A stretch of 64,000 bases of DNA from Lentinula raphanica (taxonomy: Eukaryota > Basidiomycota > Agaricomycetes > Agaricales > Omphalotaceae): positions 992,001 through 1,056,000 of the forward strand of contig JANVFP010000018.1 in NCBI GenBank assembly GCA_027919835.1, given 5' to 3'. A program made the position numbers and the translations under genes. Position 1 is the stretch's first letter, and each line of letters opens with the position of its first letter. This document shows positions 1-64,000 of the stretch, one piece after another. The notes under the pieces are model-generated. The model was not told where the DNA came from. It searched no databases and saw only the letters and a program-made list of their open reading frames with translations.

Positions 1-354
1 CTGAAGAATATCCCCAACCGTGCTTTGCCTCTTCTTCCGCCGGGTTTCTCGCGAGTCGCACAAGGTCGCACTGCCCTCAGCCTGGCATAACTCCCTCAAC
101 CATTCGGCGGCAATAGCCCATGATAGATAATTGTCAATCCAAGAGTCCAAGAAGCTCCAAGACGCAAATGAGAGACCCAAATCTTCGGACACACATGGCG
201 TTGGTATCCCAGAATCCCAATGAGAAGCAAGTTGGTCGAGGTGGAGGTTGATGAAAGAGAGACCAAGCTCAAGCTTCAGCGCTTCTTGGGCGCTAGCGCT
301 CATTTCTCTGCCAACTACTGTTATGGCCTCAGGAGTCGAGCTCGTAAAAGACAT
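1..354 (-). CDS. Hypothetical protein, 5' part, runs off the window edge
   Basis: An uninterrupted minus-strand frame of 118 codons starts at the ATG at 354-352 (MSFTSSTPEA...) and is still open at base 1, so only the N-terminal part is visible. I do not recognise the family. The visible part is rich in Leu, Trp and Ser (LGLSFINLHLDQL, SFLDSWIDNYLSWAI), with no signal peptide and no clear domain, and ends in a basic stretch (RETRRKKRQ). A diverged, broken relative lies at about 2585-2815. The start is the first in-frame ATG after the 185-bp tandem repeats that fill the upstream region. Coding status rests on the open frame and on the relic; no splice sites are needed. Confidence 0.5.
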   Translation of the reverse strand, partial: MSFTSSTPEAITVVGREMSASAQEALKLELGLSFINLHLDQLASHWDSGIPTPCVSEDLGLSFASWSFLDSWIDNYLSWAIAAEWLRELCQAEGSATLCDSRETRRKKRQSTVGDILQ

Positions 355-369
355 ACATCTCTCTTTGTA

Positions 370-735
370 GATGAGAATGAAAAAGAAAGGCGAGCATAAA
401 CATAGTCCAAGTCTAATAGGAAAAGGCATGATTTTTTGGATAATCGTCGCAAGAAAGTTTTTATAACCTCAACTCCAGTCTCCAATCAGGTCTAGCATCG
501 CGATACGGACATTCGACCTTCGCCTGACCTTCGCGTAAGTAGTGCCTCTGTAAGTGAGAAGAGAAAAGGAGAAAGCGGACATAAACATAGTGCAAGTCTA
601 ATAGAAAAAGGCATAATTCATGGATAATCGTCGTTGAAAAATATCGTTCGAACCTAAATTCCGCTAAGGTCTGGCGTTGGGATACGGACGTTCGACCTTC
701 GCGTACCATTGGTTCTGTATATGAGAAGAGAATGA
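370..735. repeat. Imperfect tandem repeat, two units of about 185 bp
   Basis: Two diverged head-to-tail copies, about 370-555 and 556-735. Shared blocks include CATAAACATAGT.CAAGTCTAATAG, GGATAATCGTCG and GATACGGAC.TTCGACCTTCGC, spaced about 185 bp apart. The array fills the gap between the divergent edge gene and the secreted-protein gene. No gene is seen in 361-849. Confidence 0.75.
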
Positions 736-849
736 ATTGACGGGGAAAAGTATACTGTCAGCCTGTGGCTTTTTAGAACAACGATAGTACAAAAATTCCT
801 GATTGATACGGTCAACATGTAGGAGCGTAGTCGACACAATCAAAACGTA

Positions 850-1914
850 CTATTGTTTCTCTTTATGATTCCCGCTGTATTCGGAGGGTTGATGGGAAGA
901 GGTACTGGCGGGATAGAACCCAGGGAATCCTTCATGACTCGGAGGGTTCTGGTGCCCGCTGGATGGGTCAAAGGGTTGAAGGGGATAGAAGGTACCGGCG
1001 GGGGGATGGTACCCAGGTTCTCCATTGAGGTTCTGGTGCCCGCTGAACGAAGTGAAGGGTTGAGGGGGATTGGAAGTACCAGCGGGAACATAGTACGAGT
1101 CGCCATGGAAGGAAGGTTCACCGGCCGGCTTGCTTGCAAGTTGCCGCAAGGGTTGCGAGTACTTCTTCCTACTCTCCTGTGGTTTCGACTTGCGCCTACT
1201 CTCCTGTGGTTTCGACTTGTACCTACGTTCACCGTCAAGCCTCTCGACCTCCTCGGTCACGGAAGTAGCCTTGAGAGCGTGCAGAAGAGCTGATACCTCG
1301 GTACACGCTGTCTCGATATCCTTCTCCAGCCAGAGTGCACCATCCGAATCAAGGAACACCAGCGCAGCATGGATCATGGACTCCTCGCTATCGAAGGCCA
1401 CGGACTCCGAGAACCATTTCTTGAGTTTCTCAGCAAAACTCCTGCGGGTTGACTCATCCGACAATCGACTCTTAAAGACTTTGACAGAGTGCAACTTGTA
1501 GTAGAAGCGCCGGTCAACGGTTCTTCGTGGCGCTCGCGGTGCTCGCGGTACTATTCGAGACGGTGTTGCTGTTTCCCCTTTAAACTGAGGCGTAGTTACA
1601 ACAAGGGTTCCCTTGGAATCTGGGTCTGAACTTTTGAGAACACGATAGATGCAGAGACTGTTGCCAAAGCACGCAGCGTAGTGTGCTTGTCTCCGTGTTT
1701 CCATATCTGCATCGAACGGCTCCCAATGCTCCTCAGGCTTTTCATGAATTAGTCCACACCAAATCGGGGTAACGGCCCTCGTCGTAGTACCCTGATCGGT
1801 CCGTGCCGTTGAGACAGGCTGAACTTCATCGATCGGCAAGGGAATCGCAACAACTGGACTTGCACCCAGAAGAGCGACAGCGACAGAGACGGTGTATATG
1901 ATCTGAGAGCGCAT
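850..1914 (-). CDS. Predicted secreted protein with C-terminal Pro/Gly-rich repeats
   Basis: A 354-residue single-exon frame. Residues 1-23 look like a signal peptide: a basic start (MRSQ), then a hydrophobic core (VSVAVALLGASPVVA) and a likely cleavage site. The middle (about 110-220) is charged and probably globular. Two low-complexity parts follow: a short basic duplication (SKPQESRRK, SKPQESRKK, about 236-252) and two-and-a-half copies of a roughly 30-residue unit built on YxPPAGT, PQPF, SGHQN (about 270-345). The family is not recognised. Repeats of this kind suggest a cell-wall or extracellular protein, which is inference. The upstream region carries a tandem duplication with a splice-donor-like site in each copy, so a 5' untranslated exon is possible. 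Confidence 0.65.
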   Translation of the reverse strand: MRSQIIYTVSVAVALLGASPVVAIPLPIDEVQPVSTARTDQGTTTRAVTPIWCGLIHEKPEEHWEPFDADMETRRQAHYAACFGNSLCIYRVLKSSDPDSKGTLVVTTPQFKGETATPSRIVPRAPRAPRRTVDRRFYYKLHSVKVFKSRLSDESTRRSFAEKLKKWFSESVAFDSEESMIHAALVFLDSDGALWLEKDIETACTEVSALLHALKATSVTEEVERLDGERRYKSKPQESRRKSKPQESRKKYSQPLRQLASKPAGEPSFHGDSYYVPAGTSNPPQPFTSFSGHQNLNGEPGYHPPAGTFYPLQPFDPSSGHQNPPSHEGFPGFYPASTSSHQPSEYSGNHKEKQ

Positions 1915-1965
1915 TTGGAGTGATATGGTGCAGAAAGAGGCACTGATGGTGACGGATGAAAGACG

Positions 1966-2275
1966 TCGGGTAAAATAGGTTGTGGAGAGAGTTGGAGGAT
2001 GATAGAAGCACGAGTTAGAATGAATGATCGTCAGTTCAACTGTATACTCAAGATTTCAGTGAGGAAGTGAAAGAAAAAGACTACCAAGGGCTTACCGGAC
2101 CAGCGTTGAAGAAAGCCAACGAGAAAAGAAGCAAACAGTCGTTGGGTAAAATGGGCTGAGGCGAGCAGCACGAGTTAGAACAAATTGTTGTCGGTTCAAC
2201 TGTATGCGCAAATCTTCAGTGGGGAAGTGAAAGAGGAAGGCCACCATGTACTTACCGGACCAGCGTCGAAGCAAA
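1966..2275. repeat. Tandem duplication (period about 160 bp) upstream of the secreted-protein gene
   Basis: The blocks CGAGTTAGAA (2011 and 2171) and CTTACCGGACCAGCG (2091 and 2251) recur exactly 160 bp apart, with a longer spacing at the left end. Read on the minus strand the second block contains GGTAAG, a good 5' splice site, so each copy could provide an alternative leader exon to the gene at 1914. Nothing else is seen in 1915-2584. Confidence 0.6.
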
Positions 2276-2584
2276 TACAAAACAAGGAAAGCAAAAAAGA
2301 TGAACGTTCAAGTAGATGAGGGGAAAATGGGGGGAAAAAGTTGGAATGTGCTTGGCCTATTTATCTCGCAAAGTTGGCGGAGTCGAAATCAGCCACACCG
2401 CCTTCGATAATGGTAGAATAAATCTGTTCCGACCCTTCCCTGAGCTGTTTTCTTCCTATTGGACCTTGGTCTATCATAGGTGACTATAGGACTCTATAGC
2501 CTATAGGATCATTGCTGCAGGTTATGAGCTATAGACAACGGTCATGAAGCAACTGATAGGATACTTGTTACTGGCTGCCTGTGG

Positions 2585-2815
2585 TCCTGAAGGATATCTT
2601 CACCTTTCCTCTTCTGCCTATGAGTTTCTCGCACATTAAACCCTGGAGACTGGCGTAACTCTCTCTCAGCCGTCCGATGGCCCGTTGATTCCTCCAGATG
2701 ACTGTCAATGAATGATTAACGATCCCCGGTGGGGACCTACACCTTGCTTGCTCTAATTGCCAACTGGTTCGTGCACTAAGAAGGCAGCAGTGTAGATGAA
2801 GTTAACCATGTTGTT
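2585..2815 (-). pseudogene. Diverged relic of the edge gene at 1-354
   Basis: Patchy similarity to 1-250: CTGAAG.ATATC, CTCTTCT.CC, GTTTCTCGC, CTGGC.TAACTC and TGTCAAT appear in the same order, with indels between them. No long open frame remains. It looks like a decayed copy of the gene at the window edge. The similarity was read by eye and is modest, so this call is tentative. Confidence 0.35.
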
Positions 2816-3054
2816 GAAGCAGAAACGAAAAAATGAAAGTTCGGAAGTCGCCGGAGCCAAAAAGATCAGGAGATTCGCTGAGATTCAGGACAATGACCGG
2901 TGCATGAAGGAGGCAGGGAATAACCAGCTGGAATAACCAAGTGTAGAATCTATAGATGAACAGTAGAGGACATTGCCGAGTTCTTGTAAAGGAAATTGCC
3001 GAAATTTGAGGAAGAAGACCGGAAAAGACCTTGTTGAAGAACAGAGATAGAAAG

Positions 3055-3158
3055 TCCAGCCTCGTCTATCGCTGCAGTGTGATGACGGACGAACTACAAA
3101 CTGTAGGTTGGGGGGTGCTGAGCGTTAGCTCAGTCAATCGCAGGAAGACACGCCGCTC
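3055..3158 (-). repeat. Ngaro-1 split direct repeat B2 (3' end of element)
   Basis: 104 bp, identical by eye to 3484-3587. It begins TCCAGCCTCGTC and ends GACACGCCGCTC on the plus strand and marks the outer 3' end of the element. Confidence 0.85.
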
Positions 3159-3324
3159 GGGCGGGCGGGCTTCCGCTAGTTTGTAGTTACATCCATGCCT
3201 CAACACAATACCATATCGCCAGAGGAGATAATACTTGACTTTGCAAGTTGTAAATTAATATGATTAAGTCCCAACGTGTACTCGAAATCTATATGTATGA
3301 GGGTATGTGGAGGGTGGGTCTGCG

Positions 3325-3483
3325 AAAGCAAGCTATTAGAGTACTTTGAAGTAAAATGAGTGTCGAAGGTTCGATATGAATGTCTAAAAGAGAGTGCGGA
3401 AAATTTTCTACGAAATGGTACGATACCCTGACTGCTTGCCGCTCGGCTGGACGTTGATGCCGCTGTTTCGGCATCTGCACTAA
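3325..3483 (-). repeat. Ngaro-1 split direct repeat A2
   Basis: 159 bp, identical by eye to 8457-8615. It lies directly against B1, forming the B1A2 internal region thought to template the circular junction in this retroelement class. Confidence 0.85.
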
Positions 3484-3587
3484 TCCAGCCTCGTCTATCG
3501 CTGCAGTGTGATGACGGACGAACTACAAACTGTAGGTTGGGGGGTGCTGAGCGTTAGCTCAGTCAATCGCAGGAAGACACGCCGCTC
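3484..3587 (-). repeat. Ngaro-1 split direct repeat B1
   Basis: 104 bp, identical by eye to 3055-3158. It sits between the recombinase gene and A2. Confidence 0.85.
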
Positions 3588-3638
3588 ACCCATAGCGTGT
3601 AACCTTGTGGCGTGTCTAACTATGACACTCCCCCCAAT

Positions 3639-4856
3639 CTACGGTTGCACGCGGTTGACTACCTGAACCTGTGTTGCTGGACCAAGGTGCCTTGATGCTA
3701 TCTGTTCAAACGCTCGGATGTACGTCTCATAGGCCATAGACTTCCACCTGCCTGCTAATCGGACTATCTCCGGGTCTACCTTCTGCGCCAGGTAATAGGA
3801 TGCTCCACCTATCCTGAATGAATGCCCGAACGCTGTTCCCCAGCCCCATGCCTTCACAATGCCATTGATTCTCTCTAGAGCCCTCTCTTTCACCATTGGC
3901 CTGATGTTGTGATCTTTATCTCGCCATGAAAACATCGGATCCAGTGGTCCCGCTGGAACTACCTTGGCTAAGTTCCGCAGTGCTGATATTGGGCTGATGT
4001 CGCTATCACCATTGAGAAACACACACTGAATCTCCCCATTCTTTGCCGTTTTGGCAGCTCTTAACTCCAGCTTGACATATTCCACCCCATCTAGGTCTCG
4101 ACCGAAAATCGCGTCACATCGTCGCAGGTGCTTCTTAGGGTCAAAGTCGAGTCGAGATTTTGAGGAGATTTCACCAAAGCGCATCATCCCCCAAAATGCA
4201 GCAGAAGCCATTGCCCAAACACAGGCATCAAAAGGGTCCAGCAAGTTGAGCGAGCTCCTCAAAGCCCATAGCATCTCCAACGTCACTGGTGGCCTCATAG
4301 GACGCTTCCTCGCTCCAAAGGCTTTCAACAAGCCCCTAAGTGAAAAATTCAACCTCTCATGATCACTTTCGGAGAGAGGATCTGGCCACCCTTGGGTGAA
4401 ATGCCAGGCCCGCAACCCGGCTATATAAGACCGCACTGTACTCACAGCTACAGGCTCGAAAGGTGTTGCACTGGCTATCTCCGGTGAAAGAGCCTCTGCG
4501 CTCGTAGCCGCCCACAGGGCAAAGGAATGAATGAGCGGAAACGAAGCCGGCAGCCTGTCTGCTTCTCGCACTGAGAAAATGTCACAGAAAAGATGGAACT
4601 TTCTCAGGCCCGCGCCATAGCTTTTTGTGTCGTGGAGAGAATGTTCGTGTGCGAAACCAGCTAAGATCTTTATAACTGGGTTGTCTATGGTTGAAGGTGG
4701 TGGAGTGTTCACTCCGATCCACTTGAAAATTCTCTGTCCAGCGGGACAGTTGGGACGCAATGGTGAAGGTTCTAGCTGAAGGCGGTCCACCGATGAGACT
4801 GTTGGCAAGGCTGATGAAGAAGATGTTGGCGTGACTCGTGGAGCCCTCATCAGCAT
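3639..4856 (-). CDS. Ngaro-1 tyrosine recombinase
   Basis: 405 residues. It carries the tyrosine-recombinase signature in order: first catalytic Arg in WGMMRFGEI (about residue 225), the H-x-x-R box GHSFRIGGAS (about 345), and the nucleophile Tyr in GRWKSMAYETYIR (about 375). In DIRS/Ngaro elements this enzyme inserts the circular cDNA by strand exchange in the nucleus. Its ATG overlaps the pol stop in the string ATGCTGA, so translation by termination-reinitiation is possible. The frame is intact. Confidence 0.9.
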   Translation of the reverse strand: MLMRAPRVTPTSSSSALPTVSSVDRLQLEPSPLRPNCPAGQRIFKWIGVNTPPPSTIDNPVIKILAGFAHEHSLHDTKSYGAGLRKFHLFCDIFSVREADRLPASFPLIHSFALWAATSAEALSPEIASATPFEPVAVSTVRSYIAGLRAWHFTQGWPDPLSESDHERLNFSLRGLLKAFGARKRPMRPPVTLEMLWALRSSLNLLDPFDACVWAMASAAFWGMMRFGEISSKSRLDFDPKKHLRRCDAIFGRDLDGVEYVKLELRAAKTAKNGEIQCVFLNGDSDISPISALRNLAKVVPAGPLDPMFSWRDKDHNIRPMVKERALERINGIVKAWGWGTAFGHSFRIGGASYYLAQKVDPEIVRLAGRWKSMAYETYIRAFEQIASRHLGPATQVQVVNRVQP

Positions 4857-6609
4857 GACACAAGTTTGTCGCGAAGGTGATCCGGTAACTCGATAGCTGC
4901 TCTCGTTCGAGCCAGAGGAAAGCCCTTGAGGAATCGCGGGATGTCGCCCCTCGATAGGGCGTCTGTTACGTTGTCTCGGGATGCCACGTACTCGGTCACT
5001 ATCCTGATGCCATGCTGCCCCTGCAGGCGGTAGAGATGTTTCAAAATCTTGTTTGTCTCCTTGCTGCGAGAGCGGCCCTTGTTGACCACATGAACCACTC
5101 CAGAGTTGTCTGACCGCACTAGATATGAAGCGCCTGCAAAGGTGTGTGGGCGTTAACGATAGACAAAACCAAACAGAATGCGAGCATATAGGTCAGCAAA
5201 GTGAAACATTGTGCAAACTGAAATGACAGAGACCTTTGGACACCGGTACCCCTTGCACCATAATCCTTAACCCGAGTTCGACAGCCACTGCTTCTGCCCA
5301 GCCTATGTCGAACTCTCGTTTGGGACCTACAAAGAACCCCGGCGCATACTTCCAGCAGGCATAAAGGTGTCCAACTGCTACACCTATTCCAAACGTTGTG
5401 CTTGCATCTCCCCACCATTGGATATCTAATGGAGTTGGCGGTGCAAGTGGGATACTCGATGGGGAAATTTGAATGATATATCTCGCCCAGTCCAGGTCTT
5501 TCAGTACTGATTGCGATGGTGCACGGCGAATATGCGGCGAAAAATATGCAGCTGCAAAATGAGAAATTGATCGGAGGAATGGGCGGATTAGCTTGTAGAT
5601 GCTCGATACATGTACCAGCTTCCCATGGAGGCTCGCTGCCTCTGATGCTGAAAAGGAGGCTCCCTCGGTCGACCAGTCTGCCATCAACGCTAGTGTCTTC
5701 TCTACTTTCTCCGGTGGTAAGGAGACTCTCTTCCTCTCCAGATCCCAGTCGAAACCAGTGTAGCGTTGGACTACTGCAAATCTCCGCAATTTTGGTCCGC
5801 TCCATGGGACACCTATGGCTGCGGTCACTTCCATGAAATCCTCCTCGGTCCAGCTGTGGTGTGGGAGCCTGATGACAAAGAAGTCGTCTACCCATTTCAC
5901 TATTGGTCCCATCCCTTTGGCTGTGTAAATTGCGACCAGCATATCCGCTACTGACCCAAACACCCCAGCGCTCGATGCTAAACCAAACATTACTGCCCGG
6001 TCGACATAGACCAGGCCATCCCAGTAAACGCAAAGTGCAAACTGCTGGTCTGGCCTGATTGGAGTGATTCGGTAGGCGGCTGAGATGTCGAATGTAGCTG
6101 CCACGCAGCCCGGGGGAAGGGATAAAACTAAGGCACTCGTCTGATCGAATGTTCCCCAGGCCGTTGGGAACTCGTCCGAGTCTATTCCCGCATTCACTGA
6201 TGGGACCCAATCGTTGTTGCGAGGAAATGACATGTCTTGAACCATTCGTAATTTGGATGAATTCGGTTTGGGAACTAGGCCCAGTGGTGATGTGCGAAAA
6301 AAACCTATTAACTGCTCCAGTAACTCTGGGCTGTACCCCATTGAGTACCGGCCAGCAGCCTGCTCTTCTGTAATGTAATTCGAAATGAATGAAGTGTCGA
6401 GTGAAGAAGATGAATGATTCTCGAAATAAATAAGAACGTGATAACGTCCCTCTGACTCCAACGTCGAAACCCTCTCGTAGACCTCTTACTACGTCTGCCC
6501 AATCCTCGTCTAGACCTAACACCCCCAGGAGCCTCTCGACCTTGACTGGGTCAAGTGGCGTGACCACTATGCGGGGATCATGCAGCGAAGCTACACTTTC
6601 CCGCTCCAT
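4850..6609 (-). CDS. Ngaro-1 reverse transcriptase / RNase H
   Basis: Proposed start is the ATG at 6609, which overlaps the end of gag by 32 bases. It opens with the DIRS-type region GVLGLDEDWADVV. The RT core follows with LVPKPNSSKLRMVQD, motif A FDISAAYR and motif C KWVDDFF. RNase H motifs come next: WWGDAS, then SDNSGVV and a C-terminal DNVTDALSR. A 100-bp intron (5233-5134, GT...AG) joins VPVSKG to ASYLVRSDN. Near 6450 the frame has to shift by one base between the N-terminal part and the RT core. That could be a real mutation or a missed small intron. The product would copy the element RNA into cDNA. Confidence 0.8.
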
Positions 6610-8422
6610 GCGAGGAGGAACCACAGATGCTGCATGCGTGCTTGTTGATGCACACATCTCCATACATGCACTCTGAGTTCCGGGCCCAGTTGAAGCAGAA
6701 AACCTTTCCACCGCTGTCGACAAGTGCATGTCTGCTCTTGGTGCCGGTGGCGATGGCAATGGTGGGACGCTTCGCAGCAGTGGTTGTGGCTTCGCAGCTG
6801 CTTGGGAGATGGCCTGGGTACCCACACCGAAAGCACCGTGCATTGTCCGTGTCTCGAGCCCTCTTCCGAAAGGAACCTGACACAAACCTGTCCTGCTTTC
6901 TCTGCCAAGATGGGCTCTGGGACGGTGGTGAATGAAAGGACTGTCCTGACTGAAGGGTGTTCCCAGATGGAAAGGAAGGCAATGAGAGGGTGGTTGAGGG
7001 TCGTTGTGTCATCGGTTGAGGTCTGGCCGCTAGAATTAACAGTGCGTTGCTGTCCACTGTGCTGATGTCGTGCGAGAGGTCCGCGGCCCACAGTTCCCTC
7101 TGGCAGATGTCATACTCGACCGCTCTGAGCCACCCCAATTTCGTGCCCAGAGAGAGCACAATGGCATTGTGGGCCTCAAGAGCGTTGGCTCTTTCGTCGC
7201 CGTGGTAGAACCGTATCCTGTCGACGACCGATTTTGATGCTGCAATCCAGTCGAGCTCCGAAATGGATGTCTCGTTCTTGCGATCTAGACCTTTCATGGT
7301 CAAACTACCATCCGACGATATTGCCATCTCTTGATCTCCACTGGCTGCCTTGAGTCTTGCGGCCTGGGAGAGGGCTGTGTAGGGAACATATTCGAAGTTC
7401 CTGCAAGCATCGTCAACCCTTTTCGGTGGGGCTAGATTTGGAGGATACTGAGGTCAGAACACATGACACAACACAACCAGACAGAACAAGTGTATGAAAC
7501 AATGGGCGGCAAAGGAACACGAATTCCGCTGACTGCTACTTGTCAAGCATCAAAGGTAGATATGCACATCTTCAAGCCTTGACCAATGAGATGGACCATG
7601 ACGAGCGAAATCATGGGCCGAATTGCCCTTGTCACAAGCATTTCACATGCTGACCCTCACTGAGCCTTCATCTCAGTGGACGAACGAACGATTACGATGA
7701 GGCACGAAGCAAAGGCCTATATTTAGATATTCGAGACAACGACATCGAATAAACTACTGCACGGTCGACACCAAACAATTGCCGTGTTACCCAAACACAA
7801 CAAACCCTGGGGCAACCTGAAAACGCCCATGGGATACAACCCCACCATCAGCCGGTGGCTCCGACAAAGAGGAGCGAAAATGAAATGAAGAAAACCGAGG
7901 GGTGTGCACAGTGTGACGACCGACCAGGTGAAAAGATGACTTACGCAAGGAGAGCGGAGATGCCTTGTGACCTGGGACAGCCTTGGGAAGTTTTGTTGGT
8001 TTGGCTGATTTCCTTGGTGATAGTGAGATGGCTGCCTCGTCCCGCATGGTCTCGAGTTGGTCAGAGTCCACATATAGGCGGTCAACAGAGTCTGTGGGGT
8101 CTGTAGGTTTCTTGGCCTGAAGCTCTGCCAACTGGCGACGCAACGCAGCTATTTCATCTTCAAGCGACCTTGCTTCGTTGTCTCCAGAGGTAGGTTGTGG
8201 GTTGTCCCCAGCCGCTGGGGTCCCTTGGTTCTCCTGGTTGACAGCTCCAGCAGTGGCTATGCCTCCACCACTACTGTTTGCGGAGGGAGTCCCTTGGGAC
8301 CCTTGCTGGTCTGATGCTCCTCCTGCTGGCTGTCCGCTGGGAACTGTCCCAAGATTGAGGCCGAGGTGAGCAAAAGTGCCTGTTCCTGCACCAGGAGTCG
8401 AAGCTTGAGTTCCGGATGTCAT
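6578..8422 (-). CDS. Ngaro-1 Gag-like protein
   Basis: Proposed exons 8422-7945 and 7431-6578, joined across a GTAAGT...TAG intron of 513 bp and giving about 443 residues. The N-terminal part is Gly/Ser/Gln-rich with a short coiled coil (DEIAALRRQLAELQAK). The C-terminal part has PYTALSQAARLKA, usual in DIRS-like Gag proteins, a zinc knuckle CFRCGYPGHLPSSC (C-x2-C-x4-H-x4-C), and a second Cys/His cluster (FNWARNSECMYGDVC, CSICGSSSHGAGKC). The intron is long for this genome and is the weakest part of the model. Role: RNA binding and particle assembly. Confidence 0.7.
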
Positions 8423-8456
8423 GCTAGCAGTTGAAAGGAATGTTTAAGGAAGAGCA

Positions 8457-8615
8457 AAAGCAAGCTATTAGAGTACTTTGAAGTAAAATGAGTGTCGAAG
8501 GTTCGATATGAATGTCTAAAAGAGAGTGCGGAAAATTTTCTACGAAATGGTACGATACCCTGACTGCTTGCCGCTCGGCTGGACGTTGATGCCGCTGTTT
8601 CGGCATCTGCACTAA
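8457..8615 (-). repeat. Ngaro-1 split direct repeat A1 (5' end of element)
   Basis: 159 bp, identical by eye to 3325-3483. It ends 35 bases upstream of the gag start and is the likely promoter and leader region. Confidence 0.85.
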
Positions 8616-9059
8616 AGAAATGCGAGAGAGCGGAGAAAGGATGCTGTAAAAGGAAATTTGCACGGGCGCTTAGAGGTTATGAATTTCATTAACCTTGCAA
8701 GCAAGGTGAGCAAGCAAGGTGAAGAGTATACAAGCTTATACAAGCCTCAAGGACTTCCATCGGAGGCACTGCCGCATACGGCCACACGACACTCCGAAAA
8801 CGTACAGACTTCAGCTTCCCAATGGAAAGCAAGATACTGCACACTTGAGAAAGGACTGGAGATTGGAGATTGCGATTACTAAGTTGGGAGTCGGTTCAAG
8901 TTGTGCGATCGAGGGAATCGAATAGATGGACTAAACGAGAGCATGACTTTCTTCCAACCAGAGCAACCAGACTGGAGGGTTTTCAGAAGTAGTTGAAAAG
9001 TCGGCCGCTTTCGGCAGACGAACCAGATCAAGCTGTCGTCCGACTACTTCCGCAATGCG
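8616..9059. other. Intergenic, no feature seen
   Basis: Flank of Ngaro-1. It contains only short open frames without motifs. GCAAGCAAGGTGAGCAAGCAAGGTGA at about 8697-8722 is a short local tandem repeat. Confidence 0.5.
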
Positions 9060-10937
9060 TCAAAGCAAGCTCGTTCTGCAGCCTAGATAACTAGTACATC
9101 CAAGTCGATTTCGTCTGAGAACTATCGTTTTGCGAGCACTGATACCAACTCTCTTCGTGTCCAATCTCTCCACTGGTAGTCCTCCTGCACACCCACTTTG
9201 CTGCGCTTGTTGCCCTTTATCTTCCATGACCTGCGCTGTTGGACGGTCCGCCAATTGATTCTCCCGAGCCTCCTTTCGCTGTGAGGGTAAACTCCTACGC
9301 ATCAGCCGGCCACTGAGCAGCTCTTTCTTCACATCTCTATGGTTTCTATGACTCGGGACTCCAAATGACTCTCTGCCGATCGCTTTCTTCTTCTGAATCT
9401 GCCTGACGATGTTTTGGACCTTCCTTTGGATGTCTTCTTGTTCAGACTGCCGTCTGAGTTCGAATTCCCTGGAAAGGATGACGGAAACTTGGTGCGAGGT
9501 TGGACGCTCCCGAACGTTCTGCGCCCAGCAACGGGTTGTAAGTGCCCAGATGTTGTCTGTACACCATTCATTCGTCGAGGGCCGATCCGGTCTTTCGCCT
9601 TTCAACAGAGCACAGAATACCGTATACTCAGTTTTACAGTGGCGGAAGGGCAGACATTGTGTTATAAGCTGGTTAAGTCGGATCAGGATGTTATGCTTCA
9701 AGTCAGAAGTATTGTACTTGCCTCGAGAATTGTGCAGCCAAAAGCATACACATCTCTCGATGGATGAACCGAAGTTGGGGCCGCTCCATCCGATTCGAGG
9801 TATTCTGGGGCCATCCAGCGTAAAGCGCCCATACTAGTTCCCGAAGACATGATTGACCACGGTTGAGTGACGTCCGAGGTGACCAGCGCCAAACCGAAAT
9901 CCGCAAGACAGCAACGACCATCGTCTGTAACAAGAACATTGGCCTGCCCATATGGTTAAGTGACTGCACGTCGCTAAGACTATGTGATTGTAAGCACGTA
10001 CCCCACGAATGTCTCCATGCACGATCGGAGGGTCTCTTGAGTGCAGATAGCACATCCCTGCGGCAATATCAAGCAGCTATAAAGGTGTGTGTTAATATCA
10101 GGATCATGTAAGGCAGTTTCTATGAATCAGGACCCACAGCGCGAAATATGTTGTGTTTGGGATTCTGTCTCAAGAACGTGATGATATCCTTATTCTCCAT
10201 CCATGGCGAGATAAGACAGAAAGACGGTAGGAACAATTCCAGATTGACGCCGAGCAAGGGAAGGATATGAGGATGCTTGAGTTGTCGCCATACCAAGGCT
10301 TCACGACAGAAACGCTAGATAAATGGTAAACATCGTTGAACCTGAGGGACGATGAATGAAACTACCTTGCGAACAACGGTACGAGCTTCTTCATCCTGTT
10401 CAGTAACGAGTCGGAGGACCTTCAAACACACAGCTTGCCCATTCATGGTTCCACGCCATACATCCTTGATCTCGATGAGTAGATTGCTAAATTGGAGCGT
10501 TGCTCGCACAAGCAGAAATGATACATACCGCAAACCCTCCACCTGCGACAGGATTCCGACCAACTCGAGCAACATCTTTGATAACCAATAATGACAGAGG
10601 CAATGCACGTATCCTCTTGACGAGATAACAGATGAGGCTAAAGCACGATCTACGGTGACTTTCACTTCCTGCGTTCGAGTCCAATTCCTGGTGACGGGGG
10701 GATAAGTCACCACTCAACGTTGGAAGGATGATCTCGAGGTCTTACTGCTTGTAAGGTGATCATCATACGTTGAGCTGCCGTAGTATCTAGCCACAACAGA
10801 GGTTCTCGGTTGAGATTGGGATTGAGGATTCGTGCACGCCTATGTGCGTCGTATTCATCCAAAGCACGTTGCAAATCTGATTTGAGGCTGACGATGGCTT
10901 CGAGCTGACGATGGGTTTGAACGTTTGAGAGCGGCAT
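9060..10937 (-). CDS. TKL-like protein kinase, multi-exon
   Basis: Kinase subdomains appear in order over about six minus-strand exons. The N-terminal exon (10937-10709) starts MPLSNVQTHRQLEAIV. Next come the ATP lysine region AVCLKVLRLV, the alphaC/beta4 exon beginning at about 10317 (REALVWRQLKHPHILPLLG), the catalytic loop HGDIRGAN split by an intron, DFGLAL, the APE-type motif RWMAPEYL, SRDVYAFGCTILE, and the C-lobe Arg in CWAQNVRERPT. This pattern is typical of the large Agaricomycete TKL-like Ser/Thr kinase family. The usual HRD is HGD here, which is common in that family. Catalytic Lys, Asp and DFG are all present, so it is probably active. The substrate is unknown. The tail (about 9060-9330) is low-complexity and basic. 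Confidence 0.8.
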
Positions 10938-11437
10938 GTTGGTCGTGGTGGAGGTTTGGGACTAGGTCGTAGGAATTGGGTCGCTCTTGAGTGGGTGGTA
11001 AGCTGTAAACCTCCACAACAAGAGCCCTTTCTCAGGCGGAAAAGGTATATTGCGGCATTGTCTAGATTTCGTCCGACGAATACCAGCCAGATCTAGACGA
11101 ATTCCGACGAGAGGCTGTTTGTAAGCTATTTGTCGGTGGACCGTATCTAGTCTCGGGGCTAGAATTTTCCAACCTGATCGTCTAGGCTTATCATTGCATG
11201 CGATTGTTTTCGCTACACCCACACCGATGACCTCGCTATCAGCTCACAGGAATAGCCAGTTGGGATATCATTGCCTTCTTCGTCTGGAAAACACAGCGTG
11301 TTTGAGTATTGATACAGCATATAGACAGAGCTTCATTCGAAACGTCACTGAATGTTTGATAGTATCGTTCAGATGGCTATGTGTGCGCTGGGAACGACTA
11401 GACTTGCCTAGGTTTCTCATATCTTGGGCGTCCTGTT
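10938..11437. other. Intergenic, no convincing gene
   Basis: Region between the kinase start and the stop of the next minus-strand gene. Short frames on both strands lack motifs. It probably holds the kinase promoter. Confidence 0.5.
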
Positions 11438-11803
11438 CTAATCACCAGCCTCCTTCCTTTCCTTCGCATCACCAGATCCAACAGCCGAATCAGGCCCATC
11501 TGTTACTCCTCCACCGTTGCTTTGAGTCCCGGCACTTTCCAGCACAGCAAGCAAAGAATCTAGATTGCTCAATATACCATCTAGCCTGTCTTCAACGCCA
11601 TTCAACACGCCGTTTGCTCCATCTATCTGCTTGAGGAGTCCGGCCAAGTCAGACTCGGAAAGTTCCTGATTGCTCTCTTCGGCGCGCGCCTCTGAAAGCC
11701 CGGTAGCGATGAGGACATCGTGTAGTTGAGTAGATGAAGACGCGTGTTGGGATTGGGTGTTATTTTCATTGGAGGCACCATTGGGCAACTTGTTGGAGGG
11801 CAT
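11438..11803 (-). CDS. Small coiled-coil protein, function unknown
   Basis: 121 residues in one exon. The N-terminal 35 residues are polar (Asn, Ser, Gln). Residues about 38-95 form an amphipathic helix with regular hydrophobic spacing (LLKQIDGANGVLNG, RLDGILSNLDSLLAVLE). The tail is Gly/Asp-rich. The size and single coiled coil resemble subunits of small multi-protein complexes such as BLOC-1-like ones, but no signature is present and I make no family call. Its start lies only 41 bp from the THOC1 stop, so its promoter must sit in or overlap the THOC1 3' region. Confidence 0.55.
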   Translation of the reverse strand: MPSNKLPNGASNENNTQSQHASSSTQLHDVLIATGLSEARAEESNQELSESDLAGLLKQIDGANGVLNGVEDRLDGILSNLDSLLAVLESAGTQSNGGGVTDGPDSAVGSGDAKERKEAGD

Positions 11804-11818
11804 GGAGAAGTAACAGAT

Positions 11819-11832
11819 AACCCTAACCCTAA
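11819..11832 (+). promoter_or_regulatory. Telobox-like motif AACCCTAACCCTAA
   Basis: Two tandem copies of the telomeric hexamer in the 41-bp gap between the THOC1 stop and the start of the coiled-coil gene. Such short internal telomere-like motifs are known Rap1/Tbf1-type binding sites in other fungi. A regulatory role here is inference. A similar GGTTAGGTTAGGGTT lies at about 54378-54392, upstream of the minus-strand gene at 54300. Confidence 0.45.
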
Positions 11833-11844
11833 TAAAGAGCTACA

Positions 11845-14800
11845 CTACTCCATCTTCACATCGCCTTCCCTATCTGACTGTCCTATCTCACTCTGAGCTC
11901 TAAAATACCCCAGCCCAGGCGGATCTGAATCTTCCTCCTTATCCTTCTCCACCTTCCCATCACTTTCTGTATCTTTACCAGTATCTACATCCATCGAACT
12001 TTCCGACTTATCCGTTTTCTCCTTCTCCTTTTCTCTCTCTGCTTTATCTATCTCCTCGCACAGCATTCGTAAATCCCCTGCCCCGATTTTGTTGAAGTGG
12101 ATGAGATAACCCTGAGCGGAATCTCGAGCGGTACGAAGGGCGAGCCATGTTATACGTGTTTTGCTCTGGATAGAGGAAAAGTCAACACAATGTACTACCT
12201 GAAAATATCGGTCCCAGATAAGAAAAACCCACCTCTTCAGCCTTTCGTATCTGCTCATCCTGTGGAAGAGCTGGTAAAGCTGGTGCCGGCGCTGTCGTCT
12301 TGGTTATATTAGCTGTCGCTGACCCAGACGAAGACGAGGTTGACATAGCCGGTGCACTAGGTACCGGAGTACCTGCTTTGCCAGGAGAAGCAGCTCTCAA
12401 TCCTGGCTTGGGAGGCAGCGAAGGATGTATCGAATTTCGAGAAGGCGTAGAAGCACGCGAGGGCTGGTCAGAGACATGCCCCGGAATCGACGGTTGTGGC
12501 AAGGCCTCTTGCTTCACAGCAGAAGCTGTGTTGTCTTCCGGAGATTTCATCTCTACATCGGCATCCTCTTTCTTGACACTTGAGTCCTTCGCATCTTTCA
12601 TATCCACATCGCCTTTCTCTTGAGTCGCCTGTGCCTCTTTCTCTCTTGCCTCCCTCTCCGCTTGCTCCCTCTTCTCTCTCGCTGCACGCTCCATCTGGAG
12701 CCGACGTTCTTGTTGTGCTCGAAGAGTCTTCGTTCGCATCTCAATCCTTCGATCTTCGAGCTCGAGTTGACGAAGGAAACTGTGTGGTGACCCCGCACTA
12801 GGAACTTAAGTGAGTATTCACATTCGTACAATCCGGCAAAGAAAAAGTCGAACGGGAATAGAAAAAAGACAAGAAAGCGATGAGAATGAGGTATCGAACA
12901 CCCACTTGAACCTGTTCCCCAAGTCCTCCAACCCTCGATATCCCATGGCCCAAATCTCCGTCAACGCCTCTGTTCCAAGATCCCACGGCCAATCTTTCTG
13001 AGTCTCCTCCGTGCTATAAAACGGCCCACGCATCTTCGCTCGCAGACCACGTGTAGCCGCATACATAGTCTTCGGCTTCTTGGTCCTCCGACTTTCCTCA
13101 CTATTCTGATACTCCTCATCCAACTTCATCTTCGTCTCATCCTCAACCATCAATGACGACTGGATCAACTCATCCGAAGGTTCCCAAACGCCTCTTTCAA
13201 ACACAGTCCAGTCACATAGATCATTCTTCCACTGAATCCAGCCTTTTTCGCGTTCAAGCAGGGATTGGACAGTCGATGCGAACTCGCGACCAGTCAGACC
13301 GTTTATAGTGGGGAGAGTCGTTGGTCCGCTCGTGGTGGATGAAGCGTACTTGGATGCGGAGAGAGTGGTAGAGCTTGCGAGAGGGGGAGGTTGTGTCTGT
13401 CTGAGTTCTTCGAGGGTCCGTGAGATCGTGAGTTGTGTCCACTTTATGGGTTCCATGCGTTCGGGCTTTTCTGAGAGCGAGGAACTTGTGTGGGTCGGGA
13501 CAAAGGGAGTAGCGGAAACAGAGAGTGAAGGTGTGGAGGAGGATGTAGGTTTAGTATTTGAGGGTTTTGAAGATGTACTTTGCTCCTTTTCATTTGATGT
13601 TGTTTTTTCCTTATCTATCGAAGGGTCAGAAAGTCGTCGCACACACACAATTGCATTCGTCACGATACCTTTCGCGGCGTCCGAACCCACACTCGTTGCC
13701 GTCAGTCTTGGGGTACTACTATCCGTTCCTAGTCGCTCTGCAGTGTTCGTGTAATCGTGCGCGTCATCCAAGTACCAATCCAGTTTTTCCTTGTCCTGTA
13801 CAGGCATGTGAAGACTTCGGTTCTTAGTTGTAACCCACTTGGCTTTCTCTGCTTTAGTGTGGGTCAGAAGGTGATTGAGAACGATGAGGAGTTGGAACAG
13901 AATCTGGCGGCGGAAGTGTGTGTCTGCAAGCTAGGAGAATGAACGATCACTTTCCGAGACCATAGTCATTAAATGAGAGCTCACTTCCAAATCCAACAAC
14001 TCTGGACTCGTCAGAAACTTTGCAAAGAAATACTCCGCCGTTTTTCCATTCGGTTTCTCTGTCGTCATTTCCTCATCCTGACTCCGTTTTCGCTTCAACG
14101 TCGCGCTTCCCATCGTTGATGCACTCCTTCCGACACCCATCATGGCTCTTTCCCTCACAGTAGCCTCCTTGATGACCGGCAAGACCTTGTCTACAGCATC
14201 TTGGAATTGACCGAAGGTCATCGGTGGGTTAGTTGAGGCAAAGACGGCAGGTTTGGAGAAGGGAAGTTGAAGAGACCAAAAGGTACTGTAGAAATCTATG
14301 AAGATGAAAATGAGCACTTGGAAAGAAAGTGGTGTTCGAAGACTCACCGTCCTGACCTGCAGGCTCAGTATCATCCTTTGTTTCCCTTGTTGGCATTTCC
14401 CATGTCGGCCCATATTCACCCCGTAGATTTACGCCACTCCTTTCGCCCAATGGAAAGACTTGACTGAGATAAGTCAGAATCCTCCCAGAAAACCCGATAG
14501 TTTCACCACCGGCCTTGCTAAGGCGGCGTAGGAGATCATTCAGCGTTCGTAGAAGCACAAGAGCTTTGCCTTTCTGGGGCTGCATGCCAGCGGTGAGGCG
14601 GCCAGAACCTAGATCTGCGGAGGACGAACTAGTCGTGGAAGTGGTGGAGCTAGGCGTTCTATCCCTGGATCTTCTCTCAATCCAGTCAAAGATCTTCATA
14701 CATGAAGGTATCGTCTGTGTCTCCAGCAAGTCCTGCACGACGCTAAACGTATACGAAGCCTCCGTCGCGCCCAACTCTGTGAAAACCAGGGCCAAATCCA

Positions 14801-15077
14801 GCCAGTCTTGCAACTTTTGATAGTATTTCTCCGCCTCCTCCTTATTGGCAGAAGCCAAGGCCTTGCCCTCTAGCATTGCATGTTGGAAAACGTCTCTTTT
14901 GATAAGATATTCCCATTTCATCCGTCGATTGTCGGAATTGGTAGTAGTATTTGAGGAGGCATCGGAAAGAGCGCGTTTGACGGAAGATGTTAGAGTATCA
15001 GGATTTCGGAAGGCATTAGAGGAGTTCAAACGAGTGAGTAAAGTTTTGTATATGCCTTCAACCGTGCCTTTGGCCAT
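11845..15077 (-). CDS. THOC1: THO complex subunit 1 (Hpr1/THOC1)
   Basis: Multi-exon gene of the THO complex, which couples transcription to mRNA export. Chosen start: MAKGTVEGIYKTLL at 15077. Exon 1 runs to 14348 and carries the elongation-factor THOC1 core: WEYLIKRDVFQHAML, WLDLALVFTELG, and FPLGERSGVNLRGEYG. Exon 2 (from 14295) continues FYSTFWSLQLPFSKP. The next exon gives LADTHFRRQILFQLLIVLNH, and later ones EREKGWIQWKNDLCDW and PWDLGTEALTEIWAMGY. Then come a long basic/acidic coiled-coil linker (ERAAREKREQAEREAREKEA) and the tail KTRITWLALRTARDSAQGYL. The order and motifs match animal and fungal THOC1. The acidic C-terminus is rich in Asp/Glu/Lys. Introns have GT...AG borders. The frame is intact. 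Confidence 0.88.
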
Positions 15078-15754
15078 GGGAGTTTGAGAACGAGAAGAGC
15101 CAAAGTCACAAGACCGACAACATCTTTGTCGTGCTCGAACCGTCACCTCATCCTCTGGAATTCGGAGCGGCTCTGGGTCACGCATCTATCTTCGTGGACT
15201 TGGATTGCTCTACGTCTTCCGGAATTCTCTTCAATTATCATTGTTCAAACTATCTTTCTTCTGTCTTCGTCCTTTTATCTGAATGTCATTTGCCGCAGGG
15301 GGCCGGCGTAGGAGCAATCGGTGGCTCGGCAGTAGGCTACTACTAGTAGCTTTTGGTCTCTTCGAAACCGAAGTAGAAAGTATGTTTCCAAACTCTCACT
15401 GTCTGCTCAAGCTTGATTGTCTAGACTAGAGCTGTTACTTTAGATGCTGATATAGGGTACAGATTGATCCTCAATGATAACCCGGTTTCGCTACAGAATT
15501 CATTTGGAAGAACGAATTGAAGATTGAGGAGTAAGTACTCATGAGAATGATCCACAGCTGAGCTAGAACAACATGAACGCTCGGGTGATACCAGGGTGAT
15601 ACAACGTTTTCATTTCCATAATGAGTAGAATAACAACAAACTGGTGAAAGCATACTTACAGTAGAGGATAAAGTTTACAGTACATCAAAACGTTCCATCG
15701 TATTGCGACGTTCAGTGCACTGACCGATTGTCAAACCTTCTGCAACTATTTGGG
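15078..15754. other. Intergenic between THOC1 and the P450 gene
   Basis: Holds the THOC1 promoter and the end of the P450 transcript. Only short frames without motifs are seen, and no RNA gene is recognised. Confidence 0.5.
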
Positions 15755-17622
15755 TCAATCCCTCCGTCGGATTCCAACCCGGCATCCGAGTGGTTTACGA
15801 AGGAATCCTTCTGAAGTATGGAGCTACAAAACAGGATTAGTAACAATGCAATCCATTTAGAGACCACAGGTTATCGCGTGCATTCAAAGGAGTGAGAAAA
15901 CGAATGCAAGTAAGAGACGAATGGGATCAAGTAGAAAACTCAGCGACCAAACTTACCTCCTGGTCCAATCCTTCCTCCAAAACAAAGTCCCACATCCTCA
16001 CCAGACTGCCGACAATCAACTGTAACTCCAAGTACGCCAGATTCCTCCCTACACATGCCCTCGGTCCGGCAGAAAATGGATTAAAGGTCTTGTTCACCAA
16101 CTCTCTCTTATCTCCATCCAGACCTAACCACCGTTCCGGACGAAATTCTTCAATATCATCGCCCCATACCTCTGTATCACGGTGGATTGTATACGAAGGA
16201 ACCGAGAGGACAGTGCCTTCCGGAAACATCACACCTTCGACGGTCATGCCTCCTTTGGGTACCAAACGAGGTAAGCCCAGGGCGCTGGTAGAATGGATCC
16301 GTAGACCTTCTTCAATACAAGCGTCAAGGTATGGCAACCTATCCGCTTTGACATCGTCTACTGTCATTGGAAGAGCTTCAACATCCGGAATAGCTTTGTC
16401 TAGCTCCGCATGAAGTTTGGCTTGAGCAGCAGGTGTGCGAGCGAGATAGTACAAGATCGCACAAGTCGAGTTGGAGGTGGTGTCAGAACCGGCGATGAGG
16501 AGGGTGAGCGCTTCGGCAGTGAGTTCTTCTCTGCCCATGGGCTTCCCATCTTCGTCTTTTCCACGTTGGAGCTTTTCAAGAAGATCCGTCTTACGAACGG
16601 AGAGCGTGCCGGCTTCTTGGGCTGCAAGACGTTTGCGTACGGCGATGATTGCAATGCCTTCGGTAATATTAGATTCCGGACAGATGTTCAGTACCCTGTT
16701 AATGAATGAACGTACCCGCAAGAGCCTTGACATCTGCAGCTCCCGCTGCGAACCAAGGAATCTTTTTCGCAAAAGGGCGATAGGCAGGTGGCAATACTCC
16801 CATGGACATAGAATACTCTCCTCTCCCATTCAATATCTTCACCGCTGGGATTTCTTTAATTGCTACCTCGCCTTTCGAGTCTGCCAGCTCTGCAGAGGAT
16901 TCGGAAGCTGGGATCTGAGCTGTATCTTTGCATGCTTTAATCATACCGAATGGAGCACCGAAAGCCAGATCCCCGATGATATCGAATGCAAGATAATTGC
17001 ACCACGGTAGGGCATCCATCCATAACCTACCGTTTCGTCCATACCATCCTCCACCTTGACCCTGACCCTCGTTTCCTTGTTGCCCTTCGAGCGCGAGCTT
17101 ATACAGTCTCGACCACTGCTCGGATAGTTCCTTGATATAAACCCTGATATAAGGCTCGAATTCGAGCACACTCTTCTGTGAAAAGATATGGGAAACGAGC
17201 TTGCGTTTCCTTGTATGCTCTATCCTGTCCCGGGTATTAAACAAGCCTCGTTGGATACTGACAAAGGCATCATAGAAGTCCGATTTGAGAGCCCCGTTCC
17301 CATGTGCATAAATAGTTTGAAGAGCATCTGGAGAGGCGATAGAAACGTGATTAGGCGCAATACGGACGATTCTACCGTATTTTTCATGCAGAGCGTGAAC
17401 GACTTCGGATCGGTGCCCTTTGGCACTATGGTATCCGAGCCATAGATCAGTCAGAGCAGCTGTTGTAGGCCCAGGGATAGACAGCCGTCTGAGGGAATAA
17501 GGATCCTGAAAGAAAGGCAGCAGAATATGTACGAAGAGGAAGCCCATTACGGCGACGCCAAGGGTGGTCAGTGGATCGTGTAGAATGGTCGAAAGCAGCG
17601 ACAATGTGGTAGACACAAGCAT
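15755..17622 (-). CDS. Cytochrome P450, CYP53 family (benzoate 4-hydroxylase type)
   Basis: Three exons: 17622-16716, 16657-15957 and 15823-15755, joined in frame by GT...AG introns. An N-terminal membrane segment (about residues 8-36) anchors it in the ER. Then LSIPGP hinge, KYGRIVRIAPNHVSIA, and KSDFYDAFVSIQRGLF followed by NTRDRIEHTRKRK, which is close to CYP53. I-helix AGSDTTS, K-helix EEGLR, FRPERW, and heme loop FSAGPRACVG with the Cys ligand are all present. The 69-base last exon gives TSEGFLRKPLGCRVG, the usual CYP53 C-terminus, and supports that join. CYP53 enzymes para-hydroxylate benzoate and related aromatics as a detoxification step in wood and litter fungi. The gene looks complete. 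Confidence 0.88.
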
Positions 17623-17939
17623 AGTTGCAGTTCCTGTGAAAAGTGTTGCGAGCGAGGGTCAAGAGAGAGCTTGAGTTTGTTTTCGGAGTGAGCCATCTTA
17701 TGAAGAGCATTTAAATGTGTGACCAACAATGAATTGATTTTAGCGCCGGGAAGGTGGCGTGGCCTTCAGCCAATCAGATTCACTCTTGATTAGATAGCGA
17801 GCGACGCGAACGGGCTACGCACGGGTTTTTCGACACTCTTTCTCTCTGACTGTGAAGGTTGGACTGGCTTCCTTTCTTCCTTCCTCGTATCTATTCGGTA
17901 CTTTCGCTTTACCTCTCGGTCCCACAACTGCTGTTAAAT
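17623..17939. other. Intergenic, upstream of the CYP53 gene
   Basis: Contains the P450 promoter region (CCAATCAG at about 17770) and no gene. Confidence 0.45.
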
Positions 17940-18800
17940 TCACAGCTTGGAGGCGTTCTGGTTCTGACTGGCATGGTCAGGGATAGGCATTGGCTTGACT
18001 TTCTCGGTCATGTCATAACTCCGGAATCCAAGTTTATCTCGGTCCTCCTGAAGCTTTCCATCCGTGTCAACGTCCCAAACGAAACCAGGTGCTGGTCCAT
18101 GGCCAGGGTGGCAGTGAAGGTTTCGGATGGCCACGAAACATTGTTCACCATTAGCGAATGGATCCAAATCAGGGCTGCTTAGGTGAGGAATGTATCGAGC
18201 GGTGGTGCGCGTCGTAGTAAATGACTTCGTGACAGCCGTATTGATTTTTCTTCCAAGGTTTTGGTAGGGGGAGATGCTCGTCCTACCGTTCGAGGAGTGT
18301 ATGGATGGGATCGGCCGTTACCGCGCCAGTTTCCTGGTGGAACGCATCCGCGTCGTAGGGAGGATGCATAACGGTCCTCCATCGACTCGTCTATGAAGTG
18401 TGAGGGTGGGGTGTATAACGAGCCCTGGAGCCCTGGTTCCTTCGATACTCCAAAGGGATCCAGGTTCCCTGTTCGTCTTGCTGCTAAGTACTCATGTACG
18501 GCCAGTGCCTTCATGATCCCAATGGCACAAAGGTAGTTAGGATCCCGGTCGATTATCGCATTTGCTTCGTGTTCTCGTGCATGGTGACCCATTGTGGTGG
18601 CGATGTTCAACGCCGAATCTTCCTTTCGACGTTGTTGCCCATGTACCAGTCCCGTTTGGTACAGGATTCGTGATAACGCGGTCGATTTGATTAGGGTTCA
18701 ACATGTGAGTGGGTTGAGATAGGGTATCACTGGCACCCATAGTCATGGTGGTTGGTGATTCAAAAGGTATACCTGGTTGGCTGCTCGTAGGTATGCTCAA
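17940..18800 (-). pseudogene. Frame-broken hypothetical gene
   Basis: Three stretches of coding-like sequence sit in different minus-strand frames: 18800-about 18650 (MSIPTSSQPGIPFESP), about 18640-18300 (NIATTMGHHAREHEANAII, KALAVHEYLAARRTGN), and about 18290-17940 (YGCHEVIYYDARTTARYIPH, FVAIRNLHCHPGHGPAPGF). No good GT...AG introns link them, so at least two single-base breaks or unusual introns are needed. The family is not recognised. It may be a decaying gene, or a real gene with introns I could not place. Confidence 0.4.
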
Positions 18801-18815
18801 GTTCCGCTAATGGGT

Positions 18816-18831
18816 CGGAAAATATTTTCCG
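18816..18831. promoter_or_regulatory. Perfect 16-bp palindrome CGGAAAATATTTTCCG
   Basis: A perfect inverted repeat 15 bp upstream of the start of the frame-broken gene at 18800. CGG...CCG ends are reminiscent of zinc-cluster factor sites, but no role is shown. Confidence 0.3.
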
Positions 18832-18975
18832 GACTCGCGAACGGGCCCTAAGGCTGATATCTAGCAACCTTCATATAAAACAAGTAGCATGCTCCGGCGC
18901 AGCGAAGAACTCAAGGACATTAAACAAATCGTTTGGACATCTGCCAGTCTAGATCCTCTTCTTGGATTTTATAAA

Positions 18976-19784
18976 CTATAAACAGTGGGAAGCTGTTTGC
19001 TCTGTAGGAAGCGTAACTTTGAGGTCTTCCATGTTGATCGAGCCCCCTTGATTATAGAAGCGCTCGTACAAGTGTCCCTCATAAGCAACCGTATACCTTC
19101 ATCAGGAAAAATATTCCCATCTCTAGAGTCCCTAGAGATACCCCCCAATTCCTAGGCTGCTCAGAGATTTTTGTGAGCTTTGAAAGATCAAAAAACATCC
19201 TAGAGATCCTGAAAGATCCTGAAAGCATCTGAAAGCACCAGAAAGCACAAGAAAGCACTAGAAAGCACCCAGAGAACTTTTAGAAGCCTCAAAGAACTCA
19301 GATACTCTAGGCTCTCTGAGACTACCTAGGAATTGGGGGGTATCTCTGGGGACTCTAGAGATGAGAATATTTTTCCTGATGTTAGATAAGCTTTTCCCTT
19401 CTCCTCCAACGTTCCGTGCATGATTCTCCATGCTTTTTTGTCGTCCTTCTCTGGAAGTTGGAGTGGCGCACCATCTTTCAAAGCTTTGAGGACGGAGTCC
19501 TTCATCGCACCCTCGGCTTTCTCAGTATCACCCCGATCTTTGGGAACACCATCGGGGTCATAGCCGATCTCTACCAATGTCACACCGAGAACATAGCCCT
19601 TGGGGTGATCAGGACCCTGTAAATCGAATATTAAGTCCTCCCCTCTTGTGGTTGAGCAACTTCTGTAATCACTACCAACCTTGGGATCGGACGTGTCTCT
19701 GGGCATCAGCGTCCTCAGGGGCACAGGTGCGGTGTATACGACGGCCACGAGCCAGACGATGAAAAAAACGACATTAAAACGCAT
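18976..19784 (-). pseudogene. Small secreted protein gene, copy A, interrupted by a MITE
   Basis: The start at 19784 gives MRFNVVFFIVWLVAVVYTAP, a clear signal peptide with cleavage near residue 18. The mature part has YDPDGVPKD and PEKDDKKAW, shared with copy B (51812-52326). The frame is broken after KAYL by the 282-bp MITE at 19100-19381. In its present form translation runs about 13 codons into the MITE and stops at 19326. Downstream of the MITE the frame continues to a TAG at 18976-18978, with FYNQGGSIN and KVTLPTE matching FNQGGWIN and IVTLPTK of copy B. Function unknown; possibly a secreted effector-like or wall protein. Confidence 0.8.
19100..19381 (+). mobile_element. MITE copy 1 (282 bp) inside secreted-protein gene A
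   Basis: Starts CATCAGGAAAAATATTC and ends GAATATTTTTCCTGATG, with terminal inverted repeats continuing for about 70 bp. It is flanked by a 2-bp duplication TT. The centre has short GAAAGCAC repeats. No coding capacity. Copy 2 is at 20413-20694 in the opposite orientation. Confidence 0.88.
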
Positions 19785-20090
19785 GACGGGCAACTTCGAA
19801 TTTCTAAGAGAATGCAGAGGTAAGATGGAGAAAGTCTGGGGAATTCGAGATCTAACTTTCCTTGACAGACGAAGATTGGAACTTGAGTTGATGATGAAAA
19901 AGTTGAAGCAAAATTTGAACTGAACTGAATTCGAAAGCTCAATCACTTGGCTTACTTGTTCATTGTAAGATACGGCGCACCAGTAATTCGACAAATGGAA
20001 CAGTCGAAAGTAGATCCAGTGAACGTCCTGCGTTGAACTATCGAGGAGGAGTTAGATTCAACGTTTAGCTACGTTTAGAGGAGGATGCGA

Positions 20091-22067
20091 TAACGAGGAT
20101 ATGAAGGGTGCAATTTAATGCTTCGTTGGATAGATCTAATGACCTAGTGACTTTATCACTGAACACTGATCACCAATATACTTCTTATGTCGTTTGTCAA
20201 ATGTATTTAAGCGAGGTGTGGGGCATTGTCAGAGATTCCGCACGATCTTATACCTTAGAACGAACTGGTAGTCTTAAAAGATCTACTGGATCCGCAATAC
20301 AGGTCAACAGAGCGAAGTGACACGGAAGTACAGATCTTTTGATCTGGACTCGAAGGGGGTGAGTGATCCACTCAAAGGGTTTACAAGGAACGAGAGAACT
20401 CGTATAGATCAGCATCAGGAAAAATATTCTTGTCTCTAGAGTCCCCAGAGATACCCCCCAATTCCTAGGTAGTCTCAGAGAGCCTAGAGTATCTGAGTTC
20501 TTTGAGGCTTCTAAAAATTCTCTGGGTGCTTTCTGGTGCTTTCTGGTGCTTTCTGGTGCTTTCAGATGCTTTCAGGATCTTTCAGGATCTCTAGGATGTT
20601 TTTTGATCTTTCAAAGTTCACAAAAATCTCTGAGCAGCCTAGGAATTGGGAGGTATCTCTGGGGACTCTAGGGATGAGAATATTTTTCCTGATGAGACTT
20701 TATGACCACACAAATACTATCAGAACCAGGTTGAAGATCTACTGATCACCGATCACAGGAAACCTTCACAGCTCGTATGGATCACCGATCACCACACGTC
20801 TGCTTGAACAGAGCCACCGAAACTCTGAACGCTCACTTGGAACAACCGAGAACCAAGCCCTCTGTATCTCCACGATAGGAGTCTACCTTCGATTCAAATC
20901 TAGCTGAGACTTTATCAACTGACAAGATATCGGGCCTAACGAGATGAGAATTTCACAACCACTTTCGAAGACCGCCCGGCTTACAAAGCCTTTACTCCTC
21001 ACGTATGAGAGCAAAGGTTAGCTAGTCAGAGAAACTGGGCACAAAACCTCCCTATATTTTTGTAGGCTACGTCCTTAAGTACTTCTACGAATAGATCTGT
21101 AGCCAATTTACTATTTTATGGAATAGATCTATAGATTTGAGAGAACGGAGTCCGAGATCTGATACAAATAAGGAAAGATAGGACAAGAAACGATACAAAC
21201 ACCAGAGAAACAGAGAGTAAAAAGGATAAAAACAAGTAAAATGTCCATTTCTGGTGGTCCTTCGTCGAGATCTAGTTGCCTGACCTTCGAATCCGGACCT
21301 GGTCTGTGCGTCCATCCACATGCTGGTGGTTAAAGGGCACGGATAAGCTCCTGCACAGGTAACTCAAACGTTTCCTCATTTGATTCCGCTATGTGAATGG
21401 TTGTATGCCTCTCCAACTGAATGGGAGTACATATAAAGGGGGGAAACCTGTCCCAATAGGTTCGTTTGGCTTCTAGCTTTCCAACGATATGCATATATCG
21501 AATAGATCCAGAGGTTTAACAATGGTGAAGTCGAAAGATCTACCCTTGCAGCACTCCTGGTCAAAGCTGTACATCTCAGGCGTCTATTTCCCATTTAGGA
21601 AACGTCCACATGTAACTGGGATGCTACACTTTGGTTGTTTCTCCGTTTAGTCACATTCCTGCGACCTGATCCATCCCGAAACTCGATCTAAGTGAACAGA
21701 TCTGTTGAGTCTGGGCCTTGAATAATCCATCCCCACTGGTAATACGAATAGATCTATTGGTTCTAAGCTCGTCTCGGTGCAGTATCATACTCAGTTGGCC
21801 GTTAGGCGTTGAAAACTAAGTTGATAATCCCTTGATAGCTCATATCAGAGGTGGCTTTGTCTTGAAGGACTCCCCGACCAAGGGACTCGAGTGTGAACTC
21901 TTATTATTCGTCAGGATGTGTTTTCCTGTCTGGATCTGACGTCCTGGCATTAACATGATACAAGTTTGACTGTCAGCTCGGGCTCACTACAGTCCCTTTA
22001 GTACTCTACAAGGCTCTAATCGTTAAAATTAGGTCATTGCATGCCTGCACGCAAAATGGGCGTATTA
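20091..22067 (-). repeat. 3' LTR of the Ty3-type element, with a MITE inside
   Basis: 1977 bp including the 282-bp MITE and its 2-bp duplication. Without these it is 1693 bp against 1690 bp for the other LTR. It contains about 11 AGATCT palindromes. Confidence 0.9.
20413..20694 (-). mobile_element. MITE copy 2 (282 bp) inside the 3' LTR
   Basis: Reverse-complement copy of the element at 19100-19381, with the same CATCAGG...CCTGATG ends. It is flanked by AG duplicated (20411-20412 and 20695-20696). The other LTR (around 36117) shows the uninterrupted site GATCAGACTTT, which fixes the boundaries exactly. Confidence 0.92.
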
Positions 22068-22078
22068 TCTCCCCCAAA
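22068..22078 (-). promoter_or_regulatory. Polypurine tract next to the 3' LTR
   Basis: On the minus strand TTTGGGGGAGA directly precedes the LTR start TAATACGCCC. This is the expected plus-strand primer site for reverse transcription. Confidence 0.75.
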
Positions 22079-22542
22079 CTAAAGATCTGACCGTCCCCGG
22101 TCATCTGGTTGGGTAGACAGGCTCGTACCTCCCTTGGGAGTGTGGTACTGCAACTGATCCGAGCTTTTGGATTGATCTCCTCGATATCCCAATGGTATTC
22201 CCACTCATTAAGCTTATGGATCTGTTCGGTTGCCTCGGGATCAACTGATGATAATTAAACCCGCGGCTAACTCGGTAGAAGCGCCTAATTTCCGAGTGTG
22301 ATTATCAAGAGATCTAATCACAACATCCTGCAACTTCACAAAGTTCATTTCTTTGACCTTTGTAAGTATTACAATTCTTCCTACTATTCTTAGAATTTTC
22401 CCAGTGGCTTATTACGTCCTGGGAAGTTCTTAAGAACCGTGGATAAAAGGCTGCCGGACTTCGAAAAATTTCTCTAAGTCCGCTTTCTTTCTTCCTCCCA
22501 CTTCAACATCGTTCCCCAACTGATCTCTTTTCCATTATCGCC
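22079..22542. other. Non-coding region between the 3' LTR and antisense gene 1
   Basis: Probable promoter of antisense gene 1. It is pyrimidine-rich just before the ATG (CTTTCTTTCTTCCTCCC) and contains two AGATCT palindromes. No gene is seen. Confidence 0.5.
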
Positions 22543-25186
22543 ATGTCGTCTCGAAAAGCTGGATCCTCTTCGACTCATAAACAGTACGCCGTTCGAGAAC
22601 TTCGCAGCAAGGCTTCCACCATCGAGGACTTCAAATTCAACACGCAGCTTCGGGCTAGAGACAGTATCACTGCTAAGAAACAGGTTCTCTTTCTTCCAGC
22701 CTCAAAGCGCGAGTGCGATCTCCTTCGTCAGGCTTGGCCTGCCCACACGAATACTTTCGATTCCGCGTTCACTTTAAAGCTATACGCAGACCCCGAGCCC
22801 GACACTTTGCCAAGTTCCCCTTCCTCTGATCAGAAAACCAAGATCCCCGACACCTTCTACCCAGAACTTCTTGTTCAATATGTCAAGGAGTTTGAGAGGG
22901 GCGCCGTGTGTCGCGAGGAGGGGTTCCTGCTTTACCAGGCTCTCAACATCGTGCAGGACGCGCTTGCGGACGTTATGGATGAACCCAAGGCCAAAACGAA
23001 AGATGCTCTGCTGTCTATGCTCAAGAACTCCCAGGTAACGAACGCCTTGGTAGGTCTTTCGTTTCCTTCGAGTACCTAAGACTGACATGAGTTAGGGCTA
23101 CTACCGGCTCTTTTGGCACAAGACCCGTAGCTGCCCTCTCTTCGCTCTGCGGTTCATCTGTTTATTTTGTGATTTCTGCGCCAAGGTTCTGTCCAAAGCC
23201 GAGTACACGGCCAAGGTGTATAATGAAGAAGCTAGGCGAGGGTTCGGTGTCGACGCTACGCTTCGCACTAAGGTCCGGGTAAGCAGACCCTTCGTTCATG
23301 CCCGAATGCCGTTTCTGACACTTCCTGCAGGCCTTAAAAGGTCCTGCCCACAACGTTGCCTCGCTTGCCATCCCGCTTCCACTTGATCCTTCCACCTTCG
23401 AAGGTCAGTTGCTGATCACGATCGCACAAGCAGGTCCCGCCGCGCAGGTTCTTCGACATCCTGTTACGAACGCGATTCTACTGCCCGACCCTAGTGGCGT
23501 TGCAGATCTTCCTCCAGCCAGTCCTCTCTTGAACGCTTGGGAGGACGAGGACTTCAGTATGGAAGGTCCTGCCTCACCAGTCGACGAAGACGAAGGTCTA
23601 GCTTCTCCTATCCTGGATGTAGGGGACGATGACGATGGAGAGACAGAGGTGTCAGAGGACATTGCGGCCGAAGATGTGTTCAAGGCTCCAAAGGGGAAAG
23701 GCAAGGCCAAGGCCTCCATCGGTATGTTTTCAGCCCATCCATCCTCCTCCTGAGTCCCTACTAACCTACTGACCGCTCCAGACACTCCCATTCGCCGCAG
23801 CCCCCGAGTCAACATTCCCAAGGCTACTTCGTCGAAAGTGGGGCCTCCTGTCACCAGCAGGCCAGTTCCCAAGCCAATCAAACGTGAGCGGGAGGCCTCC
23901 TCGCCTATAGCGGATATGGTAGGCTCCCAGCATCTGTTTTGTCTTTCCTTCCGACTGATGACCCTTCTTTTCGTAGGAGATGAAGGAACCAGTGCACAAG
24001 AAGCCCAAGACTGCCACAGTTCCAGTCAAAGCTACCAGAGAGTCCTCGCCTCCTCAAGTTGCAGATAGGGCTAAACCAAAGACCCCTAAGGGTTCTAAAC
24101 CTGCTATTGAGCCGCACGAAGCGGCGGTCGAGCCTGAGGCTCCCTTAGAGCACAACGACGTTGATACGAGCGCGCACCACACCTTGTTCCTCACCAATCC
24201 CAACTTCACGGTCAAGACTGCATTCGCCGATCTCGTCGCGCAGGATCAGGGTATCAAACGGCGTCCAGAGATGCAGATTCTTCGCTCTTCTCCCTGAACC
24301 CTCGATGATGAACTCAAAGGACTCAGTGCTTTTCTGACTGCTCATGGCGTCTCGTTCTCATTAGACAACTTGGGCCGCTTCGGTCATCTGATTTCTCGAC
24401 GACTGGTTCATGATGATTCTGACATTGCTGTTGAGGATCCCGACCTGGCTCCTTCCCTCGACTGCGTTTCCTGCCAAGTGCGGGGTCTAACTTGCACCGC
24501 CGGTTCGCGTCTCGGGGGGCCCTGTCAGGGCTGCTCTCAATCCCATCGAACCTGTCCGAGCGCGCTTCATTTGGAGTTACAAGCAGATCTCTTACAGGAA
24601 CTTCCAAAATCAGTGCAGTCTCTTCCAGGCAGTAAGTGGATCTTTGGCTTTTGCCATTTCCTGGAGCTGACTTTGTGTTCACCCTGCCCTCCTAGGCTAT
24701 GCCTTGGCCCTTGATCGTTTTCAGACCGGACTGGATCGTTATTTCCGTGCTCAAGAGCTGGCACAGGAAATGTCCAACTTAGCCGCCTACAACCTCGCTC
24801 AATTGGTACATGATCTGAAAGCCTCGGGGCCTGATGCCAACGTAGTCCTCACCGCCTGGGCCAAGGAACATCCCGACGACAAGCTCGGCTACGATGATGT
24901 CACCTTGCTAGCGACGTTCTTCAACTGGAACTCGTCCTGTAACCTCTCTGCCTATCTCGAGACACCCGAGGAGATCGAGCGATTCCAACAGTTCTTGAAG
25001 GATCACAAACTCGACCTTCCCTCGGTTCCTTCGACCTCGGGTGAAGCCACATCTGATCCAGGCGAGTCTCCAGTTGAGGAGCCAAAGAAGACCTATTCGG
25101 CCATGCACGCTTCTAACTGGAACGTCGAGGCAGCAGCAAAGCCTGACGAGCCTGCTACGCCTATCACTGAGGAGCAGAAACCTTGA
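22543..25186 (+). CDS. Antisense gene 1 of the Ty3 element: Zn2Cys6-like cysteine cluster protein
   Basis: Six exons (22543-23034, 23096-23278, 23331-23721, 23782-23918, 23977-24631, 24696-25186), all with GT...AG introns and consistent phases. The N-terminal domain (MSSRKAGSSSTHKQYAVREL, then VLFLPASKRECDLLRQAWP) and RLFWHKTRSCPLFALRFIC are not recognised. A long acidic/basic disordered centre follows (DEDEGLASP, KGKGKAKAS, EPVHKKPKTA). At 24463-24555 lies CVSCQVRGLTC, nine residues, then CQGCSQSHRTC, that is C-x2-C-x6-C-x9-C-x2-C-x6-C, which fits the fungal Zn2Cys6 pattern. The C-terminal part is helical (RYFRAQELAQEMSNLAAYN). An in-frame TGA at 24295-24297 breaks this copy. The gene lies opposite to gag-pol, and its introns would survive in the genomic RNA. 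Role unknown; DNA binding is inferred. Confidence 0.7.
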
Positions 25187-26002
25187 ATCATCCTCGGTTT
25201 TCTGTCTCCTGCTTCGGACATGGTTTCTTTTGGGCGGATCCGTTCGACGGTGCGCGTTTCTAGGACTCCGACATTTTCTTTTTGTACAGATTTCCAATCG
25301 CAGACTCATCTACAGACCCTTCGTTTACTACATATGGACTAAATATCATCAACTCTTCACTCGTAGCCTATGTAGTATTTCTGTCGAGGTCTCTTAATAT
25401 CGTTTTGGTACATTTTCACAGACTCTTAGGTAGTACCTTAGTAGTCTGATCCAATGCATGGCCTTAGCGCCAAATTGATCTTGAATCCTCGTGTGAAATT
25501 CTTCATAAGTCCACTAAGTTAACGAACATGACTTGATCTGTCCTCAGTAGTGTAGAACTAAAGTAAGCTCTAATAAAGTCTTTGAAATACGATCCCGTTG
25601 ACTTTACTGAGCCTCTTTATAAGAAAAAGGGACAGATCTGGTGTATCCCTTGTTACAGGGTCCCTAGATCTGTGAGTATATGCGAAAACACGAATAGATC
25701 TATTCGTTCTTTCGTGCCTTTCGCTTAAAAAAAAATGTTGGTGGTCACTGCCCTAAGGTCTCTTAATCCTTTGGGCAACTAATGTGAGCTACGTCGGCCT
25801 CGGATCTAGTGCTATACATGTTACCCACATGCTTGTTTCAGTTAGATCACTGACTTCGTAAAATTTTAAATTTTGAAAATTTTCGAAACACAGTGTCCCC
25901 TCCCCCAAACTAAAAGCTCAGCAGTCCCTGCTGACTCAGTCAAGGAAAGTTTTTCGTATAAAACAGCACTGATCCGAGTAGATCCAACTCCCAAACAAAA
26001 AT
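25187..26002. other. Non-coding spacer between the two antisense genes
   Basis: AT-rich, with several AGATCT palindromes (about 25635, 25666, 25693). GAATAGATCTATTCGTTC occurs at about 25692. It probably contains the terminator of antisense gene 1 and the promoter of gene 2. CTCCCCCAAACTAAA (about 25904) matches blocks near 22069 and 28156, a sequence recurring at three borders inside the element. Confidence 0.5.
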
Positions 26003-27982
26003 ATGGCGCCCAACCACGAATTTTCCAACACTCCCCTTCGTTTGGAGTCCGAGCTTGAGGACTGGGCTGACGATGCAGCCCACTGGGTCAAGGTACTATG
26101 TCAAGATCGTACCCTAGGATTCAGTGCTGCTATCAATCAACAAGGATCCATCAAGCTTCAGACTTCGACGAGAAAAGCGATCATGGCTGATGTAAAATCC
26201 GCCTATGAACACATTGTATGTATTTCATGACTAGATCTGTTCATTATCAGACTTCTGACGACTTTTCCAGTCCCTTAAGGTGTCGAAGGAGGCTGCCAGT
26301 CTCAACACATCGTACATGCAACAGTACGAGGCCTTGAGTGAGGCCTTGATCGGCATCATGGCCTTCTCTGAGATCGCAGAGGAGGCCGGCAGACTCTACC
26401 CCAACGTTAAGAATGAGGGTGGACAAGACTCCCGGATGGAACTGTTCCTCGACGAGCTCGTCAAGATCCGTCGTTCCGCCACACGAGCCAAAATGCAGAA
26501 GGCCGAAGCCGCTGCAAAGGAAGTCAAAAACTCGACTCCAGGAGTAAGTATTGCTTCGAGTAACTTTGTCCCTTCGATAGATCTGATCAATTTTCAAAGA
26601 CCAAAGGCAAGGAATCGGCCAAGTCCAGAGAAAAGACCGTCGAACGTGCTTCAGTCGAACCCATTGACGCTGAACAGAAGTTCATGGAAGAAATCGTGAG
26701 TAGATCTGTTCGTCGAGTCGATCCGAAGTACTGATCCATCGAGTTAGGAAGCAGATCTCGCCGCCGCCGAAGCTGAAGACGAGGCTGCTGCACGTAAGGC
26801 CTGTCCCAAGGGAACTACTGCCTTCCTTCGTCGTCAACAGGCAAGTCCAGGCTGTGATGGCATTGCAGCCTACGCCATTCTTGCTTATCGAGCCGAACGT
26901 CGTGCTAAGTTGTATCGAAAGGGCACTCCCGTCAAAGTAGCTGACCAAGATAGCCCTGTACGTCGTTCCACTTGATAGATCTAACTGTTTCTGATGAAGA
27001 TCTTCAGATGGAGGATGTTGCAGGTGAAGAAGAGGCGTCTCCCAAGGCTAAGTCTAAGTCCAAGTCCAAAAGAAGTCTAAGGTCGTCGAGGAGACTCCTG
27101 AGCCAATGGCTGACCCGGATATCATCGTAAGTACCTTTAGATCTACTCAGAACGAATAGATCTGACGATTCTCTAGATGGAAGAGGAACCCAAACCCAAG
27201 GCTAAGGCCAAGGGGACGAATGCTGAGGAGGAGACTACGAAGGCTTCCAAGGGCAAGGGAAAACGAAAGCGACAGGACCAAGACGTGGGGGCAGCAGGAT
27301 CCGCCGAGACTTCAGTGAATCCTGAGCCTTACTCAACCACTGCTGGACCTGAGACTATCGTTCAGCCCCTGGCGACCGGAGAGGAACAGACCAAGAGGAC
27401 CAAGGTCTACCTAGATCTGGCCGATACTTGTAAGTACCTCGAGTCATTTCCAACAGATCTTCTCTTCTTTTCGCTCTATTATTTATCACAGAGCAGCAAG
27501 GATCACTAGATCTATTGCTTTAGCATGTTGTCTTGCGTTTGAACTGTCTCTAGGACGTGGTATCTGAGCTAATCATCTTCACAGGCGACCCTGGAGATTC
27601 GGAAAACTGGGACCTCGTCCGTCTCCTTCAAGATATCACTCATAGCCACGCTGCTGAGTACAGCAACTATACCGAGGCACAGTTCAATGCCTTGGTCAAC
27701 TTCCATCAGAATCAGCTTTTCGACTGTTCCATCAAAGCTAGGTATTACGCTCGACGTGGGTTGGCAAGTCAGGCCATTATCGACAACGCCATGAAGGCTT
27801 TCCGCATGAAAAAGCCCCTGAACGCCGACGACGACAGCAATCCTCGCGAGGAAGTGGTTGTCGTTCCTTCTTACACACCCTACACTCGTCCCCTTATGAT
27901 GCCACCCAGGGGTGATCCACAAGGTGATAGAGAACAGCTAGCACGCCTAGATCCTTCGCTTCCTCCACATTCCGCGCCTTAG
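26003..27982 (+). CDS. Antisense gene 2 of the Ty3 element: charged, mostly disordered protein
   Basis: At least seven exons with GT...AG introns on the plus strand. The start is MAPNHEFSNTPLRLESELED. A helical N-terminal half (EDWADDAAHWVKVLCQD, MQQYEALSEALIGIMAFSEI, ELVKIRRSATRAKMQKAEAA) is followed by Lys/Glu-rich low complexity (KAKSKSKSK, GKGKRKRQDQD) and a C-terminal domain with WDLVRLLQDITHSHAAEYSN and FNALVNFHQNQLFDCSIKAR. The end is at 27982. No family is recognised. One single-base loss is needed near 27072 to keep the frame. Most introns carry an AGATCT palindrome, which is striking. Like gene 1 it is antisense to gag-pol and probably transcribed from inside the element. Confidence 0.65.
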
Positions 27983-28190
27983 GTAGACGTCTGAAGTAGT
28001 TGAAACACCAGATCCATTCGTTCCCGTTGTCCTGGTACCTATTTTTATACCTGATATGCAGTCAAGTAACGTATTAGGTAGTTTTTGAGGTAATTCAGTC
28101 GATGACCAACTTCCTCGAGCATGTTGAGATAGAATTTTCGAAAGATCAATGACCGGACTCCCCCAAACTAAATAGATCTGTTGGTCTAAC

Positions 28191-31100
28191 TCAGTTTGAT
28201 GAGGAGATCCTTCGACTACGACGTGGGCCTGCCTCAGAATTGTCATCCTTAGGTGCTTCATCATTAGAACCGGACTCTGCAGCCTTCGGATCTGAAGGAT
28301 CTTTATCCTTTTCAGCTGAAGTATCGAATGTGACATCAGGATCCTCAGATATGTTGATCTTAGGGATTGCTCCGAATACCAAATCCTCAACATTATCAGG
28401 GGTATCGTCGTCATCATCGACCATAGCTTCCAGTTGTTCTGGACTCAGATCTATCAGGTCATGGATGTTCTGGGGCAGATCTATGGTTCGAAACGAGCAT
28501 GATGAGGCATTACTCTGAATGCACCGACTTTGTCTTTCAGTACAGTACCATCCATTTCAGCAATGATATAAGACCCTCCTCGTGTTCGTCTGATCACAAC
28601 CATAGGTCCACGGTAACGACTATACATTTTTCGATCCAAATTCTTCTCGATGGTGGTGTTCCTGATCTGTACCAAGGTCCCTGGTTTGAAATCCCAGTCC
28701 TTGATAGTATATCGGAACTTGTCTTCGAAGATCCTAAGATCTCGACGCTTATTAGCATCAATCCTGGATCTCATGTTCTCAATGAAGGAACGGTGTTTGG
28801 AAAGGGCCTGAGCACGATAACCCAGCAACTCTTCCCGAGAGAGGATTCGATTTGGTGGATTGACCAAATAGGTAGATTCGACGATATCAAAAGGGAGTAA
28901 CGGTTCTGCACCAGTTACAACAAAATAGGGAGAGCATCCGAGACCTCTCCTAGGAGTGACTCGATCTGCCCATAACATTGGCTTCAGGAAGTAGAACCAT
29001 TTGCTCAGATCTCCGGCACAAGTCTTTGCTAAGGCCTGCCTCAGATCATAATGAGCACGCTCAATCTTTCCATTAGCTTGAGAGTTATACGGGGAAATCT
29101 TAATTCCTCGGATCCCATACTTTTGTTCCAACCATTTCAGCATAAGCTTCATTTGGGGTGCATTATCCGAAACAACTTCCTCAGGACATCCCCATCGACA
29201 GATAATGTCATCAAAGAACCATTCAGCTATGATCTGGCATTTTCCACTCTTAAGGCTCTTGCCTCGGACCAGGATGAAAGTGAATCTCGACCATGCACTA
29301 TGTACTTACACCCATTACTGGATGGAGTCATGAACATGGTGTCAATATGTACCTTCTGAAACAGGGAAGGGGTGTAGGTAACCGTTGGAGGGATTCTAAT
29401 GAGAGCCCTCTGTCGATCCTGACAGGCTTGGCACGATTGAACATACCACTCCACGTCTTTGTCCAGATCTGGCCACCAAAACCTCTTTTCCAAGAAGTCC
29501 TTCGTTGCAAAGACACCTTTGTGACCAAGGGCATCATGTGCACTGTTCAGAAGAGCCATTCGTCGATCAGGATCCACGACTAAACGAGGCTGATCTGACG
29601 ATAACTTCCTATGGTACAATTGACCTTCGGCATCAATGGAGAAGGGGATTACTTTCCTATCCATCTCTAACCGTTGTTTCTTGTCCAATTTCCCGAAACA
29701 TTCTGCATCAGGGTTTTTCAGCCACTCCAAGATCTCTGGCAACTGCTTGTCCAAACGATTTCCTCCATCAGATCTGTGGGAATCCGGATATGATTGATCT
29801 GGTCCCCAGACTGCATTGTCAGGAATCGTGGTATATTGCAGATACTGAGAAACTGGTTGCATCCCATGCATAAGCAGATGGTCCTTTCGTAGTTTATGCT
29901 CAAGATCTTCTTCTCTGGCAAGTTCTAGATCTTCCTCGAAATCTGGGCAATAGATTCCTAGAAGATAACCATGCCTTGGATCTATATGATCTTTAAACGA
30001 ATCAAAGGGAAATGGATCGTCGGCATCATCTGCTTTCAGAAACCTGATGTTGTTGGAGTCATCCTCATCCAGATCATCTTCACTAGTCGACTTTCCGCGA
30101 GGAGTTGTCCAACCACCAGGTGGTCTTCGAGATAAGCCATCAGGTCCATGTGTCACACCTTTGACATGTACCAAATCGAAATGGAATTTACGGATTGCCT
30201 CAATCCAACGATTAATGGTTGCATTTGGGCCACTACTGGGGTTTTCAAGCATTCCCTGTATGTAGCTCGCATCAGTTTCCACTATCAGTTGTCGGCATCC
30301 ATAAAGAAGATAATGGGTGGACTCCAAAGCAAGTTTCAGACCATAAAGTTCACGTTTAGACTGTGAAAAACGGGCTTCCCGTTCCACGTAGGGAATAGAT
30401 CCAAAGTAATTGTAATAGATCTTTTCAGGGTCGTTAGGATCTACTTGATAAATGTAAAATCCTGTTCCCATCCAGGAGCTATCGACTGATAGATGTGTTT
30501 CCCAATCATAAACAATGACTCTAAGGGCTGGTGCATTTCGCACTCCTTCCTTTAGTAGTTCCATAGCAAGATCCTGCTCCTCAGACCACTCAAACGGTAC
30601 ATTTGCCGTCAATTTAGTCAAGGGGGCAGCTTTCTTGGAATAGTTGTGAATGAACATTCGAAGCTGGCCAACAGTCCCCAGAAAAGCTCTCACATGTGTT
30701 CGAGTTTCGCATTTAGGCCAAGTTAGGACCGTAGTAGCGATCTTATCATCTGGTTTCTGTCCTTCATAGGCACAACGATGTCCAACCACTGTGGTTTCCT
30801 CACAACAAACGAAGGCTTTAGGTCCTGAGAAGGTACCTCCAGCGTGCTTCATTCGTTGGATGATCCGATTCACGTTTTGAAGATGTTCCATACGAATCGA
30901 CGGATCTGTGGGTTTTCCGGAATGGTTTCATATCCACCACCTGGTAACTCATATCGACTCTCGGGTCCTCGCACAGGTACATCATCAATGTAAGGAATAG
31001 TATATTCAGGAATTTCGTCTCGTACAAGTAAGTTACATCGTCATGGAATATTGGTACCGAGTTGGTCCATCCCATAGGCAATTTGACGAGACGATGTGGT

Positions 31101-32292
31101 CCATAAGGAGTTTGGAAAGTGGTGAGATCCCTAGATCCAACGTCTATGTGTCTCTCATCGTAGCCCACAAAGATATCCAAGATCCCTCCACATGCTCTGC
31201 CTGCAAAGTGTCTAGCAATGTCCGCAGTAGCTGGGGAACCCCGGAGTGCCGTATAGTAACCTTATTCAAAGGCTCCAGACTGTGCACCAATCTTAGGCTC
31301 GTTCCATCCTTTTTCACCACACAGAACCATTTAGATCTGTAGCTTGCACTCGATGGTTCATAAACTCCTGCAAGGATCTTTCCTTGATTATCTTACAAAC
31401 CTTAGGAAAGATTCCTGGAGGCACGGGAATGTTTTTCTCGACCCAGGGTTCGTGAGGTATAACCGGAATCTTTACTGGAGGGAAGAAATCCTCTCTGAAA
31501 GTTCCACCTTCGGATTGATCCCAGGCAAACCCATTTCCTGAACCTTCATCAGATGATGAACGAGTTTTCGTTCCTCATTTGTTAAGAATCCTTCTGGATG
31601 GTTCTTGTCAATAATCTCCTTACGCTCTTGCGTGTATCGGACTCCCGGAGTGAATTCAGGTGGATGAGTCGGCAGATCTGGCAATCCTTCCAAAGGATCT
31701 CCAAAGATATGACGACGAACCCTAAATTCCTCAGGAAGTTCAGCCTTAACCGGGCGTACTTTCAACGCAACAGGCTTATATTTTCGAGAACCGAAGACAG
31801 ATACATTTGAATATGATGACATTGGGTCACTATATGCGCCTATATGCTGTTCAAATGTTCCATTCTTTTGTTCCCACGATTGAACTCGTTCCCGGGCACT
31901 CCTCAAGTCGTAGGACTGGGAATTATCCGGTTGATCTGGACTTACATGGTTCAGATCTGAAGTGTAATCACTTGGCCGGGACAACCCATGAACGTCTCTC
32001 GTCAGACTCTTAGCTTTAATAGACTGATAAAAGGACTGTTCAGTTGTTCCACGTCCGGATCAGTTCGAAATCCTTCCTTCCAAGGATTGATCACACGATT
32101 TTGTTGATGGTCCACACCTTTGTTTAGGTATAGATCTATGGTTTCAGCGACTTCAGGAAGTGAATCCCTAAACGAGGGTTGGCTATAATTAACATATAGT
32201 TCAGCCAATTCTTCGTCTCGGAACACTCCTTCTTTCACTTTGGTCGACTCAATGACTACTTCTTCACCTAAAGGATCCCAATACCCACTCAC
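28191..32292 (-). CDS. Ty3-type pol: reverse transcriptase, RNase H, integrase (frame-broken)
   Basis: Domains are in the order RT, RNase H, integrase. [22 protein letters not shown], the Agaricomycete Ty3 linker, then [60 protein letters not shown] and the catalytic IPYIDDVPV. RNase [13 protein letters not shown] and [13 protein letters not shown]. Integrase: the H-H-C-C finger ([17 protein letters not shown]), D in HIDTMFM, D in VVSDNAPQ and E in [10 protein letters not shown]. The C-terminal tail ends in [11 protein letters not shown]. Frame breaks at about 28483, 29226, 30893, 31030, 31236, 31366, 31484 and 32030 are all of one-base-loss type, while the amino acid motifs in between are well preserved. 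Confidence 0.85.
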
Positions 32293-32339
32293 AGCGATTT
32301 CAACCTCTCCCTGATCGCTACTCAGATCACAGAGGTTAT

Positions 32340-33828
32340 CTAAAAATTTGGTTCAGCAGCTTTCTCCTCTTCTTCGGGACTGGTCTCCTGATTTGGATCT
32401 GGAGTCTCTGTCCGAGTCTGAGCATACTTCTGCTTATCCAACTGCCGTTTCTGAGCTTTAGGACTTTGTCCTCTCGGACTAGTCCCTATGGTGTATTGCT
32501 TTCCAGTGTTCGGATCTGTTATGGTTAACTCTTGGTCACCAGATCCAAACGTATGGATGACACTTTCTGTCAGTACATCGAAAGGTCTACCCAACAGAAT
32601 TTCGAAGGGTGCCTTTTCCTGCACATGGCATTGTAGATACAGTGTTATGGGTCCAAATCGGAATGGTACGTTCCTGGACAGTCCTTTGGTACGGGCCAGA
32701 CCTCCATGCACATTCTGCATTTGGATGGTCACTTTCGGATCCCAACCTAGTCCTAATCCTAAGGCAACACACATATCGATAGCAACAATCTGAGATCCAG
32801 AGTCTAATACACTCTCGATGTCTAGATCATCTCGATTATTCACAACTGGCCACACAGATCTTAAGCCATTTCCCATAGTGGCTACTATAGTCATATCACG
32901 ACGTGAATCATTTTCATCAACATCATGAAGAAAAGCTACCACCGGATCCAACTGAACATAATCCCCTGCCTTCATGCCATCTCGATCCTCGAGTATTTTC
33001 TCAAAGATCAATCCTTCTGACAGACTGAGATCTTCCACGGCAATGAACTGTTGCATCTCCATCCCTGTTCTCGGGATTTCCTCGACACTAGGTTCAACAT
33101 CATGGGCCTCATTAACAAAGGACTTGATTCGTTCTGTGGACGCACTTGGCGGTTTTTCATCTTCCTCATCATGATCTGCCTGACTTTGCCTGACAATTGG
33201 AATGCCTCAGCAGCAGTCAATGTGATCATTTGACGAGAAATCCGATCAGCTAATTCTTCTTCAAGGCCTGGAATGAATAACTCATTCCGAAGCCGAAATT
33301 TGGGTCCCTTCGAAGATCCTTTAGATTCAGTGACCTTCTCCGGTTTGGATTTTGGTTGATTTCGAGGTATGGGTGACACTTCCCTGGGTGGGACATGATC
33401 AAAAGGTCGATGTGTTTCGTCAGATCTAGAGGGTGAGGGCTCCCTGAAACGCACTTTGCGAGTGGTCTCACTAGTTTCCTCAACTAATTCTACTTCAGAA
33501 TCAGAATCCTCTTTATCCGATTTCTCTTCGACACTAACAGATCTCGACTTCCCTAGTGAAGTATCCCCTGATGAATGATTGGATCTGTTCGATTTTCCGT
33601 TCAGATCTTTCGAATTGGATGGTTCAGGAGCAGATTTGGATTGATTGGCAACATTTTTAAAATTTGGGTGATTTCGATCTACGGGTATGTGCACTCCATC
33701 AAAACGTTTTGTCTTAGTAGGAGGCACAGTTTTCAATGAACGGGGCTTAGGTTCATCCTCATGAGTCGTGTCCTTCAGCTGGGATCTTGTTTTCCGTCCC
33801 TTGCTCGACTCAATCATCGGATCCTCTA
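32340..33828 (-). CDS. Ty3-type protease region
   Basis: An N-terminal disordered, charged part (EKSDKEDSDSEVELVEETSE) and a retropepsin domain with ESVLDSGSQIVAID (catalytic Asp in DSG) and ILLGRPFDVL. It cuts the Gag-Pol precursor. The upstream Gag frame ends at a TAG in the string GGGAAACTAG and this frame ends at a TAG in AAATTTTTAG. Both can be read as -1 slippery sites or as one-base losses. A further one-base loss lies near 33170. Confidence 0.75.
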
Positions 33829-35702
33829 GTTTCCCGACTCATTACTGTACACCGTTGCAACATTGTTGCTAGATCTCCCCTGGGAAGATTCAACTACGTT
33901 GGCAAGGTACAACCAAGTAGGATCCCCCAACTGATCTGCATAATCCTCTTCATCGGGGATTAGATCATTGTATAACGTCGCCAAAACAGGCCAGTTCTTG
34001 CTCTGAGCATATTTCACGATCTTTTGGTATCGAGTTTCCGGACCAAAGTTATTTGGTAACGGAGATCCATCTTTCAGCTTAAGACGTTTGGATCCTTGAG
34101 ACTCCGGCATCACCCAGCCTTTCCCAAGGAGTTCCATGAACAAAGGACAGTTACTCATCATATGATCTGGTCCTCGACACAAGAAACACGTTCGATCTGG
34201 CATTCCTTGGCCTGGAGTGGGATTGACATTAAGGATCCCTCGACCTGCCCACTGGTTCCGGGATTACTACTACCAGAAAAGCCAGGTCTGGGCTGGGGTC
34301 GCATTCCAGCATCCGATTTTCCTGCCCTAACATCATTGAGCAATTGCTGCAACGACGTCAGTTCATCCTGAAAACGCGTCTTAAGATTCCCCATTTCTTT
34401 GAGCATCAACGACGATTTGTCCACATTTTCCACAAAGGCACGTTCATGGTCCTCTGCCTGTTCCTGCTTAACACTAGATCTAGTGTCTGTAGCAAAGAAA
34501 CGGGTCAGATCTGGCGTTTCCTCTTTAGCAGCTGCTGGGGTAACCACCGGAATATAGATCCCTCCCCTAGAGTTGGTCTCTGCATTCAGGACAGCTCCAT
34601 CCGTTCCAGTAAAGGTCTGGTATAGTGATTCGAGAGGGGGCTGCCTAGCCACAGCCTCTGCAGCACTTTTCCATTCCGAGAACGTATATGGATCATCCGT
34701 ACGCCGTTTCGCAAGTTTCGAGTTGGGGACCTGATGCTGAACTCGTTTCGAGACAGCTTTTCTCAGGTTTCCATCGAATGCTGATAGAAAGACCGACACC
34801 AATTCATGGTTTCCAATCGCCGGAGGCGGTTTCAACAACTTATTGGCCTCGACTTCGAACAACATGCAATAGATCAACAGCTCAGATCCATCCTCGACTC
34901 TCAATGGTCGAAACCTCTGAACCAATTCCAGCATAGCTTTCTTGGAACCCAGGGGTTTGCCAAAGATAGACGGGAACCGCTCAATCATGGCTCGAAGGAA
35001 TTGATCTGCATCCTCCTTTCCTTCCTCCGCTCCAGGGAGATGCTCTAAGGCCTGCTTCGTCTGGAGGGTCATCCATCCAAAGATCCTTTGCATCTTCACC
35101 TTCTCAGAGGTCACACCCGTGGCTTGGAACGTCGTTAGACAGAACCTCATCCATTCAGGCATTTGGATCGGATCAGCTAGATCCAAGATCATAGCCGTTT
35201 TATGAGTGGCAGGGAACTTCGCATTGTTGTATTCCCCTTGCTCTTCAGGAGACAACGCAGGAGGTCCCAACAGTTTGAGGATATCCACTGGAGCCTCGTT
35301 TGCACCTTGTGCATTTTGGTCATTTTGTGTAGTACTCATCGTTATATTTGGTATTCTGTTCCCAAACACGATACGTTGCAAGTCAAAAGAAATAGAGTTT
35401 GGTAATGTAGGATTCAAACTAGTCAAATCGACTGGTTCAGCAGTAACTGCCTGACGTCTACTGCTTCCTTGCACTACACCAGATCTGTTCGTTCTTGGAA
35501 CTTCAGAAGCAGATCTAGCAGCAGTCCCGTTATCTGGATTGCTCTTTGCTCGTCCGAGGTTCTTCGGATCGTAGACAGGAACCGTAGGCTTCTTTGTAAC
35601 ACGTTTTCTTTTATCCGGGGCTTGCACCTCTGGATCAAAGTAATCTAAAGAACCTGCGTTCTTCGACGTCCGAGACTCCCTTGGAGCTATTTTTAAGATC
35701 AA
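33826..35702 (-). CDS. Ty3-type Gag with CCHC zinc knuckle
   Basis: The first frame covers 35702-34158 (514 residues): a basic N-terminus, then the capsid-like part QMPEWMRFCLTTFQATG, FGWMTLQTKQALEHL, ELVQRFRPLRVEDGSEL. A coiled segment (MLKEMGNLKTRFQDELTSL) follows. The zinc knuckle CFLCRGPDHMMSNC lies in the next frame (34203-33826), so one base appears missing near 34215. The first ATG used (35702) is about 95 bases from the LTR, consistent with a short leader. Role: RNA packaging and particle assembly. Confidence 0.82.
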
Positions 35703-35777
35703 ACAAAGTTCGACCTAAGGCAATGGTTTGAGAAATCGATAGATCTCTCGAGTTCGTTCCAAAATATAGATTCCACC

Positions 35778-35794
35778 CCTCGCGGTGGGCTCCA
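35778..35794 (-). promoter_or_regulatory. Candidate tRNA primer-binding site
   Basis: On the minus strand, two bases after the LTR end (CCTCGTTA), lies TGGAGCCCACCGCGAGG. It begins with the TGG needed to pair with the CCA end of a tRNA. I cannot name the tRNA. Confidence 0.65.
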
Positions 35795-35796
35795 GA

Positions 35797-37486
35797 TAAC
35801 GAGGATATGAAGGGTGCAATTTAATGCTTCGTTGGATAGATCTAATGACCTAGTGACTTTATCACTGAACACTGATCACCAATATACTTCTTATGTCGTT
35901 TGTCAAATGTATTTAAGCGAGGTGTGGGGCGTTGTCAGAGATTCCGCACGATCTTATACCTTAGAACGAACTGGTAGTCTTAAAAGATCTACTGGATCCG
36001 CAATACAGGTCAACAGAGCGAAGTGACACGGAAGTACAGATCTTTTGATCTGGACTCGAAGGGGGTGAGTGATCCACTCAAAGGGTTTACAAGGAACGAG
36101 AGAACTCGTATAGATCAGACTTTATGACCACACAAATACTATCAGAACCAGGTTGAAGATCTACTGATCACCGATCACAGGAAACCTTCACAGCTCGTAT
36201 GGATCACCGATCACCACACGTCTGCTTGAACAGAGCCACCGAAACTCTGAACGCTCACTTGGAACAACCGAGAACCAAGCCCTCTGTATCTCCACGATAG
36301 GAGTCTACCTTCGATTCAAATCTAGCTGAGACTTTATCAACTGACAAGATATCGGGCCTAACGAGATGAGAATTTCACAACCACTTTCGAAGACCGCCCG
36401 GCTTACAAAGCCTTTACTCCTCACGTATGAGAGCAAAGGTTAGCTAGTCAGAGAAACTGGGCACAAAACCTCCTATATTTTTGTAGGCTACGTCCTTAAG
36501 TACTTCTACGAATAGATCTGTAGCCAATTTACTATTTTATGGAATAGATCTATAGATTTGAGAGAACGGAGTCCGAGATCTGATACAAATAAGGAAAGAT
36601 AGGACGAGAAACGATACAAACACCAGAGAAACAGAGAGTAAAAAGGATAAAAACAAGTAAAATGTCCATTTCTGGTGGTCCTTCGTCGAGATCTAGTTGC
36701 CTGACCTTCGAATCCGGACCTGGTCTGTGCGTCCATCCACATGCTGGTGGTTAAAGGGCACGGATAAGCTCCTGCACAGGTAACTCAAACGTTTCCTCAT
36801 TTGATTCCGCTATGTGAACGGTTGTATGCCTCTCCAACTGAATGGGAGTACATATAAAGGGGGGAAACCTGTCCCAATAGGTTCGTTTGGATTCTAGCTT
36901 TCCAACGATATGCATATATCGAATAGATCCAGAGGTTTAACAATGGTGAAGTCGAAAGATCTACCCTTGCACACTCCTGGTCAAAGCTGTACATCTCAGG
37001 CGTCTATTTCCCATTTAGGAAACGTCCACATGTAACTGGGATGATACACTTTGGTTGTTTCTCCGTTTAGTCACATTCCTGCGACCTGATCCATCCCGAA
37101 ACTCGATCTAAGTGAACAGATCTGTTGAGTCTGGGCCTTGAATAATCCATCCCCACTGGTAATACGAATAGATCTATTGGTTCTAAGCTCGTCTCGGTGC
37201 AGTATCATACTCAGTTGGCCGTTAGGCGTTGAAAACTAAGTTGATAATCCCTTGATAGCTCATATCAGAGGTGGCTTTGTCTTGAAGGACTCCCCGACCA
37301 AGGGACTCGAGTGTGAACTCTTATTATTCGTCAGGATGTGTTTTCCTGTCTGGATCTGACGTCCTGGCATTAACATGATACAAGTTTGACTGTCAGCTCG
37401 GGCTCACTACAGTCCTTTAGTACTCTACAAGGCTCTAATCGTTAAAATTAGGCCATTGCATGCCTGCACGCAAAATGGGCGTATTA
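35797..37486 (-). repeat. 5' LTR of the Ty3-type element
   Basis: 1690 bp, a direct repeat of 20091-22067. Compared with the other LTR (MITE excluded) it differs by about seven substitutions and three one-base gaps (in the CTCCCTATA, TGCAGCACT and GTCCCTTTA strings). It contains about 11 AGATCT palindromes. Confidence 0.9.
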
Positions 37487-37627
37487 GCGAAGCACAAGCT
37501 TACCTTTCTTTGACCAGCAAAGAAAGTGATAGAGGGAGAAGATTGGAATGAACTTTGGAGCTCTCTAGAGTCTTACATATAAGTGGTTTCCGCTGGTACA
37601 AATCTGGTGGATGCTATCTGAATCTAT
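37487..37627. other. Remnant of the flank of gene A between two insertions
   Basis: 141 bp similar to 52614-52750 downstream of the Ty3 empty site near gene B: AAGCACAAGCT.ACCTTTCTT, TTTGGAGCTCTCT and CGCTGGTACAAATCTG. It ends in the target duplication of the next insertion. Confidence 0.8.
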
Positions 37628-38418
37628 GGCTTATGGTTTATGTCTGTGGAGAAAATATTTTTTTCAAGTTGCATCATGTCAGAAAAAGAAAGAAAAAAGA
37701 GAGGGAAAAGAGGATTACCTTGGATGATTTATCGCTCGAATATCTGTTTTTTAAATGTAACACACGTTCAGAAACTCAATCGCCGAAGCTTTGGCTTACC
37801 CGAAATCAAGACCATTTTTGGACTGCTTGATGTCACGCAAGGCTGATCCTGGCTTATCACTTTTCAGGCAACTGCCCCATTCGACATAATCCTCAGCCAA
37901 TGATTTTCAAGATGACATGAGAGCAGTTGACTAATCTCAATTCTACACTGCAAGCCGTGCCATTCCGAATCTTTCGACCGTTATACCTTTCATTCGTTCC
38001 TTCAAGATTTTGGACTCTCTCTTCTCCCTTGAAGCAAAACACACATAGAGAAGACCCAACATGGACTTGCGGATGCTAGAGAACAGTAGGGAACAGAGAA
38101 TATAGAAGCTGAGGGTTGAGGGCTAGAGGCCGTGCCCTACACAGACCAGTCCTGCACGAAATGGTTGGTTCAGTCATTTCAGGTGCATCTTTATCGTTAT
38201 TTTTCAGTTACCGCAATTTGGCCTGACAATTACTGTAAGTCATGACAGGCTCTACATATCCTACTGGAGTCTGGCTACTCTATTTGTGTAGTATCAGGAA
38301 TGATCCCACCCGTCTGTTCTTACAGCGAGTGGATCTCTGTCCGCATATTCAAAGGCTCATGTCAATGGAGCCAAAACAATCTGTACATTATCCTTGAATA
38401 CACAAATCCCAGTATAAA
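37628..38418. other. Left non-coding end of the DNA transposon
   Basis: Terminal region downstream of the transposase stop. Only short frames without motifs. AT-rich near 37650 and 37750. Confidence 0.5.
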
Positions 38419-40248
38419 TTATCGTCGAACTCGTGTTTTGCCTATATCCTCGTGGTTACATATTCCTGCATAACAGCGCTGTCGACCCCCTTTCCCATTA
38501 CATGTTGGAGCACGAGGGCATGAATAGTAAGAGCAGACAGCGCATTCGCGTGCGGCTCGTGTCTTACCCTCGACTCGTTGTTTCTTCGCCGGTGGTTGTT
38601 CCAGATCATTGGAGTTGCGGAAGGTCAGCGTAGTCTGCGTGAACACCGTCTCATGGTGACGACTGTCTTCATTGGTGCCAGCCTTATCGGTTATTCTGGC
38701 AGCGGCGGCGTTACTTGAGGTATCATCCGTGTGGTTAGCAGTGCTGATTGGTGTTGGTGTTGTATGATCGTTAGCTGTTGGTTCTAATGGAACAAATTGA
38801 GCATCAGAATAGATATGACCATGAGCATCATGCTGCGTCAGCGCCATAGGGTTGAAGGAAGACAGGTCGAGTCCGCGGATACCTAACAATACTGAGTACT
38901 AATTTAGCTCATGATCTGTCGATATCTCACCATCTGCAGTAGGGTCAGGTTGTGTGTCCAAGTCCTCAAGCTGGACTGCCGGCAATACTCGAGCTTCCCG
39001 CCCTGGGTCCTGAAGAAGTGAAGAGTGGTCATGTATCATGGCTGCATTTGAACCGTCGAGCATTGTGGCTCGAGATGCTTGCCATTCGAGGACCTTTTTG
39101 TGATGGCGTAGCAGCTGTTCGGGTAGCTTGTAGTAAAGCCTATCGTTTGGGTCAGTTAACGCGGCATCCTGCGCGCCTACCAGTGTGTTCCAGAGCTTTG
39201 CAAATTTGACATAGTTGATTCCCTTCCAGGCTTGATTGATTGGGACATTCGACTGATTGTTCCGTATGTTATCTGAGCTCACAAGACGCTTAAACTCTGT
39301 GTACTCCTTTCGAGTATGTACCGGAATTACTGGAAAAGTTGTGCGCTGGGTAAGCTGAAGATAATGGTAGGGATTTGTGATCTTGGTAGAGAGTCGAGTG
39401 AGGAGATGAACTGGAGTATCACGGTGATGGGGTAGACTCGTAATCCGACGCGCGGGGAGCGTTGATATCTGGTATTTGTCGGCAAGGACAGATGGAATTG
39501 GGATGATGCCGAATGATTCTGACGTTGCTATCCGAGTAGCGAGCATGCGAGGAAGACGAAACGAAGGAGGTGTGTTGATATATATAGCGAGCTCAGTGAT
39601 TTCATCGAGTAACCAGATATCAAAATGGTTGGACCACTTTTTACCTGTCCGGTTGAAATGTCCTATCTGTGTGAATGGTAAGCAGACCACATATAGCTGA
39701 GAGACAGTGTATGGAACACTTACACGTTGATTCCGTCGCAGGATCCAGTTACTCAAGAGCGATACTGCTAATTCGGGAGAAGCTCGCAAAGAGCCAAAGA
39801 TACGGCGAATAAGCATGTGAACTCCTCCTTCGATAGAGTTTGTGCCGCGTATGGTGCGATATAAGGGGAGCTTGTCGCGATCCCAACCAATGATATAGTA
39901 TAGTGGTATATCTAGTGGATCTGACAGAAAGCCACAATGCACAGTTTCGAGTAAGGAGTTTGAAACTTGAACAGATTCTTTTGAAAAGAATCGACCGCGG
40001 CCTTTTTTGCGGTCAGAGCTGCAAACGATGTTCTTGAACCCATCGAATAGACGTCGGAGGTCTGCCTCTAGTTTGGCAGGAGGTGGGATATAACGCCGGA
40101 TGTGACGATTCAGCCATGACCTCTTTGCTCGAACTATGAAATCCCATGACATGCCCTTCTTTTCGAGAACTGCTTTCACCGCTCGAACATCTTTGCCATC
40201 ACGAACAAATATGGTTTCGCTGAGTTGATACGCAAATTCTTTGAATGC
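38419..40248 (-). pseudogene. Transposase-like gene, 3' part (cut off by Ngaro-2)
   Basis: Continues the frame broken at 47720: the sequence before the insertion ends LLRTLPKKHS and resumes here as AFKEFAYQLSETIFVRDGKD. It carries the proposed third acidic catalytic residue in RTIRGTNSIEGGVHMLIRR and the helix PELAVSLLSNWILRRN. An intron lies near 39720-39660, and another at about 38930-38880 (GTGAGA...TTAG) links to the C-terminal exon. That exon ends in a Cys-rich knuckle (ECAVCSYYSCPRAPTCNGK, then a Cys and a CNH). The frame is otherwise intact, so loss of function is recent. Confidence 0.75.
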
Positions 40249-40344
40249 CGACCTCTGCCTTTTGCACTCAGGTGGGACAGGAAGTTAAAGTTAGCCAACA
40301 CTGGGCCAAAGCCCATAACATTCAAAGCGGATCATGGAGGGCTA
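40249..40344 (-). repeat. Ngaro-2 split direct repeat B2
   Basis: 96 bp, identical by eye to 41540-41635. It starts CGACCTCTGCC on the plus strand. The 94 bp that follow up to A2 hold no gene. Confidence 0.85.
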
Positions 40345-40438
40345 CATAATGGTACAGGATAGGTAAGGATGTAGCTACATACAACTACATATTTACAAAC
40401 AATGAGAACATACATGATATGAGGGAGGGGAGGGAGGG

Positions 40439-41542
40439 TGAAGAAAAAACAGGCAGATCAAGGTTAGATCTATGTAGATAAGAGTCAGTACTATGTAGAG
40501 GCTTATCAGACATGATCAGAGCGCACTGAGACACCAAAAACCCAAGATCTAACAAAGGAATCAACTCCTAGAGTGTCTGATCTCCTTAGATCTGTCTGGA
40601 TGTGCTTTGGTATCTGTTCAGTGTCTTGATGGTGAAAAATGCGAAATTTCATACCAGATTCCTGTATCTGAGACACCTCTGGAAGGCCTGTAGTCTGTAC
40701 AGATGTAGGAATGTGCTGGACAGTGAAATCAGAGCTCAGAAAGAGCTAGGGAACATGCAGGCAGCCTCACCCAGGTCAGAGATGGTGGGGGAAGGAAAGG
40801 AAGAATGGGAGATCAAAAATTGATGTTTCAACTCGCTTTTACAGGCCTCTGCTCAGACCTCTGGCACCTGTAACAGCCACATCAATTTAAAACAGCCCCA
40901 TGATCAATTGCCTGATGCATGTGAAGATGGGATCATGTACAGCTATCAGCTGATGATCCAGGCGCCCTATAAGCGCTGGAAATGTCCGAAATATGTCCAG
41001 GAATCCATGTGATGAGTCTAGGCATGGAGCTAAGTGATATAGAGGCTCTGGGAATGAAATAACACACAAGTGTTTTGAGTGTGCATTTTAAAATGAGGAT
41101 TGCAGGAGAACCACTAAACCAAATGCCTTCAAAATTATTTGCATCTTAAAGAGGACATCAAACTGTATATTTTCATCTAAGACACCTATAGGTTTGGTCC
41201 AGGAATGCTTTGTGTAGAATAGAAAATATTTCAAAAGCTTTATTAAAGCATTCTGAAAAAATATGAATAACTCAACACAGAGTGAGTATTATCATAGGGT
41301 TATAGTGGACAACTTGTAGAGACAATAGAGCTCTGTATGCGTACACAGTATAGTGGCAAAAGCTCTTGAGAGGTAGCCAGCAATTAAGTGTATTCATGTA
41401 CACATTAGGTATGATGAAGGTGAAGACCTTCATGTACATACCTGTTGTGATGAATAGTGCACTATAATTACTGGGAGATGATCTGTTGTTTGCAGAGGCC
41501 TGCAGAAAGGCTCCCTACCCTTGGAATCCGCCTTCATGTCGA
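40439..41542 (-). repeat. Ngaro-2 split direct repeat A2
   Basis: 1104 bp, apparently identical to 46616-47719. Contains no long frame with motifs, and carries AGATCT four times in its first 160 bases. Confidence 0.88.
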
Positions 41543-41635
41543 CCTCTGCCTTTTGCACTCAGGTGGGACAGGAAGTTAAAGTTAGCCAACACTGGGCCAA
41601 AGCCCATAACATTCAAAGCGGATCATGGAGGGCTA
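41540..41635 (-). repeat. Ngaro-2 split direct repeat B1
   Basis: 96 bp, identical by eye to 40249-40344. It overlaps the CGA of A2 and lies about 120 bp downstream of the recombinase stop. Confidence 0.85.
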
Positions 41636-41753
41636 TAATTGCTATGAAATGTTGTTGAGGGGTGGATGGTGGTGAAAGAAAATGTGAATGAGACGCGAGG
41701 TAAATGGTTGTATATCAGATAGGATGATGTTACAAAAGTACTATAGTACAGTG

Positions 41754-42761
41754 TCAAGATTTTTGCGCTTGTTTGAGAGAAGCTAGCTGTAATTCTGCCC
41801 TTACTGTAGGATTGTCTCTGATATATATTTTCCAAGCTGAAGAAGACCAACGTCCTAAAGCCATTATCACAGATTCTGAAAGTCCAAGTCTGGCATAAAA
41901 AGTTGCACCACCAGCTCTTAGTGAATGTCCACCAAACTCCCTACCAACATAAGCAAAGAACCTGGATTCAAACCAGGATCTAGTGGGGAGTGTCCCATCT
42001 TTGCAGAGGAACAATGCAGGCCTGGCTCCATGTAGTTTGTCTCTGATAGAACAGTATTCCTTCAGTAGAGACACAGGACTAGCCACTGCTTGATGACTTT
42101 GGAGAATATCAGTTCCATGATAGAAAGGATCACTTTTGTGATAAGGCAAATGATAACCAGCTCTGCCATTCTCAAACTTGAGAGAAGCACGCTTGATCAC
42201 CTTACGCCAGTCACGCAAGTCATACTGATTAGGAACAGTGAGTTCACCAATGCGGTGACAACCATAGAAGCCACAACTCAATAGAGTAGCAAACAGAAGA
42301 TCATCATAGGAGAGATGACGAAAGTCATAGAAGAGTTGGATATGAGAAATTTGAAGAGGAGGCTTCCTCTTGACTGGATCAGCTCTAACTTTCTTGGAGC
42401 CTCTGATTGTAGCTTGAACCAGAGGATGAGCACGAGATTCATCAAAGTGAGGATAGAGTTGTTTGAGAAAGTGACGAGCACCAGAGAGATATTTGGGTCC
42501 AGAGGCAATGTGTCTGGATGTGTAGGCAATGTATCTGGAGAGTGTGGATGGGGTGGGATCCAGATCCAGATTATGAGAGGTGCAGAACCTAATATAATCT
42601 TTAGCACCTGTAGTATAGTTCTGTTTGGTAGACTTCTCAATGGCATGGGCTTGAAGGAATAACACCAAGTCATCTAACTTGTTCAAGTCCATAGGAGGGT
42701 GAGCAGAGCGACCTTGTCTCTTCCTCTGCTCACCCATGGCCTCTAAAAGGACTCTCTCCAT
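41754..42761 (-). CDS. Ngaro-2 tyrosine recombinase
   Basis: 335 residues, intact. An N-terminal SAM-like DNA-binding region (STKQNYTTGAKDYIRFC) precedes the catalytic domain: first Arg in GCHRIGEL (about 170), H-x-x-R in GGHSLRAGGATFYA (about 277), and the Tyr nucleophile in SSAWKIYIRDNP (about 313). The start overlaps the pol stop by 19 bases. It should integrate the circular cDNA at the short CGA-containing crossover seen at the element ends. Confidence 0.92.
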   Translation of the reverse strand: MERVLLEAMGEQRKRQGRSAHPPMDLNKLDDLVLFLQAHAIEKSTKQNYTTGAKDYIRFCTSHNLDLDPTPSTLSRYIAYTSRHIASGPKYLSGARHFLKQLYPHFDESRAHPLVQATIRGSKKVRADPVKRKPPLQISHIQLFYDFRHLSYDDLLFATLLSCGFYGCHRIGELTVPNQYDLRDWRKVIKRASLKFENGRAGYHLPYHKSDPFYHGTDILQSHQAVASPVSLLKEYCSIRDKLHGARPALFLCKDGTLPTRSWFESRFFAYVGREFGGHSLRAGGATFYARLGLSESVIMALGRWSSSAWKIYIRDNPTVRAELQLASLKQAQKS

Positions 42762-44500
42762 CGCGCCGGCAGTAGCTCTCTTGGAGGTTCAAAAGTGCGG
42801 ACGCGGTAGGAGGGAAACTGGAGCTTGAAGTCATCCAGTAAAAGTCTAGACAGAAGATCTGCCTTAATGTTGTCTTTGCCAGGAATATGACGAACTCTGA
42901 TGTCAATACCAGTTTTGAGAACTATACCTGCAATAGCAAGGAGAATGGAGTTATGTGATGATTCTTTGACTGCAAGAGAACTGAGAACTTGGACAGAGTC
43001 CAAACTATCAGAGAAGAATAGGGCTCTCTTGGGTGGACTAGGCTTGGAAGCAATGTGATGTAGGCCAGATAAAATAGCTAGCAGCTCTCTGAAGAAGATG
43101 TCTACAATGGGGCTGCCAGGAGTTGGATGCACCTGATAACAAAAACCATTACTAGCATAGACAAAGGATAGGCCTATGTTGCTTGCATCAGTCCAGCTCA
43201 CAAAATCTGCTTCACTATCACTCCATGCTTGGGCATCTACAAATCGTATCCCAATGGCAGACTTGAGCATATCAGAGAACCAGGTCAGGTCTCTATGCAC
43301 TTCACCATTGATAGGGATGTGACGAAATTGAAGTGTCTTCCCACTCATTTTGCGATACATTTCTGTAAGAGCAGGTCTAGCCCATGGAAGAACATTAAGT
43401 GACCAGTTTAGAGAACCTGTTAGATGCTGCCAGTCTCTGAGTGCAGCTTTGCGATTGGGAGATGAGAGGAATGTATGAATAGCTTCTACAAGTCCATCTA
43501 TGGATTCCTGAGTCAAAGAGATGGAACCTTTCATGATATCTGTTAAGAAGCCTATAATCAAAAGCCAGACTCCCCAGTCTTGTTTTCTATCTTCATAAGG
43601 GCAATCAATCATGTCCCAGAAGACTAGAAGCTGTACTTGTCTCTTGGGATATTTCTTGCCATGAAAGGTGATTAGATTCCTCTTGAAGTCCCAGCCAAAG
43701 AAGTCATCCATGTAAACATGTAGATTAGGGATTCCTAGCTTCTCAGTCCCAAACCAACAGAGCAGTGCAGACACAGAGCACCAACAGCAAGGAGAGGTTC
43801 TAGTCCCAAAGACCAGTCTCCTAACAATGTGAAATCTTCCATCAACAGAAACAACTTGACAAAGTTGCCAGAGAGGATGAGCAGGGAGATTGAGGAAGGC
43901 TTTAGCCACATCACTCTTGAATAGCACAAGCTCCTCATTAGGGTGCTCTTTGATAACATCATTGAGCACCTGACCAAAGGTGTGCATATCATCATATTTC
44001 ACTTTGGCCTCCTCTCTAGGAATACCATCATTGAGACCTGATGCAGTTTGATCCATGACAACTCTAGCTTTCCCCTTCTGCCAGACTACAAACATAGGAG
44101 AAACCTTCATGCCAGGCAATAGTACAAAATCTTCTGGTAGTGCTTCTGACCACCTTCCAGCAGCTACCTCCTGATCTCTGTGAGCTCTAAGTGCTGCAAT
44201 GTCTACTGGTTCAGTCACATAGTTATCAACTTTTTGTCTGCATTCCTCTTCCCACTCTGCTTCATAGAAAGGCCAGAACCCTTCTCTCAATGAACGAATA
44301 ACAGAAGCAACAAAAGGTTGGTTAGGATGAGAAGATAAGAGGAGTTCCAAACGATCCACATTGAATGGAGTTTCAACTTTGATGTAACCAGACATAGATT
44401 GTAGAGTAGCAAAAATTTGGGGATTATTCAAGAGATGTTCAGGAGGTGAAGGTAGAGGAGGTGCAGTCATAGTAGACGTGATACTGGGAGGAATGATGTT
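42743..44500 (-). CDS. Ngaro-2 reverse transcriptase / RNase H
   Basis: The pol part of a longer open frame; a likely start is the Met in STMTAPPLPSPPEHLL near 44470. RT motif A is LFKSDVAKAFLNLPAHPL, motif C is VYMDDFFGW, preceded by KARVVMDQTASGLNDG. RNase H follows with FVSWTDASNIGLSF, FRELLAILSGLHHI, FFSDSLDSVQVLSS and the C-terminal HIPGKDNIKADLLSR. No frame break is seen. Upstream of about 44500 the same frame runs antiparallel to no motif and overlaps gag, so I do not count it as pol. This enzyme makes the circular cDNA intermediate. Confidence 0.88.
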   Translation of the reverse strand, partial: NIIPPSITSTMTAPPLPSPPEHLLNNPQIFATLQSMSGYIKVETPFNVDRLELLLSSHPNQPFVASVIRSLREGFWPFYEAEWEEECRQKVDNYVTEPVDIAALRAHRDQEVAAGRWSEALPEDFVLLPGMKVSPMFVVWQKGKARVVMDQTASGLNDGIPREEAKVKYDDMHTFGQVLNDVIKEHPNEELVLFKSDVAKAFLNLPAHPLWQLCQVVSVDGRFHIVRRLVFGTRTSPCCWCSVSALLCWFGTEKLGIPNLHVYMDDFFGWDFKRNLITFHGKKYPKRQVQLLVFWDMIDCPYEDRKQDWGVWLLIIGFLTDIMKGSISLTQESIDGLVEAIHTFLSSPNRKAALRDWQHLTGSLNWSLNVLPWARPALTEMYRKMSGKTLQFRHIPINGEVHRDLTWFSDMLKSAIGIRFVDAQAWSDSEADFVSWTDASNIGLSFVYASNGFCYQVHPTPGSPIVDIFFRELLAILSGLHHIASKPSPPKRALFFSDSLDSVQVLSSLAVKESSHNSILLAIAGIVLKTGIDIRVRHIPGKDNIKADLLSRLLLDDFKLQFPSYRVRTFEPPRELLPARWRESF

Positions 44501-44600
44501 ACAAGAAGAACTAGTAGAAGACCATAAATAACCACGTCTAAAACGTGGATTAGAAGTAGATTCAGATGTATCCAATAAATGTTTTGTACCAGCCAGAGAT

Positions 44601-45920
44601 TTAGGCCCTTGAAGAGCGCTTTCTACTCTCTCTGCGACGCTTCTGGAGCTGGTCATAGCAGGACTGATTGTCAATGGCTCTGTGCTGTTCTCCACACTCA
44701 CTGCAGTAGCCATGCTTCCTGTTATTAGGACATGGCTCTGAACACCTCTTCTCATTCCACAGGATGCAAGGTGTGTCACGACGCTTTGAGCTGGATGAGG
44801 AAGAAGATTGGCCACCACCAGAAGGCCTCTTTCTAGCAGATAACAACTCTTTGAGAAGAAGAGTGTGGAAGCTCTCTGGATTGCCCAGGTCAAATGGAGT
44901 GTTGGCAGCTTTCTGCCTAGCTTCTTTATCAACCCTGATAGCCACAGATGGATCATAAGGTGAGGATCTGAAATACTCCATAATTTGTGCTTTGTATGTC
45001 TCCAGCTCATCTTTGCGATGTGGATAAACCTTGAGCAAAGGAGCAGTCCATGCATCAAAAACTCGGAGCCATTGAGACTCAGAAGTGACAGGCATAGACT
45101 TGAGAACTTGGTCCTTACGAACCAGCTTGTATTCTGACCCAAAATCTCTGCTATCATCATAGGTAGATGAGGAAAAGCTGACCAGTGCAGCATAGACTTT
45201 ATCAAAGTCCACAAAGCGATCCTTAACAATGAGGCGAAGCAAAGAGACAGGGAGAGGATCAGAGAAAGGTTGAGCAGCAAGAAGAGATACAACTGGGTCA
45301 AGATTGCTTTCAGCAGCAAAGAGGTTCTTGAGTTCCCAAGTTTTCTGCACATGAGAAGGAAGAGATGAGGGGCCTGATAGATGTGCCAAGTGAGGAGCAG
45401 CTTCAAGAAGTGCAGCAGGAAGCATGGAAGCAGTTGAAGCAGGTTTGACAGGAGAAGCAAGAAGTCTAGCCAAGGCATCTCTCCCAGCCTGTAGAATAGG
45501 CTCTGGATCTTGAGGAGAAGCACCAGATTCAAGCTGGGCTTGCTCATCATCCAGATCCTGAATCTGAGTCTGCATGCTAGCCCAGGCAGCTTCATTGACA
45601 GCTTCTTCATGAGAGACATCATTCTGATCTGCTGAGACAGCAGTCTTTTTCCCTTTGACCTTAGCTCTCTGATCTCTCTTAAACTTATTAGTCTCTCTCT
45701 GGATATCCATGATCTGAGACACATAGTCTTGGGATATAACAGCATCATTGAAAGAGAGATCTCTAACAGCCCTAAAGGCATCCATAGCATTGATCTCCTC
45801 ATTTCTGAACTGTTCAACAACCTCCTGAAGAGCCCTGGCTTGTTCACCAACTGTCTCAAACTCCAGAGCCTGCACAGGGTCATCAGAGAGCCTGTCAGCA
45901 AGGGAGAGAGAGGGTGACAA
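44601..45920 (-). CDS. Ngaro-2 Gag-like protein with Cys-rich C-terminus
   Basis: 439 residues from MSPSLSLADRLSDDPVQALE. The N-terminal half is helical and charged, with RALQEVVEQFRNEEINAMDA and ETNKFKRDQRAKVKGKK. The middle has the capsid-like part RLIVKDRFVDFDKVYAALVS and WLRVFDAWTAPLLKVYP. The C-terminus has a Ser tract and a Cys/His cluster (CILWNEKRCSEPCPNNRKHG, then YCSECGEQH) for nucleic-acid binding. A preceding Ser/Pro/His-rich frame from MAPHHSESSDPHVFHAS at 46365-46009 may be an upstream exon or leader frame. Confidence 0.75.
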   Translation of the reverse strand: MSPSLSLADRLSDDPVQALEFETVGEQARALQEVVEQFRNEEINAMDAFRAVRDLSFNDAVISQDYVSQIMDIQRETNKFKRDQRAKVKGKKTAVSADQNDVSHEEAVNEAAWASMQTQIQDLDDEQAQLESGASPQDPEPILQAGRDALARLLASPVKPASTASMLPAALLEAAPHLAHLSGPSSLPSHVQKTWELKNLFAAESNLDPVVSLLAAQPFSDPLPVSLLRLIVKDRFVDFDKVYAALVSFSSSTYDDSRDFGSEYKLVRKDQVLKSMPVTSESQWLRVFDAWTAPLLKVYPHRKDELETYKAQIMEYFRSSPYDPSVAIRVDKEARQKAANTPFDLGNPESFHTLLLKELLSARKRPSGGGQSSSSSSSKRRDTPCILWNEKRCSEPCPNNRKHGYCSECGEQHRAIDNQSCYDQLQKRRRESRKRSSRA

Positions 45921-46253
45921 GTGAGGAGCAGCAGAGGAGGATGGAACATTCTGGGAGTGAGGAGAAACAGACCTGAAGTGAACATGGGTTTCTGACTGCC
46001 TAGAGGAGCTAGAGGTGCCCTTGGAATACTGGAAGGTAAGCTGGGTGTGATCTGGGAGTCAGAATGCTTGTTAGAGGACTTGAGAGAAGAAGAGAGTGAC
46101 TTTGATCTGGCCTGGTCTGGCCTGATCTGGTCAGATGAAGGATTGAGAAGAACATGATCAAGAATGAGTGGTCTAGAGGTCTGGGATGCAGTCTGATTAG
46201 CTCTGGTCTTGCTAGATGAAAGTTTGGGAAGAGTTTGAGCAAATTGATGTGTT

Positions 46254-46640
46254 GGAATGGCTTGGATGAGGTCTGATCATGCTGGATCTGACTAGATTTT
46301 GACTTGGAGGGTGTAGAGGCATGGAAAACATGAGGATCTGATGATTCAGAGTGATGAGGAGCCATATAGATTGTTGAGATGAAGATGGTGCTCAGAGAGA
46401 GCAGGAGATTGAAGAAAAAACAGGCAGATCAAGGTTAGATTGAGACACCAAAAACCCATGGAATGGCTTGGATGAGGTCTGATCATGCTGGATCTGACTA
46501 GATTTTGACTTGGAGGGTGTAGAGGCATGGAAAACATGAGGATCTGATGATTCAGAGTGATGAGGAGCCATATAGATTGTTGAGATGAAGATGGTGCTCA
46601 GAGAGAGCAGGAGATTGAAGAAAAAACAGGCAGATCAAGG
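46254..46640. repeat. 205-bp tandem duplication in the Ngaro-2 leader
   Basis: GGAATGGCTTGGATGAGG recurs at about 46254 and 46459, and the copies extend through the putative start MAPHHSES to GGCAGATCAAGGTTAGAT at about 46440 and 46640. The duplication spans the border of A1 and duplicates the start of the leader frame. Confidence 0.8.
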
Positions 46641-47719
46641 TTAGATCTATGTAGATAAGAGTCAGTACTATGTAGAGGCTTATCAGACATGATCAGAGCG
46701 CACTGAGACACCAAAAACCCAAGATCTAACAAAGGAATCAACTCCTAGAGTGTCTGATCTCCTTAGATCTGTCTGGATGTGCTTTGGTATCTGTTCAGTG
46801 TCTTGATGGTGAAAAATGCGAAATTTCATACCAGATTCCTGTATCTGAGACACCTCTGGAAGGCCTGTAGTCTGTACAGATGTAGGAATGTGCTGGACAG
46901 TGAAATCAGAGCTCAGAAAGAGCTAGGGAACATGCAGGCAGCCTCACCCAGGTCAGAGATGGTGGGGGAAGGAAAGGAAGAATGGGAGATCAAAAATTGA
47001 TGTTTCAACTCGCTTTTACAGGCCTCTGCTCAGACCTCTGGCACCTGTAACAGCCACATCAATTTAAAACAGCCCCATGATCAATTGCCTGATGCATGTG
47101 AAGATGGGATCATGTACAGCTATCAGCTGATGATCCAGGCGCCCTATAAGCGCTGGAAATGTCCGAAATATGTCCAGGAATCCATGTGATGAGTCTAGGC
47201 ATGGAGCTAAGTGATATAGAGGCTCTGGGAATGAAATAACACACAAGTGTTTTGAGTGTGCATTTTAAAATGAGGATTGCAGGAGAACCACTAAACCAAA
47301 TGCCTTCAAAATTATTTGCATCTTAAAGAGGACATCAAACTGTATATTTTCATCTAAGACACCTATAGGTTTGGTCCAGGAATGCTTTGTGTAGAATAGA
47401 AAATATTTCAAAAGCTTTATTAAAGCATTCTGAAAAAATATGAATAACTCAACACAGAGTGAGTATTATCATAGGGTTATAGTGGACAACTTGTAGAGAC
47501 AATAGAGCTCTGTATGCGTACACAGTATAGTGGCAAAAGCTCTTGAGAGGTAGCCAGCAATTAAGTGTATTCATGTACACATTAGGTATGATGAAGGTGA
47601 AGACCTTCATGTACATACCTGTTGTGATGAATAGTGCACTATAATTACTGGGAGATGATCTGTTGTTTGCAGAGGCCTGCAGAAAGGCTCCCTACCCTTG
47701 GAATCCGCCTTCATGTCGA
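46616..47719 (-). repeat. Ngaro-2 split direct repeat A1 (5' end)
   Basis: 1104 bp, apparently identical to 40439-41542. It ends TTCATGTCGA directly before the transposase sequence resumes. Confidence 0.88.
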
Positions 47720-50700
47720 GTGCTTCTTCGGTAGAGTTCTCAGCAACCGGTCCATGAAATGAAATGAATCATCGAAAACGCGAGAGGCGTATGGACTCAT
47801 TGAGTCTCGTTGCTGAATGAGCAGGCCTTGAGCGTCTTGTAATGAGCTCACAATCAACTCTTCCGAAGTGATATCAGGATTATCTTCATCATCGAAGTTC
47901 CTTTCAAACTGATTCGGTCAGTATGTGTAATACTAATGATCGCAACACCTCACATACATCATCGTTGTCATCCAGAGTGTGAATACTCTCATCTTCAGTA
48001 TCATCCTCATCGTCCTTATCTTCGTTACTGTCTGGGCTTGTGGATGGATCTTCCTGCAAGTCGTCCTCATCTGATACTGTCAGTGACTGATCCAAGAGAC
48101 TTTGAGATGGGCCAATGGTCATGATGGACTCTGGCTCGGCAGATGATGTTGGTGCTGGTATTCCGAGAATAGACGAAGAAACCGAATCAATGGGAAGGGG
48201 TGGAATGGCAGATCGAGAGCACAAAGTACGTGTTTGGACCACGGCCTTTTGACCATGCTCAAAGATCCATTGTACTGTCTGTTTATGTTTTGCTAAGATC
48301 GCTCCCGGTACTAATACCTTGTTGATCTGTACGAGTGTGTATGCGGGAGTGATTTTGAGTTGAGTCGTATTTCCGTTTTCATCCATGATGACATCAACTT
48401 TTCCGTCGTGATCGAGAATGATACCTTCAGCTACCTCTTTACAGGCAGCAGCAAGGGTTACGAGTTGACCAGGATGAGTTTCGGAAGGATGAAGTCGTAG
48501 GCCGACAGATTTGCACTGTATCAAGGAAAGATAAGTTTGCCACATGACATCGACATGGAGTGCGGAAGTTCTACTCCAGTGTGATGAGCCAAGTAGTGAG
48601 GCTGGCAGGGAGATATCGGAGATCTGCGGTAACGCCTTCTTCAGAACAGCGCGAGTGAGAGAATCAAGGGAGACATAGGCATCCTGAATGACTCCCTTAA
48701 CCTTAGCAAGGCGCCCAAGGTCAAGAAAGGGGCCATCATGAGAAGCGATTGATTTCAAGTCAGGCATATCGAGAAAAGCTGCGATACAGAGGATAGATTC
48801 CAATATACCGTGGCCGAGTTTTATGATGCGTGACGAGGTGAGAACGGAGCGCAAACAGGGTGGGATTTTTACCGGTGTCAGGTGTGAAATCTACATAGAA
48901 TCAAAAAATGAGCTTCATGGATCATGAGTCTGAACTTTGTAAGATATACATACCTCGAAGACGAATATTTTCTCAGCTATCCACAACTGTATACTATAGA
49001 GCGATTTTTGCATCGTCTTACTGATCGAGAGAGCAGCTACAAGTGTCTCAGCGGGAGCTAAAGCTTCGACTTGCTCCAGAATAGTCTCGCATGCATTATT
49101 CATCAGCATGAAATCGCTGTAGAACTCAACCACAGTGGTAGAGCTGAGTTTGAAGTCAGGATATTGAAGAGAATTGTCCATAGTAGCTGATCCAGTGCGA
49201 GATATGTGAACGATGTCGCGCTTCAAGGATTCCATTACGCGTTCATGGAAGTCACGCTCGGCTAGCAAGACCATTTTCAGCAAACGTTGGGATGACAGTT
49301 ATTGCACCGCTACCATACCTGAGGGGTTATCGCAATAGTAAATATTGGTTGGCTGGTGACCGTGCTCTTCGAGGCCCTGCTGAACTTGCTTAAACATTTC
49401 CGGAAGCACCGAAAAGCCTTTTGTGAGACCCATTGCTTGGGTGCGTATTTCTTCCCATTCATTGACGAGCGAAAAAAGTGCCGAGAATATGGGCTCGGAC
49501 TTCAATCTTGCCATGGCTTTCATAATCTGCATGATGAGTTTTGCTTAGAAAAGTGAGCTAGACAAATTCAATTGAGGCACTTGCACGAAAAGTATGATCA
49601 CCAGCCAGTTTGAACCCTGACAATGATGCTTGAATCCGGTCGTGATAGATTTTAACCGCTGCATGGTAGTCCGTCCAGATGCACTTGAGATACCAAACAG
49701 ATGGAGAACTCCCAGCGTATGACATTTGATCTTCGAAGCTCGGAAACTGAGGAACTTGTGCGCCGGAAAGACCCAAGCTTGCTGCAGCAGAGAGGTACAT
49801 GACTTCTTTCCGACTGTGCTGTAACATCTGGAGCTCATGAAGCATTTTTGAAAACGGTTCAGGTCCGAACCGTCCTGCAAAGCATGGCTTCATCTGATCA
49901 ATGAGCAATTTATCCACGGCACCTCGAGTTGTGAGATATGCTAAGATAATTCAGAAGAGATACTCTCTGTTTGAACATTCTACTTACCGGGAAAGGCCTC
50001 TTGAACCCATCGTGGAAGCTGGTCCAGAATATGCGGATCACTGCCCTGGTAACTTACCCCACATCCTGGATCATTTCTTCGGCGAGAGTCGCAGATGTAG
50101 CGATTAGTAAAGAGAAAGTCACCAGAGGAGGTATGAACCTGTCTCGCGATGGGATTATCGTTGTAACCTGTAACACGATATTGTGAATGAAACTGTATCG
50201 AATGCAATACAAAACTCACCATTCATGGTCAGTTTCTTCTCGCACCTGCACTTGAAGCGATCCGGCCGACCAGGGAGGTATTCCAGGAGCCAAACAAAGA
50301 TGGGTCGAAGACAAAGCATGTCGGGATTGAAGGCTGTACGAGAAGCAGCATCGTGAAGCGCAAACACAGGATGCGGAGGTTGAACTATGAATTGTTTCTC
50401 CTTGTAACACTTCGGCATACCATACTGGTCAATCTGTTTTCGGAGACCGTTTCGGTAGTCGACCAAGTATTGATGAATGAGCGAACACTCTGGAACCTCA
50501 GAGGCTATTGTCTCCTGCTCGGCCATTCTCGCATTCTTCTCCATTGAATCATCCATGTTATTAGACACGCTTTCATCAATCTCACGACCGCTCTCAATCC
50601 GAATGTCTGCATACTCATCGTTATCCATCACTTCAACTACCTCGCTCATGAGACAATGATATGTCTCGCTCGTGAGAATACTGAAATTCTGTGCAGTCAC

Positions 50701-51022
50701 TGAATTCATCAAGCAGACAATAAGTATATAATTAACTTTGATAATGGAACAATGACATGCCTGATGAACCGCCAACTCCATGTGTTGATGTTGCCCTTTC
50801 AGGATTTCCTTGAAGTCCACGCGGTGCGAAAAATACCGGAGTATTTGAATTCTGATTTACAGAAGATGTTGAGTGGGAAGGTGGTACAGAAGCGAGTTTA
50901 TTTGGTGTAACGATGTTCTTCCCCTTTTTCTTCCTTTCAGATCCTTCACGTCGACCTCCATGAGTACCGCGCGCGTGAAGCTTGGGAGGTACTGGCTCAT
51001 TGCGGGAAGAATTAGATTGCAT
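47720..51022 (-). pseudogene. Transposase-like gene, 5' part: zinc domain, DDE core, exonuclease-like insert
   Basis: Multi-exon minus-strand gene from MQSNSSRNEPVPPKLHARG. After a disordered start comes a Cys-rich domain: LLEYLPGRPDRFKCRCEKKL, YNDNPIARQVHTSSGDFLF, CDSRRRNDPGCGVSYQGSDP. It resembles the fungal DUF6729 type. Next LLIDQMKPCFAGRFGPEPFS and the proposed first catalytic Asp in GFKLAGDHTFRAS. The second is in NIYYCDNPS followed by AERDFHERVMESLKRD. Between this and the third (in the 3' part) lies a segment shaped like a 3'-5' exonuclease (FLDLGRLAKVKGVIQDAYVS, LDSLTRAVLKKALPQ) but lacking its acidic residues. The tail before the cut is acidic (EDKDDEDDTEDESI). It ends KKHS at the Ngaro-2 insertion. 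Confidence 0.72.
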
Positions 51023-51232
51023 TTTTGTATGATTATTGGATAGCGTAAGGTAGAATAAGAATATAGTAGGACAGAACAATGCAAAAAGTGGGCGGGATAA
51101 GGCGGGATACTGTGACCACAGTGATAAGTCACAGAATGTGACCAAATGTGACTAGTAATGACGACATCAATCAGGTGCCATGGTGTATGTCCAAATTGGG
51201 ACATAAGCCTCCACGGACATAGCACATGAACC

Positions 51233-51811
51233 GAATCTATCTGATGCGATGGGTGATGATCGATGAACTGTGAACGTTTCAAGACTATGTAATAGACTAT
51301 GTATGTTCAATCACCACGCCAAGCCGCATGAACGGTTGATCTTCGATCGGCAGTTCGTTCAATGGTTGAACAAAGTTGAAGCTTGAAGAGGCTTGAAGCT
51401 GAAGCTGAAGCTTGAAGGGGCGATGTTCTGGAACTAATGCTTAAGGAGTCAGAATTATAGTAAACATACGGAGAGTTGAGGAGGGGGATGTCATTTGTCA
51501 AGGCAGGTCAAGAAACAAAAGTTGGGAATTATATATAGTATCACTAGACTCGAACCCCGCTCGAACCAGCACTCTGGCAGAGTCGGACTACAGGTTCGCG
51601 TGACGCGTCTATAGTATGACTACATCATCCACCCAATTTTCTCGTACGCATATCGTTGCTCAGCCTCAACCTTCATACAAAACAACTATCTACAACTATC
51701 CGTTCGGAGATCCATCAGTCTGTATCCTCTTCTTGGATTTAACAATCACTGGGACTACGAACGTATACTACAAAAGAACAGCAACGAACAGCTGAACTAC
51801 TACGATGCACT
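51233..51811. other. Flank of gene A beyond the DNA transposon, then spacer to gene B
   Basis: 51237-51350 matches 52743-52830 (CTATCTGATGCGATGGGTGAT, CGCCAAGCCGCATGAA). 51640-51780 matches the region downstream of gene A at about 18890-18990 (GTATCCTCTTCTTGGATTTA-like). These matches show the A and B loci as tandem repeats. No further gene is seen. Confidence 0.65.
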
Positions 51812-52326
51812 TTACTTTGTAGGAAGCGTAACTATCATATCCGTAATGTTGATCCAGCCCCCTTGATTGAAGCCTATCGTCATTCCCTGCGATCCAAGAA
51901 CCATATAAGTTAAATCAGCTTTTTCCTTGTCCTCCAACGTTTTCTGCTTGATTTCCCACACATCCTTGTCGTCCTTCTCTGGAGGCACGACCTTCGTATG
52001 ATCCTTCAAAGCTTTGATGACGAAGACCTTCATCGAACTCTCGGCTTTCTCGATACGTACGTCCTCAGTACCCCAATCTTTGGGAACGCCATCGGGGTCA
52101 TAGTTGATTTGTACCGATTTTACTTTGTCACCGTAGTAAGTGGGTTCACCTTGGCCTACAGAATCTGGACTCTGAATTGAATGGTAAGGCTTCTCCTCTT
52201 GTGGTCGAGACACTAGTGACCACCACTAACCTGGGGAGATCTGGGCGTAAGCCTCCTCAAGGGCACAGGTGCCGTGTATACGACGGCCACGAGCCAGACG
52301 ACGAAAAAAACGACGTTAAAACGCAT
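51812..52326 (-). CDS. Small secreted protein, copy B
   Basis: The start at 52326 gives MRFNVVFFVVWLVAVVYTAP (signal peptide), nearly identical to copy A. The body (VQINYDPDGVPKD, KVFVIKALKDHTK, PPEKDDKDVWEIKQKTLEDK) aligns with copy A and continues to GFNQGGWINITDM and a stop at 51812, without the MITE. Between PRSPQ and EKPYHSIQ the frame changes. A very short intron of about 35 bp (GTTAGT...AGAG) would restore it, or this copy has its own small deletion. About 110 mature residues, function unknown, fungal-lineage specific by appearance. Its upstream region is the empty target site for the insertions at copy A. Confidence 0.65.
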
Positions 52327-53730
52327 GACAGGCAATTTCGTATATCTAAGAAAATTCCGAGGTAAGGTCAGCAAATTCTGGGGGAATTCGAGATCCAACT
52401 TGCCTTGACAAACGAATATTGAAACTTGAGTCGATGATGAAAAAAATTGAAGCAAAAACTGAACTGATCTCGAAAGCTCAACCAGTTGGCTCACTTCATT
52501 GTAAAATACGACGCACCGGTGATTCAACGAGTGGAGCAGTTGAAAGTAGAACCAGTGAACGTCCTGCGTTGACCTATCGAGGTGTAGTTAGATTCAATGT
52601 TTAGAAGGGGATGCGAAGCACAAGCTCACCTTTCTTTGACCAGCAAAGAAAGTGATAGAGCGAGAGAAGCTGGATTGGATTTTGGAGCTCTCTGGAGTCT
52701 ACACATATAATTCTCGCTGGTACAAATCTGATGCTACAGGATGCTATCTGATGCGATGGGTGATATATGTTTCAAGGCGATTGTTCAACCACCGCGCCAA
52801 GCCGCATGAATGGATAATCTTCGTAAGCAGGAGGGAGTTAGCCTGTGAACAGTGACCGGGAATACTTAGCAGCCCATGTAGCAAGGCCTAGCATATAGCA
52901 GAGCATAGAAGGATGGTGACGCATCCGATTAGCAGGCAGAGTGTACACCGATTGGGACTCTGTGATCAGTGCACTGAGTGCAGATGCATTGCGATGTGTA
53001 ACAGTAGTGTGTTCAATGTTCTTCAATGTAATGATTGGCTATGAGGCTATCCTATTTGACGCGATCATCCAGAAATCAATCGTTTGCGTAGCGGCTTAGC
53101 GCAACTTGGGTCGCATATACAATGCATCCACAGCCGACATTGTCCATCGGGTTCCCGTTGGCTTCGTTTGGATGCGTTTCTGTGGGTACACAGCGTAAGA
53201 AATTTTGAAAAAAAAACACGGTTCTAGAAATTTTTGACGACGGGAAATACTTTGAGGTATTCAGCCGGATAGGATTCGGCTTATAGTCTGTGATACGTAG
53301 AAGGAGAGGAAGGGAAAGACGACTGGGGGACAAGAAAAGGACGGACGAGGAGAGATCACTTATGAAGAGTCAAATTCATCTGCATCTTCTCCCCTCAGAG
53401 ATTGCTACTGGATGCGATTTCTTCCTTGAGTATTGTGAGCTTGAGATCACAATGAATCCCAGCTTCAGAGGAAGGGATCAAGAACAGCTTGGAAAATCCT
53501 TCAGTTTGTACGTCTTCTACTATCCGACAAGAATTTGAAAACGCGTCCAGAATTCGCGTAATCGAGTGGGTATATCATGTGAGGGCGTCACTCGCTCTCT
53601 CTCGAGATCTAAAAGCTAGTATATCACAGATTCGTTCAACTTCCATCTACTGCAATTGGAAAGATAGTAAGTAGAAACCATTGAAAGAATTATGTCGGAT
53701 ACACACCTAGACTACGAGTCGATATTTCCA
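52327..53730. other. Upstream flank of gene B and intergenic DNA
   Basis: 52327-52610 matches the promoter region of gene A (19785-20090). 52614-52830 is the uninterrupted version of the sequence split by the Ty3 element and the DNA transposon. Beyond that only short frames appear, including an 82-codon plus-strand one at 53290-53538 without motifs. No RNA gene is seen. Confidence 0.6.
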
Positions 53731-54300
53731 TCAGCACTTGATCGAATCATCAGCGTTCGCAAGCTTAAGCTTCTCCTCCCCTTCTGCATTCCACCATTCC
53801 ATCTCCTCCTCCAAATGTTTATCCAACTGTTTCAACTCCCTAATCTTCCTCACCGTCTCCCTTCTCCTCATAAGCATATCATACTCCTTGAAATCTGGGT
53901 CCAACTCATCCGTAGTCGCGCACGCCGCAGGAAGCTGATTAAACAACAACATCCTCTCCAGCTCATCCTTCGTCTTCTCCCAACGTTCGATATCATCCAC
54001 CATCCGTCTACCCCGGCTTGAGATTTGTTCGAGGATATCGCATCGTCGGTTTGCTGCTGCGCTTTTTGCTTCGGCTCGTTCTAGCTGTTCGATACAGCGT
54101 GCGAGCTGGTGTTTGATCCAGAGGTAGCGGAGGTCTTGATAGGTGAGATAGAGGCTGAGTCCGATGCCACCTGCGAGTGTGGCGAGTGCGAAACTGTATA
54201 CGATGGTTGAACAGAATCGACTGCGGATGAGCTTGGGTAGAATTCGTGTCCAGGTAGTTAGCAGGGAGTTGGATAAGTGAAAGAAAGCATTGTAGCTCAT
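53731..54300 (-). CDS. Single-pass membrane protein with coiled coil, unknown function
   Basis: 189 residues in one exon. One hydrophobic segment (about residues 33-53, IVYSFALATLAGGIGLSLYL) is followed by long charged helices with coiled-coil character (QLARCIEQLERAEAKSAAAN, IERWEKTKDELERML, RRRETVRKIRELKQLDKHLE). Basic residues lie on the N-terminal side of the membrane segment. The layout suits an organelle membrane tether or small adaptor, but I recognise no family. A telomere-like GGTTAGGTTAGGGTT lies about 80 bp upstream of the start. Confidence 0.6.
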   Translation of the reverse strand: MSYNAFFHLSNSLLTTWTRILPKLIRSRFCSTIVYSFALATLAGGIGLSLYLTYQDLRYLWIKHQLARCIEQLERAEAKSAAANRRCDILEQISSRGRRMVDDIERWEKTKDELERMLLFNQLPAACATTDELDPDFKEYDMLMRRRETVRKIRELKQLDKHLEEEMEWWNAEGEEKLKLANADDSIKC

Positions 54301-54559
54301 GGTTTCATGAGCTCAAGCGAAGGGGAGAGGATAAAGCCGCCACACTTCGAGAGGCTGACAATTAATTCTCAGGTCAGGTTAGGTTAGGGTTATATCTACG
54401 CCAAAGCTCATTCGTATACAGATCCCTCATCCTGGGTCATCCATAACTCGTTGAATAAATCCGAATAAATATAAATATGTATATAGTCACCTCATAGGCC
54501 CAATCTGCCTTTCAGCCCCAACCACAATCCACCCAAAAGTCATTCTCCGCATCCAATCA

Positions 54560-56632
54560 TCAAAATGTCCGAAAAGCCTTCCACGCAGGAACAATCGCCC
54601 CTTTCTGGTCTATATCCAGCCAATGCTGACTATCTCGCACAGGGTATCCAAGTCCTGTAGGGTCCATATTCCCAAACGCAGCAGGCCAAGACAACGGAAT
54701 GGCGGAGAGGAGGCAAATGGAAGATCTAGAATGACATGGGGGCAAACAGCAAAGGTTAGGAGCGAAGGTAAAACGGGAACCGGAGAATATCACTCACCCA
54801 ATGGTACAAACGACCGTATCCGGCTTCACTCCCTCTTCCTCACCAGCCCAAAGTCCGCTGATCAACGCCAAGTCGACGATAACACCCCTAGTCAAAGTCA
54901 CCCTCGTCCCTTCTTGACTGGCGCCTCCTCCTTCCGAGTCATCCTGTAGAGCATTAAACTCTGCTTGAACGTACCCTTTCGGGCTGGCGAGCCCTCGGAG
55001 AGTCGCGGATGAGCTGTCACTCAGTGAAAAGACATTGGAGGAAAACGAAGACGAAGATTCCGACAGGAGCGATTTGAATGAATCGATAGCAAGAGGGTCA
55101 TCTGAAGCGACATAGACCGTCGTCGTTGTATCATCTGCTGAATTGAATCGTTCCGCGGCTCCCTTGACGGCATCGACGTAGTTTTGGATAGGTACGTAGC
55201 CTCCGGGTCCTTTGGTGAATGCAGCCAGCTGATCTCCGCGACGAATGTGGACGCCGATGTAGGTGCGTGAGGCGGAAGGAGAGGTTGACGTGTTGAAGAG
55301 GGCTTCAACTTCTTTCCTGGCTTCGGCTATCAAAGCAGCGTTCTTTGAACTCGGGCGGATGGTTTGAGAGAGTGATTCAGAAGCACGGGAGAAGATAGGA
55401 TGTTGACGGTTGAGGTTGCGGGCGTAGCTTGGTGTTTCTCAGTTTCCTTTGTCAAATAGCCAGAGAAGATGTCAGCACTTACGCATCATCGTATTGATCG
55501 GCAAATCCACCGCCAAAATGAAATTTGGAAGTGTGCGAGTTGACTATCCAATGTCTGATGAACGTTGAGCATTATCAATATGAGCAAGAACGAAGGTTCG
55601 AGTTTCCAGATGGAAGGAAAGTAGATACTTACTTCGCCTCCCTTGGACACGCTACTAGCTCTTCAGGCGGTGGAGGTAAGCACCCAGGCTCAGGACCAGG
55701 TTGTGTAACGCGCACATCTTCGAAATGATCTGTCCACCTGTAACATTCGTACTCGAATCAGTGTGCTCGATCTACATGATTGGACGGCATAGAAAACACA
55801 GACTTGCCACGGTTCCAATAGGTGTCGTCAACAAGGAATGTTCGGTTTCTCTGATGGAGCAAAGTACCGGAGATGAGATATACGATATGCAGAACAAAGG
55901 ATGAATTATACATACCTCTCTAGCTAACGCGGCTACCTGAGCCATCAACGCCAAATCGCTCGCAAGACCAACTCTCCCATCGAGCATATATGTTATCGTG
56001 CTCGAACAAGTGCCTTGTGGTGCATGATGAGCAACATCCTTCGATCGCACGCCGTCTTCCCCCCAGTACTTCGTAGGCTTCATCCTCCCAGGGTATATTT
56101 TGTAGCATTCCGATACATACTCCGTAGGAAGGAGCGGGAAAGATGTGTAATTGGCGTAGGATATGAGAAGCGAGGGATCGTCAGGAATGGAAGAGTTAGA
56201 GGAGGAGAAAGACGTGTAGGCATCGGCAGAGTCTTCAGTCGTAGAATTAGCTTTAGTAGGAACGGTGGCCCCGATGTAGTATTCGAGTGTTCCAGGACTG
56301 CGAAACGCAACAGACGCAAAGAACAATAGTGCTCCAGCGACTAGACACCCAATCACCACTGGTAGTCGTTCGAATATCACATTGGGGTGGATTTTGTCGA
56401 AACCGAGGATGGACCGGATTTGTCGTTTGAGTAGTGCGTCGCTGTCGTCGTCGGCATCCTCATGCAGAAGCGGAGCAGCTAGATCTTCTCCGTCCCGTCG
56501 AGCTTCATCCTCTCCTACGCCATATTCGCTGAATGCTCGCGAACGTGGTGTGCGTGGCGTTAATGACTGGTGTTCATACGCGGAGGCAGAAGCGTTGGTG
56601 AGGTTTGTGAGAGGCCTAGGACGTCCAGACAT
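54560..56632 (-). CDS. Type II membrane protein, fucosyltransferase-like
   Basis: Multi-exon gene. A cytoplasmic N-terminus (MSGRPRPLTNLTNASASAYE, then acidic DEDADD-like) and one membrane anchor (about 95-118, LPVVIGCLVAGALLFFASVA) give a Golgi type II topology. The lumenal part has N-glycosylation sites, then LDGRVGLASDLALMAQVAAL, the exon DDTYWNRGKWTDHFEDV, HWIVNSHTSKFHFGGGFADQ, and the donor-binding motif TYIGVHIRRGDQLA. Near the end VVCTIG joins SSICLLSAIPLSWPAAFGNM across an intron. HIRRGD and the WNRGKW block recall GDP-fucose-dependent transferases of the GT23/O-fucosyl group and their fungal relatives. The acceptor is unknown. Frames and introns look intact. Confidence 0.72.
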
Positions 56633-57310
56633 CCTTGTTAATTGTAATTGGAGAGTGGCTGTCCTGAGAGAGAGGTAGCACAAGAGAGATGATGAGCTGA
56701 ATGATTATCAGACAACCAGTGCCGAACAATACGAGTAGGTCAGAGAAATCAAAGATGGAAGAAGCAAGACAACAGCGGAAATTTTGGGCGCTTATTGCGA
56801 CAAAGTACTATACGTTCGCGAAGATGACTCTTTCTTCTTAGACTGTTATGGCTCACAATGATCAACTCGTTTGTGAGCATCCAAGAACAATTCTGAAGCA
56901 AAATGACAAGGCAAACCCTTCAACAATGTGGCAAAAACTGGCAAACATTCTATTCGTCTGACGAATGCGCGCTTTATTCACCGCGATAATCCTCTTCGCT
57001 CGCGGAACAGGATAATCTATCGGGTGGACAAATGAGTTCACGGTCTCGCCTACAGTCGCGCTCTCATTCTCAAATCTATTCGGCGGCTGCCCCGCTCTCA
57101 CACCTTCTGCCATCCCTCTCGATGCTTTCTGTATTTGTCCTCAACCATTTGTCTCCTTAAGGCTTACGCGACTCTGGAGACTGGAACCGTCGGCCATTGT
57201 CAAGTGAGCCTATAGGTCGGATGGCAATTCTACCAATCTGAAATATTACATATATCATCAACACCACATGCACCGCATGCATTTTTCCGTCGTCGTGTGA
57301 TAAGTATAAT
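56633..57310. other. Divergent promoter region
   Basis: 678 bp between the minus-strand transferase and the plus-strand P450. No supported gene. A minus-strand 83-codon frame (57113-56862) has no motif. Confidence 0.5.
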
Positions 57311-59593
57311 ATGTCCGAATCTTGTACTCTTCCTTTCTTCACCTCCATGATGGATATACGAACAACCATGATGAGCTTTCCTCAATCGTCTGTCTTAGTT
57401 TGTGCGGGACTCGCTTGGATAGGTTGGATTTTCTTCCCAAAGCTTATGGCTTGGAGGTCTCGTGTGATAATGGTATGTTCTCAGAGTCATTTCCACCATT
57501 CCGCGTTCGAGAAGATCTGATAACTCTCCAGCTCAACGCGATTCCAACTGTCGGCCCAACTGGATTGCTCGCGGGATTCATAGGGACCTACAAATTTTTT
57601 ACCAATGCTCGAGAAATTTTACAAGAAGGATATCAGAAGGCACGTTTAAAGCTCCAAACCTAGTTCCCGTTCAATTGCCAACAGCTGTGTGCAGTATCCA
57701 AACCGTATCTTCAAGATTCCCCAAATGGACCGCTGGGTGATCGTCGCTACCGGACGCGAGCTGATTGAGGATATCACGAAGGCTTCCGATAACGAGCTTA
57801 GTATGATTGATGCAGCAGCGGAGGTGTGTCTCCAACGGTACTTACAGATATATCTATGCTAAACAGGATCTAGACGCTACAAATTGAATACACAATGAGC
57901 AAAGAGGTCGTCATTCATCCGTACCACGTCGCCATTGTGCGCACTCCTTTGACCCGCAATATTGCAACTCGATTTGCTGAGGTACGGGACGAGATTGTTT
58001 CTGCATTCGCAGACCATATACCCCCACAAGACGGTGCGTGAATACTTTTGTGGTCCAGCAACCTTTCTGATTGAGGGATTGGATAGACTGGGTCAAGGTA
58101 CCAGCCTACAAGACATCTTTCCAGATCGTAGGTCGAACTGCCAACCGCTATTTTCTCGGTCTTCCTTTATGTGCGTTGCAGAGTCGTTTTCATTCGTATC
58201 TTATTGACTTCTTGCAGGTCGTGATCCTGACTGGTTGGTTCGTGGGTCCCCTCATCCCCATCACGATGCCCAGTCTAATGTCGACCGTTACTAGGACTTG
58301 AACACGAACTTTGCAGTCGAGGTGTTCATCTCCGCTATGATCATCAACCTCTTTCCGTCATTTCTGAAACCGTACTGAGCCCCCCCTTGATCATAAAGTC
58401 AACGAGGTTGATACTAACGCAATCGATACAGGATAGCCGGTCGTTTTTTGACACGAATGCCTTCAAGTATGAGACGGGCCAATCATCATCTCAGACCCAT
58501 CATCGAAGAACGACTCGCGAAAGAAGAGGAATATAAATCGAAGGATTGGCCTGGCAAACCCGTTAGTATCATCACAGTCTGAGCAGAAAACTAACTGACT
58601 TCTCGGATCCAAGAATGATCTCATTTCATGGCTCTTGGATGAAGCCAAGGGCGAACAACGTACGGCGTCTGACCTCATTATGCGCGTTCTCGCCATTGAA
58701 GTCGCTGCCATTCATACCACAGTGAGTTGAGTGATACTTTCATAAAAATTTGGGTCTGATCATTGTTCTAGAGCACGGTACGGTTGATCATCTTGCCCAC
58801 CTCTTTATCAACCTCCTGATCCCCCAGACAGGCTTTTTGTAATGCACTTTACCAGCTCGCCGCACACCCGGAGGTAGTCGCTCCCTTGCGTGAAGAAATA
58901 GAAGCAACTGTCGAAGAATCAGGTTGGACGAAGGAAGCCATTGGTAAAATGCGCAAGCTGGATAGTTTCGTGAAAGAAACCCTACGCTTTTCTGGCGGTG
59001 GCGGCTGTTAGTGCCCTCTACCACAGTTGTTTTCAACTTGCTGTTTGCTAAATCGTTTGCTTCCCAGTCGTCAACAGTCGGAAAGTGCTCAAAGATTTCA
59101 CGTTTTCGGATGGGACGACTGTTCCTGCTGGAGTGACTGTCGCGGTGCCGGCTTACATGCATCATCATGAAGAGGTGACGAGAGGGATCATCAGTTCTTT
59201 CTGGATTTGTGCTCATGCTAGGGTCTCTCACAGGAGCGATACGAGGATCCGTACACCTTCGACGCGTTCCGGTTTTACAATATGAGAAACCGGGAAGGCG
59301 AAAGTATGAAACATCAGACAATTTCTCCCTCCTTGGATTACATCACGTTCGGCAATGGAAGACATGCATGGTCAGTCCTCTCGTTCTCTACAAAGGATTT
59401 TCTCATTCACATGCTCTATTACAGCCCAGGACGGTTCTTCGCTGTGTATGAGATCAAGGGTCTTATTGCCCATATCCTGATGTCTTATGATGTCAAGCTG
59501 GAGGTAGAGGGTGTGGTCCCACCGTATGAGTGGCATGGACCGAGCATGGACCCGAGCAGCACAGGCGAGGTTATGTTCAGGAGGCGACAGTAA
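57311..59593 (+). CDS. Microsomal cytochrome P450, many exons
   Basis: About ten exons. An N-terminal membrane segment (SSVLVCAGLAWIGWIFF) and the proline hinge AIPTVGPTGLLAGFIGTYKF come first. Then YPNRIFKIPQMDRWVIVATG, RTPLTRNIATRFAEVRDEIV, DLISWLLDEAKGEQRT, the I-helix region VAAIHTTS, the K-helix KETLRF, FTFSDGTTVPAGVTVAVPAY, DAFRFYNMR, and the heme loop FGNGRHACPGRFFA. The Cys codon of the heme ligand is split by an intron (TG|C). One intron near 57645 seems to be GC-AG. The overall pattern resembles the basidiomycete ent-kaurene-oxidase-like P450s. Substrate unknown. The exon join near 58070 does not fit perfectly and needs transcript data. Confidence 0.8.
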
Positions 59594-59738
59594 TGCAGGT
59601 TCTAGCGGAATTCATATCGTGTATTCGGATTTTGGATAGTAAGTAATTCTAGGATGTAGATCTAAGTTACGAAGAGAGTGCTGCAGCAGCATTATGGGTG
59701 ATTCATTCCAATTGATGTCAATGTTACCCAGTATTCAT

Positions 59739-61504
59739 TCACCGTATCATCTCTGGACCGTTCCAAACATCGAATGGAATACAGAAGTGATAACTATCAT
59801 TCAGCTTCTGGAACGTCTCCCGCTCAGACCTCATATTCTCTGAATGAACCTGGCTCTCTTCTTCATCCATAATCCCCTCCACCATATCCACAATCTTATC
59901 AACAATCTCCACCGGAAGCCTCACGTCCAAACAATCGTCCAAAGCCTTCCGGATCCACGCTTTTTGTTGCGGAGCAACATGTGCAGTCGAAATAATGGGT
60001 TTTGTGTCTGGATCGACAAGAAGGAAATTGAGGACCGTGAACTCTCCCGATTGAGAGGGGTCGTGGAGTGCAAGAGGTGTGAGCCTATGCTGATATATGT
60101 TGGGAAAAACCACTGCGAGTCCTTCTCGGATGGGTATTGAGCCAATGTATTGATGGCACGAGTCCCCATCCTGGAGTCCCCAAGTGCGTAGCGTGGCGCC
60201 AGTGTCCCCAGCGTGGAATCCTCGAGGGTACGAGACAGCCATGCGGAACTGAAGGTCGCAGCTTTGAATGTTATTCTTGAGAGAATGTTAGTTGATATCG
60301 AGTTTCGAACGATACGCAGATCGTATCGAAGTGAACTTACCACCGCAGTAAAGAGGTAGCCACAAGCGACGATACGTTCGTTCAGCATGCCCTCTACGTG
60401 CCATGGAGTTCCCAAAAACTCTGCATGGCCTGGAATCTACATAGAACATTGACTGCGCCATGAGAATATATCCTGTTGGGCAAGAAAACACATACAGTGC
60501 GATATTCCGAGACATTCACAATAAACTGAAGCTTTTTCGACTTCAACGAAACAAGATGTCTTCGCCGCTCCAGTCCACCAGCGTAACCCGTCAACGGGAC
60601 GTCCGGAAGATTTATCGGCCTATTCAATGACCACTGCCGCATTTCACGCTCATAAGTGACCCATTCCTCTTCATCGTCCGAGTGTTCAGGTGCGTCAGGC
60701 TCATCCCATACTGTATACCGGCAGGTTCCAGGTATACGCTGAGGAAGAGGATTGTTCCGGTGTAAATCCGTAAGTGTATGTTCGAATAGGGGGATGAAAG
60801 CAGTTAGAGCTTCTTGTAGCAACTGGTAAGTAGTTTCGTGATGTTGGCGATCAAGATCGTTAATGTACGAGGTGAACTCGACCTTTCCAGAGGGAGAGAT
60901 CTGAGCATTTGATGGAAGGAGTGCGTATCGTCGGGAGAGAGTGTACATATCATTAAGCTGAGGCGGTGGCCAAGTCCTCAATGAGGGTGATGAGACAAGT
61001 GTATGGCGGTAGACGAGAGGATTTTGTGTCGAGTCAATTATTGGCAACGTCGATGATTCTTGAGAAACGACCTTCCTTGATTTGAGGCTACTGAATTCGT
61101 TGTTCAAGACAGATAGAGATGAAGGATCGAGGATACGACTTGATTCCCAGATGCGCTCGAAACATGATACTTGGCTAGATTGATACTATATGTAAAATTC
61201 GAATAGCATGGAGTATGATTAAACTTACCAGTCGTGAGTGGGGTCTCTCAACAGAGCATATCCTTGGAGTTCGTCCAAAACATAGTAAACCTTGATCGAA
61301 TCGCAGACTCAATTAACATCCTAAGAGGCGTAGGCTTCGTATCACCTGTCTTTCAGATAGTTGGACTGTCGCGATAGATGAGGGCGTCTTGACTTTCCAT
61401 TCCCTTCTGATTGCATCTTCTGCCCAAATTCGACGGGAGGTTTGATCACAACAAACTTGCCACCAGTTGGGTTTCGAACGGATGCTGTAGGAGAGTTGAC
61501 TCAT
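59739..61504 (-). CDS. DUF4246 family protein
   Basis: Multi-exon gene starting MSQLSYSIRSKPNWWQVCCD at 61504. The central exon (about 61100-60520) has LNDMYTLSRRYALLPSNAQI and VWDEPDAPEHSDDEEEWVTY. Then TPWHVEGMLNERIVACGYLF, LQFRMAVSYPRGFHAG, IREGLAVVFPNIYQHRLTPL and FTVLNFLLVDPDTKPIISTA, followed by APQQ. WHVEGM.NE.I, the FPN..QHR box and the LVDP....ST..VAPQQ run are the hallmarks of DUF4246, a large fungal family with a double-stranded beta-helix-like layout. The role is unknown; an oxygenase-type fold has been suggested by pattern only. Introns are GT...AG. Confidence 0.78.
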
Positions 61505-61872
61505 AGCAAGATCTGCTAGCTGTTCTTCTCTTGAGTTGGTAAATCAGGATGAAAGAACACCCATACAGTACGAGGATTATCTGCCCAGCCTTGTAAGGAT
61601 GTTTGAATATGTGGAACAAGTCAACGTACCTCCTACGCCCCCCAAGAAGTATGTTCCTACAATAAAGGGATGTCTGTAGCCAGTTTTAGCTGTTGAGCAT
61701 TATTGAGAGGCGCAGGGGATGGTTGAGAAGAGATTATGCTCGCCATCCTTAATCGCTGCCATGTTGCTCACCGTCAGAGGCTGGGCGCTTATGTGATTAC
61801 TAACAGTCGTCCCTCAGCGCTTCAGCGCTCTCAACCTTCAGAATAGCTTTCTCCCGACTTTCATAACCGAAG
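61505..61872. other. Divergent promoter region
   Basis: 368 bp between the DUF4246 gene and the prolyl isomerase. No gene is seen. Confidence 0.5.
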
Positions 61873-62471
61873 ATGACTGTATGCTTCATTAGATCTATAT
61901 TTTCATACTTCTTACTCATCGGTGACTGTAGTGGGAAGTTCGACTATCAAACTCTCGGGGTGTTCCTTACTTCTTCAACACGGAGACGAAGGAATCTACT
62001 TGGGACCTCCCAGCTGGAATGAGCCCAGAAGAGGCTAAAGAACTACCAGGAGCTGATCTCCTTTCTCGTCCTAAAGTTCCTGCCGGTCAGGTTCGCGCCA
62101 GCCACCTGCTAGTGAAGCATAGTGGAAGCCGCAGGCCGTCTAGTTGGAAAGAGGTGCGTCATCATCGAGCCCTCAGTCAATTGACTTCATTAACTCTATC
62201 ACAGGCTAATATCACCCGATCCAAGGACGAAGCTATCGATATTCTCAAAGGCTACCAAGCCGAAATCGGAGACTCCGCCGAAAAATTCGCTGAACTCGCA
62301 TCTGTTCATTCCGACTGCTCCTCTCACGAGAAAGGCGGTGATCTGGGCTTTTTCGGACATGGGCAGATGCAGAAGCCTTTCGAGGAAGCTGCGTACGGCT
62401 TGGAAGTCGGTCAGATCAGCGACATCATCAGTACGGACAGCGGTGTTCATCTAGTGATGAGGACAGCTTGA
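61873..62471 (+). CDS. ESS1: Peptidyl-prolyl cis-trans isomerase Pin1/Ess1
   Basis: Three exons: 61873-61878, 61932-62153 and 62205-62471. The first coding exon is only ATGACT. WW domain: WEVRLSNSRGVPYFFN, then STWDLP, which binds phospho-Ser/Thr-Pro. The parvulin domain follows: VRASHLLVKHSGSRRPSSW (catalytic His and the two phosphate-binding Arg), SDCSSHEKGGDLGFFGHGQM (active Cys), QKPFEEAAYGLEVGQISDII, SGVHLVMRTA (second His). The length (about 165 residues) and residues match Pin1 throughout. It isomerises phospho-Ser-Pro bonds, notably in the RNA polymerase II C-terminal domain, and is usually essential in fungi. Without the mini-exon the WW domain would lack its start. Confidence 0.95.
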
Positions 62472-62888
62472 TGATGGAGACAACTCGGCTCAAGATATCA
62501 TCCCGAATCGACCCGACTCGAGGGATCTCATAGCTGGAACGTGGAGGACGAAGTACTTAAAGACCAACTGTAATTGTAGGACGAAATAACTGCTAGCGCT
62601 TATCTGCCACTGGTCTAGATGTTCTAAAATCTCTTGAGCGCGCATCGGGATTGATGAGCATTTCCCAACACGAATGGCCGACTCATCAAAGGCGCAAGGT
62701 GTTTTCCTTCTAGTCAAATTGATGGAAATCGACGCGTTAGAGGGACGCGTTATGAGCCCGCTTTGTTGCTGACTCATCCCGAACCTCCTTTCTTGCGAAC
62801 GTCCACGACAAATTACTCAGTTTCGATCGCTATGCTCTTCGAATGCCTTTCGCGTCGCTTGTCGAGCTTAAACTGTACCGAGTCGGAG
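62472..62888. other. Intergenic between Pin1 and the MOSC gene
   Basis: No supported gene; short frames only. Confidence 0.5.
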
Positions 62889-64000
62889 ATGCGGATATGT
62901 GCAGTCCACGCGCCAGACATCACTAGCCATTGGCCATTTGCACTAACATGTGTCGTGATAATTTTCACGGTTCTAATTTCCAAAAACATGCTGCCATTCC
63001 TGGCACGGAGAAACGCGGATGTTATTCATTCTGAAGAGAATGTGAGAGTGCACCCTCACGTCATGGGCAATCATCTTCTCGCCAAAGTAGTGTTGGTAAT
63101 ATCTCACACCGGTACCGCTATCTTTCTTTCCAGGACTCGCCGATCTCGAACGATAGTCGCCCGCCTATGGTCGCGCTTAAAGAATCAAACCAGGTGTATA
63201 ACGACATTCAAGTGTCAAAAATTCTCATACATCCTATCAAAGTAAGTAGCCGCCCGATATTCTAACTGTTATCTCAGGGTGATAACACCTCTTAGAGTTG
63301 TCGTGGAATCTCACTTCAATCCTGTCGTTATTCTCCAGAAGGCTTGGAGGTTGGTCAGCGATCTTGGATAAAGTTATCTGCGCTGATACACGATGGCTGC
63401 TGCTGTAGAACGACAGGCGGTTTTGCATCATCGATGCCGTTTCTCATCAAGTAATTACCGCCCGGGAAGTGTCCAAGGTATGTCCTTGATTGGGTACTAT
63501 ACATCGAGGATTTTGCTTGAACTGTCGTGAACCAACGTTCCAAATTACCTACATACTCCAGATGGTCATGATCACTCCACGTATCGAAATAGACGAGAGA
63601 TCACCCCATGGCGGTGTTCTTTCAATTTCCTTCCCGGAAGATTCAGGAAGCTACGAATCATTCTCTGTCCCTCTGTACCCGATCGAAGAACAATGGGAAC
63701 GGTGAGCTGTACTTAGCACACTCTACCGTAACGGTCCTCTCCAATCTGAGCACCATGTTTTTTTCATAGGTTGAGTGATATCGGACTGTGGGGAAAGGAA
63801 GTAGATGGATTCGTCTGCGAAAATCAAAGCTCCAATGGACGTTCACCGTCTACGATTCTCTCCGAGTTCTTTGAACGGCCTGTACACCTGATGGTGAAGG
63901 GGAGTAGGCCCCGGCCTTGTGACCCAACTAATTCGTTCCCGGGTCTCAAAGCGACAACGTTGTATCAAGACGGGTATCCGCTCCTTGTTCTTTCTGAGGA
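62889..64000 (+). CDS. Membrane-anchored MOSC-domain protein (mARC-like), cut by the window end
   Basis: Six exons seen: 62889-63041, 63134-63241, 63296-63349, 63409-63477, 63562-63701, 63770 to the edge, all with GT...AG introns. The start MRICAVHAPDITSHWPFALT leads into one membrane segment (CVVIIFTVLISKNMLPFL). Then the MOSC N-terminal beta-barrel: VSKILIHPIK joined to SCRGISLQSCRYSPEGLE, NDRRFCIIDAVSHQVITARE and MVMITPRIEIDERSPHGGVL. The MOSC core begins ILSEFFERPVHLMVKGSRPR, then CDPTN...PGLKAT, which includes the likely molybdenum-liganding Cys. Proteins of this type (mARC) reduce N-hydroxylated compounds at mitochondrial or other membranes. The C-terminus is outside the window. Confidence 0.88.

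Follow-up and report, generated by a model that had tools for sequence, protein, structure and literature searches.

VANDALs are DNA transposons of plants and, to our knowledge, the main elements in which anti-silencing through sequence-specific self-recognition has been described. Multiple binding sites inside a transposable element are also a feature of En/Spm with TnpA and of gypsy with su(Hw), where they are clustered in terminal or untranslated regions; TnpA is self-encoded and is linked to demethylation. For the VANC proteins of Arabidopsis VANDAL elements, two papers describe short motifs that are over-represented in the element and differ between related families (PMC5735166, PMC10398659). 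These motifs lie in introns, intergenic and terminal regions, the targets turn over fast, and the VANC21 motif YAGTATTAY, which is non-palindromic, occurs in non-coding DNA, in tandem repeats (PMC5735166, PMC10398659). The plant LTR retrotransposons Grande, RIRE2 and Retand have extra ORFs in antisense that follow pol and precede the 3' LTR; their function is given as unknown and their products as lacking clear database relatives (PMC7264820).

The window analysed here, a stretch of 64,000 nucleotides from Lentinula raphanica, contains a Ty3 element (family A) at 20091..37486 with 66 AGATCT sites. As in VANDAL elements, a short motif is over-represented in an element-specific way, related families (A and a sister family, B) have different motifs, the targets turn over fast, and the sites are found in introns, intergenic and terminal regions, as described for VANC (PMC5735166, PMC10398659). 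Unlike VANC targets, the sites are palindromic, helically phased, also present in coding DNA and free of tandem arrays; the element is a Ty3 retrotransposon of a mushroom, not a VANDAL, and the likeness described here is one of motif pattern. In contrast to En/Spm TnpA and gypsy/su(Hw), AGATCT is spread over the element, coding DNA included. The antisense genes have the position and orientation of those of Grande, RIRE2 and Retand; unlike those elements, as far as the source describes them, family A has a dispersed motif and a pair of antisense genes, both with predicted introns and one hypervariable (PMC7264820).

In our reading, the motif is a self-address specific to the family, and a DNA-binding protein that probably comes from the element itself co-evolves with it, in analogy to VANC anti-silencing in plants. 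In the open-access records searched, mostly listings, neither a scattered self-motif nor a hypervariable cassette is described for an LTR retrotransposon. If the fuller reading given below, with a diversifying gene beside the address, is true, we know of no earlier self-addressing, diversifying accessory system in such an element, and a fungal retrotransposon version would mean that the self-recognition strategy arose more than once.

AGATCT sites in the family A element

The element has two LTRs and pol domains and is a Ty3/gypsy LTR retrotransposon, delimited by site counts, LTR comparison and Pfam, with gag-pol on the minus strand. The 3' LTR (20091..22067, minus strand) holds 11 AGATCT and a repeat insert of about 280 bp at 20413-20690. 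The 5' LTR (35797..37486, minus strand) is about 1.69 kb long, and 11 of the 12 AGATCT in 35715-37486 are inside it. Outside the insert the two LTRs are 99.3-99.7% identical. The gag-pol region (28481..35714, minus strand) contains 22 AGATCT, 3.0 per kb. RT_RNaseH, RT_RNaseH_2 and Integrase_H2C2 are found by Pfam above the cut-offs, protease-like and rve_3 matches below them, and gag of this element is not recognised by Pfam. At the element boundary tested, a search for an exact target-site duplication of 4-7 bases found none.

The exact count of 66 AGATCT in 20091-37486 (3.8 per kb) equals the hand count of the initial annotation, which gave about 66 in 17.4 kb. The low count to the left of the element is also reproduced, with 5 sites in 1-20090 in place of the roughly six stated; 18 are found in 37487-64000. 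A genome-wide count had been proposed as a check, and it gives 18,399 AGATCT in 49.06 Mb, or 0.375 per kb, so that the element has about ten times the genome average; the reversed word TCTAGA occurs 12,041 times. With one LTR left out (20091-35790), 55 sites remain, 13 times as many as base composition predicts; GGATCC, second among the palindromes, occurs 16 times. In dinucleotide-preserving shuffles, the strictest of the composition controls applied to this count, 9.1 +/- 3.1 sites are expected, with a maximum of 24 in 300 shuffles. The enrichment is thus real, and the claimed factor of about 15 comes down to about six over these shuffles. Eight gag-pol ORF stretches, some of which overlap, give 21 AGATCT counts (20 distinct sites), compared with 4.5 +/- 1.9 when synonymous codons are shuffled and a maximum of 11 in 400. 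The sites stand singly or in small phased groups.

The right flank inside the window has 18 AGATCT in 26.5 kb (0.68 per kb), partly in the form of a repeated trio.

Motifs of the sister families

The enrichment is common to all 23 family A loci fetched, the one in the window among them, at 1.9-5.0 AGATCT per kb, which answers the question of other copies raised in the initial annotation. All seven family B loci hold 1.05-1.57 per kb, against 0.375 for the genome. The integrase DNA of the two families is 78% identical and their pol protein blocks are 63-85% identical. Family B carries another scattered motif than A, a 9-bp GATC dyad together with CGGAAA. GATC-GATC at distance 9 is seen 31 times in family B, where 1.7 are expected and all other distances below 60 occur at most 6 times; in family A it is seen only 4 times. 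The sequence TGATCTNNNAGATCA occurs 347 times in the genome and its reversed control once. CGGAAA/TTTCCG is found 46 times in family B, against 10.4 +/- 3.2 in shuffles and 9 in family A, and its strand is biased (37 in element sense, 9 antisense).

In the aligned pieces, 12 of 17 family B AGATCT are also AGATCT in A, compared with 18% for all 6-mers, while in the reverse direction only 12 of 31 family A sites are AGATCT in B. None of 27 family B CGGAAA/TTTCCG sites is common to A. Opposite the family B dyads, A has GATC in 14 of 16 alignable cases, a raw count without a chance level.

The motif-bearing families found number two, A and B. Three further Ty3 families (C, D and E, one copy each), distant from A and at about 50% in the integrase-region protein for C, have no comparable scattered motif and no detectable counterpart of the antisense genes. 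Since both genes are missing from them, they do not tell which of the two goes with the motif. Sites common to C and A/B were not found, and C is too distant to align there. The D12 stretch covers the integrase side and beyond only and is a weak motif control; the D34 and E1 copies were completed with upstream stretches. A further element, X20, was dropped as a control, since it is disrupted and its integrase is followed by long inverted repeats.

Enrichment in all family A loci fetched, absence from the C, D and E copies and another motif in B are together what a self-targeting factor like VANC should leave behind, and to this extent the analogy of the initial annotation is supported. AGATCT would then serve a dedicated DNA-binding protein as its binding site; gene 2 is the probable source of this protein, which would coat the element DNA and is predicted to prevent silencing, a proposal for which we see the chances as about equal either way. 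The dispersed palindromes, near whole helical turns where they are close, would likely be bound by a dimer or higher oligomer, because the sites are palindromic and the dyad spacing is 9 bp. The bound protein would mark the element's own DNA, and, to judge by the VANC precedent, the outcome may be anti-silencing. At the A/B split the binding mode would shift between a single AGATCT palindrome and a 9-bp GATC pair with CGGAAA, target motif and protein changing together, the direction from A to B being assumed. More tentatively, and a little short of an even chance, the two sister families would each write their own address through LTRs, introns and coding DNA (A a helix-phased palindrome, B a locked 9-bp dyad), and a protein of their own that co-evolves with the address would read it; next to it they would carry a hypervariable antisense gene, poor in the motif, with old alleles shuffled between near-identical elements. 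Such a pair of sister families with different codes would let one follow directly how dozens of targets evolve jointly with the protein that binds them.

The sites could also be recognised by a host DNA-binding protein, the elements having gathered them for an activator, insulator or tether. Such a host factor would fit GATC-cored sites in both families within one nucleus and the missing recognised DNA-binding domain in both antisense proteins, and the phasing is compatible with any DNA-binding protein. However, sister families with 78% identical integrase DNA differ in arrangement, palindrome against 9-bp dyad with CGGAAA, and the examined copies of three other Ty3 families in the same host use neither motif, an outcome that would be surprising if a single host factor made the sites advantageous. 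We consider a host protein doubtful.

The two antisense genes

Antisense gene 2 (26003..27981, plus strand), the candidate motif binder, contains 11 AGATCT, nine of them in introns. The splice sites were placed by eye from the sequence and the introns are predictions. Introns 1 (26216..26270), 2 (26544..26599) and 3 (26696..26747), all on the plus strand like the other three, have one AGATCT each. Introns 4 (26958..27007), 5 (27127..27176) and 6 (27430..27553) have two each, 21, 19 and 53 bp apart. The motif, noted earlier in nearly every intron of this gene, is thus present in six of six, and nine sites fall in 390 bp of predicted intron, while the 1,589 bp of exon hold two (Fisher P = 1.5e-5). 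The family B counterpart of intron 1 has CGGAAA, a 9-bp GATC dyad and TTTCCG, and that of intron 6 a dyad with CGGAAA/TTTCCG.

Compared in steps of 150 bp across its first 1.2 kb, gene 2 is 95-100% identical among five A copies, a constancy measured in family A only, whereas A and B agree at about 31-54% in matched protein blocks. Because it is constant within A and diverged between A and B, gene 2 is, judged by sequence, a better candidate binder than gene 1. Pfam recognised no DNA-binding domain in the gene 2 protein; both antisense proteins have at most weak, sub-threshold Pfam matches and no PDB sequence match. The AlphaFold models of both proteins are poor, with pLDDT near 42. Protein searches gave 47, 2 and 5 relatives, which all belong to L. 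raphanica; each search scored only the roughly 8,000 candidates with the most words in common, and relatives may well exist elsewhere.

Antisense gene 1 (22543..25186, plus strand) has a CX2CX6CX9CX2CX6C cluster and is depleted in AGATCT, with two sites in 2.6 kb (P = 0.005). This motif desert is found in all ten copies examined, and the enrichment claimed across the whole element applies to LTRs, introns and coding DNA except for gene 1. An anti-silencing coat offers no firm explanation of the desert. In the window copy the gene has an in-frame TGA at 24295-24297.

Comparison of family A copies places gene 1 in a hypervariable cassette (22508..25600). The A13 and A1 copies are about 97% identical to the window copy until about 22507-22496 and then diverge through gene 1; five A copies regain 97-99% identity near 25650. 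Between distinct alleles the gene 1 protein is 48-73% identical with near-saturated synonymous sites, on backbones otherwise about 93-99% identical. Such constrained, near-saturated alleles on almost identical backbones suggest an arms race or frequency-dependent conflict in one genome. Gene 1 is perhaps a separate fast-diversifying module, maybe a partner or counter-defence protein.

The initial annotation had put forward the zinc-cluster protein of gene 1 as the first candidate for binding AGATCT. The gene lies in the same element as the motif, and its protein has the cysteine pattern of Zn2Cys6 transcription factors (CX2CX6CX5-12CX2CX6-8C). The cluster occurs in A, and by eye it is complete in 21 of the 26 B-side proteins aligned, the others having one cysteine replaced (one protein) or lacking that stretch (four). 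Zn2Cys6 factors recognise CGG half-sites, which CGGAAA of family B resembles. However, the gene is nearly motif-free and differs by 27-52% in matched protein stretches among four A copies of one family with the same motif, and B copies with two cluster-loop types do not differ in the kind of dyad that their flanks contain. In addition, the Pfam zinc-cluster model has no match at E 0.1 in the window gene 1 ORF or any of 26 relatives. We regard binding by the gene 1 protein as unlikely, and in this respect the earlier proposal is not supported.

Spacing of the sites

The 16 AGATCT pairs within 60 bp in the family A element are 19, 21, 24, 30 (four times), 31, 32 (twice), 40, 42, 51, 52 and 53 (twice) bp apart. 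Their 10.5-bp score is matched by none of 5,000 jittered sets, and 17 neighbouring pairs up to 64 bp give a Rayleigh P of about 7e-5, in a test that was set up after the distances were seen and uses 17 pairs of one element. Different pairs have at most about 21 bp in common around the motif. Only three control words had enough pairs in family A. TGCTTT and GCTTTC also score high (0.68 with 6 pairs, against 0.73 with 19 for AGATCT), we think from short repeats in the LTR insert, and GATCTG, which overlaps AGATCT, scores 0.53. In family B neighbouring same-strand CGGAAA sites show no phasing (P 0.2-0.3), and with all pairs on the same strand taken together any trend is weak (P 0.02-0.08); the dyads provide six close distances only. 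The spacing of AGATCT sites less than 65 bp apart near whole DNA turns suggests a protein on double-stranded DNA and gives a direct structural prediction.

The phasing also bears on an action of the motif on RNA, or on cDNA inside particles (packaging, nuclear export), and not on chromatin. By inspection the family B dyad could fold as a 6-bp hairpin, and the 37 to 9 strand bias of CGGAAA would suit RNA. But a hairpin from AGATCT alone has no loop, the densest stretches are the gene 2 introns on the strand opposite to the genomic RNA, and the 10.5-bp phasing points to duplex DNA, with which binding to double-stranded cDNA is still compatible. This makes the RNA or cDNA reading improbable.

An origin of the excess in base composition, codon use, simple duplication or mutational drift, judged a poor explanation from the start, is very unlikely, close to negligible, because the excess survives the dinucleotide and synonymous-codon shuffles; other GATC words are raised too in the family A element (GATC 199 versus 61, many overlapping AGATCT), but the introns, the phasing and the sharp 9-bp spacing in family B speak against it, and a mutational process would have to write AGATCT in family A and the dyad in its sister.

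Phased trios with spacings of 32 and 30 bp are found in the LTR (21093..21160) and between genes 1 and 2 (25634..25701). Of the longer palindrome said to surround many sites, the 55 sites taken together show only a weak AAT/ATT flank preference. The full 14-mer GAATAGATCTATTC occurs ten times in the genome (reversed control 0) and once in the window, at 25692-25705, where the last site of the second trio sits in it.

AGATCT sites in the element and its copies

A Ty3 retrotransposon of a family here called A lies on the minus strand at 20091-37486, in a host genome of 49 Mb in 75 contigs. The LTRs of the element are 99.3-99.7% identical (insert excluded), and on the opposite strand, between the integrase and the 3' LTR, are two genes with predicted introns, gene 1 (22543-25186) and gene 2 (26003-27981). 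The initial annotation had estimated about 66 AGATCT sites by hand; the exact count is 66, or 55 if the second LTR is left out. The excess is real but smaller than the claimed 15 times, being 13 times over base composition and 6 times over dinucleotide shuffles of the one-LTR element (expected 9.1 +/- 3.1, maximum 24 among 300, observed 55). In the gag-pol ORF stretches there are 21 counts (20 distinct sites, one being shared by two overlapping ORFs) against 4.5 +/- 1.9 after synonymous codon shuffles. The density is 3.8 per kb in the element and 0.375 per kb on average genome-wide. The exact 14-mer put forward as a longer palindrome occurs 10 times genome-wide and its reversed control not at all.

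A DNA search of the genome with the integrase region scored 40 of 69 candidates, so its counts are lower bounds. It gave at least 41 matches: at least 23 family A copies at 98-100%, the window's own among them, one extra short fragment adjoining an A copy, and at least 17 copies of B, a sister family matching at 78-79%. The enrichment extends to the other copies, with 1.9-5.0 AGATCT per kb at the 23 A loci; seven fetched B loci have 1.05-1.57 per kb around the integrase. A search with an RT motif of 10 protein letters found 64 sites, which, read from the listed letters, are 22 of A, 41 of B and one of a third family, C.

The motif in family B and the spacing of sites

In B the AGATCT frequency is below the A level; the copy on C31, for instance, has about 2 per kb over 8.1 kb. 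A spaced-word scan of B found 31 pairs of GATC exactly 9 bp apart (dyads), compared with 1.7 expected and 0.5 +/- 0.7 in shuffles. Every other distance below 60 bp gives 6 pairs at most, and A has 4 pairs at distance 9. The word CGGAAA/TTTCCG occurs 46 times in B against 10.4 +/- 3.2 in shuffles, and 9 times in A; both B counts come from 14.7 kb of two copies (L036, L037). The dyad consensus, TGATCTNNNAGATCA, is found 347 times genome-wide and its reversed control once. CGGAAA is strand-biased in B (L035-L037; 37 in element sense, 9 antisense), and in some places its distance to the dyad centre is 15.5-17.5 or 25.5-26.5 bp, other distances occurring too.

Where pieces of A and B were aligned, 12 of the 17 AGATCT sites in B, and 12 of the 31 in A, have AGATCT in the other family as well, compared with 18% for all 6-mers; none of 27 B CGGAAA/TTTCCG is present in A. 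GATC is present in A at 14 of the 16 alignable B dyads, as a raw count. From this sharing we infer that the common ancestor had AGATCT or GATC sites and that it was probably B that shifted later. By eye, both the first and the last of the introns predicted in gene 2 correspond in position between A and B, and each contains its own family's motif.

As controls, we used one copy each of the Ty3 families C (L039/L040), D (L041/L046) and E (L042/L045), with LTRs of 725 bp (99.7% identical), 431 bp (100%) and 368 bp (99.5%). The integrase match and the 3' LTR are less than 0.3 kb apart in C, about 0.1 kb in E and about 1 kb in D. In these three copies no credible counterpart of the antisense genes was found, and there is no comparable palindrome, dyad or AGATCT excess. 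In the DNA fetched for them, flanks included, AGATCT occurs 7 times in 20 kb, 7 times in 18 kb and 3 times in 18 kb. Their top inverted-repeat words reach 11 occurrences at most, and purine-rich words (AGAAGA and similar) are found in C, less so in D and E.

Sixteen A site pairs are at most 60 bp apart, at 19, 21, 24, 30 (four pairs), 31, 32 (two), 40, 42, 51, 52 and 53 (two) bp, i.e. near whole numbers of helical turns, from two to five. Their 10.5-bp score was matched by none of 5,000 jittered sets, in a test run after the distances had been seen but with a period fixed by DNA itself; of only three control words, two, from short repeats, score high as well. A Rayleigh test on the 17 neighbouring pairs no more than 64 bp apart gives P of about 7e-5. 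Overlapping windows aside, the sequence around the motif that different pairs share is no longer than about 21 bp. For CGGAAA in B, no clear phasing was found. On balance, the spacing favours a protein that binds duplex DNA along one face.

A variable gene 1 and a candidate motif reader

Gene 1 is poor in sites. In the window copy it has 2 AGATCT in 2.6 kb (P = 0.005), none of them in its five predicted introns. Each of four A copies compared has 1-2 AGATCT in gene 1 (about 2.7 kb) and 5 in 0.9-1.4 kb of flank, and each of six B copies has no dyad in gene 1 and 3-7 in 0.8-1.3 kb of flank; the gene limits were set by hand, and the alleles of the B copies B17 and B7 are nearly the same.

The position of this desert matches that of a hypervariable cassette, a block at 22508-25600 whose sequence varies from copy to copy (also in the fetched stretches L035, L037, L038 and L047-L052). 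The window copy is 97% identical to another copy, A13, up to about 22507, just upstream of the gene 1 start codon (22543), and has almost no DNA similarity to it through gene 1; a third copy, A5, is closer (76% over 3.6 kb). From about 25650 on, a comparison of five A copies in 150-bp steps gives 95-100% identity. For gene 1 proteins, identity over matched stretches is 48-73% within A; within B it is 50-69%, apart from the pair B17-B7 (96%). All pairs but this one have a synonymous divergence above 1 or at saturation. The dN/dS values that could be computed are 0.11-0.29, with 0.33 for B17-B7. Around the integrase the backbones are 98-99% identical within A and 96-98% within B; just outside the cassette the figure is 93-98%. 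Since one copy pair jumps from 34-57% to 93-96% identity within gene 1, the alleles are mosaics. These comparisons fit an exchange of old, constrained alleles among young backbones better than they fit recent hypermutation. Among 47 proteins found with a B query, the best relatives of the four A alleles share 29-40% identity with them.

Within a family the motif stays constant and gene 1 varies; gene 2 is constant at least in A (95-100% identical between five copies, 1.2 kb compared). Between A and B, gene 2 is roughly 31-54% identical in matched protein blocks, while pol blocks are at 63-85%. Because gene 2 is constant in A and diverged between families while gene 1 varies within them, gene 2 is favoured as the candidate reader. 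The motif could also be read by a host protein, or by some part of the gene 1 product that stays constant. Both antisense proteins gave only weak, sub-threshold matches to known families, and their structure models were unusable.

Proposed mechanism and further features of the copies

Most likely, a dimeric protein would bind the AGATCT palindromes across LTRs, introns and coding DNA, cooperatively and on one helix face, and would keep the element accessible for transcription. Gene 1 would act as a partner that diversifies through conflict and that does not need, or does not tolerate, being covered by the coat. In the open-access literature searched, no comparable system was found. The nearest precedent is the Arabidopsis VANC proteins (PMC5735166; PMC10398659); the proposed system would work like them in outline, but here the sites are palindromic, some in coding regions, without tandem repeats, and the setting is a retrotransposon. 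In plant retrotransposons, antisense ORFs whose function is unknown occupy the position of the antisense genes here (PMC7264820).

Gene 1 of the window copy has an in-frame TGA (24295-24297) and gene 2 an apparent frame break (about 27067), so this copy has probably lost part of its function. There are annotated relatives that are longer and uninterrupted.

The 3' LTR contains a repeat of about 280 bp (20413-20690) with inverted ends of 57 bp, a MITE-like insert with short repeats of the GCTTTC type. It recurs inverted at 19099-19381, 1 kb outside the LTR, and a 94% similar stretch is nested in a B copy (L038). Nested insertions in B copies (L035:4758-7859; L038) have long inverted repeats, one of 3.1 kb, and sit in the spacer or the start of the gene 2 region. 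The B copy on C31 has short (CCCCTAA)n stretches resembling the telomere repeat (L036:3016-3099). An AGATCT trio is found at both 40466-40593 and 46643-46770, 6,177 bp apart with identical listed flanks, probably the LTRs of another element.
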